DNA of 64,000 bases from positions 74,363,719 to 74,427,718 of the forward strand of contig OY720348.1 in NCBI GenBank assembly GCA_963082975.1. Reading direction: 5' to 3'. The notes below the pieces were generated by a model. That model had not been told where the DNA came from. It searched no databases and saw only the letters and a program-made list of their open reading frames with translations. Source of the stretch: Labia minor (taxonomy: Eukaryota > Arthropoda > Insecta > Dermaptera > Spongiphoridae). How positions within the stretch are numbered: the first letter of the stretch is position 1; each line of letters starts with the position of its first letter. Shown piece after piece: positions 1 to 64,000 of this stretch. A program made the translations under genes and the position numbers.

Positions 1-650
1 TTAATATAAAAATGCAAATAAAATTAAAATAAAATAAAAATAAATAAAATTAAATTTAATAAATAAAACGTTTTAAATAGAAATTCAAATTAATTCATAT
101 TATGAAAAACAAATTTAAACAAATGTATTTAATTAAATTAATAAATTTAAAAAATATTAAATGATATTTAGCTTAAAAATAAAAATTAAAATAAAAAGAA
201 ATTACTTAAAAAAAATAAAACTATAACAATAATATTAAAATATATATAAAATTACCTGAAAATAATTAGATATTTATTTGATAAAATTAAATTTTTAATT
301 ATCTTAAAAATTAATCCAAGTAATATCTATTTCTATTCGACACTATTATCAAGATGAGAAGCAATGAGGAGGGATCAGAGGGATTCACAGTCAGTAGAGA
401 GTAAAAAAAATTGTATTTGAAGACCGCCGTTTTTTAAAATAATTAAATTATTTTATAGATTATAAAATAAAAATTATTGTATTAACATTAAAAATATTGA
501 AATAAAAAATAATATTTAGTTTGATTTATTAAATTAAAATATTATAAACATCTTTATTGGGAATTTCTCCGGGAGGTAGGGAAATCAGATAAGCGACAAC
601 TTTTATTCCAAATGTTCTACCCTAGCTGTCATCCATATATAAATTTAAAT
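1..650. other. AT-rich spacer, no gene seen
   Basis: Almost pure A/T low-complexity sequence apart from a slightly more complex patch near 340-430. No ORF of note and no repeat shared with the rest of the window could be recognised. Confidence 0.6.
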
Positions 651-818
651 TAAGAAAAAACTAATGAAGATGATTTTTCTCCAGCTTAAATCCAATACAG
701 ATCGATTTGTATTTATAAATATGAATTTCAAAAAAATCGTTCCAGCGGTTAATTAATAAATTGCAATAGAATATATATATATACAATTTTTGCTAGTACA
801 ATAAGGGAAGATAATAAA
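651..818 (+). repeat. Family C repeat fragment (degenerate)
   Basis: It shares blocks with 6985-7165 in the same order: CTAATGAAGATG, then a body containing TTTCAAAAAAATCGTT and GCGGTT, then an end resembling GCTAGCATAATAAG. The CAAA microsatellite present in the other copies is replaced here by a short TA run. It is a decayed copy of a dispersed element; the class (HINE-like or other) is uncertain. Confidence 0.55.
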
Positions 819-1788
819 ACTTATTAGATGTTCACAAAAAACATTGTATAATCTTATTTTATATCAATAATTTTCATTTATAATATAGTAGCATAGAATA
901 AGCCAGGTATGATGAAAAAATACACGGAATGTGGTTTTATTGATTTTTCGATTGAAAATTTAAAAAATCAAAATTTTTGGTATCTGCTGACAATACCCAA
1001 TCCATCCACCTTGCTGTATCCCGATCCGGAAAAGTTATCTTATCCTGGATGTCCCGAAGAAGCGGGCATCCGCCCTTTGTCCCATGTCACCGTAAATCTG
1101 CAGGCCAAAGGGAAGAGTGAACTTAATCAAATCCCAGGCTGCAGCATTTACACCATTATCATGCAGGGCCCTCTCCCCTTCCCGAGGGCGCAAATAAAGA
1201 GCCAACTTAACAATAGCTTAGGGACAAATACTAGTTAGTATTTCTTTTGTTTAGTTAGAATATTTCAAACCCCACGTTCACCATGACACTAACAACACTT
1301 TTAAAAACTTTGTATAATTGTTTTGCGAGTTTGGTCTTATTACTTATCATTAACAGCACAAGAGAAGATTATGGATTTCGAACAGCCAGAGAGATAGAGA
1401 CCAGCCGAACAACACATAAACTTTCTCCAATGTTCCAAGTTCAACCAAGGTTTAACAACTATTCTAAAACGGGCGGTCAAGTGGATAATAATAAGAACAT
1501 CCACTCATCCAACGAACCATGATCAATATTTCAATAGGCAAAAATTAATATATACTAATCTTACTAAATTACAATATTCATTAACAAATAGTTGACAAAC
1601 AAAACAAACCCTTGAAAATTAATATTTAGTTATTTAGTTTAGGAAAGAACACATCCATTTATTTCACTTATCTTACCTATACTAGATAGATATATAACGT
1701 TATATATCATTTTAGTCTTACCTAACTTGAAAATTTGTTGTTTGATAACTAAAAAAATCGCTCTTTGTTTAAATTAAAATAGAATAAG
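819..1788. other. Unclassified spacer with a GC-richer island
   Basis: About 980-1230 is markedly richer in G and C than its surroundings and stays open in one + frame (909-1238, 109 codons). The peptide has no domain I recognise, and the flanking sequence reverts to AT-rich spacer. It could be a decayed exon or an old repeat. The 79-codon frame at 1283-1522 has no recognisable feature. Nothing else is seen to 1788. Confidence 0.4.
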
Positions 1789-2400
1789 CTAGAGTGTGTC
1801 TCCACTCGACCATCTCACAATTTGAATTGGATTAATATACATAGATTATATTTAAATTAAATTTAATTAATTATAAATTATAAATTAATAAATAATATTT
1901 ATTAAACCATTGCATTTTTGGCTCTTTGTTGAAGGCACCACGTCACGTGTTGGTGCGTGATTTGCAGTGTTAAAAATGAATTCTGGTACTTTCAGCGATT
2001 CCATCAAGCTGAAATTCTATATATAGCAGTTTTATACAATTTTTAATCATGTGAAAAATTATCAAACATATATCTTTATCTTTACGGTCAATTTAGAGGG
2101 GAAAAATCAAAACGTTGTAGGTAATGACCCTCTTCCGGTTGAGCTACATTTCTCAAAAGTTGATAGAAAACAACGAAATTTGAATAATGCCCATGTACCA
2201 AATTCATTGAATCTAGCTCAAACCGTTTTTGAGTAATAATGTCTACATACATACACACACAAATATACACACACACACAGACATTTTTCTCAACCTTATT
2301 GAAAATGATTCAGGAACCTTCAAAACGTATAAAAACATCAAAATCTCAACATCGAAATTTTTCGTGATAGCAATACTATCTCTGGCGGGATAGTAAAAAA
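1789..2400 (+). mobile_element. Family A DINE-1/HINE-like element, copy A1
   Basis: This copy runs the full length of family A. The 5' end is a GAGTG/CACTC stem, followed by a subterminal repeat (ACCATCTCAC here, consensus ACTATCTCGC). The AT-rich body follows, then a GC island with CACGTG (1944-1949), the conserved block ending in a TACATACA/CACA microsatellite (about 2240-2280), and the 3' hairpin ACTATCTC-TGGC-GGGATAGT followed by A's. Ten copies occur in this window. There is no coding capacity. The class is inferred from structure: DINE-1/HINE elements have subterminal repeats, an internal microsatellite and a 3' stem-loop. Confidence 0.75.
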
Positions 2401-3217
2401 CAGAATCCGCAAACCAATGGTTTGAACCTCTCTATGATTTAACTTTGAATCCTCTATTTTTATACATTAATTAATTTCTTTTTTACTTATACTATTATTT
2501 TCATTTTCATTTTTATGATTTCCCATTTCCTGAATTTTTTTAAAATTTATTAATATTTACATCAATAATTCGGTATTTTTTAAAATGATTTATTCTAATA
2601 AAAATATTCTTTTTTATTTCATTTTACAAAATGAATTATTATTAATTTTTTAAATGCGATAAAACAATCTGTGATTTCAATCTAAAATTTTATTTTAATT
2701 TTGAGACTATTTCTGCACGTTTTAAGTTTTTTACACGTTTTAAGGAGGTTTCCCATAGTTATATTGGATCATTTCTTTCAGTCAACTTCCTCATCTAAAA
2801 GTAAAATATAAAAAAAAACTTTTCAATTTCCCTATTTTAATCACACAGACTATTTCTATCTACAAGCTCTCTTATACCAAATATGCGTCGATTTAAATAA
2901 CATGTTTTGTTCATGGTTAGCGTCTCCATATTAGACTGGGAAAAGTATCGGGCTTATTCCAAGGGGAACTTCACCCTCTTGATAAGAGCCTTCTCGTTTA
3001 ATCGAAAGAGGGTATGTACCACTAAGTTACTTCATTAGAATAATCTTGGGAAATCAATTAATAATTAAGGATAGTTGTAATGGAATACAAAATTCTTGGA
3101 GGATTTGAAATTTTAAAAATTACTTTTAGGGATAAACCTCTTTTCGGGATTAATTGAATATTATTATTTTTTAATTAAAACAATCTGATGAACCCTTGAT
3201 TGAATTTCTTATAATAT
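2401..3217. other. Spacer, no gene seen
   Basis: AT-rich, with no ORF of note and no repeat recognised from elsewhere in the window. Confidence 0.5.
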
Positions 3218-3262
3218 ACTAGCTGCTTAGAGCGCCCCCTGTACCCCCGAATGGTACATAGT
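3218..3262 (+). repeat. Family G terminus fragment
   Basis: It begins ACTAGCTGCT and continues through GAGCGCC into CCCTGTACCCCC. Compared with the reverse complement of 40981-41056, the second half of the GAGCGCC hairpin and the GGGGGCTCC block are deleted. This is a terminal fragment of the same element family. Confidence 0.55.
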
Positions 3263-3959
3263 ATTTGGTTGAAAGTAGTAAAAGGTTTTCATCCATTTTG
3301 TTTCAATCCCTATATTATATAAAACATTCATTTCTCTTTGTATTCTTATTTATAATATATTTTAATGATTTTTTTGTATATGGGTGGTTTTGACAAGGGG
3401 AAATTTAAGAAAAAGAAGGGTTGGTCTCATATGTGTAATGGAAAATGTGGACTTTGAATCGGCGTGAACTGACCTGGAGATCTAGACAAAAAAAAAGATT
3501 TATAGATTTAGATTTTTAGATTTTTTTAAAAAAAAATTATTAAATATAAAAATGTATATAAAAAAATTTTAGATAAAGATGATTCATTAAAAATTATAAA
3601 AAAAACCAATTCTGGTTAAAAAAAACAATTTTTTTAAATTGTTGAAATAAAAAACAAACAAAACAATCCTTTTTGGAAAACAATATATTTTTTATACTGT
3701 AGCCGGTCCTTTTTCATAGGAGATAGTCCATGTGGTGGTCCTTTTTCTCCTCCAGAAAAGTCCGTTTTCTCTCGACGGTAGTCTACGAACGAATGTCCTT
3801 GTCTGTCTTTTTTTTACAAATCTTTCCGGGGAATCCTCTTTCAATAATCCTTTCCATTGAAAATACATTTATTTAATAAATTTTATTTTTAAAAGATTAA
3901 GGATATTTTTGGAATATCATTACAATATTTTAATTTAATCAGAAAATTAATTATATATT
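3263..3959. other. Spacer, no gene seen
   Basis: AT-rich sequence with A/T homopolymer runs near 3480-3660. No ORF, RNA gene or recognised repeat. Confidence 0.5.
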
Positions 3960-4510
3960 AGCGGACCAGTGTGAGAGCCCTCACACGCAAAGAAATTGAA
4001 AGGCAAAAGATTGACAAATATTATAAGATATAAGAGGCACTGGATGTGACGTCACAAATGACGTCAAAAATAATAAACAGTAAGAAAAAAATTATTTTTT
4101 CACTTTTCTCCAAAAGTATTTATTGTTTTCCAATGAACTTCACGCTATTAATAGATTAATACACTTTACACCTAGACGGGGGCTCCGCCTCCTGTATATT
4201 TTTATGAAAATCACACCAGAGATAGTAATTATAAAGAAAAATCGAGTTTTATTGATCACATCTCTGAGAAAACTCATCTTCATTAGTTTTTTTTAATTTA
4301 AATGTTTTTATTAATGCAATAAAAAACAGATTTGGCTATAACATAAATATTTTTAATTTTATTTTATTTATAATATATAAGATATAAGAATGTGACGTCA
4401 CATATAAAAATAATAAAAAGTAAGAAAAAAAATATTTTTTCACTTTTCCCCAAAAGTATTTATTGTTTTCCAATGAATTTCCCGCTATTAATAGATTAGC
4501 CCGAGGGCTA
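3960..4510. repeat. Composite of family B/C/G fragments with internal duplication
   Basis: A ~130 bp block containing TGTGACGTCACA, a stretch like CAAAAGTATTTATTG and CTATTAATAGATTA occurs twice in the same direction (about 4019-4165 and 4377-4500). Between them lie a family-G fragment (4165-4197, GACGGGGGCTCCGCC), a family-C stretch (4210-4300, with TTATTGATCACATCTC) and a piece resembling the family-B core (4315-4400). There are three perfect TGACGTCA palindromes (4047, 4059, 4393). It is best read as nested or rearranged non-autonomous transposon pieces. Confidence 0.5.
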
Positions 4511-4548
4511 TCCAATGGCATTGTTTTTGGAATGGTCCAAATCGTTTA

Positions 4549-4590
4549 AGTAGGTGATAGAACTGTCTTTTAAATATATAGATGTATATT
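4549..4590 (+). repeat. Short dispersed end motif (family J)
   Basis: The block GTGATAGAACTGTC followed by TTTTAAATATATAGA recurs at 4549, 6032 and 50528, the last inside a family-A copy. It looks like one end of another element family whose other end I could not identify. Confidence 0.45.
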
Positions 4591-4841
4591 CCTATATACA
4601 AAAATTTCTATTATATTTGCATATGATTGATTACATGTGTTAAAGTTTAAACAGAATTAAATATTCTAATATTTAAATTTATATACAATTTAATATTATT
4701 TTTTATTAATATTACATCAAAAAAGAAAATTTATTAAAAATAATGCAGACAATAATCTTTTAATATATAGGTATATAGAAAAAGATATTGCATGTCTGAA
4801 TTCATAAATCGGAATTGAACAACACATCGATTGTATTGTTT

Positions 4842-5430
4842 TTTTACTATCTCGCCAGAGATAGTATTGCGATCACGAAAATTTTCGATGTTGAGATTTT
4901 GATGTTTTTATACGTTTTGAAGGTTCCTGAATCATTTTCACTAAGGTTGAGAAAAATGTGTGTGTGTGTGTGTATGTAGACAAGATTACGCAAAAACGGT
5001 TTGAGCTAGAATCATGAAATTTGGTATACGAGCATTATTTAAAATTCATAGTTTTCTATCAACTTTTGAGAAATGTAGCTCAACCGGAAGAGGGTCATTA
5101 CCTACAACGTTTTGATTTTTTTTCCTCTCAAGTGACCGTAAAAATAAAAATATATGTTTGATAATTTTTCACATGATTAATAATTGTATAAAACTGCTAT
5201 ATATAGAATTTCAGCTTGATTGAATTGCTGAAAGTACCAGAATTAATTTTTTAACACTGCAAATCTCACGCGCCAACACGTGCCATGGTGCCATCAATAA
5301 AAAGCCAAACATGCGCTGGTTTAATATTTATTATTTATAATTTATAATTAATTAAATTTAATTTAAATATAATATATTATGTTATTTAATACAATTCAAA
5401 TTGCGAGATAGTCGAGTGGAGACACTCCAG
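4842..5430 (-). mobile_element. Family A DINE-1/HINE-like element, copy A2
   Basis: Complete minus-strand copy. The perfect 3' hairpin ACTATCTCGCCAGAGATAGT lies at 4846-4865 and is preceded by T's (A's on the element strand). The TG microsatellite is near 4957-4975, CACGTG is at 5277-5282, the subterminal GCGAGATAGT is near 5403-5412, and the 5' stem CGAGTGGAGACACTCCAG closes the copy. This is one of the best-preserved copies and is useful as a family reference. Confidence 0.8.
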
Positions 5431-5480
5431 CTTATTTATGTATAATTCTTTAATTTTAATTTAATACTTGTAGTAATATA

Positions 5481-5954
5481 CGAGCGTTGTCTGAAAAGTT
5501 TCCGACCTGACCAAGAAAATCGATGTTTTTCAATTTTTTTTTTGTTTTATTTTTCAAAATTCAAGATTGCTGAGACCTGTACGATGTCAGCTGAACGTGT
5601 GCGAAATATTTTGAAAAAGCCTTTGAATATGGAAAGCTGTGTGCAATGTGGGTGCCGCATTTCCTAACGTTAGACCAAAAATTGCTTCGAAAAACCATTT
5701 CTAACGACAATTTGGTGCTGTAGGCGTAATCCAAAGGAATTTTTGCGTCGATTCATAACTGTTGATGAGACTTAAATTAAATTAAATCAAATTTAATTAA
5801 TTAATTAAATAATTTATTAATTAATTAAATTAATTAGAACACCGTTATGAGAAATACATCAGTGTTGATGGAGATTATGTTGAAAAATATAGCAAAAAAA
5901 ATTTAAAAACATCGATTTTCTTGGTCAGGTCGTAAACTTTTCATCCCACCATCG
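5481..5954 (+). pseudogene. Internally deleted mariner transposon
   Basis: The terminal inverted repeats start CGAGCGTTGTCTGAAAAGTT on the left and, read inward from 5954, CGATGGTGGGATGAAAAGTT. Both run on into CCTGACCAAGAAAATCGATG. The copy is flanked on both sides by TA (5479-5480 and 5955-5956), the standard mariner target duplication. The interior still translates in pieces to mariner transposase: WVPHFLTLDQKLLRKTISN, then after a frame change NPKEFLRRFITVDET, which contains the first catalytic Asp region, then the C-terminal tail. An AT-rich stretch replaces the middle. At 474 bp it is far shorter than a full mariner (about 1.3 kb) and cannot encode an active transposase. Confidence 0.85.
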
Positions 5955-6031
5955 TAATAGATTCAAATAATATTAAAGGAAAGAAATTTTAAAAATCAAT
6001 CAATCAAATCGCATAAGTCGTTTAGGAGGAG

Positions 6032-6070
6032 TAGGTGATAGAACTGTCTTTTAAATATATATATATATAT
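6032..6070 (+). repeat. Short dispersed end motif (family J)
   Basis: Second copy of the GTGATAGAACTGTC block, running into a TA tract. Its left flank, GTCGTTTAGGAGGAGTAG, resembles the flank of the 4549 copy. Confidence 0.45.
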
Positions 6071-6519
6071 AAATACAAATACCTATCACAATTCGGGATA
6101 TAAAACCCCGTTAAGGTCCAAATAGTGACTCATTGAAGGAAAGAGTTGAATGAAAAACGTTCGATGGTGGCAACTGTTCAAACACTCTGTTGAACATAGT
6201 GCTCTGGACAAATACAGCTTTCCAGGGAGATGGATAAATAACCCCTTTGAAATCCGTTTGACGTGGTGGACTTGTATTTAGGTTCTCGGCTCCATTGGAA
6301 TATTCCAATAGCAGGGGTGAGAAGATTTTGATTAATAATAATTCCAATAGGAGGAGTTCAGCATTCAAGAAGTTATTTGAAATATTTGTTAATATTATTT
6401 ATTCTTAACGCGGATGAAGATAATTATTATTATAATTATTCTTATTCGTATTATTTAATACTAATTTATTATTAATATGGTAGAGATTGTAGAACGAGGA
6501 GTTGGATGACTTAGATGTA
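6071..6519. other. Spacer with an unclassified moderately complex patch
   Basis: Positions 6110-6380 are less AT-rich, and a minus-strand frame of 85 codons is open (6111-6368). The predicted peptide shows no domain I recognise, so I do not call a gene. Confidence 0.35.
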
Positions 6520-6750
6520 TTACCAAACAGTACCGGGACCCCGAGTATTAAGTTAAAAAAAAATAATTCATTATTATAGGGTTTGGCTGGTAATATTAAT
6601 ACCTGGGACACCGAGCTGTCGCTCGACCCTTTAAAAAATATTAATATACAATTCTTTAATTATTTATTACAATTATTAAATGTTGCATCATTGCATCAAT
6701 CTGATTAAAATGAATGGAACTTGGGGTCCTCAATAATACATAAATATGTA
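6520..6750 (-). repeat. Family D element, copy D1
   Basis: A minus-strand copy whose ends read GAGGACCCCAAG... on the element strand and ...CGGGGTCCCGGTAC at the other end, giving GGACCCC/GGGGTCC subterminal inverse repeats. It contains the GAGC...GCTC block CGAGCGACAGCTCGGTGTCC. It serves as the uninterrupted reference for D2, which carries a family-B insertion. There is no coding capacity. Confidence 0.6.
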
Positions 6751-6944
6751 TTATTATGTTTCTAAGTGCATGAATTTTTTTTTATTGGAATAATGATACA
6801 TATATATCGTAATTTATAATTATAAAATATTATTAAAATATATTTTTTTAATTTTATTTCGAAATTAAATAAAAAATTTTAAAATATTTTAAATATAAAA
6901 AAAATATTAATACAATATCCTTTAAAAAAAGGCGGGAGTCAAAT

Positions 6945-7165
6945 TTCAATATGGATGACATAGTGACGTCACATTTTTACATTTAAATTAAAAAAAAAAA
7001 ACTAATGAAGATGTATTTTTCCAGAGATGTGATCAATAAAACTTAATTTTTCTTTATAAATACTATCTCTGGTGTGAATTTCAAAAAAATCGTTAGAGCG
7101 GTTTTTGAGAACCCATGTACAAACAAACAAACAATTTTAGCTAGCATAATAAGATAAGATAGTGT
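6945..7165 (+). repeat. Family C repeat, copy C3
   Basis: In order: TGACGTCA (6964-6971), an ACTAATGAAGATG block, GTGATCAATAAAACTTAA, a GGTGTGAATTTC block, an AAATCG...AGCGGTTTTTGAGAAC block, (CAAA)n at about 7116-7132, and the end TTTTAGCTAGCATAATAAG. The inverse copy is at 28447-28690. The ATTTC...CGTT...microsatellite arrangement parallels families A and B. Confidence 0.6.
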
Positions 7166-7796
7166 CATCAAATCGTGAAGGTTGTAATGGGCAGAATACG
7201 TGACTCGAATGATTTTAGGAATATTAACGTAAAATTTGATTATAAGAGAATTAATTAATTATAGAAAATAAAAAAAATATTTAAAGAACTCTCAAGTAAT
7301 TCAAAAGTAAGTTATAGAATATATGGATCAGTATTAGACTTTTTTATTACTAAAAAATAACACTTTCACTTCACATAAAAAAATCAAGAATTTTTTTCCA
7401 TATATCAACTTTTTTTTATTTATTTGATTGAATGATGAACCTATTTCCTCTTTATAAATAGCAACCATTTGACGGATATAACCATTTCCTTTTTCAAGTT
7501 GAATTTATATATATATATTGGCAGAGAGATAGTTTTTATTATCCAATTGAAATAATAATAAAAAATAAATAAATAAAATAAATTATATTTCACCATAACA
7601 AAAAACGTTCTATTATAATTAAAAATTTATATATTTGAATTATTTTTAGAAGAGAAAATATTGATATATGTATTATTCATCAAACTAATTCATGTAGAAT
7701 ATTCCATTAATCTTATATTCTAAATCTTATCTTACTTTTCAATGCTCCTCCCTGATATTTTCATTTTCCTCGTTTCCAGCCTCCTCCTGGTTTTTT
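7166..7796. other. Spacer, no gene seen
   Basis: AT-rich, with short TA runs near 7510. No gene or recognised repeat. Confidence 0.5.
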
Positions 7797-7940
7797 ATTT
7801 TTACTATCTCGCCACAAAAATTTTCGATGTCGAGATTTTGATGTTTTTATACGTTTTGAAGGTTCCTGAATCATTTTTACTAAGGTTGAGAAAAATGTCT
7901 GTGTGTGTATGTGTGTGTGTTTTTTTTTTTTTTTTTTTTT

Positions 7941-8146
7941 GTATAGCGAAGGAAATACATTTACGTATCGTTAGGTTTATAAGGTTTGCCTAGTATGTCG
8001 GACTCAAGATGTTAATACCGACTAAAACCTCCGCTTTCCTCCAACCTCAATCCCTCACGGGAACCGCCGTTAGGCATTACTTCGTGGGGGGAGGACATAG
8101 CTAATGCTCTTCCTTCAGGTAGCTAAGGTGTTATTTTTCCTTTCTC
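7941..8146 (-). other. 3' UTR of the R1-like LINE
   Basis: About 205 bp between the ORF2 stop and the poly(A) tail, richer in G and C than the surrounding spacer. On the element strand it contains GCGGAGGTTTTAGTCGGTA; a GGTTTTAGT-type block near the 3' end is, as I recall, common in R1-clade elements. It ends CTTCGCTATAC before the A-run. In R1/R2 elements the 3' UTR is where the reverse transcriptase binds its RNA, so this is the likely recognition region. Confidence 0.6.
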
Positions 8147-11128
8147 CTAGTTGTTATCATTAGCTCTTTTTCTTTCTATGCAACGCAAGTCTGTAAGAAC
8201 TTGTGTTGCAAATATGCTGATTGCGTTCCAGGCAGCCTCTGATGACAACATTGCTTCCACTATAGACTCTGGATAGATTCCTGTGTTTATAGATTTCTCT
8301 ACATCATCTCGCTGTTGAGAAAAACGTATACACTCAAAGAAAACGTGTTCCGCATTTTCTATAACTCCTGGACAGGACGGACACTCCGGAGAATCGTCAT
8401 GCTTGAAACGGTGAAGATACTCACGAAAACAGCCGTGCCCTGACAACATCTGTGTTAGGTAATAGTTGACCTCGCCGTGACTCCGGTTCAGCCAAACATC
8501 AATCCTTGGTATTAGACGGTGCGTCCATCTACCCTTTTCCGCGGCATCCCACTGTAACTGCCATCGTGAAATACTATGTCGCCGTTCTTCTGCTCTCAGT
8601 TCTTCGGTGCTCATTGTGTTTGACCTCTTCCGATGGTAGAGGGTCCGTCTTTCCTCAGCCAGAACTCTAAGTGGCAGAGTTCCTGAAATGACACACACCG
8701 CTTCCTCTGATATTGTTCGGAAGGCGCTGGCCACTCTTAACGCGCTTAACCGATATACCGGACCAGCTCTTCTCCGCGATTCCTGGATCTCAAGTGCGTC
8801 AGCCCAAATGGATATACCATACGTGAGGACCGATGTAACCACTGATGATAGCAATAACCTCCTCGTGTGCTTTGGGCCTCCGATGTTAGGCATAAGTCGT
8901 GATAGGCTAGCTACTACTGCTGATGCTTTAGCACTCACGTGTTCCACCTGCTGCTTAAACTTGAGCCGAGCATCAAGCATCACTCCCAAATATCGGATAT
9001 AAGGTTGTGATGCGATCTCTTGTAGGCCGACTTTCAGTTTGATGGTCTCTATCACTTTCCTGCTTGTAATAAGTACAGCCTCCGTTTTCTGTTTAGCCAG
9101 TTGAAGGTTCGCTGTATTCATCCACCGGTTAACTTGCTCGAAGGTGGTATCGAACATGTGGTTGATCTCATCAAGGTGTTTGGCGACCACTACCACGGCT
9201 ACATCATCCGCATATGCTACGAGTTTAACACTCCTTGGCAGATTCAGTCTCAACAACCCGTCATACATGATATTCCAGAGAAGTGGACCCAGTACAGAAC
9301 CTTGTGGTACTCCTCCAGTAACATCATACTCCTTTGCACCGTTCATCGTGTCGTATTTCAGGACTCTATTTGTAAAGTAGCTAGCCACTATCCTTCGCAG
9401 GTATCCTGGTACGTTCTTCTCTTCGAGGGCCTGCATGATGCAATCCCAGTTGGCGGAGTTGAAGGCATTTTTGATGTCTAACGTTGCCACCAGACAATAT
9501 TTCTTCGTTCCACCCTTCCATCTGGTACCAGAAATTGCGTCCTTGGCCGTACTGACAACCAGATCGATCGCGTCCAGAGTTGATCGCCCCCTTCGAAAGC
9601 CATACTGATTGTCCGCCAGAAGTGGGTCAACAATTGCTTCGATTCTCTGATGGATAATACGCTCAAATATCTTACCCGCCGTGTCCAGCATGCAAAGTGG
9701 ACGGTAGGATGACGGTTCTTCCGGTGGCTTTTTTTTTCCTTTTGGAAGTAGTACCAGTCGTTGTTGTTTCCATTTCCTTGGAAAAGTCCCCTCCTTAAGG
9801 CAGGTGTTGTAGACGTCAAGGAACAATATTGGCTCTGCCTTTATAGATGTTTTTAAGGCAATATTAGGGATTCCGTCCAATCCCGGCGCTTTATTATTCC
9901 CGACGCGGTTGCATGCCTCCATCAGTTCGTCTTTTGTGATAGGTGGAATGTCATCCAGCTCGTCCCGAGCCAACAGGTAGTTGAAAACGCGTTGTTGTGG
10001 GAACAGCGCAGTCACGATCTTTCCCAACAGTCGAGGACAAGTTGGTGACGGCATTGGCTGGTATTTTAGGTGCGTCATGACTACCCTGTAAGGTCTGCCC
10101 CACAAGTCTCTGTCCACCTCATTGATGAGATCTTTCCAGCAGTTCTTCTTGCTATCCTTGATGGCTTTGTTTAAGCATCGACGAGCTTGTTTGTACTCTG
10201 CGACTAGCTCCGCCGAGTTAGGTCGCCGATAACCACGCTGAGATATTCTTCTTTTCTTGAGACATTCCCTACGGAGGGCGCTGATATGATCGCTCCACCA
10301 ATAAACCGAGGATCCCCAATTCATGCAACGTTTACGGGGCATGCAAACGTCACAAGCCCGGGCCACTCTCTTCATCAGGTCCTTGGTCATTTCTTCTGCG
10401 GATCCAGCTATGATCGGTTCACTATTTAAGGCAGTTACTAATACACATGGGTCAAAAGATTTTACCTTCCACCCGATGGTGTTAACTTTCCTGGTTGTTC
10501 TTCTAGAATTCTGGCCGTTGGGCATCTCCCAGAGAATCGCATTGTGGTCACTGGCTGTATAAATATCCATCACCCTCCATTTGTAGTTACCTCGGGCGAG
10601 GCTGCTGCTGACAAAGGTGAGATCCACAATAGAACTTGCGTCGCCCTTGGTGTAAGTTGGCGTGTTGCCACTGTTGAGCAGAACCACATCCAGTGCAGTA
10701 AAGGCTTCCAGGAGTGCTCTTCCTCGTGCGTTGGTGTGCCTGCTTCCCCAGTCCACTGCCCAGGAGTTGAAGTCTCCGGCTATTGCCACTGGATGGTGTT
10801 GCTTCGCGTCCTCGGACAGCCGATCCAAGAAGTCACTAAATTCAACAATAGAGAGGCCGGGTGGAGCGTAGCAGCTGTAAAAACGAATGCCATTCACCGA
10901 CGCCGCCACAAAGCCGGCGCTGCCATTGCTAACGACACTCCCGAAGGGAATCCTGCCACAGGACCATATGACAGCTTTGGTGGTGCTATCAGTCTCCCAT
11001 GGTTGACCGCTTAGGTGCTTATACGGTTCTGATAAAAGCACAAGGTCAAGCTTTAGCTCTCTTACCGTCTGCATGAGCAAATGATGTGCAGCCTCGCAGT
11101 GGTTGATGTTTATCTGCAGTATTCTCAT
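8147..11128 (-). CDS. ORF2: APE endonuclease / reverse transcriptase of R1-like LINE
   Basis: A 993-residue polyprotein that nicks the target DNA and copies the element RNA onto it (target-primed reverse transcription). The APE-type endonuclease occupies about residues 1-205, with QININ near residue 5, LLSEPYK (Glu34), AGDFN (Asp119, Asn121), SIVDLTFVSS (166-175) and SDH (193-195), so the expected catalytic set is present. The reverse transcriptase spans about 440-720: LVLLPK, SSYRPLCML, YGFRRGRST, the Asp551 motif LDIKNAF, GVPQGSVLGP (606-615), the catalytic YADD (639-642) and YLGVMLD. A C-terminal zinc motif CX2C-X8-H-X4-C lies at residues 916-933, as in R1 proteins. There is no RNase H domain. 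The start ATG overlaps the ORF1 stop (ATGA, 11128-11125). The length is typical for the clade and no inactivating change is seen. Confidence 0.93.
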   Translation of the reverse strand: MRILQININHCEAAHHLLMQTVRELKLDLVLLSEPYKHLSGQPWETDSTTKAVIWSCGRIPFGSVVSNGSAGFVAASVNGIRFYSCYAPPGLSIVEFSDFLDRLSEDAKQHHPVAIAGDFNSWAVDWGSRHTNARGRALLEAFTALDVVLLNSGNTPTYTKGDASSIVDLTFVSSSLARGNYKWRVMDIYTASDHNAILWEMPNGQNSRRTTRKVNTIGWKVKSFDPCVLVTALNSEPIIAGSAEEMTKDLMKRVARACDVCMPRKRCMNWGSSVYWWSDHISALRRECLKKRRISQRGYRRPNSAELVAEYKQARRCLNKAIKDSKKNCWKDLINEVDRDLWGRPYRVVMTHLKYQPMPSPTCPRLLGKIVTALFPQQRVFNYLLARDELDDIPPITKDELMEACNRVGNNKAPGLDGIPNIALKTSIKAEPILFLDVYNTCLKEGTFPRKWKQQRLVLLPKGKKKPPEEPSSYRPLCMLDTAGKIFERIIHQRIEAIVDPLLADNQYGFRRGRSTLDAIDLVVSTAKDAISGTRWKGGTKKYCLVATLDIKNAFNSANWDCIMQALEEKNVPGYLRRIVASYFTNRVLKYDTMNGAKEYDVTGGVPQGSVLGPLLWNIMYDGLLRLNLPRSVKLVAYADDVAVVVVAKHLDEINHMFDTTFEQVNRWMNTANLQLAKQKTEAVLITSRKVIETIKLKVGLQEIASQPYIRYLGVMLDARLKFKQQVEHVSAKASAVVASLSRLMPNIGGPKHTRRLLLSSVVTSVLTYGISIWADALEIQESRRRAGPVYRLSALRVASAFRTISEEAVCVISGTLPLRVLAEERRTLYHRKRSNTMSTEELRAEERRHSISRWQLQWDAAEKGRWTHRLIPRIDVWLNRSHGEVNYYLTQMLSGHGCFREYLHRFKHDDSPECPSCPGVIENAEHVFFECIRFSQQRDDVEKSINTGIYPESIVEAMLSSEAAWNAISIFATQVLTDLRCIERKRANDNN

Positions 11129-12567
11129 TTCCGTCTAATCGTCATCTTCTTGAGTGCTTCTTGGTATACCGGGCATCTACTTGTGCCGGCATAGTGAGCA
11201 ATATTCTCTGTGCTGAGCTGTTCAGCACATAATGCACATTTAGCTGGTTTATCGCAATTGACCAACTTGTGACCCTCCTCTCCACACTTGATGCAGAGTT
11301 TGGATCGGTCTTTTCCGCCTTTACACTGGGCAGCCCGGTGTCCAAAATGCCAGCATTTGAAACATCGGATTGGCTTTATTATAGTTCGAATTCGACAGTT
11401 TACCCAGCCAATCCTGATCTTGCCGTGTTCTCCGATCACTTTCATCGCTGTTGCTGCCGCCAATACCACCGACGCAATTTGTGTTCCTCTAAAGGCTTTT
11501 CGGATTTTTATAGCCTCTACTGTGACACCACAATCGCCTCCGGCTGCTATTTTCAGAGCATCCAGAATATCGTCTCTTGTTGTGATATCGTCGAGGTCAC
11601 GAATTTCCAGGTTTTCTTCTGGTCCCGTATTGATGACTTTTGCATCATCTTGGAGTATGCCCGCGATGGTTTCCTGCAAGGCTTTTCCATTGTCAGCACT
11701 GCCTTTTAACAGCGTAATAAGCATGTCTCCTGCTGCTGTCTTGCGAATTTTGTCGACAGTGGCGCTGACCTGCTCCGGGCGCACGCCTGCCTTGATCCGG
11801 GTGAGTATTTCGCAGTACTTTGCTTTGTCTGTCGGGCGAATGATCAGCACGTCAGGTCTCATTGCTGCTCTTTTTAGGTTCTTATGGTTCCGCTTAAATG
11901 GAGGCGCTGGAGGTTTATCTGGAGGCTGTTTTTTGCGCTCCTTTCTCCTATCCCCTCTCGATTGCACCATCACCCAGCCTGGGCTCTTGTTCTGCTTAAC
12001 GGAGTTTTGAATAGGCTCTTTATCCTCTACATGCTTCTTGGTAGGAAGGCTAGGTCCCGAGTCTTTTAGCTTCTTTGTGGTCTGTTGATTCGAGCTACCA
12101 GGAGAATTAGTTTTCCTTTTTTCTCCCCTTACAGTAAGGGCTTCTTGAGCTGCAGATTCCTTAAAAACCAGACACTTGTTTGTTTTGTCTGGGGATGTTT
12201 GTGTGCTCCTTTTCTCTGTAGTAGGGCGTGACTGAGATCGTGGTATCTTTTCTTCTATATCCTTCAACCGGCCGTACATGCTTCTGATTGAGCGTGCCAT
12301 TTTCTTTATCTCACCATGTACGTTATGCCTAGGCTCAACAAACTCCAACAGTTCGAAAATTTTCTTGCCGAGGTCTCCAAGAACCTCCTTTCTCTCCTCT
12401 TCACTTGTAGCAATAAATGCTACAGGGGCCAAGTTTTCCACCCCTGCAGCACTGCGGTCGCCAGCTAACGACATCCCGGGGCCCGCTTGCTCACCCCTGA
12501 CGGACGCCGGCACTGGGCATCCGAATCCCTGCGCCGTAACCTCTCCTTCCCTTTCGTCGTCTCTCAT
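11125..12567 (-). CDS. ORF1: gag-like zinc-knuckle protein of R1-like LINE
   Basis: A 480-residue nucleic-acid-binding protein thought to package the element RNA. The N-terminal ~230 residues are polar and charged, with many Lys, Ser and Pro and low complexity. Residues ~238-395 form the conserved gag-like central region, starting PDVLIIRPT. Three C-terminal zinc knuckles follow: C402-C405-H410-C415, C425-C428-H433-C438 (both CX2CX4HX4C), and a longer CX2C-X10-H-X6-C at 444-465. This CCHC/CCHC/extended third knuckle set is the usual one in R1-clade ORF1s. The chosen ATG at 12567 gives the longest frame. Its TGA stop shares three bases with the ORF2 start, which suggests coupled translation. 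Intact, with no frameshift seen. Confidence 0.9.
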   Translation of the reverse strand: MRDDEREGEVTAQGFGCPVPASVRGEQAGPGMSLAGDRSAAGVENLAPVAFIATSEEERKEVLGDLGKKIFELLEFVEPRHNVHGEIKKMARSIRSMYGRLKDIEEKIPRSQSRPTTEKRSTQTSPDKTNKCLVFKESAAQEALTVRGEKRKTNSPGSSNQQTTKKLKDSGPSLPTKKHVEDKEPIQNSVKQNKSPGWVMVQSRGDRRKERKKQPPDKPPAPPFKRNHKNLKRAAMRPDVLIIRPTDKAKYCEILTRIKAGVRPEQVSATVDKIRKTAAGDMLITLLKGSADNGKALQETIAGILQDDAKVINTGPEENLEIRDLDDITTRDDILDALKIAAGGDCGVTVEAIKIRKAFRGTQIASVVLAAATAMKVIGEHGKIRIGWVNCRIRTIIKPIRCFKCWHFGHRAAQCKGGKDRSKLCIKCGEEGHKLVNCDKPAKCALCAEQLSTENIAHYAGTSRCPVYQEALKKMTIRRK

Positions 12568-12922
12568 GTTTGGTTTATCTTCGGGGTTCCTTCCCCTAGC
12601 GCATTGGCATCGGTGACTATGCTTTTACGAGGGGTGGAGCTCGAACCACCACCTCAACCCCCATCCTTGGAGGGCCGATGGGTGGGTGTTTGCACTTATT
12701 TGATGGCGGTGCATACTCGCCATGTCTAGAATCCGTCATAGGCATTTGTGGTATTTTCTAGAGCCTAACTTTTACCCGAAAATTAGGCCCGCCACAGCCT
12801 GATGGAGCCTATCGCCTCGGTCCGGCACTGCTTATTCAGTATTCGCAGCTGGCCTACATATCTGCAGGTCGTTCCCCTATCCGCCACCTGGGGACCCGCC
12901 CGGTAGCTGAGGCCCGCCCCGG
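12568..12922 (-). promoter_or_regulatory. 5' UTR of the R1-like LINE (probable internal promoter)
   Basis: About 355 bp of GC-rich sequence starting CCGGGGCGGGCCTCAGC on the element strand, sharply different from the AT-rich and microsatellite flanks. LINEs of this type must carry their promoter downstream of their own start site, so this is where it should lie. No specific promoter element was identified; the role is inferred from position. Confidence 0.45.
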
Positions 12923-13055
12923 GTGTATGTGTGTGTGTGTGTGTATGTGTATGTGTGTGTGTATGTATGTAGACATTATTACTCAAAAACGGATTGAGCT
13001 AGAATCATGAAATTTGGTACATAGGCATTATTCCAAATTCGTAGTTTTCTATCAA
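12923..13055 (-). repeat. Family A interior separated from its 3' end by the LINE
   Basis: It consists of a TGTA/TG microsatellite (12923-12968) followed by the conserved family-A block through GGTTTGAGCTAGAATC-like and CATGAAATTTGGTA sequence to CTATCAA. It continues the family-A segment at 7797-7920 and joins family-B sequence at 13055/13056. It is part of the chimera. Confidence 0.75.
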
Positions 13056-13370
13056 GGGTTATTTTCACACCAAATTTCACATGAGGAGATTTTTTACATA
13101 TCACCACGAATCATGCACTTTGTGGTGGTTTTATTCTCGAGAAAAATCATCTTTATTGGTTCTTTTCTTAATTTAAAATTATATGACGTCATCCAGCCAT
13201 TCATGACGTCACAGCCTGGTCTTACATATATATTATAAATAAAATAAAATTAAAAATATTTATGTTCTATGCCTATCTGTTTTTTATTACATTAATAGAT
13301 ATATTAAAATTATTTGAAATTGTTTCAAACTGTCGGTCGGTTCGGACCTGGCCACAGGTCAACTTATTTT

Positions 13371-15100
13371 ATAAAAAAGAAAATATCCATCAAGAATATA
13401 ATACTATGTGTGTTCAATTAAAAAAGACAAATAACTAATAATAAAACCAAATAGTTTTCAATTAAAAAAATAAATATAAAAACAATAACGAAATCAAATC
13501 ATTGCGCATTTGATTGGGTTGTTAATCTCAAGGAGAGTAAATCAGGAAAAAGGTAATTTAGGTGTTTTTGCCTGTTCTAAAGAACAAAGCTAACTCAAGA
13601 AAAGATTAGATTGTTCTGCCGGTCCCATTGAAAAGGATCCAAGAGGGAAAAGATTTCAAATCGAAATTCTTTATCGGCAAAAGAATTGTTATCATGTATA
13701 AAAAAAAACATTTAATTAAAATTTCTATTGAATATGCGTTTAAAAGAAATTTTAACTTTCTACACTTAAGTCTTTAAAATTGTATTATGTTACTATTTTG
13801 AAAAATATAATATTTAACAACGATAGCCAATGATGTATTGATAAAATAAGAAGTAAGGGAACGCATAAAAAAAGTCCTATTTTCAGCAAACTATTTTTTT
13901 CCATATAACTTTTTATTTTTTCTTATTCATACTATACAAAGTATTAACGATCACAAAAAAAGAAATTCTAACAGCAGATTTAAGTGGGAGTTGTCGGGAC
14001 ATGAAAAAGTACTGGAATGCGTTCCGGTTCTGAAAAAAGGTAAGGGAACGTCGTTCCCCCGCGTTCCCCTCCCAATACACCACGGACGATAGCGTAATAA
14101 AAATAAATGGAACGAATTAAGTGCTAATGGGTGTAAATGGCGTTGAGATACAAAAAAATCAAAAATAAATGAAAATCCTTCGATCTTGAATTCAGGTGGT
14201 AATTAAATTAAACCTGGCCAGCTGAAAATTGAATTTCACCTGTTAATTAACAGCTGAAAATATAAATAAATTTACCTGATGGAAAAACTATATGTGCCAC
14301 TCAGATAATGTAATGTAATTTGTAACATATGAAGTGAATAATGAACTTGATAATCTTAATATTGCAATGCAAAATACATTTTTCTGTAATCAATAAACTT
14401 GAATTTTCTACAAGCTGTGAACTTTGGGCTTCATTTTCTCAGTTTCTTTAAATGTGGAGTAATCGCTTTGCCTTCTGAGTGGCACACATAACGACTTATA
14501 AAATAAAAAAAACTTTTCATTCTATTTATAATTTTATATTAATTGTGAACTTTTCGAAATGAAAACATCAATAAACTCTAAACTAAGGTCTAATCAATTT
14601 ATATTAATACATTCAATAATCCTTTTACAATGTTATCTTATCCTGTCACAGTCGTCACAAAAAAATCTAAAATTTCTCTTAAAAAGAAAATTTCAAGAAA
14701 TGGAACGTTTATTTGGTACTTCGAATGTATAATTGATAGTTGTGGACAGTCTAAATTTATCAGTTATATCAATTTTGGGGCGCATAATTAACACGCGCTG
14801 GCACTACTTCTGGGTGCGATATAATTGTGTATGTGGTGGGGGGGGAGTTAGATGGGGAGAGGAGGAAATATAAAAGTAAGAGGAACTTTTAAATCTTTTT
14901 CCTATATGGATAGAGTAAAATCTCAATAATCTCTTTTTACAAGGGTGGCAGCCAAATTGTATTTTCTAATTTAATCTTTTAAAATGGTGATATTTAAATT
15001 TTATCAATTCATACAGACTCATAAATAAATATTTATTTTAGGTTTATATAAAAAAAATAATATAATATTCCCTTTTAAATAAAAATCTTATGTTTTTTCT
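13371..15100. other. Spacer, no gene seen
   Basis: AT-rich throughout. A G-run tract near 14834-14875 (GGTGGGGGGGGAG followed by GAGGAGG-type purines) could form unusual structure. No ORF, RNA gene or family repeat was recognised. Confidence 0.5.
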
Positions 15101-15760
15101 TGGTTTAATAATTTTCAATGGCTGGGTGCGAGGTGGAATTGAGAAGGGAGAGTGTAAGAATTTTAAATGATTTTAAATTCATTTGGAAAATGGTCGAAAG
15201 TAAGAAATTGATTAGAAATATTTTCTGCGAATGGAATATTAAAAGATGCTTGGTATGGTAGTGGGTGTTGGGGAGGGTTTTCTTTTCACCGCCGATCATC
15301 TTGTGGTACACACAAAGCAACCCCATCATCCCAGCATACCATCAGACTAGATGAGTGTAGTTCCGGAGCACTTCCTTATCAATTAATTTAGGGTAACCTT
15401 TTTTGAGTTTTCCCATTTCCTTTTCGATTCCCTTTGATTCTTGAGTCCTTTGAGTAGCAGCCTCGTCTTTTTCTTGCATTTGTTTTTTTTTCTTTATTTT
15501 TTTTTTCTTTTTTTTTTTGGTTTTTTTCATTCCCATCCCACCATCTTCTTCGCCCCTCTTACTTTCGCTGCGTTCAATTCTTCATCCGCATCTTCTTCGT
15601 AGGATTTATTCCCCACTTTAATCTATCCTGAAACGTTTTCTCGCAGTATCCTTCGCTCGCACCCTCTTCGCCGTTTTCACTTTGCCTTACGCTTGTTTTT
15701 GCCTTCCGGAATCCCATGCGGCACTTTCCACAGCTACCAACTCATATTTACAAAAAAAAA
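15101..15760. other. Unclassified GC-richer, polypyrimidine-rich island
   Basis: Positions 15530-15740 are rich in CTTC/CTTCG-type pyrimidines and much less AT-rich than the surroundings; 15480-15525 is a T-run with C and G interruptions. Two overlapping minus-strand frames (15105-15329 and 15342-15536) are short and lysine-rich with no recognised domain. It could be a decayed exon or regulatory DNA; I do not call a gene. Confidence 0.35.
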
Positions 15761-16186
15761 CACACCCTCACCTTATACTTATTAAATGCAATATGTAATC
15801 GTTACAACTCGATAGATATCATTATAGAAATTAGATTAAATAAAAATAGTTATATTTATTTGCTTTCTTTGCCACAAAGCTAAACAATAAATCCCATCTT
15901 ATGAAAATAATTCGATTGTTTTTGAAAGAAATATAGTAACGATAAAAGTTCTAGTACTTATATTAAATTTTCTTAACAAATAATTTTATTAAAATATACA
16001 ATTATTACATATACATATTTCTTTCAAATTATAGAAAAAAAATTATATTGATTTAATTTTATTTTAAAATAAATAAATAAATTTTATAGAAAAAAAATAT
16101 TTTATAAGAATTAATAAATAAATTCGTATTCTCTAAAAAGAGTTTCTACGGAAAGAGATATAATAGCATACAATATAGCTATATAT

Positions 16187-16304
16187 TTTTACTATCTCGC
16201 CAGAGATAGTATTGCGATCACGAAAATAATCGATGTTGCGAATTTGATGTTTTTATACGTTTTGAAGGCTCCTGAATCATTTTCACTAAGGTTGAGAAAA
16301 ATGT

Positions 16305-16344
<40 letters not shown>

Positions 16345-16801
16345 TTATGTAGACAAGATTACGCAAAAACGGTTGGAGCTAGAATAATGATATTTGGTAT
16401 ACGGTCATTATTCAAAATTCGTAGTGTTCTATCAACTTTTGAGAAATGTAGCTCAACCGAAAGTGGGTCATTTCCTACAACGTTTTGATTTTTTTCCCTC
16501 TAAATTGACCGTAAAGATAAAGATAGATGTTTGATAGCTTTCCACATGATTAAAAATTGTATAAAACTGCTATATATAGAATTTCAGCTTGATGGAATCG
16601 CTGAAAGTACCAGAATTAATTATTTAACATTGCAAATCTCACGCGCCAACACGTGATGTAGTGCCATCAACAAAGAGCCAAACATGCACTATTATTTATT
16701 AATTTTAATTTATAATTTAATTAATTAAATTTAATTTAAATATAATATATGTTATTTAATTCCAATTCCAATTGCGAGATAGTCAAGTGGATATACTCCT
16801 G
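16187..16801 (-). mobile_element. Family A DINE-1/HINE-like element, copy A4
   Basis: Minus-strand copy of full length. The 3' hairpin ACTATCTCGCCAGAGATAGT is at 16191-16210, followed by a long uninterrupted (TG)n tract (about 16312-16342), the conserved block, CACGTG (16650-16655), GCGAGATAGT (about 16773) and a mutated 5' stem. The TG tract is the longest among the copies. Confidence 0.8.
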
Positions 16802-17123
16802 CTTATTTATTTATTTTAGAGGGAGCCTAAGTTGCAAGAAATTTGAGAAAATTTTATTAGCTCTATAATATTTTATCTTATCAATTGTTTTTTTAATTTT
16901 TGGTATTCTATTTTATCGAATAATCTAACAACTTTTAAAATCAATATTATATTATTATTATACATAATGTTGTAGAAGAGGAGGAAGGTATTCAATGCTT
17001 GTCTATTATCTTTATTTCCCTCCAAATTTAAATTCCAATTGTACCTATATTTAGTATTAACCAAATCAATGAAAAAAAAAACTTGTTACAAAATTTTTGG
17101 TAAAAATTTAACATTTTAATTAA

Positions 17124-17160
<37 letters not shown>

Positions 17161-19286
17161 CAAGTGGAACAGAAAAAAAATAAATAAATTAAACAACACA
17201 GAGTAAAAATGGAGTTGTGATTTAATTGAAATGTAATTAGCTAATGGGCCTAGTAATCCGTGAATCCATTTGCTGAGATTAAAATAAAATGCGACTGAAT
17301 TGTTTGATAAATCATAATCTCTCTGAATTGATCTGAGGGGAAAGGGCGGAGAAGACTGGATAGTTCGACATAAATAATTTCCTTTCGCGATCAACGAAAC
17401 GGAATATGAATCGCTTCTATTCAATATTAATTCTCGAAGAGAAGCGTCCTCCATCGCGGAAATTGAATGGAATCAATGTTTCTTCCACTTTTCCTTTTTA
17501 TTTATTTTTTTTTTTTTTTTTTTTTTTTTTTTATTTTTCATTTTTTTATTTATTTTTTTTTTTATATTTATTTTTCGGATCTGCTATCCGTCCCGGTTGA
17601 TACTCTTTTTCTTCTTCTTATTTTGTCAATCACTTTATCATAATATGAAAAGGAAGGAGAACGAATGCCCGATAAAAATTTCAAATAGCTTTTATTCTTT
17701 TGTTGCACAATAATATAGTTACGATCGATTTCAAACCAAATTTCAGAAATCACAAAAATAACAAATAAGGTGTGATTTAATTTCCATTTTCGATAAAGAA
17801 AAGATTTTTTCAATATTCCACTACCACACCATTCACCATTCCTTTCTATAATATTTTCAATGTTAATTTCTCGATCCATTTTCTTTTAAAATATATTTCA
17901 TTTTTGAATGGAAATCAAAGATGACATGACTGGTTTTATTAATTAACAGTATGACAAGTTAAGTATACATTCATCGATCGTATACTAAACAGAATCTTAT
18001 ATGCTCATTGTTCGACAGAAAGCGTTTTTTCCAAATCGTCTTTTTCTTCCTACTCTGGACTTGCATTTCTTTTTGTTTTATTGCTTAAAGTACCATAGAG
18101 ATAGGGCTTAGGATGGAATTATGAAAAAAAACCTTTTTACGGCCAAATACTAATATAAAAGAATCCAATCAGCCTGTCAATCTTTTTTTATTAACATGAA
18201 ATATACTTTGACACCTTCCCTTTATTCTGAACAAAACCAGACGATTAGAGACGTAAATAAAGTAAATTTTAAATAAATATTTAAAATATGCCCTCCTCGC
18301 TAACTTTTTTGTAGCTTCTTTTTACTAATGCACAAGATTTTTTAAGGTTCGAAAAGAACTGGATTCGCGTTCAAAAAAAAAATACTGAAAGATATCTCTG
18401 TATTTACTCGCTGATTCACAATGTAAATATCCGGGGTAATTTTAACGAAATTTTCCTTAATGAGCTCTTTTTGGAGTTCATTTTCCAGCTCTCACTCCCT
18501 CACTGATTTTCTTTTCCTTAGAGTGTTAAAAAATTCATTTCCTGCAAATGATTTGCTTTTTTATAAATTCGTCTCACTTTTAAGTGACACTGTACAGTCC
18601 GATTATCGAGGGAATGTCTTAATCGTCGCCCCTAGCATTTACACCCCATAATTTTATCGTCCTTCTGGAAATTTGTCCACCCTCGTTGTCTAGTTAGCCC
18701 ATCTCCTCCACCCCTTGGCATTTATCTTTGTCTTCAGTCTTCTGAATTCCCTTTTACTGCCCAAACAAAGTCGAAATTCTTGCGAAATGTATCATTAAAG
18801 AGCCAATTTTATGTTACGAATGAAATGGAATAAGTTACGATTCTCGGACCCAGAGATCTAGTTATCACTAAAGAGAATACTTTATCTTATCACCATTTAA
18901 TCTTCTTGAATTATAATTTCTGTGTTTCGACTAAGGATGAAAGAAAAGAAAAGAACCAAATGAATTTTCCATTGGCTTCAATAACTAATTTCATCTTAGA
19001 TAAAAGGGCTGTGAATTTTATTTTCATTTCGAGGACTTTTTTCTAGCATTCGTCTTTTGCTCCCCTTTTTATTTGATTTTTTTTCATCACCTGGGTCAGC
19101 TGTATAAATACTCAAGGTTTATGGCATATTAAACATAGATGATTGACACACATTAAAGCTGGATTTAATAATAATATATAATATATATGTTGAGTTATTT
19201 AACATATTAGTATAATATACTCAAGAAGTAATATTAAATGCTTAAAATTATATATAATGTTGATCTTTGTAAGGAAAATAAAAAAT
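16802..19286. other. Spacer with microsatellites, no gene seen
   Basis: It holds an (AAT)n tract (about 17124-17158), a T-run of about 28 interrupted only at its edges (17505-17532), and otherwise ordinary AT-rich sequence. Short open frames at 17116-17454, 17568-17879 and 18460-18651 have no recognisable domains and no repeat-family match. Confidence 0.5.
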
Positions 19287-19704
19287 CTGGAGTGTATCCA
19301 CTTGACTATCTTGCAATTTGAATTGGATTAATTAACATAATAAATTATATTATATTTAATTTAAATTTAAATTAAAATTAATAAATAATATTTATTAAAC
19401 CACCGTGTGTTTGGCTTTTTGTTGATGGCACCACGTCACGTGTTGGCGCGTGATTTGCAGTGTTAAAAAATTAATTCCGGTATTTTCAGCGATTCAATCA
19501 AACTGAAATTCTATATATAGTAGTTTTATACAAGTAACAAACATATATCTTTATTTTTACTGTCAGTTTAGAGGGAAAAAAATGAAAACGAGGTAGGTAA
19601 TGACCCTCTTCCGGATGAGCTACATTTCTCAGAAGTTGATAGAAAACTACGAGTTTTGAATAATGCCCGTATACCAAATTTCATTTTTGGCGAGATAGTA
19701 AAAA
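19287..19704 (+). mobile_element. Family A element, copy A5, internally deleted
   Basis: The 5' end CTGGAGTGTATCCACTTG and body are intact (CACGTG at 19437-19442). The sequence jumps from the CCAAATTTCAT block straight to TGGCGAGATAGTAAAAA, losing the microsatellite and the upstream arm of the 3' hairpin. Both termini are otherwise kept. Confidence 0.75.
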
Positions 19705-20576
19705 TGAGAGATTACTTCTAACCTATTTATTGAATTTTAAAGTTATTTAAAAATTTCATCTATGTTTATTAAAATTATATATTATACATTATACATTAAT
19801 AATATAATAATATATAATATAATATATTAATATAATATAATATAATAATTAATATAATATAATATACTTATGAATTCATTTTTGATAAACTATTTAATTA
19901 AATGTTGTTTACTCTTTACTAAAATGGAAAATAACATGAAAATTTTTCTACCTAAATTTAAAAAATAATAATTAAAAAACTATATAATTTAATTAATCAA
20001 TTTAATTTTGTTTTTAATATGTGCAATTTAATTTATTTTTAAAAATATTGCAATAATATTATACATTAGTTGGAGATTTTGTAACTTTTTAATTTTGTAT
20101 TTTGTTTAATTATCAATTATCTATAGCTATGATTAAAAAAAAATATAATAAAAATTTAATATTTTGTTTAAAAGTTTTGTTTATAAATAGGATCTTTTGT
20201 GGTGAGTGTCATAAAGCGGCGTTTTCGGTACGGTTACTGATACAACTGAGCAACCCAAGGAACACACTCGTAGCTTCAGCATAAACGGACCCTAACATAT
20301 CCCTGGTCATAAACCCCGAAATTGTACAATAACAATTTAAATAAACTATTAAAAAGGACCCTTCTCTTGAACTTCATTTAAATTCTATGGATTACTCTTG
20401 AGCCCCTGGAAAAATGACTTCATGTGAAGCGGCTCATTTGCAATATCAACTGAAATTTCATAGGGAGAACCAATAAAGGTGTTAGGCCAATTTTCTAAAT
20501 CCACTAAACTCTCATCTACTAGATATATACTCTAAAGGAGCTGGCAAACGATTCCATAGATTCATATTTAAATTAG
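19705..20576. other. Spacer, no gene seen
   Basis: It holds a TA/TAA-rich low-complexity tract at about 19770-19870. A 60-codon frame at 20102-20284 has no recognised domain. Confidence 0.5.
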
Positions 20577-21175
20577 CTGGAGTGTCTCCACTCGACTATC
20601 TCGCAAATTGGAATCGGATTAATTAACACATATATTATATTTAAATTAAATTGAATTAATTATAAATTATAAATTAAAATTAATAAATAATATTTATTAA
20701 ACCAGCGCATGTTTGGCTCTTTGTTGATGGCACCACGAGATTTGCACTGTTAAAAAATTCATTCCGGTACTTTCAGGGATTCAATCAAGCTGAAATTCTA
20801 TATATAGCAGTTTTATACAATTTTTAATCATGTGTAAAATTATCAAACATCTATCTTTAATTTTACGGTCAGTTTAGAGGAAAAAAATCAAAACGTTGTA
20901 GTTAATGACCCTCTTCCGGTTGAGCTACATTGCTCAAAAGTTGATAGAAAACTATTTTGAATTTTGAATAATGCCCGTATACCAAATTTCATGATTATAG
21001 CTCAAACCGTTTTTGCGTAATCTTGTCTACATACATACATACATACACACACACAGACATTTTTCTCAACCTTAGTGAAAATGATTCAGGAACCTTCAAA
21101 ACGTATAAAAACATCAAAATCTCAATATAGAAAATTTTCTTGATCGCAATACTATCTCTGGCGAGATAGTAAAAA
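20577..21175 (+). mobile_element. Family A DINE-1/HINE-like element, copy A6
   Basis: Near-complete copy. It has the 5' CTGGAGTGTCTCCACTCG, the subterminal ACTATCTCGC at 20595-20604, the TACATACA/CACA microsatellite at about 21027-21054, and the perfect 3' hairpin ACTATCTCTGGCGAGATAGT (21151-21170) followed by AAAAA. The E-box island has a deletion that removes CACGTG. It is the best plus-strand reference for the terminal structure. Confidence 0.82.
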
Positions 21176-22119
21176 TTGTGGTTGGAAAGCGATTCAATTA
21201 AAAAAAAAATAATAAAATAAAATGACAGTTATTTAGTTCTTTTAACTTAGTAATAAAATTATTTTTTTTAAAACCTAAAAATATATAAATATTATAAATA
21301 ATTAATAACATATGATTTATCAGAAAATAAATTTCCTGGTTGTGTCATTTAAAAGCTTCTCAGCCAGTATCAAGGAGTTGGTAATAAAACAGAGAAAATA
21401 ATAAAACCCATATCAGAAACAAGTAACAGTCACCTTAACGCTTTAGGAACATAAACGGCTTCTATTACCCGCAAACATTAAAAGCAATTTTGAGATAAAT
21501 TTACCATAAGAACTACGATAATAAATAATTTTATATGTCAATTATATAAAGACATCTTTCCTGTAAAATATTTATAGCATCAATCAACATTCCACTCGCT
21601 ACAATATTACAAAATTTAATTAGTTTATTATTATTATTATCATTATTATTTTCTGCACAGTAATTAAAACCTTCAAAACTTACTAGGATAGCAATGGACT
21701 CTCATCTGTGCCACCGAGATTCAAGTCCTTTTTGGAAAACTTCAGTCTGGTCCATGCTTTGAGCATTAAAGGCACCATATTTTTTCTACTTTTATCCTTT
21801 TAATTCTCTTGTAGTTATCTTTCTTCATTTTTAGTCCGTACTATCTCTTCCACATGTAGGGCACTGGATTGCATTTTTCTTTTATTGTAGCATCATTGAA
21901 CTATTTGACAGATCCAAAAAAAGGGAGCACCGGGAAATATGATATACGCTCTCTGCCTCTACAGACAGAAGTACAAATAGGGGTGTTCTGTAAAGAATTA
22001 GGACAAATAAATACTAATCTCTCTAAGACTTCTATTTCTGCACGATTCGATCAATTTCTACTTTCATTGAATACAGAGATTCATCCACCCAAAAATAGGA
22101 AAACCTGAGGTGTGGAATA
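21176..22119. other. Spacer, no gene seen
   Basis: AT-rich to mixed sequence with a TTATTATTATTATTATCATT stretch near 21626. A 79-codon frame at 21869-22108 has no recognised domain. Confidence 0.45.
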
Positions 22120-22455
22120 AATTGACAGAAAAATCCCAACAGCTTTTTCATACGTAATTCTTCATGTAAAATATGGAGAACTCATTCGTCTGAGATGCAT
22201 GATATGAGCAATTTCACGCTAAGTCAAACTTGGATCTTCACTAACCATATTATGTACTTGCTCCAAGATTTCTGGTGTGGTTGCAGTTTTTGAACAACCA
22301 CTACTTAGATCATCTTCAATGCTTAAATCGATGCACAGTTGGAAATGAAGGAGCAGATTTCTTTAACACTTTTACCATTTTTATATGAAATTCTGTTGCT
22401 GATAAACCTTCCAAAACAAAAAATTTTATCACTGCACGATATTCGGTTTTTTCCA
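22120..22455 (-). pseudogene. Mariner transposase N-terminal relic
   Basis: On the minus strand from the ATG at 22455 the sequence translates MEKTEYRAVIKFFVLEGLSA..., the usual start of a mariner transposase with its first helix-turn-helix. After a stop and frame change it continues EDDLSSGCSKTATTPEI, then a second helix-turn-helix region interrupted by stops (REIAHIMHLR). Only the DNA-binding half survives; no terminal repeat or catalytic domain was found next to it. It is an inactive remnant, and the divergence and number of stops suggest age. Confidence 0.8.
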
Positions 22456-23497
22456 TGTAAAAAAATACTCTGAACTGCAATAAGAAAACCATAAGTGTTG
22501 TTTATTTGGTCAGAATGGTATTAGCATTATCGCTATTCCGTGCTCGGCTGTTTTAGTTTAGATTTTAGTTTCATGATCGGGATTACCTATGTATGAAATG
22601 AGTATTGTTTCCAGTTTCTTGTTTTATAAAAAATATTTATTTACCGATTGTTAAGTATAATACAACTGGTGAGTGCTTACTGCCTGGCGTAGAGGTTACA
22701 ATATTTTTATCCTTATCATGATCGCTTTGTGAATGGTTGGAATAAACTCGCTTCTGATTTGTCAATCGCTTCCACTATCTCATTAATATAAATTATTTTT
22801 ATTCTAATTTGGCTTTTGTTTACATTTATCTATTTTTATGTTTTAATTATTTGGTAATTTATAAATATTTATTAATTAATATTTTTAATTTGTATATTAT
22901 TTATAAAAATTTACATTTGATATTTGATCCTATTTTAATATTTTATGTAAAATTCTTATAATTATTCTTAATATTGGCTAGTATAGTAGGTATCGTTCAA
23001 TTATATCAAGAAATTAAGAAAGAATCTATATATATATTAAATAATTATTAAAATATACCTAAATAAGTCATACATTAAGAAAATTGTATTCAAAGTAAAA
23101 GCTATTTTTTTATTTAATTTAAGAATTTCTAATTTTCTAATGGAATGCTTCAATTGACTGTAAAATTGTCAATTATACGATCAAAACCTTATGTCACTCG
23201 TAAATTGAGGGGGGAGGGGTTGCAATTGTAATGATTCTACACTAGCAATGTTCCTCTTCAATGAGTCCCTTTAAGGAAGGCACTGCATCCTCCAATCCAG
23301 ATCGCTGTCATCTCAACACATTATCGACCCTTGACAGCTCATCATTCACTATAATAATGCTATTATTAATTATCCAATTCCGTAACAATCAATTCAACCG
23401 TTATGGTAATGCTACGCCTAATTCTATTTCGAAAATCACATCCTTTACTCCAATAAAATATTTTGAAAATAAAATCGAGTTCTACATATTATTTTTT
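22456..23497. other. Spacer, no gene seen
   Basis: AT-rich, with no repeat recognised. The 79-codon frame at 23261-23500 has no recognised domain and runs up to a mariner end. Confidence 0.45.
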
Positions 23498-23541
23498 TAA
23501 AGTTTCTTGGTCAGGCCGGAAACTTTTCACCCCACCCTCGT
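23498..23541 (-). repeat. Solitary mariner terminal repeat
   Basis: CTTGGTCAGGCCGGAAACTT then TTCACCCCACCCTCGTA is a mariner terminal repeat like those at 5481-5954 and 52287-52348. No partner terminus was found within several hundred bases on the left, so this is a truncated copy. Confidence 0.6.
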
Positions 23542-24742
23542 ATTTATAAACGTTATAGTCATCTTATTTATTTATTTAATTTCTATCTTAATCAGTTGTG
23601 ATTTTTCTATTTTTCAAATCGACATTGTGGCAAACTCAGTTATGAGGCGTTTTATATCTTGGGAGAAAAATTGCTCTCTCTCTCCCTCTCTCTATTATTA
23701 TATATCTATTATATAATATCTTTGGTGAAAGGAAAAATATGAAATATCATCTTATGATTTCGAAATGATAAATGTTCGATTGTCATGCGAATTGAGGAAT
23801 TTTTAAGATAGAAATCTTATATGATATCATTCAATTATGTTATAATCCATGTTACCGTTCTAAATTCTTTTATTTTTATTTCCAAAATTCAAATGAATTG
23901 ATTTATTATTCATTTCGGATTTAAAAGAAATCTTAACGATCGTTAGATTTCCTATTATTAATTTTGTTATATGATTTTCCTAAGTACTGGAAATACATTT
24001 TCGAAGGGTCGAGACGCCAATAAATGGAGCTCCTTCAACGCAGCCTCTTCATTAAGGCCATTTATGACTTTTGGGGGTGAACTCGGAGTGCACTCGATCA
24101 TCCCAGATGCATTAGAAGATTTTCTAAATCATACGCTTATCATTCGAAAGTAATTAAAGTTTATTTCACTCCATTTGGGTGGTCCCGTTGATAAAATTTT
24201 ATTTCTAATGTGATTTTTATGCCCATAAAGTTGACGTAAAGATCAGTATAATTTTAAAGCCGTTTTTTAGCAATCGTGTAATCTATAATATTTTTATGTC
24301 CTTTTGCCTAAGGGAGTTTAATCCTGATCCATTTCTTTTAACTTTAATTTTTATATAGTTATAAATCAAAAAGCAAAAATAATGGCGAGTTTAGAGTTTT
24401 TTATGTTCAAAGTAAAGGCATTTGAAAAGAAGGAAGCGCCCTAAAATGGCGAATCGATTACCATCATTTGATCGATTCCAAATATTAATGACCCAAACTT
24501 GGATCCCATTTCATAGCAATCCATAAAAAAAATTACAATTTTTTTTAGTGTGATTAATTATACAACTTAAGAAAATAATGTACGATATCTATTAACATTT
24601 TTTTTTCTTAGAATTAGACAGGATTATTCGTTAGAAAAAAAATGATTATTAATAGTCCTAATTAGTATTATATATATTAGAATAAAAAAACATTGATATT
24701 TATATATTTTACAAAGATTATCATAAAGTACAAACTTCCATT
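23542..24742. other. Spacer, no gene seen
   Basis: Mixed AT-rich sequence with a CTCTCTCTC tract near 23675. Short frames at 23507-23716 and 23971-24153 show no recognised domain. Confidence 0.45.
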
Positions 24743-25147
24743 ATTACTATCTCGCCAGAGATAGTATTGCGATCACGAAAATTTTCGATGTTGGGATTTT
24801 GATGTTTTTATACGTTTTGAAGATTCCTGAATCATTTTCACTAAGGTTGACAAAGTTTTGATTTATTTTCCTCTAAACTGACCGTAAAATTAAAGATAGA
24901 TGTTTGATAATTTTACACATGATTAAAAATTGTATAAAACTGCTATATATAGAATTTCAGCTTGATTGAATCCCTCAAAGTACCGGAATTAATTTTTAAC
25001 ACTGCAAATCTCGTGGTGCCACCAACAAAGAGCCAAACATACGCTGGTTTAATAAATATTATTTATTAATTTTAATTTATAAATTTAATTTAAATATAAT
25101 TTATTATGTTATTTAAACCAATTCAAATTCGAGTGGAGACACTCCAG
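24743..25147 (-). mobile_element. Family A element, copy A7, internally deleted
   Basis: The 3' hairpin ACTATCTCGCCAGAGATAGT (24746-24765) and the 5' GAGTGGAGACACTCCAG are both present. About 190 bp around the microsatellite are missing, the sequence jumping from CACTAAGGTTGA to CAAAGTTTTGATT. The GCGAGATAGT subterminal repeat is also lost next to the 5' stem, and CACGTG is absent. Confidence 0.75.
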
Positions 25148-25982
25148 CTAATTTTTTTAAATTTTTTCAGGATAAAATGATGTCTATCATGTTTTAAATA
25201 TATAATATAGTCATTTTTGGAATTATTTTGAAAACCAAATTATCCAATTAGTTAAGGAGAAGTTGAGATAATTATTTTTAAATAATGACAAGAATCCATT
25301 GTAAATGAATAAATAGAAATTTAAAAAAATGTTCTGCCCTTCTGGCGTTGTAACATAAAAATAATAAAAAAAAAAATGAAAAAAAATTAATTAAGACAGC
25401 AATGAGCCACGTTTTTCTATCCTACCATGTCTTTTAGTAGAATGGGAAGGGGAAGGAGGAGGGTAGAGTTTTCAATATTAACTTCAGGGATGATTAATTT
25501 ATTATTATAACTTGCCAAAAAATAAAAGAATAAAAAAAGCTTGGGGCCTGTTTGGAGAATGTTTTTAATAAAAAAGGAATTAAGAACACGATTGGGAGGG
25601 GATATAGAAGAGAGGGAAGAGGTGGGATGGGAAGGGGGTGGTGGTGGGGGCAATAAATAATATCAAAGACGAAGCGAGGCTATTGATTAAAAATTCGATA
25701 GTCCAATCTTTTTTTATTCTCCTGAAGGATGCCCGTGGATCTATGCTTGCCGTTTTATCTCGTTCCTCCCACCGGATCATTCGTTTTAAGTGAAGAAAAC
25801 GATTTATCAAGATCGGTGTCCATTCCGACACTTACTTATAACCAAGGTATACTCAATTAAAATGAGATCGATTATTATCTCTCCGATCTAAGTTGTTTCA
25901 ACGAATATATAAATATCGCCTTTGACAAATATATTTGAAAAAACTGTATTCCCTCATTTATCAATCATCCATTCCAAGTTTA
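25148..25982. other. Spacer with purine-rich tracts
   Basis: Positions 25438-25470 and 25595-25652 are G/A-rich on the plus strand, the latter ending GGGGGTGGTGGTGGGGG, so local G-quadruplex formation is possible. Minus-strand proline-rich frames over this tract are composition artefacts. Confidence 0.45.
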
Positions 25983-26623
25983 AATAAGTTGGCCTGTGGC
26001 CAGGCGCAGAACCGACCGACGGTTTGAAGTAAATTAATTTCCAGCTACAGAAACAATTTTAAATAATTTAAATGTATCTATTAATGCAATCAAAAACAGA
26101 TAGGCATAGAACATAAATATTTTTAATTTTATTTTATTTATAATATAATAATATATGTAAGACCAGGCTGTGACGTCATGAAGGGCTGGGTGACGTCCTA
26201 TAATTTTAAATTAAGAAAAAACTAATGAAGATGATTTTCCTGAGGATAAAACCAATTCAAGTGCATGATTTGTGTAGATATATAAAAAAAATCTCCTCAT
26301 GTGAAATTTGGTGTGAAAATAACCCTTCCCTTCCTATCCTCGATCGCTAATACTACCACTTCCGGTTTCTGAATTTGCACCAAAAGTTGAGCAATTCATC
26401 ATGCTGATGCATTAAGTAAATATACTAAATTTCATCAAATCCGTTGAGTCGTTCAAGCTGTACACATCTATACGGACGGACAGACGGACGGATGGACAGA
26501 CATCATGCTCAAAATACTTTTTTCTGTTAAGAAAATGCATGATTCGTGGAGATATGTAAAAATCTCCACATGTGAAATTTGGTGTGAACAATACCTCCCT
26601 TACTATCGTCGGTCGGTAAAAAA
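25983..26623 (+). mobile_element. Family B DINE-like element, copy B1 (long form, two 3' ends)
   Basis: The 5' end is AATAAGTTG plus the hairpin GCCTG-TGGC-CAGGC, then the subterminal repeat ACCGACCGACG. The body carries TGACGTCA (26171). The block GTGAAATTTGGTGTGAA... CTATC...CGATCG occurs near 26300-26350 and again, ending in the intact CGTCGGTCGGT-AAAAAA, at 26530-26623. Between them sits a segment with ACTAAATTTCATC and a GACGGACAGACGG microsatellite (26473-26505). The internal copy looks like an older, decayed 3' end. No coding capacity. Confidence 0.7.
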
Positions 26624-27886
26624 TTAGCAATTATTTTTTTTTATCAAATGTTAAATAATGTAATTATGTATGTATATTAATATATGAATTAAGAATCAAA
26701 TTGAATTTCTATTATATAACTTTTGTTTTTTTATTACTTATATAATCTTGCCTAAAATTTTTCTTTCTATTTGATACAAATTTAATTTTGATTTTTAGGT
26801 TTTTTTTAATTAAATAGAAGAGATTCCATTTTTAAATGATTTCCAAGTTTTTAATAATTATGTTGAAATTTACTGACATATCTAATAAACTAAAATGAAA
26901 CGAATTTTCCTATCTTTCGATTATTAAAATAAATAAATGATTAAATTTTCCGAAAGAATACATAAGAATCAATTAATTTATCCTTATGAACATATTTGAT
27001 TTTTAGTTTAGGTGATTCGATTATTTTTTTATCATCATTGGAGAAGAAACAGAATACGTTAATAATCTTCCCTACTAGGTACCATTCTTGCTAAAATGGC
27101 CGTTAACATCTGTCTAATTTGTAATAGGAGCTGGGCTTGAGTTCATTTCATTGATCAAGAACGGCTAAGAAAAAAAGAGTTTCCTCCGCCCTTTTCAAAA
27201 CCAGAGGAAATATTGATAAAAAGTCGAACTAACAAGCGATGGCATGTTAGACCCCCGATAGAGCCATAAAATAGCATGATGTGGTGTGGTCTATTGCAGT
27301 CCGTGAAGGGTTGGAGTCGAAAATTCGACACCGGGTGACCAACAGGTCACAGGAACCCGATACGGGCGGCGACCGCCGTCATGTTTGATAAGCTTTATCG
27401 ATGTGTCTGTTTGATAAGTTTGCTTTTATGGATATGCCGGTCGTTGTTCCCTTATTGGATGGCATCCACCACTTCTTTTATCCAGGAAAACGCTAGGAAA
27501 AAATACATCATCTGCCTTATTTTATTAGCATATTGCTATAGAAATGGCGCATGAAAAACAACATTTCTATTATTTATCTTATTAACAATTAGAGGGTAAT
27601 TTTTCCTGGATTATTTTCGTTCCCGGGAAACGGAAAATTTTAAAAAATACTAAATTTGAGGTGGAAATTGTAAAAATTTTACGAAAAAGTTAAATAAATG
27701 TAGTTTTTGCAAAAAAATAAAATAAATTTAATTCAAAAAAATTTTGTTTTTCTTATTTGGTTTTTCTTTACTGTACATATATATCTAAAAAGATGGAAAA
27801 CTGATACTCTGAGTCTGTGATTTGGATGTTTTGCTATTTTTTTTATCACCTCCCCAAAAGGTGGACTGAAATATGATACAGAATGT

Positions 27887-27924
<38 letters not shown>

Positions 27925-28446
27925 TGAATAAATAAATAATAATATATATTTATTTATTAAAAAATATAATTATGTCTTTACCTTACTCGCTCTCTACGAC
28001 AGCTTATTTATATTAATTTAAGTTAAGGGGCAGGTGATGGAGAGGGGTTAATTTGAAGGGTGTAAGGAGAATTAATCTCTTTCAAAATGGTCAAGTGGAA
28101 TAGTGTATTTTATGATTGTTACCTGTTCAAGAACCATTTTATATAGAACCCTGATTAAGGGGTCAGGTATGGCAATTAAAACAGACCCAAGCTTGTGAAA
28201 TCGAATTTTAAGTCTAAAAGTTGATTGACAGTTATAACTTATGCCAATTTCTATTACACGTGCAGATATATAACTAAAAGTTAAATACAAAATAATTTGG
28301 CAATGAAAACTGCCGTCTGCCAGAGTTCACTGTAAAAAAACTCAAAAAATAGAAAAATTTTAAAGAAAAATTATTAAAGGTAGAGAAAGAAAGAAAATGG
28401 AAAAAACAAATTATAACAAAAGACAAATGGATGTATGTACACTTGT
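26624..28446. other. Spacer, no gene seen
   Basis: 27060-27420 is more complex and less AT-rich, and holds the palindromic GGTGACCAACAGGTCAC (27336-27352) and a GGGCGGCGACCGCC block. A (TA)n tract lies at about 27888-27922. The 72-codon minus frame at 28072-28290 has no recognised domain. Confidence 0.45.
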
Positions 28447-28690
28447 ATCTTATCTTATCTTATTATGCTAGCTAAAATTGTTTGTTTGTATGTTTGTTTA
28501 GCCATGGGTTCTCAAAAACCGCTCTAACGATTTTTTTCAAATTCACACTAGATATAGTATTTATAAAGAAAAATTGAGTTTTATTGATCACATCTCAGGA
28601 AAAATACATCTTCATTAGTTTTTTCTTAATTTAAATTTATATATGGATGACGTCACAAATGACATCCATTTTTTTTAACTGAAATTGTAT
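28447..28690 (-). repeat. Family C repeat, copy C4
   Basis: Inverse copy of 6945-7165. It starts CTTATCTTATTATGCTAGCT, then AAAATTG(TTTG)n, the GTTCTCAAAAACCGCTCTAA block, TTTTATTGATCACATCTC, ATCTTCATTAG and TGACGTCA (28648-28655). Same family and inverse orientation, so both ends of the shared block can be compared. Confidence 0.65.
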
Positions 28691-28949
28691 TAATTTTTTT
28701 TTTTATTTAAAATATTTTAAAATTTATTATTTAATTTCGAAATAAAATTAAAAATATTTATTTTTAATAAAATATATATATTTATTAATTTCTCTCAAAA
28801 AAAAACAACACTTACTTGATTAATTTTGAATTTTGATTTAATTATTTTTTTATTTTTTCATATTTATTTAATTTATTCATTTACTTAAATGTTTAATTTT
28901 ATTAAATTAATATCTAATTATTTTCAGGTAAGTTTATATATTTTTTAAT

Positions 28950-29575
28950 ATCTATCTAATCTTATTATGCTAGCTAAAATTGTTTGTTTGTATTATTGAG
29001 GACCCCAGTTCCATTCATTTTAATCAGATTGATGCAATGATGCAACATTTAATAATTGTAATAAATAATTAAAGAATTGTATATCAATATTTTTTAAAGG
29101 GCAGTGCGAGAACTCGGTGTCCCAGGTATTAATATTACCAGACAACCCCAATAATAATGAATCATTTTTTACCGACCGACGATAGTAAGGGAGGTATTGT
29201 TTTCACACCAAATTTTACATGTGGAGATTTTTACAGATCTCCACGAATCATGCACTTTGTATTGGTTTTATCCTCGAGAAAAATCAAATTAGTTTTTTCT
29301 TGATTTAAAATTATATGACGTCAGCCATTCATGACGTCACAGCCTAGTCTTGCATATATATTATAAATAAAATAAAATTAAAAATGTTTATATTTATTAT
29401 TTATGTTCTATGCCTATCTGTTTTTTATTACATTAATAGATATATTAAAATTATTTGAAATTGTTTCTGTAGCTGGAAATTAATTTACTTCAAACCGTCG
29501 GTCGGTTCGGACCTGGCCACAGGTCAACTTATTTTAACTTAAGTACCGAGCCGAGGCTCGGGGGCCCGGTACTTT
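28950..29575 (+). repeat. Family D element, copy D2, split by a family B insertion
   Basis: A short family-C end (CTTATTATGCTAGCTAAAAT, about 28960-28980) runs directly into the family-D start TATTGAGGACCCC. Family D continues to 29170 (AATAATGAATCATTTTTT), is interrupted by B2, and resumes at about 29535 with AACTTAAGTACCGAGCC... to the end hairpin CCGAGCC-GA-GGCTCGG (29545-29560). D1 (6520-6750) provides the uninterrupted sequence, TTTTAACTTAATAC, at the same place. Confidence 0.65.
29171..29534 (-). mobile_element. Family B DINE-like element, copy B2 (short form) nested in D2
   Basis: This minus-strand copy has a single 3' end: ACCGACCGACGATAGT on the plus strand at 29171. Two TGACGTCA palindromes (29316, 29332) follow, then the subterminal CGTCGGTCGGT near 29497 and the 5' hairpin ACCTGGCCACAGGT (29511-29524) with CAACTTATTTT. 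There is no microsatellite and no duplicated end, so this is the simple form of the family. The site before insertion is inferable from D1: insertion into a T-run next to AACTT without an obvious long target duplication. Confidence 0.75.
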
Positions 29576-30720
29576 TATATTTATTACGACTATTTCAGTT
29601 AACAAACAAAGATTTCGGTATCGGCATCATAATCAGCATGAAAAATAATTTTATTTTCCCGGGAATAACCCTCTATTAACAATGTTTAAATAAATCAACC
29701 AATTGGAATCTCGGTTAAATTCATTTTTATGCAATTTCATATCCCATCTTTTATAACGATTGTAATTCAATTGTAATTAACTTTTTTCTTTTCCTAATTA
29801 AATAATAATGATTGCATTCAATCTGCCCGGAATAGAATTTAGTTTAATCAAGTTAAGATTAAGTATATGATGGTGCACTTCTCTCTCCTGGCATCTTGTC
29901 ACGAAACTCATAAAAAAATTCTTCGTTTAATTTGGTTGGATTCCGATTTTTCTATGTCATTTTTCTCTATACGTTACGGTTTTGTATACCTTGTAAGAAG
30001 TTGTAATGAAATGATCGTGTAAGGTGAGGGGTGAGGAAACATTCGCTTGGGGCGATTTATTATTAAATGCCTTCTCAGCATGGGGAATGGCCCATTTAAA
30101 ATGAATAATTCACTTTTAAGGGGATTCATGCACCATTCAAGTTTAGTTTGGATATACATTAATAAAAAACAAAAAAAACAAAAAAAAAAACATGCACATG
30201 AACAACAATTTTTCTTAATAACATTTCGTTTGATTGTAATACGTCTGGGAAGGGAGCGTCACTCCAATCACCGAGGGCAATTTTTGTCCTCTAAAAAAGA
30301 AGAGCCGATTTGGCAACTGGGCAATGGATACGTGACCACCCCACCCACGCTTTGTGAGTTAAAACACCATCCTATATTAGAATAATATTAGTTTTTAAGA
30401 TAAAAACAAAATTAATGGATGTGTAACACCCGTGGGACGGTCTACCAACAACACCACTCAAGTGCATCTCATCCAAGGGGAATTTTATTCTATTTAATAA
30501 ATATATACTCGTTATTAGTAGAGAATTTTTTTTTATATACACGATATATATACGATTTATATATAATAACATCACTATATATATATATATATATTTATTT
30601 TAATATTATCTTTTTGTAGTATTTAGATTTCTTCAACAATTTAAATATTAGGATTGATAAAATCTAATATTTTGTTTAAAAGTAAAATATTAATTTTATT
30701 TTTACTTATTTGATTTAAGA
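29576..30720. other. Spacer, no gene seen
   Basis: AT-rich, with TA runs near 30577. Frames at 30047-30385 and 30372-30619 have no recognised domain. Confidence 0.45.
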
Positions 30721-30990
30721 AGGCGCCATTGGGTGTGTGGGTAGCGAACCTGCCTCACATTCACATCGTCCCGGGTTCAAGTCCCGGGCCTGGCAAGGGA
30801 ATTTCCCTAGCTGTGGTCTATGGGGCGGAGTCAACCCAGCCTCCGGGAACAACCTTGGGAAAATACTACTTGATAGCGCCTCCGATCAAGAAAATCAAGG
30901 TAAAGGTGGAGAGGACCCGTTCTACGGATCATAGGACACCTCATTGATATAACCGGCTTGATAGGCGTTATCCTTGAGTAGCACATTTTA
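30721..30990 (+). mobile_element. tRNA-derived SINE family S1, copy 1
   Basis: The head GGCGCCATTGGGTGTGTGG, then GTAGCGAACCTGCCTCACAT and the B-box GGTTCAAGTCC (30774-30784) inside a CCGGG...CCCGG arm, is tRNA-like (A box and B box for RNA polymerase III). A conserved ~190 bp body follows. This copy is degenerate at its 3' end (TTGAGTAGCACATTTT). The anticodon-arm region, CCTCACAT here and CCTCCCAT in other copies, suggests a tRNA-Gly or tRNA-Val source; I cannot decide. Confidence 0.8.
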
Positions 30991-32916
30991 TTGATTTTCT
31001 TAATAAATATCGATTTTTATGAGAATTATCATACTATCGTATTAAATTTATAGGGAATCGAATTTACTAAAAGTTACATTATATTCATTTTTACCTAAAC
31101 TTTATAATAAATGAGTTATTTATAAAAAAGTACTTTAAGATTTCGAAAGCTTTTCGTCCGCCCGTAGTGGCAGGATATTTTTAAAAAAATTAGTCTTCAA
31201 TTCATAATTTTTATGAAATTAACAATTAATGTATTAACAATAAAAAATATTTAGAATTTGAGTAATATTTTTATTTATTTTATATTTAAATAATAGTCAA
31301 ATTGGAAAATTTTATATTATCTTATATTATGTCTTTTGTTTTTAATGATTTAAGAGAAATAATAAAATAATTTTTTTATTTCTTAAAATTAAATTCTGTA
31401 CGAAAAAATGAGCAATTTTTATTTTTGGTAAAATTTTTTTAAAATAAAATAAACTTACTTTTTATATACTAAGTTATACTTTAAGAATTTTTTTTTTTTT
31501 AAATAAAAAGAAGGATTATATTCTTTCTTTTCTATTTGTAATATAGTACATAATATATAGCAATTTGGATTTTTTTCTCTTCTGGGGGGGGGGGGGGGGG
31601 GGTTAAAACCATATGGATCTGCAAAGGAAAAATTAGGTTCACTTTTTTTACAAATAAAAGAAAAAGGTTCTTTGCCACGTTATAATATTTAATGAAAGAA
31701 AATTAATATAAAGTAAAAAATAAAAAAAAATGAAATTGATATGAATAAAAAGAAGATAATCCTTAGAATTTACAAATTAAATATAAAAATAAAAAGGAAT
31801 AAATGCTAGCTAATGCTCAGTTAAAACAAAAAAAATTTACAAAAAAATAACAATAATAATACCTCAACACAGTTTACAAAGCACGTGGTCAACAACAAAT
31901 CTAAAAATGGCGAATTCACAGCTGAAAAGTCAAAAGCATGTAAACAATAGTAAGTCCTCAAAGCAAGTGAATGTGATTAACACTCCAAAGTCAGGGAAGA
32001 AGCCCCTGGGTCCAAAAATCCACCAATGCAGCAAGGTGATTGGCTGTAAGGGATCACGTGACTCTTTTTGCATAGTTAACTTAGCTACTGAACAATTTGA
32101 CCACGTGTTTGCATATAAATATACATAAAAAATATATATAAAAAGAAAAACTTATAAAAAGTATATAAAAATAAATTGATATTAAAATAAATAAATCTAA
32201 ATCAGGGAGAGGCTTTAACATATATATATATGAGAAGGTATTTTTTTATTTATCATTAATATATAAAAAGATAGATCGCATGAATTAATGTGAATAGCGT
32301 ATCGAAAAGAATTACTTGATAGTCTATCATATAAAATTTGTGGTAATTATAAAATTATAATTACCAGAAATCGGTATCTGATAGTATTCTTTGGCAATAA
32401 CCCTTAACCACAATTATGGATGGTAATCTAGTCATAAAAACCCTCTTGGTCATTGATTTTATCAAATGATATTTGAAATAGAGTGATAGTGGATATAAAT
32501 TTATTTTATAACAAAATGACATTATCTTGTTTATATATATATATATATATATATATACATAGAGAGAGAGAGAGAGAAAGAGAGAAATAAAATAAAATTG
32601 AAAGCGTAATTGTGTGGAGTTTATGATAGCAATTATAAAATGAAAGTCAATAGATTTTCTCCATATATTGTATACAATGACTATATTTTAATAAAAATTT
32701 ATCTATTTGAATGTGAATATTTATATATAAAAAATTCAACTAAATATATAAATACTTCTAAATATATATATAAACAGAAGGGAATTAAATTGAATTTGAT
32801 TAGATAAGATCTCCTAATAGTTATGCAGCCTATTCAATTTTATTATTAGAGAGATAATTAATTAAAAGTAAAAGTACTTTTAAACTAATAAATATACTTA
32901 TTTAATATAAAAGTTT
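30991..32916. other. Spacer with homopolymers, no gene seen
   Basis: It holds an uninterrupted run of 19 G's (31584-31602), a (TA)n tract (about 32530-32558) followed by (GA)n, and AT-rich sequence. A 73-codon frame (31907-32128) has no recognised domain. Confidence 0.5.
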
Positions 32917-33215
32917 ATAGATAGATAGGCAGCTAGCCGAGAGTGTAGCATAGCAATTTTCTACACAAGAAGTCGGCGTTCGATTCCAACTAAGAACAAA
33001 TTTTTCTAATAAAATTCAATTTAACATCAGTTGCCTCCAGAAACTGTCAATTCGTGGTAAAATACATGCGGAAGGCAACGGGAAATCACCGCATTAATAT
33101 TTCCAAGAAAAATTATCAAGGCTAGGCAGCTTCTAAGGCTAACCTAGTCATGATGATAGCTAAACTCCGAAAGGGAGACGGCACCTTAAGAAGAAAAAGA
33201 AGAATAGATAGATAG
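32917..33215 (+). mobile_element. tRNA-derived SINE family S2, copy 1 (full length)
   Basis: The head GGCAGCTAGCCGAGAGTGTA...GTCGGCGTTCGATTCC has A- and B-box-like sequences with a long variable region, as in Ser/Leu-type tRNAs. The ~190 bp body ends GGGAGACGGCACCTTAAG followed by an (AAG)n-type tail. ATAGATAGATAG on both sides (32917-32928 and 33204-33215) is a probable target duplication, though it is itself a simple repeat. Two more copies lie at 39927 and 55826. Confidence 0.8.
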
Positions 33216-35471
33216 ATAAAATTTAAATGTATTTAAGCGATTTGTTATATAAATGATTGAGTTACAAAAATTGATATAGGAAATTTTTTTCTTTTTTTAT
33301 ATATTCTTTCTTTCTTGTCTTGAAAGTGTTTTTTACAAAAAAACATAATCACACCCATTAGTATAACAAATCAACTTGTAGCTCTCATTATTCCTATTGC
33401 CCTTCTCTTTAATACTTTAGAATAATCTAGAATAAATGTTATTCAATTGTGAGATGTTTTCCATCTTGAGTATATCTTCGATCGGTTTTGTATCCGTCCT
33501 CTTAATAACATAGGAGGTAATGTGTGCGGAAACTTTTGGAGACGCGCACGTATTTTCTTCCTGGTAAAGACTTGGGCTCCTTCACATATTATATATGATT
33601 TTGATGAAGATTTTTTTGAAGGGTATAACATGACGATGATAAAAAAAAACAGAAATACAAGAAAAATTTACATTTTCTTTTAAAAAATACTAAATTCACT
33701 GAATATGGCGTAAATATTTATCAAGAATGATCGAATCGATTATGGAGTCGAAATTTATTTATTTATTTTATTCTTATTATTTATATATGAATTCTGAATT
33801 ATTATTGTATTATAAAATATAATATAATGTATTGTAAAATATGAATTTTCAATTGCGTATATATATTGGAGTGAAATCTTTTCTAATGGAAAATAAATCC
33901 ATATTCTATGAGGTACTTAAACGTTGGAAGCATTCGTCCTAATCATGATAATAATCGTGATTGATATAAAGGATCGATAAAAACTACTCGAAACCACTCC
34001 TATCAGTCAAAAGAACATTGAATAGAGAGATTCAATCAAGCGGGTGGGATAAAGTTTGGAAGGCCGAACTGAAAAGCTAATGAACCTTAATTTAAGTACC
34101 CGGATGGTTTTTACCTTAAGTTAAACGATTACAAACTTAATAATGAATAAGGGAAAAGTTTCCAAGAAGATACAAAATTTAATCCATCCACCCTTTTCGT
34201 ATACATATATGATATACATCGGATCAAATAAATAATTATAACATGCTGAAATTATTTATTAAGAAATCTGTTACTCATCCAAATCTTTTTCAAAAAATAG
34301 AATGAATAATTCAGTAGAGATCATACGCGTAAAATGATTAAAGCCATTTAACAAATCTCGACTTAAAGAAGGGAAGAAAAATTGATAAGAGATTAAAATC
34401 ATGTAACTATAATAACTCGGGAAATTGATTTTTGAAGAATCTACCTTTAAAAACTTATACTATCCCTTTCTCTCGCACTATCATAGAATGAATAATAGAA
34501 AATTTTGAATAATTTCGGTGGTATGACAAATTAAATGCTTTCATCGCTCTCACCCTTTTCCCAAATAATATTGATACGAAAATACATTTTATTTAATTTC
34601 TAGAAATACATTTAATTGAAAAAATAAATAAATAAATAAAATAAAAAATGAGAATATAGAATTTGTTTTAATAATATACACCTATGTTTATATTTTATAT
34701 TAGTTATATATACATATACGATATATGGAAAATAAATTATTTTATTTATCATCAATGGAATTAAAACAAAATATCGTGAAATTGATTGTGAATCAAACAG
34801 TTAATGAAAGTGAGAATCGACTTCATATCGGAATATTGGTAAAAAAAAAATACGTGAGATTTTTTATTTTTTTTTTTATTTTTTTATTTTTTTTTTTTTA
34901 ATTATAATTTCATTCCCCGTTTGAATGACATATTAAATTTTGTAATTATAAATTAATTCATAATGTTGTTTCATGGAATCTCTATTTAAAAATGAATTAT
35001 TGAATAAATAAATAAAAAATAACAAAAAACAAAAAAATAATAATAAAAAAAAAACAAAAAAAAAATTAAAAAAAGAATGTTACAAAATAAATTAGATTCT
35101 GTAATCTCTTCATTTTAATTTCATTGAAAAGAACAAACGAAATGAAAACTAACCAATTAACAAGCGTACTGATTTATTAAATGAAAAATAACCATTGAAT
35201 TAGTATTTTATTATATTAATATTTCAAAATGAAAAATTTCTAAAAGAAAAAAAAATAATCCAATCTATTTTAATATGCTCCGTTGACGATTTCAATATAA
35301 AATCTTGTGGAGAGGAATTATTTAAAAAATCGATAATCAGCGAATGAATTTTATTTTAATGAATATTATATCATATTTTAATAAACCATTTTAAGAAAGA
35401 CAAATATCATCGATTGAAAATAATTAGATGTTAGAAAGGGTGTAACAAATAATAACGGATGGGTAAACACC

Positions 35472-35514
<43 letters not shown>

Positions 35515-36051
35515 TAGAAATCACAAGAGCGACAATCTCTGGTATATTTATAATTCGTAAAAATTGTAACGTAGGCGAATTCACTTGCAAGAGCGAACCC
35601 GATTTAAATTCTTTTTGCTTGTAAATATTTAGAAAAACAATTTTAAAATATGAAAATATTATTAGAAGAGAGGAATTTTTAAAACATATAATTGGATTAT
35701 TTGGAATTCAAAATAAACAAAATTTGATTTTTTTTATCTTCTCTTATTAATTGTTACGTATTATTATTTATGATATTTTAAAAACAATTTCTTTCTTTAA
35801 TTAATATTTATTTAAAATGATAATTAAAGAATATCTTATTCAAAATAAATTATTGAATAAATATGATCAAATATTATTAAATAGAAATAGAAAAAAGTCA
35901 GATATATTTCTAAATAAATAATTTTTTAAGTCCCAAAAGCTGCAAAGCACGTTTTTTTTTGTCCTTAGTTTGTTTTATAACCACTTGGGGCGCTAAACAG
36001 TGTTTCAAAAAAACACTATAGAAAAAAAAAATTGTATATATATCATATATT
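33216..36051. other. Spacer with microsatellites, no gene seen
   Basis: It holds T-runs (34860-34902), an A-rich region (34990-35080) and a (TA)n tract (about 35477-35508). No ORF with a recognised domain and no family repeat. Confidence 0.5.
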
Positions 36052-36215
36052 TATGTATTATTGAGGAGCAGAAGTTCATTCATTTTAATCAGATTGATGC
36101 AAATGTGTAACATTTAATAATTGTAATAAATAATTAAAGAATTGTATATCAATATTTTTTAAAGGATCGAGCGAGAGCTCGGTGTCCCAGATACTTCTAT
36201 CTTATAATAATAATC
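36052..36215 (+). repeat. Family D fragment, copy D3
   Basis: TATTGAGGAGCAGAAGTTC, then the conserved ATTTTAATCAGATTGATGCA and GGATCGAGCGAGAGCTCGG..GTCCCAG blocks, ending at AGATACTTCTATC. It lacks the D 3' hairpin. Confidence 0.6.
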
Positions 36216-39200
36216 AATTATTATTGTTAACGGTACCATGAATAATAACATAAATTTTAATTCTGAAATTGGCATTCATTGATAATCATTAAAAGAAGAT
36301 ACTGGTTAAAGGAGCAATGGACTGCACAATTCCCCCCTCCGCCATGTTGTAGGTTGTTTTTATCTTTTAACAATGCATGTTCACTCTCGAAAGAACATCT
36401 CCAGCCAAGAAAAGTCAGTGGGTTCAAGTGGCCTTAAGCATCAAGCAAGAGTTGCCTTGGAATATATTTATAGCCCCCCACCCACCCCATTACTCTCTTT
36501 TGATCCATTCCCCAGTCGCTTTTCCTCTCACCAAACTAAATCCATTTTCCTTTACTTTCCATTCTTTTTTTTCCTCTAACCCCATCCTCTCCAGTCCTCC
36601 ATCTCTTCTATCTTTACTTCATATATTTTATCAAATTATATTTAAAAAAAAATTAAGGTTATAAAAACAAAAATGCTAATTTTTTTTTATTGGTTTCGAA
36701 TCTCAGTTGTTGTTCATCTTTTGTGAGGAAACGAAGAGCCGACCCTCAAAAAGGGTGTCTAGACGTAGAAGGGAACGACGTCTCGTTCCCGAAGGGTTTC
36801 CTACCGAGTCATTCAACCGCAAAAAATTAACGCCCCTCGATGATTCGGCCTTTGGAACTCGGGGGAGATCACCAACTCTCGTTCCGATGACAACTCAAAG
36901 CACAATGGCGATTTGTTTGAGGTTCACTTTCCCCTTTAAAATCAATAGAATCGTTAAAGTATTTATTCGACGAACATGGAATCATTATCTGGATGCCGAT
37001 CAAAAGGCCATCGGATAGACTTGGAACTCAAGACAATTAATAATACCACAACTATCAATCCCTATGTTAAGGGATTCATTTCGTATTTACATTTATAAAA
37101 ATTCTTCAACTAAAACCTCTACGTATTCATTTAAAATACAAAAATAAATAAAGAAGTATTTATGGAATTCAATTTTTATTTTTGCATTCCTAGTGTATCT
37201 ATCATCGCAACTCTTTTCTAGTAAATTTTATAATAACAAATATAACGCTTGATAAGGATTTTGTTTATTGGTCGTAAATCTATAATCAAGCCACTCGGTT
37301 GAATTCTAAATGACCGTCGACCGTTAAAGTAGATATTTTCATCAGATAAGTAATTTTCAAATCCATGAATTGACAAGTCTTTCTAGTACACCATTTTGAT
37401 GATAACTCTCCCTCTTTGCTTTCCCTAGATCACTATTTATGTTTGAGATGCCTCTCTAATGGCTTTGGAGGAATTATTTAATTTATCCCAAATTAATAGT
37501 TGATACGAAACTTTGCAACTTGTAATTAATGCACTCACTTCGCTCTCCTGATGACGAAGCCTCCTCATTTTCATTCAAATCCTATGATATCTAATTCCAG
37601 TATCATTACTTTATTGATGAATTATTTAAAACATATGTAAAAAACAATGGATATATTAACAAAAAAAATATTATATTTTTCATTCCCATACGTATTAATT
37701 ATTCAAGCTCAGAAGAAAACGGGGAGCAATTTTTGGATGTATTATGTACTATATATTGATATGTATTAATCTCTGATGCTCTACGGAACTAGAAAATTCG
37801 TGGTCGCAGTGAACACACTCCTCCAAATATCCTTATCTTGAGCCACCCCATAAAATTTCCACTCTCTCTCAACTCCTTCATGTTCCCACCTACATTGTCT
37901 ACTCACCGAGTTCTTGATCTACCAACCGTTCGCTTCTCAACTGGTTTACCTACAACCAATCTTATTAAGTTGGGGTAGGAATGTAATAGACTGGAAGACT
38001 ACTAGCTCATTAATTTCAAATATAACTAGTTACTATACATAAGTAAATTACATTTCTGATTTTTTAGATTGGTCTTTAACTATTCACAGATAATTTACAA
38101 CTGTTTTAAGGATAAACAAACAATTTTAGAATGCTTAATTTTAATTTATGAATATAATGAATTAATATGTCAAATTTGGCTGATAATAGTAGGTTTATTA
38201 TAGAATTTGTCTCTATTATGTCTAGAATGATAATCTCATTATCATTGTTAATAGTATCAACAGTCAAGAAGAGAACTCTTGTCCCTTACTTAGTATACAA
38301 TCCATAGTAGAATTGATTTCTTATGCAAGTGTCATCATCAGTCTATTGGAAGAAGATGGAGCACCCGATATTTCATATATGCATCACAATCAATAAAGTA
38401 AAGGAGAGAGAAATCTCACCCTCTCTGTAACTCTACCCAAATCCTTTCACCCATTTTCTACCCCAGGATATTACTATTCCCGATACCCTCGTTCAATTTC
38501 ATACACAATGCCATTTTCATCAACTATACCAACTATTCCGTTCCATGTCATAGGATAACTATAGACCACAGTATAGGAAAAAAAGAGGCGACTTCTTCAT
38601 CATAATTATCATAGAACTAAACTTGGTCAATAGCTATACCACTATTATTTTCTCCCCTATATACTAACGAAGGTATTATTTATAGGAACAATTGTTAGCA
38701 TAAATTATCCCCATGGAAGATCATCAGTGATCGCAATTCAATGTTATTTTTTGTTTTAAATTGAAAATATGTGAAATTATTTTTCTTTGTTATTATTTAT
38801 TTTATAGAATTTTATTAAAATATAAAAATAGGTATATTTGTTTTTACATCAAATATCCAAAGGGGAAATAACTTAATCTCTATTTACATCATAAAATGTC
38901 AATATTTTTATATATAAAGGAGATTATAATTATATATACTGTGTCAAGATCCGACCAGATGTTCAATTAGCATATTTTATGTTACCCCAATAATAAGAAT
39001 AATGTTTTAGAAAAATGAGAGTTGTGTGCTTTTAGGCATTGAAAATAAAATTATAATTATTTGATTTATATATATATATATAACAAAAAAATTCAATCAA
39101 TATTACTATTTAATTTGTTTGTTATCAAATCGATCCTTTCACAGAGTATAAAGCCGTCATACTCATACCTGAAGCATGGCCAGTCCAATAAACATTAAAT

Positions 39201-39926
39201 TTCAACCCAATTATAATGATTTTAAATTTATTTTACTATTTTATTATTATTTTTTTATAATAAATTTACAACTACTATTCAGAAATATTTTCGTTTTTAT
39301 GTCTAAATTATAATATTCGATCGGATTAAATACCGGTAAGTAAAACGTAACGTTTTAATTTCCAGAATATGTTTAATTACCAAGTAATGGCTTGAGATCC
39401 TATCAATTTATGTTCTCTTTGAAGAATATTATTTCCAATGAATGTTAATAAGGGGTTCAGTAACGAATGTCTTTTACATTAGATTTTATGTAAACGAGAT
39501 TCAACTGTATTTATAAATATCTAATTAAAATAACATGTAATGTATATTCGAGGAACACGAAGTGGTAGATATTTCGAATACAATGAAAACATGTTTCAGG
39601 ATAGAACAGACAAACAAACATAATCCATCAGCAAAGAGAGAGAGAGGGACTGAGTCTGTTACTATTGATAGGGCATAATCTAACACAATACGAATCTGCC
39701 TGTTACACCAGATTCTCTGCTACAAATACACAGAAATAGAAAAATTAACAAGAACAACAAACCTAATCATACGGAATCAGAACACTTGAAATCCACTAAA
39801 CTAACGATTCATATTGATACTCTGGTTCTTGTCTTTTCAGTTCGTAATCAAATAAGAATAAGAAAAAAAATTATAAGAAAAGTTATAATTAAATTGAAAA
39901 TTCTTGAATTTTTAAGTATAAGATAG
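36216..39926. other. Spacer, no gene called; one GC-richer island
   Basis: 36715-36930 is less AT-rich and open on the plus strand (36707-37018, 103 codons, an Arg-rich start), but no domain is recognised and the codons show no convincing gene context. 36475-36600 is C/T-rich. The rest, including 37860-37940 and 38400-38560, is ordinary unique-looking spacer. Confidence 0.4.
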
Positions 39927-40049
39927 CGGAAGGAAACGGGAAACCACCGCATTAACATTCCCTAGAAAAATCTTCATGGCTGAGCAGCTTCTAAGGCTAT
40001 CCTAGTCATGACGATAGCCAAACTCCGAAAGGGAGACGGCAAAAAAAAA
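39927..40049 (+). mobile_element. SINE family S2, copy 2, 5' truncated
   Basis: Only the 3' part is present, from GCGGAAGGAAACGGGAAACC to GGGAGACGGC, followed by an A-run. The tRNA-like head is missing, the usual result of incomplete reverse transcription. Confidence 0.75.
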
Positions 40050-40092
40050 CATATCGATATAATTTCTCCTCCACTCTCTATCTATCTATATC

Positions 40093-40096
<4 letters not shown>

Positions 40097-40139
<43 letters not shown>
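40097..40139. repeat. (TA)n microsatellite
   Basis: About 42 bp of uninterrupted TA, directly before the mariner relic. Open frames reading Tyr-Ile repeats across it are not genes. Confidence 0.9.
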
Positions 40140-40140
<1 letters not shown>

Positions 40141-40141
<1 letters not shown>

Positions 40142-40345
40142 ACGAGGGTCAAATACTCTCCGTCCAATGCCGCTGCTATCGCAAAAATGGTCATGGCCAA
40201 ATTGGTCGAATTGCGCTACGAATTGCGAATCCACCTTACTCTCCAGATTTGGCCCCCTGTGATTACTTTTTCTTTCCAAACCTGAAAAAGTCACTCATCG
40301 GAAATAAATTTGGGTCGAATTGTTCTTTTTCCATTTTTTTTTAAA
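40141..40345 (+). pseudogene. Mariner transposase C-terminal relic
   Basis: It starts TACGAGGGTCAAATACTC, a mariner-like terminus. It translates in two frames to the C-terminal catalytic part: KMVMAKLVELRYEL, then after a frameshift NPPYSPDLAPCDYFFFPNLK (about 40230-40290) with the SPDLAP block that follows the second catalytic region, then LIGNKFGSN. The first 250 or so residues and the 3' terminus are missing. It is an inactive remnant from a different mariner copy than 22120-22455. Confidence 0.8.
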
Positions 40346-40611
40346 AATGATCGACACGCGTTAGTGTTGTGCTAATTTCTTTATATTTTATTTTTATTTT
40401 GTTTACTTTGGTTTTTTTTTTAAATAAATTAATAACATTTAAAGTAGCATAAAAAAATTAATCGAAGCAGGAAAAGTGATGGGGTTTGAAATTAATTAAT
40501 TTGATAAGACAAAATAATTATTATCAGAGAGAATAATATTTGCAAAGAATTTAAATCGAGGTTGCAATCGGGAAATTATTATCAAAGGGGATCAAAATTA
40601 TTAAATTATTA
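40346..40611. other. Spacer, no gene seen
   Basis: AT-rich, no recognised content. Confidence 0.5.
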
Positions 40612-40975
40612 ATTGTATTATATGGGTGGGAGGCATGGTCTATAAATAACCCTGGGAGATGAGAGTAGATTCAGAGTATTTGAGAATAGGATTCTTCCCA
40701 GCATTTATGGGCCAAAGAAAGATGAGGACACCGGGGAATGGCGGAGACTGCATAACAAGGAATTGCATGACCTCTATGCATCTCTAGATATAGGTCATAA
40801 AATAGAGAAGGCTGGGATCGGCAGGGCACATGGCTAGCATGGGAGAGGAAAGATATAATGGTGGGGAGTTCGATTGGAAAACGTCCGTTTGGAAGACCAA
40901 TTGTGAACAGGGTGGACAATGTAGGAAGGAACATGAGAGAGATGGGACAGGGTAGGAGTTAGATGGTTATAGCTC
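40612..40975 (+). pseudogene. RTE-like reverse-transcriptase C-terminal relic
   Basis: The + strand translates, across at least two frameshifts, to VLYGWEAWS, then TLGDESRFRVFENRI, ...YGPKKDEDTGEWRRLHNKEL, then in another frame AGHMASMGEERY, then GKRPFGRPIVNRVDN. This order (YGCEAW, RLRVFE, IYGP, WRRRHNKEL, WAGHV, GRRPVGRP) is the C-terminal tail of endonuclease-reverse-transcriptase ORFs common in arthropod RTE-type LINEs. The polymerase and endonuclease domains are absent. It lies directly upstream of the GC-hairpin terminus at 40981-41056; whether that is its 3' UTR or another element is open. Confidence 0.7.
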
Positions 40976-40980
40976 AGAAT

Positions 40981-41056
40981 AGGGACACTCGGGGGGTACA
41001 GGGGGCGGAGCCCCCGTCTAGGTGTGAAGAGCGCCGAAGGCGCTCGGAGCAGCTAG
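40981..41056 (-). repeat. Family G terminus with two GC hairpins
   Basis: The plus strand carries GGGGGC-GGA-GCCCCC (41001-41015) and GAGCGCC-GAA-GGCGCTC (41029-41045), then GGAGCAGCTAG and T. Read on the plus strand, a GC hairpin a few bases before CTAG followed by T resembles a Helitron 3' end. Read on the minus strand, ACTAGCTG plus a hairpin resembles the 5' ends of families A and B. Fragments occur at 3218-3262 and 4165-4197. Confidence 0.55.
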
Positions 41057-41060
41057 TATA

Positions 41061-41967
41061 TATATATATCTTTATTAATTAATATCTCACAATTTTAAAT
41101 TATTGTCTTTATTAATTAATATATATATTAATTAATTAAATTATGAGAAGAAATATAATCAATAACAATAATAGGTCTTGAGAGAGGAGGAAGATTATCA
41201 AATATAAAATTACCCCTCCTTCTAAAGCTTTTGGGTTTATATCAAATTAATTAGAAAAATTCATATTTTTCTTTGTAATGAATTATTTTTTAATAAAAAA
41301 TTTAATATGAATAAAGTGGATACGATTTGGTAACCACCTTATAACATTTCAATTTATACAAGTATATGTAAAAAAAAAGTTGAATAAATATTCATACTTG
41401 AAATCAAATACATATTTATTTTTTTTGCGAGAGAGATAAAAATATATAAATAACTGAAGAATTGATTGAATTAATATTAATTGAAAAAATGAAATAAATA
41501 AATATACTAAAAGAAATTATATGTGACTAATAAATAAATGTAAAAACTATAATAATCACATCATCAGAACTAAAATAAGAATTAACTTATTGAAAAAATA
41601 ATTTTAAAAAATTATTTCTCCCTGTTGATGTAAACAAAGTCTTTGATTCATTAAACTTGTTGATTCATTAATTTTTCACTATAAAAGAAAGATTAATTAT
41701 TAAGTTCTGAAAAAAACATCCCAGTTGATGTAAGAATATAACAATTATTTCTTTAAAAAAATATTTTTTCTGTACTATATATGTATTCTGAGACATGTAT
41801 AATAATAAAACTAATTTGAATAAGAATGAAGTAATTAATTGTCTTCACAATCCCTCTTGATTATAATTTCAACTTTTAAACTTTTTCGTTTAAATAAATA
41901 ATTAATTGATTCATTCATCAAATTTGGTAACAATAATGTTTTTATTTATATTTAATATATACCTATT
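41061..41967. other. Spacer, no gene seen
   Basis: AT-rich, no recognised content. Confidence 0.5.
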
Positions 41968-41975
41968 ATCTAAAG

Positions 41976-42260
41976 CAGTGATTCTCAACCTTTTTTTTAC
42001 AACGGCACACTTTTAATGGTTTAAAAATTGGGCGGCACACAAAGAAAATGATAGATGTAATAATCATACTTAGCGCCATATTAAAAAATCGGAAATGTTT
42101 AAGAGCCTTATCGCAAAAACATTTTACCTTTTTTTACATACATATAAAATAATTAAGTACTTTTTCTTAATTTGAACTTTACATTTATAAAATTTGGCGG
42201 CATATTTTGAAAATCTCGAGACACACAAAAGTGCCGCGGCACAGTGGTTGAGAATCACTG
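41976..42260. mobile_element. hAT-type MITE
   Basis: The termini CAGTGATTCTCAACC and GGTTGAGAATCACTG are exact inverse repeats of 15 bp. The flanks ATCTAAAG (41968-41975) and TTCTAAGG (42261-42268) match at 6 of 8 positions, as expected of an aged 8 bp hAT target duplication. The interior has CGGCACAC blocks near both ends and no ORF. Confidence 0.88.
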
Positions 42261-42460
42261 TTCTAAGGGTTCACTATTTTTTTATTGATTTAAAAAGTCA
42301 ATTAGATATTATAATTTTATAATTATTTTTTATTATTTATTTGTATATTTTTGTATTTGCAGTGATTTTCATTTAACATCAACAAAAATCGGCCAGAATA
42401 AAATTACTACTTGTGAGATATAATTACAAAGCGAATCATTTTGAGAATTTCAAGTTTTCC

Positions 42461-42492
<32 letters not shown>

Positions 42493-42651
42493 CTTATAAT
42501 ATATATTTAATAAATTTAAACAAACATGTTTTTTCTCGAATTAATTTATTAAATATATTTATATGTAGTTTTTTTAAATACTGTAGAAACAACTTTTCTC
42601 TCAGTAAAATTTAGCCATTAATGTAAAGTATTATGAATGTATTCATATTAA
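42261..42651. other. Spacer with (TA)n tract
   Basis: A (TA)n tract at about 42463-42491; otherwise AT-rich with no recognised content. Confidence 0.5.
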
Positions 42652-42908
42652 CAGCGCCCAGGGCCGGCTGACCCGGACATATGTCCTGGGCGGTAAAGTA
42701 AAAGGTCGGCATTTTGGTCGTTATTGACATAAAATATTGATAATCAGTCAATCAAAATATATATTTGTTGATTTTTTATTAATAGTGCAGTTTAACGTAT
42801 GTATGATCGATTTTTGTCTTAAACTTTCGCCCTGACTAAAATTTTTGTTTAAAGGGGTGTCAATTTGTTTTTTTGTCCGGGGCGGCAAAAAAGTTAGAGC
42901 GGGCGCTG
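42652..42908. mobile_element. Probable hAT-type MITE
   Basis: The left end CAGCGCCCAGGGCCGGCT and right end AGAGCGGGCGCTG share an inverse CAGCGCCC. The flanks are only loosely alike (CATATTAA, ATATGAAA). Inner GC-rich blocks (CCGGACATATGTCC; GTCCGGGGCGGCAAAAAAG) stand out from the AT-rich surroundings. No ORF. Superfamily is inferred from the CAG end. Confidence 0.6.
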
Positions 42909-43985
42909 ATATGAAAATATATATAATTTTAGATGTTTTCAGTCTATAAAGTAAAAATAGTATAGAATTTCCCTATTTTTATATTCTATTTTGTTTTCAA
43001 GTATATATATATATATATAATGAAATAATTCCTACATCGTTTTATCACTCTATTTTAATTAAGTTAAGAATTTTTTTGTTTAGTAAGTAAAAAACGAGAT
43101 GTGTTATTAATGGAAAGAGTAATGATTAACTTTAATCTTTAATTATGCTTGATTTCGTTAATAAATTCCATTTTTTTGATTGAAGGGAGTGTTGGGGTCT
43201 TGTTAAAATAAAAAGATACTCCCCGTTCTATAAGTCAGGTTTCACTGACTCAAAGTAAATTTTGGAGGGATTTTGTCTTTGTAAACAAGGATTCGCGGAC
43301 CTCCTTCGTCAGAAGGTCAAATTCCCAAGTCTTCCCCGTTCGGCATAAATCAAAAGGTTACGATGACGACGGCCCGACGTGGAATGAGGTTGTGAGAGCG
43401 TGAGGGGACTTTCAAAACTTAATCCTCACTCTCTTTACATTTTATTTAAGTAATGCAAATGCAAAAGTTTTTGCAAAAAAACACATGGAAATGATTGAAA
43501 AAAAAATGTAAAAGGGATGATTTGTTTGAATGGTTTTTTTTTCAATGAAAAGTATTTGAAAGATCAACTGAAACATCGTTTAAAGAAAATACTAATAAAT
43601 TCTTTGTCATCATAAATAAATGGTAATTTTATCACTTTTGGAAAGTTTCCCTATCATACTAATTAATTATAAATTAAAAATACGAAGAATAATTTTAATT
43701 ATAATATGTATATATATATATATAGAGAGAGAGAGAATATAGATAGATAGATAAATTATTTATATATGAAAAATCAATGAAACATTTTGAGTAAATCCCC
43801 CACGCGTTGGGGTTTATGAACAAAAGACCAATGTATTATCTAAAGGAACCCTTAGGCAGGTTTCTAAAATATTGAACTCTACTAACTCACAGTTTGATAA
43901 TCAGCAAAATAAAATTATTATGAAATGAGTAAATTAAAATGTTTTCATATATCTAATATAATAATATTAATTATTATTATTTATA
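42909..43985. other. Spacer, no gene seen
   Basis: AT-rich with short TA and GA runs (43708-43750). 43190-43430 is less AT-rich and unclassified; no ORF or repeat was recognised there. Confidence 0.45.
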
Positions 43986-43998
43986 ATATTATTATATG

Positions 43999-44292
43999 GG
44001 AGGCGCCATTGGGTGTGTGGGTAGCGAACTTGCCTCACATTCACATGGTCCCGGGTTCAAGTCCCGGGCCTGGCAAGGGAATTTCCCTAGCTGGGGTCTA
44101 TGGGACGGAATCAACCCAGCCTCCGGGAACAACCTTGGGGAAAAGCTACTTGATAGCGCCTCCGATCAAGAAAATCAAGGTAAAGGTGGAGAGGACCCGT
44201 TCTAGTGATCATAGGACACCTCATGGATATAACCGGTTTGATAAGTGTTGTCCTTGCGTACGACGTACAATGTCAGAGGTTGTTAATTTTTT
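43999..44292 (+). mobile_element. SINE family S1, copy 2, with 13 bp target duplication
   Basis: Full-length head (GGCGCCATTGGGTGTGTGG), B-box GGTTCAAGTCC and body to GTACGACGTACAATGTCAG, then a T-rich tail. The copy is bounded by a perfect 13 bp direct repeat ATATTATTATATG (43986-43998 and 44293-44305). This is clear evidence of retroposition and fixes the ends of the family. The 145-codon frame across it is a by-product of the repeat. Confidence 0.9.
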
Positions 44293-44305
44293 ATATTATT
44301 ATATG

Positions 44306-45891
44306 AAAAGTGGCAGTACTAAAAATTTAAAGCGTAACTATTTTTTCTCATATAATTTATAGATCAAAGATATTAATTAATTTATTTTACATTTATTTAC
44401 AAATAATAAATGGTATGTATATAATTTATATGATATTGTATGTATAATGTATTTATCAAATATATATATATATATATTAAGTTGATATATATCAATTTAT
44501 TATAAATTACTAGTAAACTAATCATTTCTAATTTAAATTCATCCAATTGAATTGTCAATGTCAGATAATTAATATTTATAATAAATAAAAATAATCAACT
44601 TTGGAATTTCTGGAATGGATTTGAAAATTTTGTTTTTGTACAATTCGAATTTAACCTGATTAATAATTATTAACATTCATTAATCATAATAATAATAGAA
44701 ATCAAAAAATACAAAATATTTATTATGTTGATTATAAATTCCTCCATTATTTTATCGGATCGATAATCATTGAGAGATAATAAAATCATAATTAAAACGA
44801 ACCTCGAGGTGAACCATCGAACATTCCAATTTATTTTTAGCTTATAAAAATTTCGATTCTCTAGTTATAACAAAGGTGTAATGGATTCCGACTGTAATCT
44901 TTTCTTGGTGTACTCCAATTGGTAATTATATTTCGTTGACGCGTATTAAAAATTAATTCAATTGGAATAGAAATAAATTCAATAACATGAAGCGAGGGGC
45001 GTTCTCAATGAAAAAGTGATAATGAGCTCAAGGGTAAAAAAAAATGGCGATGCCTCCTCAGCAGCATTACTGAGACAATGGCTAACTGTAAGTGAATGTG
45101 ACAGCTCCTTGTCCCAGGGGATGCACAGACGCTCGGGGAGCAGACCGATGAAGGGGCGCAGTCAGAATGGGGAGCGAAGATCGATCAACTAATAGGAAGG
45201 CCTACTGATTATCAAAGGACCCTCAGCCTTCCATTCAAGGACCGGAACAAGAAGCAGGATCACCGGTGCTAGACCCCCACTATAATTTTTTTTTCTCGGA
45301 CATTAATTAAATCCAGTATTGGAATTCGTATTTAACTACCCATCCATTTTTTTTCTATAATATGTTGTATGAATTTGTTCTCTTCAAGGGGAGCCGCAGG
45401 CTATAAATTTCCAAAAATTCGAACACACCTGTGTCTTCTTCAACAGGGAGCAATGAAATGAGAATCATCAATTTAAGGGTGGCTGGTTTCAAACATACCT
45501 ACCAATATCCAAAATGATTTAAGGTTTAATTTCACAATTTGTATTTATCACCCTTGAAATAATACATATAATTTTTTTTCCTCACCATTAATAATTCTTT
45601 ACTAAATAGAAAATTTCAAGAAAATATTTCAAGAAAATGTTTGTGCTGTGAACGAAGCGGCGTATTGTCTACCTCTACCATAGAAAAGAATAAGGAAAAG
45701 AATGATACTATATAAGAATGTATCTGATTAGATACGACATTTTTCCATTTATTTAGTTATCGAAATGCATATTTTTCTAAATTTTAAGTGCAGGATATAT
45801 TTATATATATATATAAGTTTAATTTCGAATTAAATTATAATAAAAATGTATTAAACAATATTTAATGGTATATATATATATATATATATAA
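44306..45891. other. Spacer with one GC-richer island
   Basis: 45040-45285 is strikingly less AT-rich than its surroundings and open in one frame for ~57 codons (ending ...FKDRNKKQDHRC), preceded by TGACAG. No domain is recognised and no matching exon was found, so I do not call a gene. The rest is AT-rich. Confidence 0.4.
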
Positions 45892-46168
45892 GGCGCCATT
45901 GGGTATGTGGGTAGCGAATCTGCCTCCCATTCACATGGTCCCGGGTTCAAGTCCCGGGCCTGGCAAGGGAATTTCCCTAGCTGGGGTCTATGGGACGGAA
46001 TCAACCCAGCCTCCGGGAACAACCTTGGGGAAAAGCTACTGGATAGCGCCTCCGATCAAGAAAATCAAGATAAAGGTTGATAGGACCCGTTCTACGGATC
46101 ATAGGACACTTCATTGATATTACCGGCTTGATAGGCGTTGTCCATGCGTAGGACGTACAAAGTCAGAG

Positions 46169-46170
<2 letters not shown>
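45892..46170 (+). mobile_element. SINE family S1, copy 3, inserted in (TA)n
   Basis: Full-length copy from GGCGCCATTGGGTATGTGG to AGTCAGAGGT, flanked by TA runs on both sides (45869-45890 and 46173-46203). This fits insertion into an existing TA microsatellite with the duplication hidden by the repeat. Confidence 0.85.
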
Positions 46171-46207
<37 letters not shown>

Positions 46208-48000
46208 GAGGGTTGTATATTATATCTTCAAAGATTATTGAGGCTATCTGACAATGAGTTCGCTCAAGTTGTTTTTTTTATTTTCTAAGCCACAAACTCT
46301 ATTTAACAGGTTGTAGTTCAATTATCTTTCTAATTTGTGTGTGTCAACAGTTCTGATTGTATTATTGAAATATACTGTAATATATATAAGAGAGTGAGAG
46401 AGAGAGACCTATTGAACATTTTCTTGGTCTTTCTGAATGGAAATAAATATGCTCCCTCGTTCAATGTAAAATTACAAATATTCAATTACATCAGCAAATT
46501 ATTCTAAAATAGAGAGAGAGAAAGATGGAAATGAATTTTACTCGAACAATATTATAATAACAATATAGCTTAACGAAATGATGCCTCTATTTGTGAAATT
46601 ACATTTCGATTTCCAGGTAAAATTTCCCATTTCACTGACGGGTAAGTGATAATGATAAGATTAGCCAATAGGCCGGAACCATCCGTCTGAATTCTCCAGA
46701 GGCTTTCCAGTTCCATCCACCTCTGATTTCATTTCCAATCTGTTCTAAGCACATTAAATGACGAGGATCTTGTGTTTCAAACCACTAATATGATTATATT
46801 TCCCTCTCCTTTGTCTCATTCATCGTTTGAATTATATCAAAAGATAGATGACCACCACTTCAATAATAAAATTAACAAAAGAAAATAATAATAATAATCC
46901 TTTTGGTTATTATTTGTCTCTATATATATGTAATAATTCTTTATAAAAATGGATTATTTAAATTATTATGAAATCAAATTATATTGCGTTAATCTTCCCA
47001 TAAACATATATATAATGCTAAATAATTGGATTATTTGACACTATTCTAAGACAAAATTTGTTTTAACGTGTTGGGAATTGGGAGAGGGTTATAATTGAAT
47101 GGAGGTAGTTGAAGGGATGATGTTGTTGTAAGCAGGAAACTACTAATTTTGAAATGATTTTATTTAAATATAAATATTTGCCGTTAATAAAAAAATGAAT
47201 GATTGGTTGAGATAATAATTAATTTTAGAGAATGAATATCCTTTTGATAATCTATAGCAATTCTGGATGAACTAATTCTGTGAATGCAATTTTTATCTAC
47301 TCTCATTTTGATGCTAAAGAGATTTAATAGAAAGAGCTGCCGCTTGAAGCAAGATCTCCTCCATTTGAGATAAAGCTTCTTTTGAAGTTAAACAGCATGT
47401 TGATTTTAATTAATTCATTAAGTAAAATGAGATTTGAAAAAATTATGTATATATATAGCTAATGTTTTCATAGAGAAGAGAAAATTGATTCTTTGATCTT
47501 TCATGTTTCAAAATTATTTACAGCTTCTCGAAAATTCCATTCTACTGGATGATTAAATAAATAGTATGCGAAACTTTTTACTTTATTGATTTTTATAAAT
47601 TATTAAAACATAAAACTAGTTTCGAAAAAGAATTAAGTTAAACTAGGATTGTTTTCCAGGTTTAGCACCTTGCAGATAACAATAAATTTAGGGTTTTTAA
47701 TTAAAAAATTCTCCCGGGAACCTATAATGAACAATATTATTGGAGAGTGACGCAGATTACCAAAAGAAGAAGAATTATAGGAGCTTTAGCTATACTCAAA
47801 TAACGTTAGAATTATACAATCCAAAGTTTAGAGTAGACATTTTATAAGAGAAGATATAGATTAGTGAAAATTTGACGATTTGAATTAAACACTGATTAGA
47901 AAATGTATATATTCTTATTATCAAAAATTTACAAATTTGTGATATTATTAAATTGAAATAATTATTTTTATTTTATATAACATTTTTATTTTAAATTCAT
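46171..48000. other. Spacer, no gene seen
   Basis: A (TA)n tract (46173-46203), short GA runs (46390-46406) and ordinary AT-rich sequence; no recognised genes. Confidence 0.5.
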
Positions 48001-48229
48001 ATAAGGGCGCCATTGGGTGTGGGTAGCGAACCTAGCTGGGGTCTATGGGACGGAGTCAACCCAGCCTCCTGGAACAACCTTGGGGAAAGCTACTTGATAG
48101 CGCCTCCGATCAAGAAAATCAAGGTAAAGGTGGAAAGGGCCCGTTCTACTGATCATAGGACACCTCATTGAAAGGCGTTGTCCATTCGTAGCACGTACAA
48201 AGACAGAGGTTTTTTGTTTTGTTTTTTTT
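48001..48229 (+). mobile_element. SINE family S1, copy 4, lacking its B box
   Basis: The head GGCGCCATTGGGTGTGGG jumps from AGCGAACC directly to TAGCTGGGGTCTATGGG, losing about 70 bp that hold the B box. The 3' end is intact and ends in a long T/G-T tail. A 12 bp direct repeat TTTTAAATTCAT flanks it (47989-48000 and 48230-48241). Without the B box the copy cannot be transcribed by Pol III from its own promoter, so the deletion probably followed insertion. Confidence 0.85.
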
Positions 48230-48261
48230 TTTTAAATTCATGTACGTCAGATAGCATATCG

Positions 48262-48457
48262 CTGTGCTCCGCAACCGGTGTGCCGCGGCACACTGGTGTG
48301 CTTTAAAGGTGATACAGGTGTGCCGCCGCGATCCAATGAATCTTTTAGATATCCGTATAATTTTATAGGTAATATATATATTTCAGCTTTTGATGTGACG
48401 CAAAATTCTAGAAACAATTTTTGTGTGCCGTAGGTAAGAAAAGGTTGCGGAGCACTG
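48262..48457. mobile_element. hAT-type MITE with perfect 8 bp target duplication
   Basis: It is bounded by GCATATCG on both sides (48254-48261, 48458-48465). The ends CTGTGCTCCGCAACC and GGTTGCGGAGCACTG are inverse repeats differing at one position. The interior carries GTGTGCCGCGGCACAC and no ORF. It lies only 20 bp from the target duplication of SINE copy S1-4. Termini and duplication length place it in the hAT superfamily. Confidence 0.92.
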
Positions 48458-48465
48458 GCATATCG

Positions 48466-49529
48466 AACAAAACCGCCCGGACTATATGCAACTAAAAACG
48501 ATCTATTGGCTTTTTTTTGTTATATGAATTAATAAGTATATTTTTAACAACATAAGACTAAAAACCTTTTAATAAAATAATCCCGCGTTAAAGAGCCTGT
48601 TTTTAAAATTTTGAAACATCTGGTTTTGTAAAGTTCCTTATTCATTTCAAATATTTAGTAACCAATTCATAATTGCTTTTTAGTCTAATTAATTTTTCTC
48701 AAAGGAGTAATGTGAATACCATATATTTTACCTTTGTTATCTAAATAAAGCTTTGGACAGTACTAGTACAGTTGTACAGTAATACTAATAAAAGAGTATA
48801 CTAAATTTAATATCACTAAGGCTGAAATGTAACTTTAAGAGAGACACCACGGATTAACTCGACAATTTCTGCTTCAAAGATAGAAGAAGTATATTTTTTT
48901 TAATTCATCCAAAGGTTAATGAAAGTAAGATTTGATCCGAGTTGTTCTCGAATTGGTGACTAATTAGAAGGGCTTTTCACTCTCCACTCCTACCCCGGCT
49001 TTTCTCTGTGCAAACAAACCAAGTGGTAAGTCTGGATAAAAGTAGAAGCTCGATTTTCTCCTGACTTTTGTAAACAGTCCTTAATGCAGATGATTACAGT
49101 CTCCTCTTCAAATCACTCTTCTAGTTAGTATGTATACAAACTTCAACAACTTTTTAATTGGCAACTTTAGACATAGAATATAACCGAAGTGGAAATTAAG
49201 TTGGGCGATTGATAATTTTTTATTTTATTTTCTTATTGAATTTTACAAAAGAAAAGTCTTTCCACTTATGACCATTCAGAAATTAGGAACAATAGCGAGA
49301 CAAATACACATATCATACTTACAATAGATAGCTTATATTATTTATAAGTATAGCTTATTATATACCAGTATTATTTGTCATGTTTATTGATACATGGGGG
49401 ATACCTAACATATTGAGACATATTATAAAGTAAATATATACATTAGAAGTAATTGTTTGTAACTGTTAGAAGAAATAATATAGAAAATATCTTTCTATTC
49501 TGCGTGGTAGTATTATTTTTCTATATATC

Positions 49530-49561
<32 letters not shown>

Positions 49562-50171
49562 TATTGTATATATATATATATGTAGGTGTGTATAAATTTT
49601 ATTTGTTTTGTCCATTTCTACATAAATAACTTTAAGAAAAGTATTTATCATTTATTGAATGAAGAAACTTTTACTATATAATTATTCAGTAATTTTTAGA
49701 AACTATAATAAATCAAAGTAAACACGCAAACCCAAGTTAACTGCCGTTTAAATAGATTTGTAATTACTTAAAAAATAAAAAGTAAGGTTAAATAAAAATA
49801 TACAATTATTTTTAGTAAGTAGTTAATTTATTAGAATATAGATAAATACTTTATATCTTCATGTCGTGTCAATTAAGTACTGAAAAATAACTTTTTATAT
49901 ATATATATATAAATATAACATTAACTTGGATTATATTTTTAAATAGGTTTTTAAATTTATGCTTCTAGCAGATATATCATTTTGGAGTAAAGTTTTTTCT
50001 TTTGATGATTAAAAGTATAAACTTTATACTTTATAGACGTTGAACATTGAAAAATTGATTTTTTAAAAATTAAGACAAAAATTGATTTCAAAATAATTGA
50101 TTTGTTGATTTAATGCGCATATTTTGGTAGTCACACCATTATCAAAAGTTTCTTCTTATCAACCTTTCCTG
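48466..50171. other. Spacer, no gene seen
   Basis: TA and GA tracts (49520-49580, 49898-49910) within AT-rich sequence; no ORF or repeat family recognised. Confidence 0.5.
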
Positions 50172-50613
50172 GGTTCCTGAATCATTTTCACTAAGGTTGA
50201 GAAAAATGTGTGTATGTGTATGTGTGTGTGTGTGTGTATGTATGTAGATAAGATTACGCAAAAACGGTTTGAGCCAGAATCATGAAATTTAGTATACGGA
50301 AATTATTCAAAATTCTTAGTTTTCTCTCAACTTTTGAGGATTGTAGTTCAACCGGAAGAGGGTCATTACCTACAACGTTTTTTTTTTCCTCTAAAGTGAC
50401 CGTAAAAATAAAGATATAGCTTTGATAGTTTTTCACATGATTCAAAATTGTATAAAACTGCTATATATAGAATTTCGGCTTGATTGAATCGCTGAAAGTA
50501 CCTGAATTAATTTTTTATCACTGCAAATGTGATAGAACTGTCTTTTAAATATATAGATATATTTTAATTAATTCAATTCCAATTTGCTAGATAGTCGAGT
50601 GGAGACATTCCAG
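50172..50613 (-). mobile_element. Family A element, copy A8, 3' truncated and internally altered
   Basis: It begins inside the element (GGTTCCTGAATCATTTTCAC), so the 3' hairpin is missing. It continues through the TG microsatellite and conserved block. Near 50528-50565 the usual GC island is replaced by the family-J motif GTGATAGAACTGTC, then resumes with the CTAGATAGTCGAGTGGAGAC 5' end. Either a nested insertion or a chimeric copy. Confidence 0.7.
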
Positions 50614-51106
50614 TTTAATTCCTTTCGTACCCTCAGTAGTATCAAGCTTCAGCTTGTTTTCGAGATAATAAAGCTGTTTAGTATTAATATATCGCAAATC
50701 ATAATTTCAATGTAATTTTTATATTTTAATTAAATTATTTATATTAAAATTTAATTAAGTAATAAATATTTAAAATTTAATATTTTTAAATTTATATAAT
50801 ATATTTTCAGATTGATATTAAATTCATGTTCTTCTAATTGTATTACATATTTACATCATCATTGGAAGCTTTCCTGTCAGTTTTATTTTCAAATAAAAAA
50901 TGTATAGGAATAAAACTAGAATTTTAAAAAATTGAAATTGTTTTAATATATGAATTGTATTCAAAATATTGTAAAAATATTTCTTTCTGTATTGATCTAT
51001 CCATTGAACTTAAAATTTGCTAATGCAGGGACCACATTCATCCTGAAATTCCTAATTTAGTACATCCCCACCCAATTCCTATCCTCCAGTATGTGTATTG
51101 ATGTTG
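50614..51106. other. Spacer, no gene seen
   Basis: AT-rich; no recognised content. Confidence 0.5.
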
Positions 51107-51114
51107 ATCTATAA

Positions 51115-51397
51115 CATCGGTTGCCAAAGTGGTGGACCGCGAGAAAATTTCGCTGGTCCGCAGAAAAATGTGGAATATAGTTACTCATCATGTTAAGTTA
51201 TGTTTTAAGATGCATTAAAACATGATTCAATTCATAACAATACGTGATAAGTTATAAAAACTCGAATGTTTATGTGTTCTTTGATCACAATTTTTATTTA
51301 TAAATTTATTTAACACTTAAAAAATCCTATTAGTGGTCCGCACGATTTAAATTATGAATTAACTGGTCCGTGAGGTCAAAAAGTTTGGAGACCGCTG
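51115..51397. mobile_element. hAT-type MITE with perfect 8 bp target duplication
   Basis: ATCTATAA flanks both sides (51107-51114, 51398-51405). The left end CATCGGTTGCCAAAGTGG and right end AAAAGTTTGGAGACCGCTG are imperfect inverse repeats. Internal GTGGACCGCG...GGTCCGC blocks occur near both ends. There is no ORF. The element is distinct from those at 41976 and 48262, so at least three hAT MITE families are present. Confidence 0.9.
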
Positions 51398-51405
51398 ATC
51401 TATAA

Positions 51406-52044
51406 TATATTTACTTATCAAAATTATATAGGGACGACTTTTCTATTTTTTTATTTTACGCTTATATATATTAAATTACAACGAACTTTATTGAAAAATA
51501 TCAAATAAGGAATTAGTTAAATATAATATCTATATATAATATTGTATAATATTTTCAAAATTATTGTGTAATAAAGCAGTTGTGTATTATACTAAGAATG
51601 AACTCCCCTCTGGATTGGTAAACTAGATTGGATGTAAAAATATCTTGGCATAAAATGCTTCTCAAAAGGGTTGGGTGAAGGGCCAATCTCCATATTTTAA
51701 AAAATAAACAGTTGTTATACTAACGAAGAGGGAAATCATATAGAAAAGACAACCTGGATATTCGGAGAATGGAGATCAAAGAAAAGATTCTCGTGAGGGG
51801 TAAATGTGGCGACAAGTCTTCGAGGGGAATTCAAAATCCACCCTAATAAACCTTTTAAGGCTTTGTCAATTTTCACTGGACACAAAATGGATGTATTGTT
51901 CATAAAATTGAATTAGTGTAAATTTAATCTTTTATATAAATTGAAAAACATTAACACACAGACAATGAATTTTTCCAAAACAAACTAAATTTTATGAAAT
52001 TTACTCGATTTGATCATCTGGATTTAAGATATTTAATATTTCAA
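51406..52044. other. Spacer, no gene seen
   Basis: AT-rich; no recognised content. Confidence 0.5.
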
Positions 52045-52692
52045 CAATACGAGGGTGGGGTGGGGGGAGGGAGTGGTATAGAAAATGTTAAAAAATGAAG
52101 TTCAAGTGTCAGTTCCTACATCGAAAAAGACCTGATTTACAGTTCTTCTCCGTTGAATTGCATAGTTATTTGCATTTGCTTGAAGGTGAGGGTGGGGTGA
52201 AAAGATTCCTGCCTGACTAATTTTTATTTAACTATTTTGTTCCTTGAATAATTATTCTTTGATAAAATCATATTTTTGAGAATATACGAGGGTGGGGTGA
52301 AAAGTTTCCGGCTCTTGGTCAGGCAGGAATCTTTTCACCCCACCCTCGTATATTCTCAAAAATATGATTTTATCAAAGAATAATTATTCAAGGAACAAAA
52401 TAGTTAAATAAAAATAAATAGTGAAAATTAATTATTTTAATGTATATTTAGTTATTTTAAGTTTGTGAGATTTTTTTTTATAATCATAGATGAAATAAAA
52501 AACGAGTATTTAGATCCTCTGCGGTGGTGGGAAATCTTGATTATTTGTTTCATTCATTAAACTCTTCAAGCAAATGCAAATAACTATGCAATTCAACGGA
52601 GAAGAACTGTAAATCAGGTCTTTTTCGATGTAGGAACTGACACTTGAACTTCATTTTTTAACATTTTCTATACCACTCCCTCCCTCACCCCC
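52045..52692. repeat. Long inverted repeat centred on head-to-head mariner ends
   Basis: Outer arms at about 52062-52190 and 52562-52690 are inverse copies, for example AATGAAGTTCAAGTGTCAG against CTGACACTTGAACTTCATT. Inner arms at about 52218-52286 and 52349-52418 are also inverse copies (ATATTTTTGAGAATA against TATTCTCAAAAATAT). The centre, 52287-52348, is CGAGGGTGGGGTGAAAAG... running straight into ...CTTTTCACCCCACCCTCG with TA on both sides: two mariner termini with almost nothing between them. A third terminus copy (GAGGGTGGGGTGAAAAG) sits at 52189-52219 in the left arm, where the right arm instead has ~145 bp of other sequence. Confidence 0.85.
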
Positions 52693-53548
52693 CTTTAGAA
52701 TTTTTTTTTTCTCTTGTGAATATTCATATTTAAATGGAGTGACATGGACAATATATTCATTTATGGCTGTAAAGACAAACAAATCAGAATTACTGGAGCA
52801 TTAAAGCGAAAGTAAATATTCCTAAAATAGGAAGAGTGGGGGATTTGGTGAGGGAGAGGGTAGTCTCATTCGAATAGCGATTTCAATCTAAAATTAAAAA
52901 GTGAAATGGTTCATTTGTCGAGTAAGAATGAATGGAACTTTTCAATTTCCTCTTTTTTAATTATTGATATTTATATTCCAAAAAAAAAAAAAAATAAAAT
53001 AAAATAAAATACCTAATAACGAGTTTTTATTTCAGGATTCTAGTATTTGAATATGTATCTAGGGATACTTGAAGATGTGGGCTTGCCGCGGCCAAGAACC
53101 TTCGAGTTCCGTAGAGCCACAGAGATAGATAGATCGATAGTACTTAAATTTATTTTATTTTTCTTGGATTGAAATGTCCTGGTACTAGGAAATGATTCTA
53201 TTGACTATGGGTGTGTCTATTCACCCATTATAATATTATTTATTATATTATTTTAGCCTAAATCAATAATCAATGTGTGTAAGTGCGTGTGTGGGTGTTT
53301 GTGCTTTGGAAATTTCTCGTTTCTATTTTAGAAATATAGATAAATAAATAAATAAATAATATTTGTTCAAAACAGCACGAATTGAATTGGAAATAGAAAA
53401 TTTTCAACCCTTAACTACAACAACTCTGAAACACTATGCTAAGAAAAATTACAAAAATTGAAAATAAATCGTATTCTTTTCTTGATCCTTGTTTAACACA
53501 AAAATAAAGAAATAAAAGATAATTTCTTCTATTCTTTTTGTGATTCTC
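52693..53548. other. Spacer, no gene seen
   Basis: An A-run followed by AAAAT repeats (52979-53010) and a GTGTGTGGGTG-like stretch (53275-53300). No recognised gene; a short minus frame at 53411-53638 overlaps the SINE fragment. Confidence 0.45.
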
Positions 53549-53700
53549 TTGGGGAAAAGCTACTTGATAGCGCCTCCGATCAAGAAAATCAAGGTAAAGG
53601 TGGAGAGGACCCGTTCTACTGATCATAGCACACCTCATTGATAGAACCGGCTTGATAGGTGTTGTCCTTGCGTAGGACGTACAAAGTCAGAGGTTTTTTT
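53549..53700 (+). mobile_element. SINE family S1, copy 5, 5' truncated
   Basis: It starts within the body (TTGGGGAAAAGCTACTTG) and runs to AGTCAGAGG and a T-tail. The tRNA-like head is absent. Confidence 0.82.
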
Positions 53701-54398
53701 TTATTAGATTATGATCACACAGTAAATAATATTTAATTAGCAGTCAGATTAGGTAAAAGAAATTTCTTGTTTGTTTGGTTAATAAAAAACAAAATGTGTG
53801 TGTGGGCGACCATGGATTATGAATGGACTTAAAAGTTTTATTATAGTAAAATATGAATTTCCAAGAAATTGTAAGGAAAGACTTAATTATCAATTTGTAT
53901 ATAAATATTTCTTGAATATAGTGAGAGATATAAGGAGTGGGGATGAAAATCAAGAATGTATATATAAATAAACAATGGATTCTCTGATTTTTAATTCATG
54001 TTGAGTAGAGGCTCTTTTAGTTTGACAAGCGACAGAGCGATAAATATTAAATTGCTGTCCGATCTACTAGAAGGGTAATTTGGGGTGGCAACCCTCGCCC
54101 TTTTACCATTCATCTGTTATTTTATTTTATTTTTATTTTTTTATTAATAGTGTTCAATACAACCAACAGGGAAAATCAATTAAATTACATGGGGGAGAGT
54201 GAAAGAGAAATTTTTGATAAATTTCTAAACAAATTCTAGAAAGGACAGAGGATGAATAGGAGAATAGCTATCGGGCAAAATTATTCGAAAGAAATTTTCC
54301 ATGGAATAATAACAATCAATCAATATTTTTATAGATAAAATTTAATTATAATAAAATTTTGTTATGTTAGTTTTATTACCAATATATATATATATATA
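53701..54398. other. Spacer, no gene seen
   Basis: AT-rich; no recognised content. Confidence 0.5.
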
Positions 54399-54676
54399 AA
54401 CCTCTTACTTTGTACGTCCTACGCAAGAACAACGCCTTTCAAGCCAGTTATATCAATGAGGTATCCTATGATCAGTAGAACGGGTCCTCTCCACCTTTAC
54501 CTTGATTTTCTTGATCGGAGGCGCTATCAAGTAGCTTTTCCCCAAGGTTGTTCCCGGAGGCTGGGTTGACTCCGTCCCATAGACCCCAGCTAGGGAAATT
54601 CCCTTGCCAGACCCGGGACTTGAACCGGGAAAATGTGAATGGGAGGCAGGTTCGCTACCCACACACCCAATGGCCG
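54399..54676 (-). mobile_element. SINE family S1, copy 6
   Basis: Full-length minus-strand copy from the head GGCCATTGGGTGTGTGGG (at 54676) to AGTAAGAGGTTT (at 54399). The B-box region is altered (CGGTTCAAGTCCCGGG). A TA run abuts the 3' end. Confidence 0.85.
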
Positions 54677-55825
54677 ATTCCATATAATAATTATACATAT
54701 CAAATTTAATTTGATGATTAATATTATTATAATTATTTTATGTTGATTTATATATATATAGGGCGATTATTACTATTAGCAAATATATAATTAATTTTTA
54801 TTATTGTATATTAAGTCCATTTTATTTAGTCTTCGTAAATTATTTATTCAATTATTGTGATGTCGACATTCGATATCTAGTCTAATAATTTAAATAATAT
54901 GTATTATCGAAATGGGAGACTGTAAAGGAGCCGCTATTATGAGTATTGGAAAATTAATATAATAAATGGCTTTTCTAATTAGAATTGTTTTATTTTACTC
55001 TTCATTATAATAAATTTTATCCCGAGTCGTTATACTTGTAGATATATATTTATTGATTGACTGTATATTTTCGAAAGAGTAATTTTCTTAAAAGGACTCT
55101 TTGTCAAGTGGGTCAGACAATAAACATAAAAATTTCAGATAGCTATCAAAAAAGTTTTTAACAATCCCTAACGTGATAGGAGAGAATTTATGACAAGATT
55201 GACGAGAGATGACGTCTTTAAAAGATCGAATGAAATACTTTTGAGTAAGGTTTGTGTGGATTGCAGGGGTCATAGCTGATGATGTCCAGGTCGTAAGCTA
55301 GAAGATGGTCTGTCACCTCCCCCCACCCTCTCCCTCATCCCCACTATCGTTATAGGCCAAACTTTGTTGTAGTTAATTGTAAAAAAAGAAAATGAAAAAA
55401 AATTCTTCAAGATAGTAAGTGATCTTTTTATAACAAAAAAATTTAATATTTTTTTACTAAGTTTTTAAAGAAAAGAGTTTAAGGCGATAATAAAAAAAAT
55501 TTTATTGAAATAGCCTTTCTGTTACAAATAGAGTTTTTGCAAAAGAAAAGGTTTTTTTTCTATTTGTTATTTTTTATATAACTTTTTTAATTCAAATCTA
55601 AATAAAATGAATTGAATTGAATTGTAGGAAAGGCAAGCGAGAAGAGTAAAAGAAGTTGCAATTTGGAGTAGATAACCCAATGATAGTAGGGTAATCTCAT
55701 AAGTTAAAATCTCGTTTCTATAAATCTAAAATTAATCCTATTCTTATTTGTGTCTAATGATTATTTGATCATAAATAATTTTATTTTAAATCTTTAACTT
55801 AGATATATATCTTTTTCTTATTCTT
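54677..55825. other. Spacer, no gene seen
   Basis: AT-rich; a C-rich tract at 55313-55342. The minus frame at 55088-55273 has no recognised domain. Confidence 0.45.
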
Positions 55826-56070
55826 AAGGTGCCGTCTCCGTTCGGAGTTTGGCCATCTTAAAAACAGGATAGCCTTAGAAGCTGCTCAGCCATGATGATT
55901 TTTCTTGGGAATGTTAATGCGGTGGTTTCCCGTTAAACTGACAGTTCCTGGAGCAGGAGGCAGCAGATGTTAAATTAAATTTATTAGAAAAATTCGTTCT
56001 TAGTTGGAATTGAACGCCGACTTCTTGTGTAGAAAATTGCTACGCTACACGCTCGGCTCTAGCTGCCTTA
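55826..56070 (-). mobile_element. SINE family S2, copy 3 (full length)
   Basis: Minus-strand copy with the head AAGGCAGCTAGAGCCGAGCG (at 56070) and GTCGGCGTTCAATTCC, the body with AACGGGAAACCACCGCATTA, and the end GGAGACGGCACCTTAAGAAT (at 55826). The B box carries one change relative to copy 1. Confidence 0.8.
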
Positions 56071-56544
56071 TTCAAGTTTAAAAAGTATGTTTATTAGCCA
56101 AAATATACAAATATATGTTTTTTTTTCCATAACATATAAAAGGGATTACATGACTTTTTCTTACAGCTAATTGGTGACTCCAAGGTCGTAATTATCTATA
56201 CAATGTTTCTTTTTTATTCTTACGCTATTAACTATTTTTAATATTACAATTTCAAAGTGTAAATTAATTATTATTTTTTTTCTTTGTCTAGGAAAAGGCT
56301 ATATAAAATAAAAATCTAAACTATATATAGAGAGGTGGGGGTTTGGAAAAGGGATATATTTACAATCAGGAGGGACGTGGGGTGGAGTGGAATATTATCC
56401 ATACAAATTTATTTATCTTATTATAATAATTTTTTTTTTAATTTAATTTATTTTATAATAAATTCATTGTTTCAGTAAGGCGACACGCAATTTGCATATC
56501 CATATGTAATGATTGGACGGATAAGTAGCTGATAACAGATAATT
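56071..56544. other. Spacer, no gene seen
   Basis: AT-rich; no recognised content. Confidence 0.5.
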
Positions 56545-57120
56545 ACCGACCGACGATAGTAAGGGAGGTATTGTTTTCACACCAAATTTCACATGTGGAG
56601 ATTTTTACAGATCTCCACGAATCATGCATTTTCTTAACAGAAAAAAGTATTTTTAGCATGATGTCTGTCCGTCCGTCCGTCTGTCCGTCCCAGTGGGATG
56701 AATTGATCAACTTTTGGTGCAAATCCGGAAACCGGAAGTGGTAGTATTAGCGATCGACGATAGGAAGGGAAGGGTTATTTTCACACCAAATTTCACATGA
56801 GGAGATTTTTTACATATCACCACGAATCATGCACTTTGTATTGGTTTTATCCTCGAGAAAAATCATATTTATTAGTTTTTTCTTGATTTAAAATTATATG
56901 ACGTCATCCAGCCATTCATGACGTCACAGCCTGGTCTTGCATATATATTATAAATAAAATAAAATTAAAAATGTTTATATTTATTATTTATGTTAGCCTA
57001 TCTGTTTTTTATTACATTAATAGATGTATTAAAATTATTTGAAATTGTTTCGGTAGCTGGAAATTAATTTACTTCAAACCGTTGGTCGGTTCGGACCTGG
57101 CTCTACAGGTCAACTTATTT
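56545..57120 (-). mobile_element. Family B DINE-like element, copy B3 (long form, two 3' ends)
   Basis: On the plus strand it shows the true 3' end ACCGACCGACGATAGTAAG at 56545 and, about 205 bp further, a second, decayed version (GATCGACGATAGGAAGG near 56752), each followed by the TTTTCACACCAAATTTCACA block. Between them lies the GTCC-type microsatellite (56669-56690). Two TGACGTCA (56899, 56919), then CGTTGGTCGGT, then the 5' hairpin ACCTGGCTCTACAGGT, in which only the loop differs from other copies. Confidence 0.72.
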
Positions 57121-58098
57121 TTATTTTTGGGTTAAGAAATTTATTGTAAAATAGCGATTTTTTTATGTACGAGCAGTTTGGAGGTCACTCAGTATAAAAT
57201 TCCAATTTGTTGTCGAACATTTACTAGTATAGAATGGATTGAAAGCAAATAAATTTTTAAATAAATAAATTTCTCAATAAACATGGCTATTTAATAAAAT
57301 TAAAATTAGAAGATTAGGATATAGGATTATTTATGAGAGAGGGGGGGAGGAGACTTTTTCTTCTTTAATATGAATATTATTAATAACAAAATATATTATA
57401 AAATCAGCCAATCAATAAAAAAAATCAAATTTTATTTCATTTTAAAATTTTAAATGAATTAAATTTCGAAGACGGTTAAAAAATATAAAATGAAGGTTAA
57501 ATCGACCCCCTCACATATTCAGACTTTGATCATAGTAAAGAAATTATTTTCGATTTTTATTACATTGAAATTTAAGAAATAAAATTGTATTTGAAAAAAA
57601 AACAAATGGAATCTTTAAAATGAATACAATAAAAGAGGAAACGATCCGATGGTCGTTAAATCTCAAGAAATAAGCTGTACCCAGCAAGGATCATTACAAA
57701 ACTAATTCATTGGTTGAATGACTCAGAACAAACATAAAATTTCATTCAATTTGAGAAATTTATCGACAAGATTCGTTGAAAAGTACGCTGATAGAAATAA
57801 TTGTCAGTCTGATGAAGCAGGGGAGACAGTAAAACCCGGATACCTCAAGAGTTAATAAAATTTAATATAAATCTATCTATTTCGAATGAGATATTGAACT
57901 CAATTGTTCTTTTTTTCTCATTTCCACCACTACTCTTATCCTTATCTAGCTGCATCCAATTTCGATTCTTTTCCAATTCCCTCAAGGCTCATATTGTTGG
58001 CTCGCTTTGTGGACTTTGGTCTACCAACCTTGAATTAATTATCTCAATTTTAAATAGATTTCACTATTAAATTAAATTAATATTAATTAATGAAATTC
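57121..58098. other. Spacer, no gene seen
   Basis: AT-rich, with a short G-run (57342-57352). No recognised gene. Confidence 0.45.
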
Positions 58099-58111
58099 AT
58101 TAAAATATTCG

Positions 58112-58407
58112 AAGTGGCCATTGGGTGTGTGGGTAGCGAACCTGCCTCCCATTCACATGGTCCCGGGTTCAAGTCCCGGGCCTGGCAAGGGAATTTCCCT
58201 AGCTGGGGTCTATGGGACGGAGTCAACCCAGCCTCCGGGAACAACATTGGGGAAAGCTACTTGATAGCGCCTCCGATCAAGAAAATCAAGGTAAAGGTGG
58301 AGAGGACCCGATCTACGGATCATAGGACACCTCATTGATATAACCGGCTTGATAGGAGTTGTCCTTGCATAGGACGTACAAAGTCAGAGGTTTTTTTTTA
58401 TTATTTA
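58112..58407 (+). mobile_element. SINE family S1, copy 7, with 13 bp target duplication
   Basis: Full-length copy with the head GGCCATTGGGTGTGTGGG, an intact B box, and a tail GAGG followed by nine or more T's and ATTATTT. It is flanked by a perfect 13 bp direct repeat ATTAAAATATTCG (58099-58111 and 58408-58420). Together with copy 2 it shows that the family ends in a T-rich rather than A-rich tail. Confidence 0.92.
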
Positions 58408-58420
58408 TTAAAATATTCGT

Positions 58421-59436
58421 TTAATCTTCATTTTACATAAAATGTTAAATAAAAAGTGGAATAAAAAGAACGAATTTTTAATTTTATTTCTAATAATAAA
58501 AACAAAGAGGCGTTTGAGGTCGATTAAAATTTGTTCAATCGCCCTCAAAATTTTTTTTTTGTTTTTATTGAAACCAATAACAATATAAATTCGAATAAAT
58601 AATTTATATATATATATATATATATAAACGATCAAGACGTTTTGGGGATTTTCTGGAGGGTTATAAGTTATAATAAACACATCAAAGCATCATTCCAAAA
58701 GCCTATTAATAATTCCTGGCAAGTTGGGTTGAAATTAAAGAAGTTTAAATATGAAATTCTACTTTTTAATAAGTTTCTTTTGAAAAGAGGTTATCTCATT
58801 GAAGGTTTGCTTTAATGAATTCAAATATATCTATAGGGTTAAGTAAATTGCAAATTAAATTAAAACTAGAGCTCCTAAGGGATGCAACTGTCTATGATAA
58901 TGATATAGAAAGAGGAGATTGTCACTTTAAGCAATGATGGATTCGTTACAAGGCGGCTTAATTTGAATCGAAAACAGGGGCAGAGGGTTTCAATCAGATG
59001 ATGACTCATATGGATACTCTTTACATGCTTGGTTCATTGATTAAGGGAACAAAGCGTCATCCCAGTCCTATTTTAGTGTTTGTTTACAAGAGGATCGAGT
59101 GTCTGGAAAAAGTTCAAAGAAGTTTGCAGACCATTTTATAGTACCCACTACGATTTATTAATTAGAGAAAGGAATTTTCTAAGAAGAAGAAGAAGAAGGA
59201 TGTGGGAGTGTAATATGTGAAATGGGATTGGTTTTGCGTAGATTCACAAAGTAGAGGATGCAGCGATTCAAGGGGATGCGGTGATGAATTCGACTAATTT
59301 TCTTATTAAAAACACAAATATATTGGGATAAAATTATTATTATTTTGGAATGATTCCAAATTTGAATTTGTAGAGGTAGTTAAAATATTGGAACATTTCA
59401 AAATTTAATGAATTCTTGAAAAACAAAAAAAAAAAT
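58421..59436. other. Spacer, no gene seen
   Basis: A (TA)n tract at about 58603-58626 and a GAAGAAGAAGAAGAAGAAGG run near 59180. The frame at 58408-58680 crosses SINE tail and TA repeat and is not a gene. Confidence 0.5.
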
Positions 59437-59822
59437 CTGGAGTGTCTCCACTCGACTATCTCGCAAATTTGAATTAGATTAATTAACATATATTATATTT
59501 AAATTAAAAATTAATAAAATAAATTATAAATTAAAATTAATAGATAATATTTATTAAACCACCGTGTGTTTGGCTCTTTGTTGATGGCACCACGTCACGT
59601 GTTGGCGCGTGAGATTTGCAGTCGTGTTAAAAAATTAATTCCGGTACTTTCAGTGATTCAATCAAGCTGGAATTCTATATACACAATTTTTAATAACGTG
59701 AAAAACTATTAATCATATATCTTTATTTTTACGGTCACTTTAGAGGAAAAAAATTGAAAACGTTGTAGGTAATGACCCTCTTTCGGATGAGCTACATTTC
59801 TCAAAAGTTGATAGAACACTAC
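59437..59822 (+). mobile_element. Family A element, copy A9, 3' truncated
   Basis: The 5' end CTGGAGTGTCTCCACTCG and subterminal ACTATCTCGC are perfect, CACGTG is at 59596-59601, and the copy stops after ...GATAGAACACTACGAAT. The microsatellite and 3' hairpin are missing. A hAT-like fragment follows. Confidence 0.75.
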
Positions 59823-59859
59823 GAATATGTATAACAAAATATTATGTTTTTGAAAAAAT

Positions 59860-59900
59860 TTTGATGGGTCGCAGACGTGTTTGACATGCCTGTTTTAAAT
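59860..59900 (-). repeat. hAT-like terminus fragment
   Basis: ATGGGTCGCAGACGTGTTTG then ACATGCCTG, read on the minus strand, starts CAGGCATGTCAAACACGTC, a CAG-start terminus typical of hAT MITEs. No partner end was found; it lies just beyond the truncation of A9. Confidence 0.4.
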
Positions 59901-59905
59901 AATTA

Positions 59906-61329
59906 AATGTCATTAATTTTTGAATTTTTGCGCCTTTTCAATATTCATATAAAAATAATGTTATGCTATTATCTCATAAGCTGTCACGATTAATTCTATT
60001 TTATTGTAATATTATATTCACACAAGCACACACACACTAGTATTTTAAACATAATCGTTGATGCCTCTAAAGTTAAATTTAAAAAATTATTGAATTTCAT
60101 AACAACAAAGTCAAAGCGGTTATGAAAATATTCAAAATCAATTAGAATGAATTAATGAAATTTCAAATGAGAAGTTTAATGATTTTTAATGTATTTAATA
60201 ATTATGTTTCAGACAAATAAATGAAAATAGATAATTTCGGAGAAAAAGGCGTTAAGCGTCTTCGAACCTGTCGGGCGCGCTTCCCCTGGGGGGCGCGAGT
60301 CTGTTGTAAGGGGGGGGGCGAATGTATTAGAATTTTTTTTCAAAAATCTATAATAATCTATAATATGTTTTTGCTTAATTGAGTGTGTGTGGGTGTGTAA
60401 TGTATATGTGTGATTTTGTAGTTCATTAAATAAATTAGTTTATTATGTGAGTATTTATGAAATTAGATTATTACGGGGGGCGCAAGAATTTTATTTAAAA
60501 AAGGGGGCGCCGAAACCACTGCGTTAAGCAATTGAATCATAATAAAAATGCAAACACATCTAAGGTGAGAAAAACTGTCTTATAAATACAATTAAAAAAA
60601 TATTCCATTATGGCATAGTATATTGGAAATGGTGTTTAACAATATATAAGGGATTTGGAGTAAATAATAATTGGATGGATGGATTGCAGTATAATAAACA
60701 GCGACCTAAGCGATCACTTCTTTCATATTGTATCATGCGAAGCTCATTTTTCTCGAGACATTCTGATCAATTGAATAAAAACGTTTTGATGTCGCCGCCA
60801 GCATCAAGTGACTGGCCACTTGTTGAAAAACCAGCGTTGTCTCAACCATCTGTAAGTTGGTCCAAGCACACTTGAAGGGTTCCTCATTTTTTTTAAATGT
60901 TTTTTTATTTATTTTCTAACCCTTATTCAATTTGGATTCAATGATAAATGTATTGCAATGATCAGGTGGAAATGTACAAAAGATGTCAGAACCAGGACAC
61001 TATTTCATATTCATTGAATAATGGAAATTGTTTATTGATTCAAAGGGAGTAGGGAGGGTGAGATCGGGTATACCAATAAACATTACTAGTCACTTTTTAA
61101 GTCACTATTGATTAATTAGTTTGAAATTGATATTAGAAAATGTTCATATAATTTAATGAAATTTTAAATTTCTCGGCATTTCAAAACAGATAAAAATTGA
61201 ATTGTGAATTGTATTTAATACTAATTCAAGTGAATCCATCCAATAAACCAGACATATAGTAACAATACTATTCATATAGATTTGTATGAATAGAAATAGT
61301 ATTAGATTAAAACTTTATAGTTAAATTAG
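59906..61329. other. Spacer, no gene seen
   Basis: 60240-60530 contains GC-rich scraps (GTCGGGCGCGCTTCCCC, GGGGGGCGCGAG, GGGGGCGCCGAAACC) that look like decayed transposon ends, probably hAT-type. A 66-codon frame at 60675-60875 has no recognised domain. Confidence 0.4.
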
Positions 61330-61918
61330 CTGGAGTGTCTCCACTCGACTATCTCGGAATTTGAATTGGATTAATATACATAGATTATATTTAAATTAAA
61401 TTTAATTAATTATAAATTATAAATTAAAATTAATAAATAATATTTATTAAACCAGCGCATGTTTGGCTCTTTGTTGATCGCACCACGCCACGTACTGGCG
61501 CGTGAGATTTGCAGTGTTAAAAAATTAATTCTGGTACTTTCAGCCATTCAATCAAGCTGAAATTCTATATATAGCAGTTTTATACAATTTTTAATCATGG
61601 GAAAAATTATCAAACATATATCTTTATTTTTACGGTCACTTTAAAGGAAAAAAAAATCAAAACGTTGTAGGTAATGACCCTCTTCCGGTTGAGCTACATT
61701 TCTCAAAAGTTAACAGAAAACTACGAATTTTGAATAATGCCCATTTACCAAATTTCATGATTCTAGCTCAAACCGTTTTTGAGTAATCTTGTCTACATAC
61801 ACACATGTACACACACAGACATTTTTCTCAATCTTAGTGAAAATCATTCAGGAACCTTCAAAACGTATAAAAACATCAAAATCTCAACATCGAAAATTTT
61901 CTGGCGAGATAGTAAAAA
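61330..61918 (+). mobile_element. Family A DINE-1/HINE-like element, copy A10
   Basis: Almost full length, with the 5' CTGGAGTGTCTCCACTCG, a mutated subterminal repeat (ACTATCTCGG), the microsatellite reduced to a short CACA run, and a 3' end that jumps from CGAAAATTTTC straight to TGGCGAGATAGTAAAAA, so the upstream arm of the hairpin is missing. The E-box island is mutated (CCACGTACTGG). Confidence 0.8.
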
Positions 61919-62979
61919 TCGAGAATAATTTAATTTTTTCATTCATTATTTAGATAATTATAAACTGACGGTAAAGTTGAAGAGATAATGGAAACGGGGA
62001 AGATCCATTGGATTAAGTCGATCGACTATAATCAAAGACCCCAAGATACACTCCAATCTTTTTTTATAAAATAACAATAAATTTATCATCTAAATTTATT
62101 GAAAAATTATGCAATGATTTTTTTCGTAAATAAAAGAGTAAAGTAAAAGAAAATAAAGGATAACGATGGTCAATCATTCTCACCCTTGTTCATCAGGTGA
62201 TTTATATCAATTTATTGCATTCTTCGAAAGAGCCGGATACAGGGCATCATTTATCTGAACCCACCTATTCCATTGTGATAATATCTTAGCAAAGGCCATT
62301 AGATGTATAATTAGTCCTGCCTTTTCAATATTCATCATCACATGGTCTTCATCCTGCGAAACTAAATCCCTGACCATAAACCAGGAATAGACGACTTTAC
62401 CTTACCTTTTAACTTCGATTATTGTCTCTAGAAGTTTTACTGTCGCCTCTTTAGGATTTGTTTAAGAGAGTAGAGCTCTTCTATTTTATTACTATAGTCA
62501 CCGAAATACAAGGAAACAAACTCTACTTCTTTATAGATCGCTAAATGGGATAAAAATATTCCCTGGAACACGTTTTAATAATCTTGGAATGAGAAGATTT
62601 TTTCATGTGTTACTCAGAACGAACCCACTTCCTTGCAAAATATATACATGACTATATAAAATGTATATCTTATACTACATTCAACAGCATATTTAGGGTT
62701 TTTTTTATTATTAGAGTTATTATTATTCAGTTATTTTATAGGTTTTTCTGTGTATCTGTTCCATCGTTCCATGGTAACCTCTAAATTGATGGTTAGGTAT
62801 AATATTTTGGACCTTCATAATTTCTTGAAGTGGACTTTTTAAGAGTTATATTATCTAATATTGAGACAGATCTAGACAATAGGTCTTGGACTTATTCGTT
62901 AGGCGGTTTTGTATTGCAACTGAGCATGAATAAATCACACGATAACACCTAAATTAAATTTGTCTAAAATGCAAAAAAA
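61919..62979. other. Spacer, no gene seen
   Basis: Ordinary AT-rich sequence; no recognised content. Confidence 0.5.
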
Positions 62980-63320
62980 AAACATCTGGGAATGCTAGGA
63001 AGCATTACTATCAACGAACTTTCATTCCTATTTATCACAAAATTGCATAAATAATTCCAATTTATAGGATCTTAATAATTATTAATATTTTGTTATTAAT
63101 TATTAATTAAAATCTTTAATTTACTTTCTTAATATTCCCGGCAATTTTCCCGAAAAATTCCCGGGAATTTACCTAATGTTCCCGGACATTATTTTAATGT
63201 TTACAATAATGTCTAAACATTTTTTTAATGTTTATAATAATGTCTAAACATTTTTGGCGACAGACACACAGACAAATAGATTTTATCAACGAACTAAAAG
63301 TTCGTTGATAAAATGATCTT
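62980..63320 (+). mobile_element. Family H DINE-like element (single copy here)
   Basis: The 5' end CATCTGGG is followed by the hairpin AATGCT-AGGA-AGCATT and the subterminal repeat ATCAACGAACT (about 63011). The AT-rich body includes two ~31 bp tandem units (63194-63255). A GACAGACACACAGACA microsatellite follows (about 63259-63274). The 3' end is a perfect 15 bp hairpin TTTTATCAACGAACT-AAA-AGTTCGTTGATAAAA (63281-63313), whose downstream arm is the inverse of the subterminal repeat. The same layout as family A with unrelated sequence. Confidence 0.65.
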
Positions 63321-64000
63321 TTTTAAATAGAATAAATTTTAAATATTAAAATGAAAAAAAAATAAAATACAAGTATTTTTTTAATCTGTTTTTAAATCTG
63401 ACCATTTAGTATATGTGTATATATAATATATATATATATATAATATTTAGTATATTTATATTTATAATATTAATAATATTTGCTTTTTAGAGAATTATAT
63501 TTTTTTCAACTGGAAAAAAATCTTCACCACCAACTCCTACCTTCTCTTCCTCCTCATCCAATCCATCGGTCCTTTATTGATTAATTCATTAAAATATGCG
63601 AGGTGAAGCGATTGAGGGAATGTATTGGGGTTGGTATTTACCTAAAATCACTTAATCAAAGGGTCCTTTTGGCGAATTAATAGATTTCCGATGGATGGCA
63701 GAAGATAAATTGATAAAAGAAGCGAAATTAAATCAAAAGTAACTATCGATATTGAGGCGTACCCACCAATGAAAATTAGCCTCTATTCTGCTTTCAAACA
63801 TTAATTGGAACCCTCCTATACACAGCCACTGGCGAATATTGAAAAAAGTATTATATTTTATATAGCTTTATATGAATGTGTACATATAAACTAAATTTTA
63901 AATGCTTTTAAATTATTTTCTTCAGAATAGAATGACTGCTCTCTCTCTAAAAGTAGTTGAGATAAATAAAATAATGGTATCCACTTTGATGAAAATTAGC
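63321..64000. other. Spacer, no gene seen
   Basis: AT-rich, with a short TA tract (63423-63442); no recognised content to the window end. Confidence 0.5.

Follow-up and report, generated by a model that had tools for sequence, protein, structure and literature searches.

The window analysed here, a stretch of 64,000 nucleotides of the Labia minor genome (G000:C10:74363719-74427718, in an assembly of 604 Mb and 71 contigs), holds at its positions 7797-13370 a hybrid of two repeat families, A and B, with a retrotransposon inserted into it (Table 1). Read on the minus strand, family B occupies 13370-13056 and gives way at 13055 to family A, which continues to a TG/AC microsatellite at 12970-12923 and, beyond it, reaches the A end at about 7798. 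As each half matches three or more other places of the window at E < 1e-30, the two halves are not chance resemblances and the switch at 13055/13056, as described in a first-pass annotation, is real. The single coherent direction of both parts, also claimed there, is borne out, and the hybrid's two outer ends appear intact. That annotation also had family A passing through the microsatellite to an A end; A does resume and extend to about 7798, but the microsatellite is occupied by a retrotransposon that makes up about 5.0 kb of the 7797-13370 span.

Table 1 Features of the hybrid locus, in window coordinates
Feature	Position	Strand	Remarks
5' end of family-A HINE	7798..7919	+	TTTTTACTATCTCGCC subterminal repeat, followed by a conserved tail and the rest of the microsatellite
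Young microsatellite-targeting non-LTR retrotransposon	7920..12922	-	in the A microsatellite; 5' base uncertain by a few nt
ORF2, 993 aa	8147..11128	-	AP-type endonuclease and reverse transcriptase
ORF1, 480 aa	11125..12567	-	no Pfam match at E 0.001
Family-A core and distal part of AC/TG microsatellite (12923-12970)	12923..13055	+	
A/B switch	13053..13058	.	minus strand AATAACCC-TTG-ATAG; TT (or TTG) common to both parents; one genome match at up to 3 mismatches
3' part of family-B HINE	13056..13370	+	without the family's remaining ~300 bp (~22-25 bp in the case of a short form); 13/321 mismatches to consensus
B 3' subterminal inverted repeat CTGTCGGTCGGT	13330..13341	+	in complete B copies the 5' partner is ACCGACCGACG
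B 3' hairpin GACCTGGCCACAGGTC	13345..13360	+	terminator-like, ~10 nt from the B 3' end; predicted by a fold with RNA parameters

Anatomy and polarity of families A and B

Both families are abundant: an exact 33-mer of A, whose complete copies are about 605 bp long, has 11,541 sites in the genome, and an exact 25-mer of B, with complete copies of about 645 bp, has 10,244. Subterminal inverted repeats are present in both, namely TTTTTACCGACCGACG and CGTCGGTCGGT in B, the latter followed by about 30 nt to the end, and TTTTTACTATCTCGCC and GCGAGATAGT in A, followed by about 25 nt. In A and B alike the repeats follow the arrangement of HINEs, with a few nt between the 5' copy and the terminus and with the 3' copy deeper inside, and a palindrome or hairpin lies near the 3' end (GACCTGGCCACAGGTC in B and GAGTGGAGACACTC in A). 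For the hybrid, the fold predicted with RNA parameters for 13325-13375 has -13.2 kcal/mol. Insertion into T-rich sequence without target-site duplication was found for B only; these sites were obtained from B copies nested in A, with other A copies serving as the empty sites (L041 and L036, and L140-L144, where the left sides were used and the right sides follow from the exact pattern).

These features can be compared with those of mite HINEs (PMC4067079). There, 2-4 nt separate the 5' repeat from its terminus, the 3' repeat is set back about 38-60 bp from the other end, and a palindrome lies close to the 3' terminus. A and B resemble HINEs, or DINE-1-like non-autonomous Helentrons, in the placement of the repeats, the 3' hairpin, the internal microsatellite and a number of copies above 10,000, and B also in its entry into A/T runs without duplication, whereas the 3' repeats of A and B, at about 25-30 nt from the end, lie closer to it than the 38-60 bp of the mite elements (PMC4067079). 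Judged by this anatomy, A and B look like HINE-like non-autonomous Helentron families, which agrees with the Helentron-type nature proposed in the first-pass annotation. Helitron_like_N has 104 matches in the genome, some of them within long open frames; within 1.5 kb of 12 of these loci no A or B terminal motif was found, only short A/T-rich matches.

The published HINE order (PMC4067079) fits A and B only when the hairpin is placed at the 3' end, so the hybrid should be read on the plus strand, from an A 5' end (7798) to a B 3' end (13370). The first-pass annotation, which took the hairpin for the 5' head of family B on the minus strand, thus had the polarity reversed.

A young retrotransposon in the family-A microsatellite

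The inserted element is a non-LTR retrotransposon (LINE) with an A tail of 21 nt (7920-7940, T on the plus strand). Its ORF2 contains the Pfam domains PF14529, PF03372 and PF00078; the strongest of 20 PDB matches are to LINE-type reverse transcriptases, including LINE-1 ORF2, and the endonuclease part matches the TRAS1 and R1Bm endonuclease structures more weakly. The 232 bp beside the 5' end of the element are identical in 17 copies, including that of the window, among 29 matches. In each of the 16 others an AC/ACAT repeat lies upstream, in direct or almost direct contact in 14 and about 15-20 nt off in L106 and L108, which have extra bases ahead of the position at which the window copy starts. 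At the 3' side, the junction falls within the fetched stretch for 13 of the 16, and in 12 of these poly(A) is followed by an AC/ACAT repeat (L135 shows only CACACA); in L133 a HINE tail comes almost directly after the poly(A). Of the three copies without a 3' junction in the fetched stretch, L122 and L124 show the A tail and L123 does not. Given the identical 5' stretches and the AC/ACAT repeats at both junctions, the LINE is young and microsatellite-specific.

Most of the copies that were read (14 of the 16 others) lie in A-type or related HINEs: the hosts at the 5' flank are family A in 11, a related core family in 3 and long arrays in 2. Microsatellite-targeting non-LTR retrotransposons of the R1 clade were reportedly described by Kojima and Fujiwara in 2004, and Waldo is a name for such elements. 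The LINE, a candidate for this group, resembles them in its AP-type endonuclease and reverse transcriptase and in its insertion into AC/ACAT repeats, and differs from them in that most of the insertions read here are in HINE-borne microsatellites. Among the titles and abstract openings listed by literature searches, none dealt with LINEs that insert into the microsatellites of Helentrons.

The A/B junction and its possible origins

On the minus strand the switch reads AATAACCC-TTG-ATAGAAAAC. At this position A copies mostly show CAAAAGTTGATAG, and B copies show CCCTTC in 61 of 72 sampled; the six closest relatives checked, which had been picked with a probe that contains CCCTTG, show CCCTTGCC. 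From these sequences, TT is common to A and B, or TTG if the B parent was of the G type. The B sample comprises the first 72 of 100 listed sites out of the 10,244, all within the first 5.6 Mb of contig C1. After the 25-mer, 71 of the 72 read on into B (L078 diverges within a few bases), and 57 extend to the right end of the full-length form, about 300 bp past the switch position; the remaining 15 stop short of it or are interrupted. Two clear cases (L073 and L084) and one probable case (L080) represent a short form that ends about 25 nt past the switch position. The earlier statement that the switch lies about 30 bp before the end of a simple B copy thus holds for this rare form and fails for the 57 copies that run about 300 bp further.

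The junction is single-copy in the assembly as far as the searches reach. A 29-mer across the switch, searched with up to three mismatches (mismatches only, so that a junction copy with an indel would be missed), has one match in the 604 Mb, and its reversed control has none. With a 121-bp probe, no second junction copy was found among 40 scored of 1,046 candidates: beside the junction locus itself, the other 39 are restricted to the B side, with L008 going eight bases past it. None of the 72 sampled B copies is a hybrid of the window's type. A chimaera that had moved should have its junction in more than one copy at different sites, and the single match at up to three mismatches gives no sign that the hybrid has spread, contrary to the earlier proposal of a mobile unit. 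The first-pass annotation had suggested searching the genome with a junction probe, with a single copy taken as favouring a local event, and by that measure a local event is favoured.

A recurrent B breakpoint was considered and dropped. The exact pattern ...CCCTTGA has three sites, namely the window, L011 and L010. In L011, B stops at that break and borders on a spacer; this spacer matches one other place alone, L022, which is about 2 kb off, inverted and with the same starting base. In L010 there is an internal deletion in B. The pattern itself selects the break, and 71 of the 72 unselected copies continue into B.

We consider it probable that the hybrid is the product of a local deletion, with TT(G) microhomology, joining nearby B and A copies of the same direction. 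One B and one A HINE would have lain close together in the same direction, and a single deletion would have removed their facing inner parts and anything between them, leaving the outer ends unaffected, so that the product resembles a single element whose 5' end is A and whose 3' end is B. The insertion of the microsatellite-specific retrotransposon into the A microsatellite would have followed later and recently. With full-length parents the missing sequence amounts to at least 690 bp (304 of B and 386 of A), and with a short B to about 408 bp. In favour of this reading are the single-copy junction, the density of A and B, the frequency of neighbours and the microhomology of 2-3 bp. An A piece is found within about 1 kb of 18 of the 72 sampled B copies, and in 5 of the 72 A lies downstream on the same strand, nested in two cases (B in A) and non-nested in three, one of these (L076) with a gap of about 146 bp. 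Neighbouring A and B copies are common enough for a deletion to arise without any special mechanism. Against it stands the position of the A breakpoint, directly beside the AAAA run at which B entered A in L138 and L139, a place that a random deletion would have hit only by chance.

Divergence of the halves is neutral for the deletion reading. The B half has 13 mismatches to the consensus of the 72 B copies over 321 positions (the compared stretch extends a few bases past the B part on both sides), and the two A pieces have 6 and 4 mismatches over 104 positions each relative to consensuses built from 19 and 18 further A-like sequences. An age gap between the halves was therefore dropped as evidence, the levels being alike and non-discriminating. 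The near flanks of the hybrid are single-copy or nearly so, and an empty or ancestral site was not found in this assembly: for the left flank no second copy of 13375-13793 appeared among the scored matches, the other 39 all falling at 13794-14000 and mostly at 13822-14000, and for the right flank we found the flank itself and three short, weak matches.

The A breakpoint position would be accounted for if the hybrid were a chimaeric rolling-circle copy, which we regard as a possible but clearly less likely origin. Here B would have sat inside A, at the AAAA run of CTCAAAAGTTG and pointing the same way. A rolling-circle copy begun at A's 5' end would have stopped at the first 3' terminator on its path, which belonged to the inner B, without taking up the other half of A, and would then have inserted at this locus. 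This course also takes a junction deletion, before or after, of about 29 nt for a short B or about 310 nt for a full one, an extra step that counts against it. Nests of the required kind do exist. A pattern search at the A breakpoint of the hybrid, with the B right end joined to GTTGATAGAAAAC, gave two sites: L139 has a full-length B inside A and keeps the left half of A but lacks about 50 nt of A at the site, and L138 is an A copy holding only a B end of about 36 nt, exactly at the hybrid's A breakpoint position. Both of these defects count against this origin. At another A poly-A run, a B end is joined to A on the same strand at 33 exact-pattern sites; in 150-bp stretches from 8 of these, the left half of A directly adjoins B's left end in 6, and L145 and L146 show neither A nor the B end in the 150 bp read. 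Among the 12 nested loci examined, however, the A half beyond B is retained in 10 (I13_L036, I18_L041, L138, L139, L140-L144 and L147), and no chimaeric A-5'/B-3' product was caught, L145 and L146 showing neither A nor the B end within their 150 bp. The intact look of both outer ends agrees with a chimaeric copy, as does a similar model drawn for Fusarium Helitrons (PMC5148889), while the single-copy junction at up to three mismatches speaks against it.

The first-pass annotation had proposed that a 3' terminator was bypassed and the next one captured. Such bypass has been demonstrated experimentally for Helraiser (PMC4778049), and the hybrid does terminate at the B hairpin. Bypass would, however, retain the 3' terminus that was passed over along with all sequence as far as the following one, whereas the 3' half of A and the 5' part of B are absent here, and the polarity in that proposal was reversed. 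As the switch is internal to both elements and the missing inner parts would have been kept, bypass does not explain the junction unless a second deletion is assumed, and we give it hardly any weight. If a chimaera transposed at all, the version that may fit is early termination at a nested terminator rather than bypass.

Homologous recombination in register, or a template switch, between related A and B cores is likewise very improbable. A and B do share a core (AAAGTTGA ... TACCAAATTTCAT) ahead of their microsatellites, but B was left about 58 nt before the core (core start 402, switch 344) and A was entered at the core start (core start 383, switch 386), and a switch at non-matching positions of the common core argues against exchange in register.

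Meaning for Helentrons and their LINE

Composite and chimaeric Helitrons of Fusarium (PMC5148889) consist of nested elements of the same direction, with the 5' end of one and the 3' end of another. The hybrid is like them in having the 5' end of one element and the 3' end of another; the Fusarium elements retain the nested 5' terminus, while the hybrid lacks both inner parts and is present in a single copy (PMC5148889). Intact outer ends and a coherent direction are no proof that a chimaera has moved, as a deletion between like-oriented neighbours looks identical. The hybrid alone tells little, being one event among more than 20,000 exact-match sites of two families, but chimaeric rolling-circle products could be counted directly from the set of B-in-A junctions (33 and 2 exact-pattern sites).

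It is a tentative thought, and one that we hold to be rather unlikely, that the locus is a snapshot of 3'-end exchange among Helentrons, in which B entered an A/T run of A, the terminator of this inner B brought rolling-circle copying from A's 5' end to a halt, and a new element arose whose 5' end came from A and whose 3' end came from B, while a target-specific LINE mainly lands in the microsatellites that HINEs have spread. The targeting by the LINE is the more interesting finding at this locus than the hybrid, and it suggests that one mobile family spreads the target of another.

A young LINE family and other repeats

The LINE (non-LTR retrotransposon) family is young, and 17 of its copies carry an identical 232 bp at the 5' end. 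The copies occupy AC/ACAT microsatellites, and of the 16 copies other than that in the window, 14 are hosted by HINE elements belonging to family A or to a related family. The dispersed repeat in the window was found at 39 other sites among the scored matches, with identities of 85-92%.

Coordinates of features (L-numbers, other loci in the assembly; C10, contig)
Feature	Position	Other loci	Basis
Young LINE copy	window 7920-12922	L106-L137	
Dispersed repeat, ~175 bp	window 13822-14000		
Local inverted paralogue pair	C10:55932422-55934603	L021/L022	
Rep/helicase elements	five contigs	L099-L104	Helitron_like_N matches

Family B elements and their surroundings

Three B elements (L037, L081 and L091) contain two tandem cores, with the middle copy of a ~90-bp repeat common to both, an arrangement that suggests unequal exchange or slippage inside B. 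One A poly-A run (GAGGAAAAAAAATCAAAACG) abuts B ends on the same strand at 33 places and, as such joins occur at many sites, B-in-A nested composites are frequent. The inverted paralogues share 77% identity, with similarity beginning at the base adjoining a B end.

Rep/helicase elements

The Rep/helicase elements have open frames of 1,537-1,652 aa and are at least 99.9% identical across 3.5 kb, on five contigs. A 69-bp tandem repeat lies ~1 kb ahead of the Rep domain. These are rolling-circle elements with recent activity.
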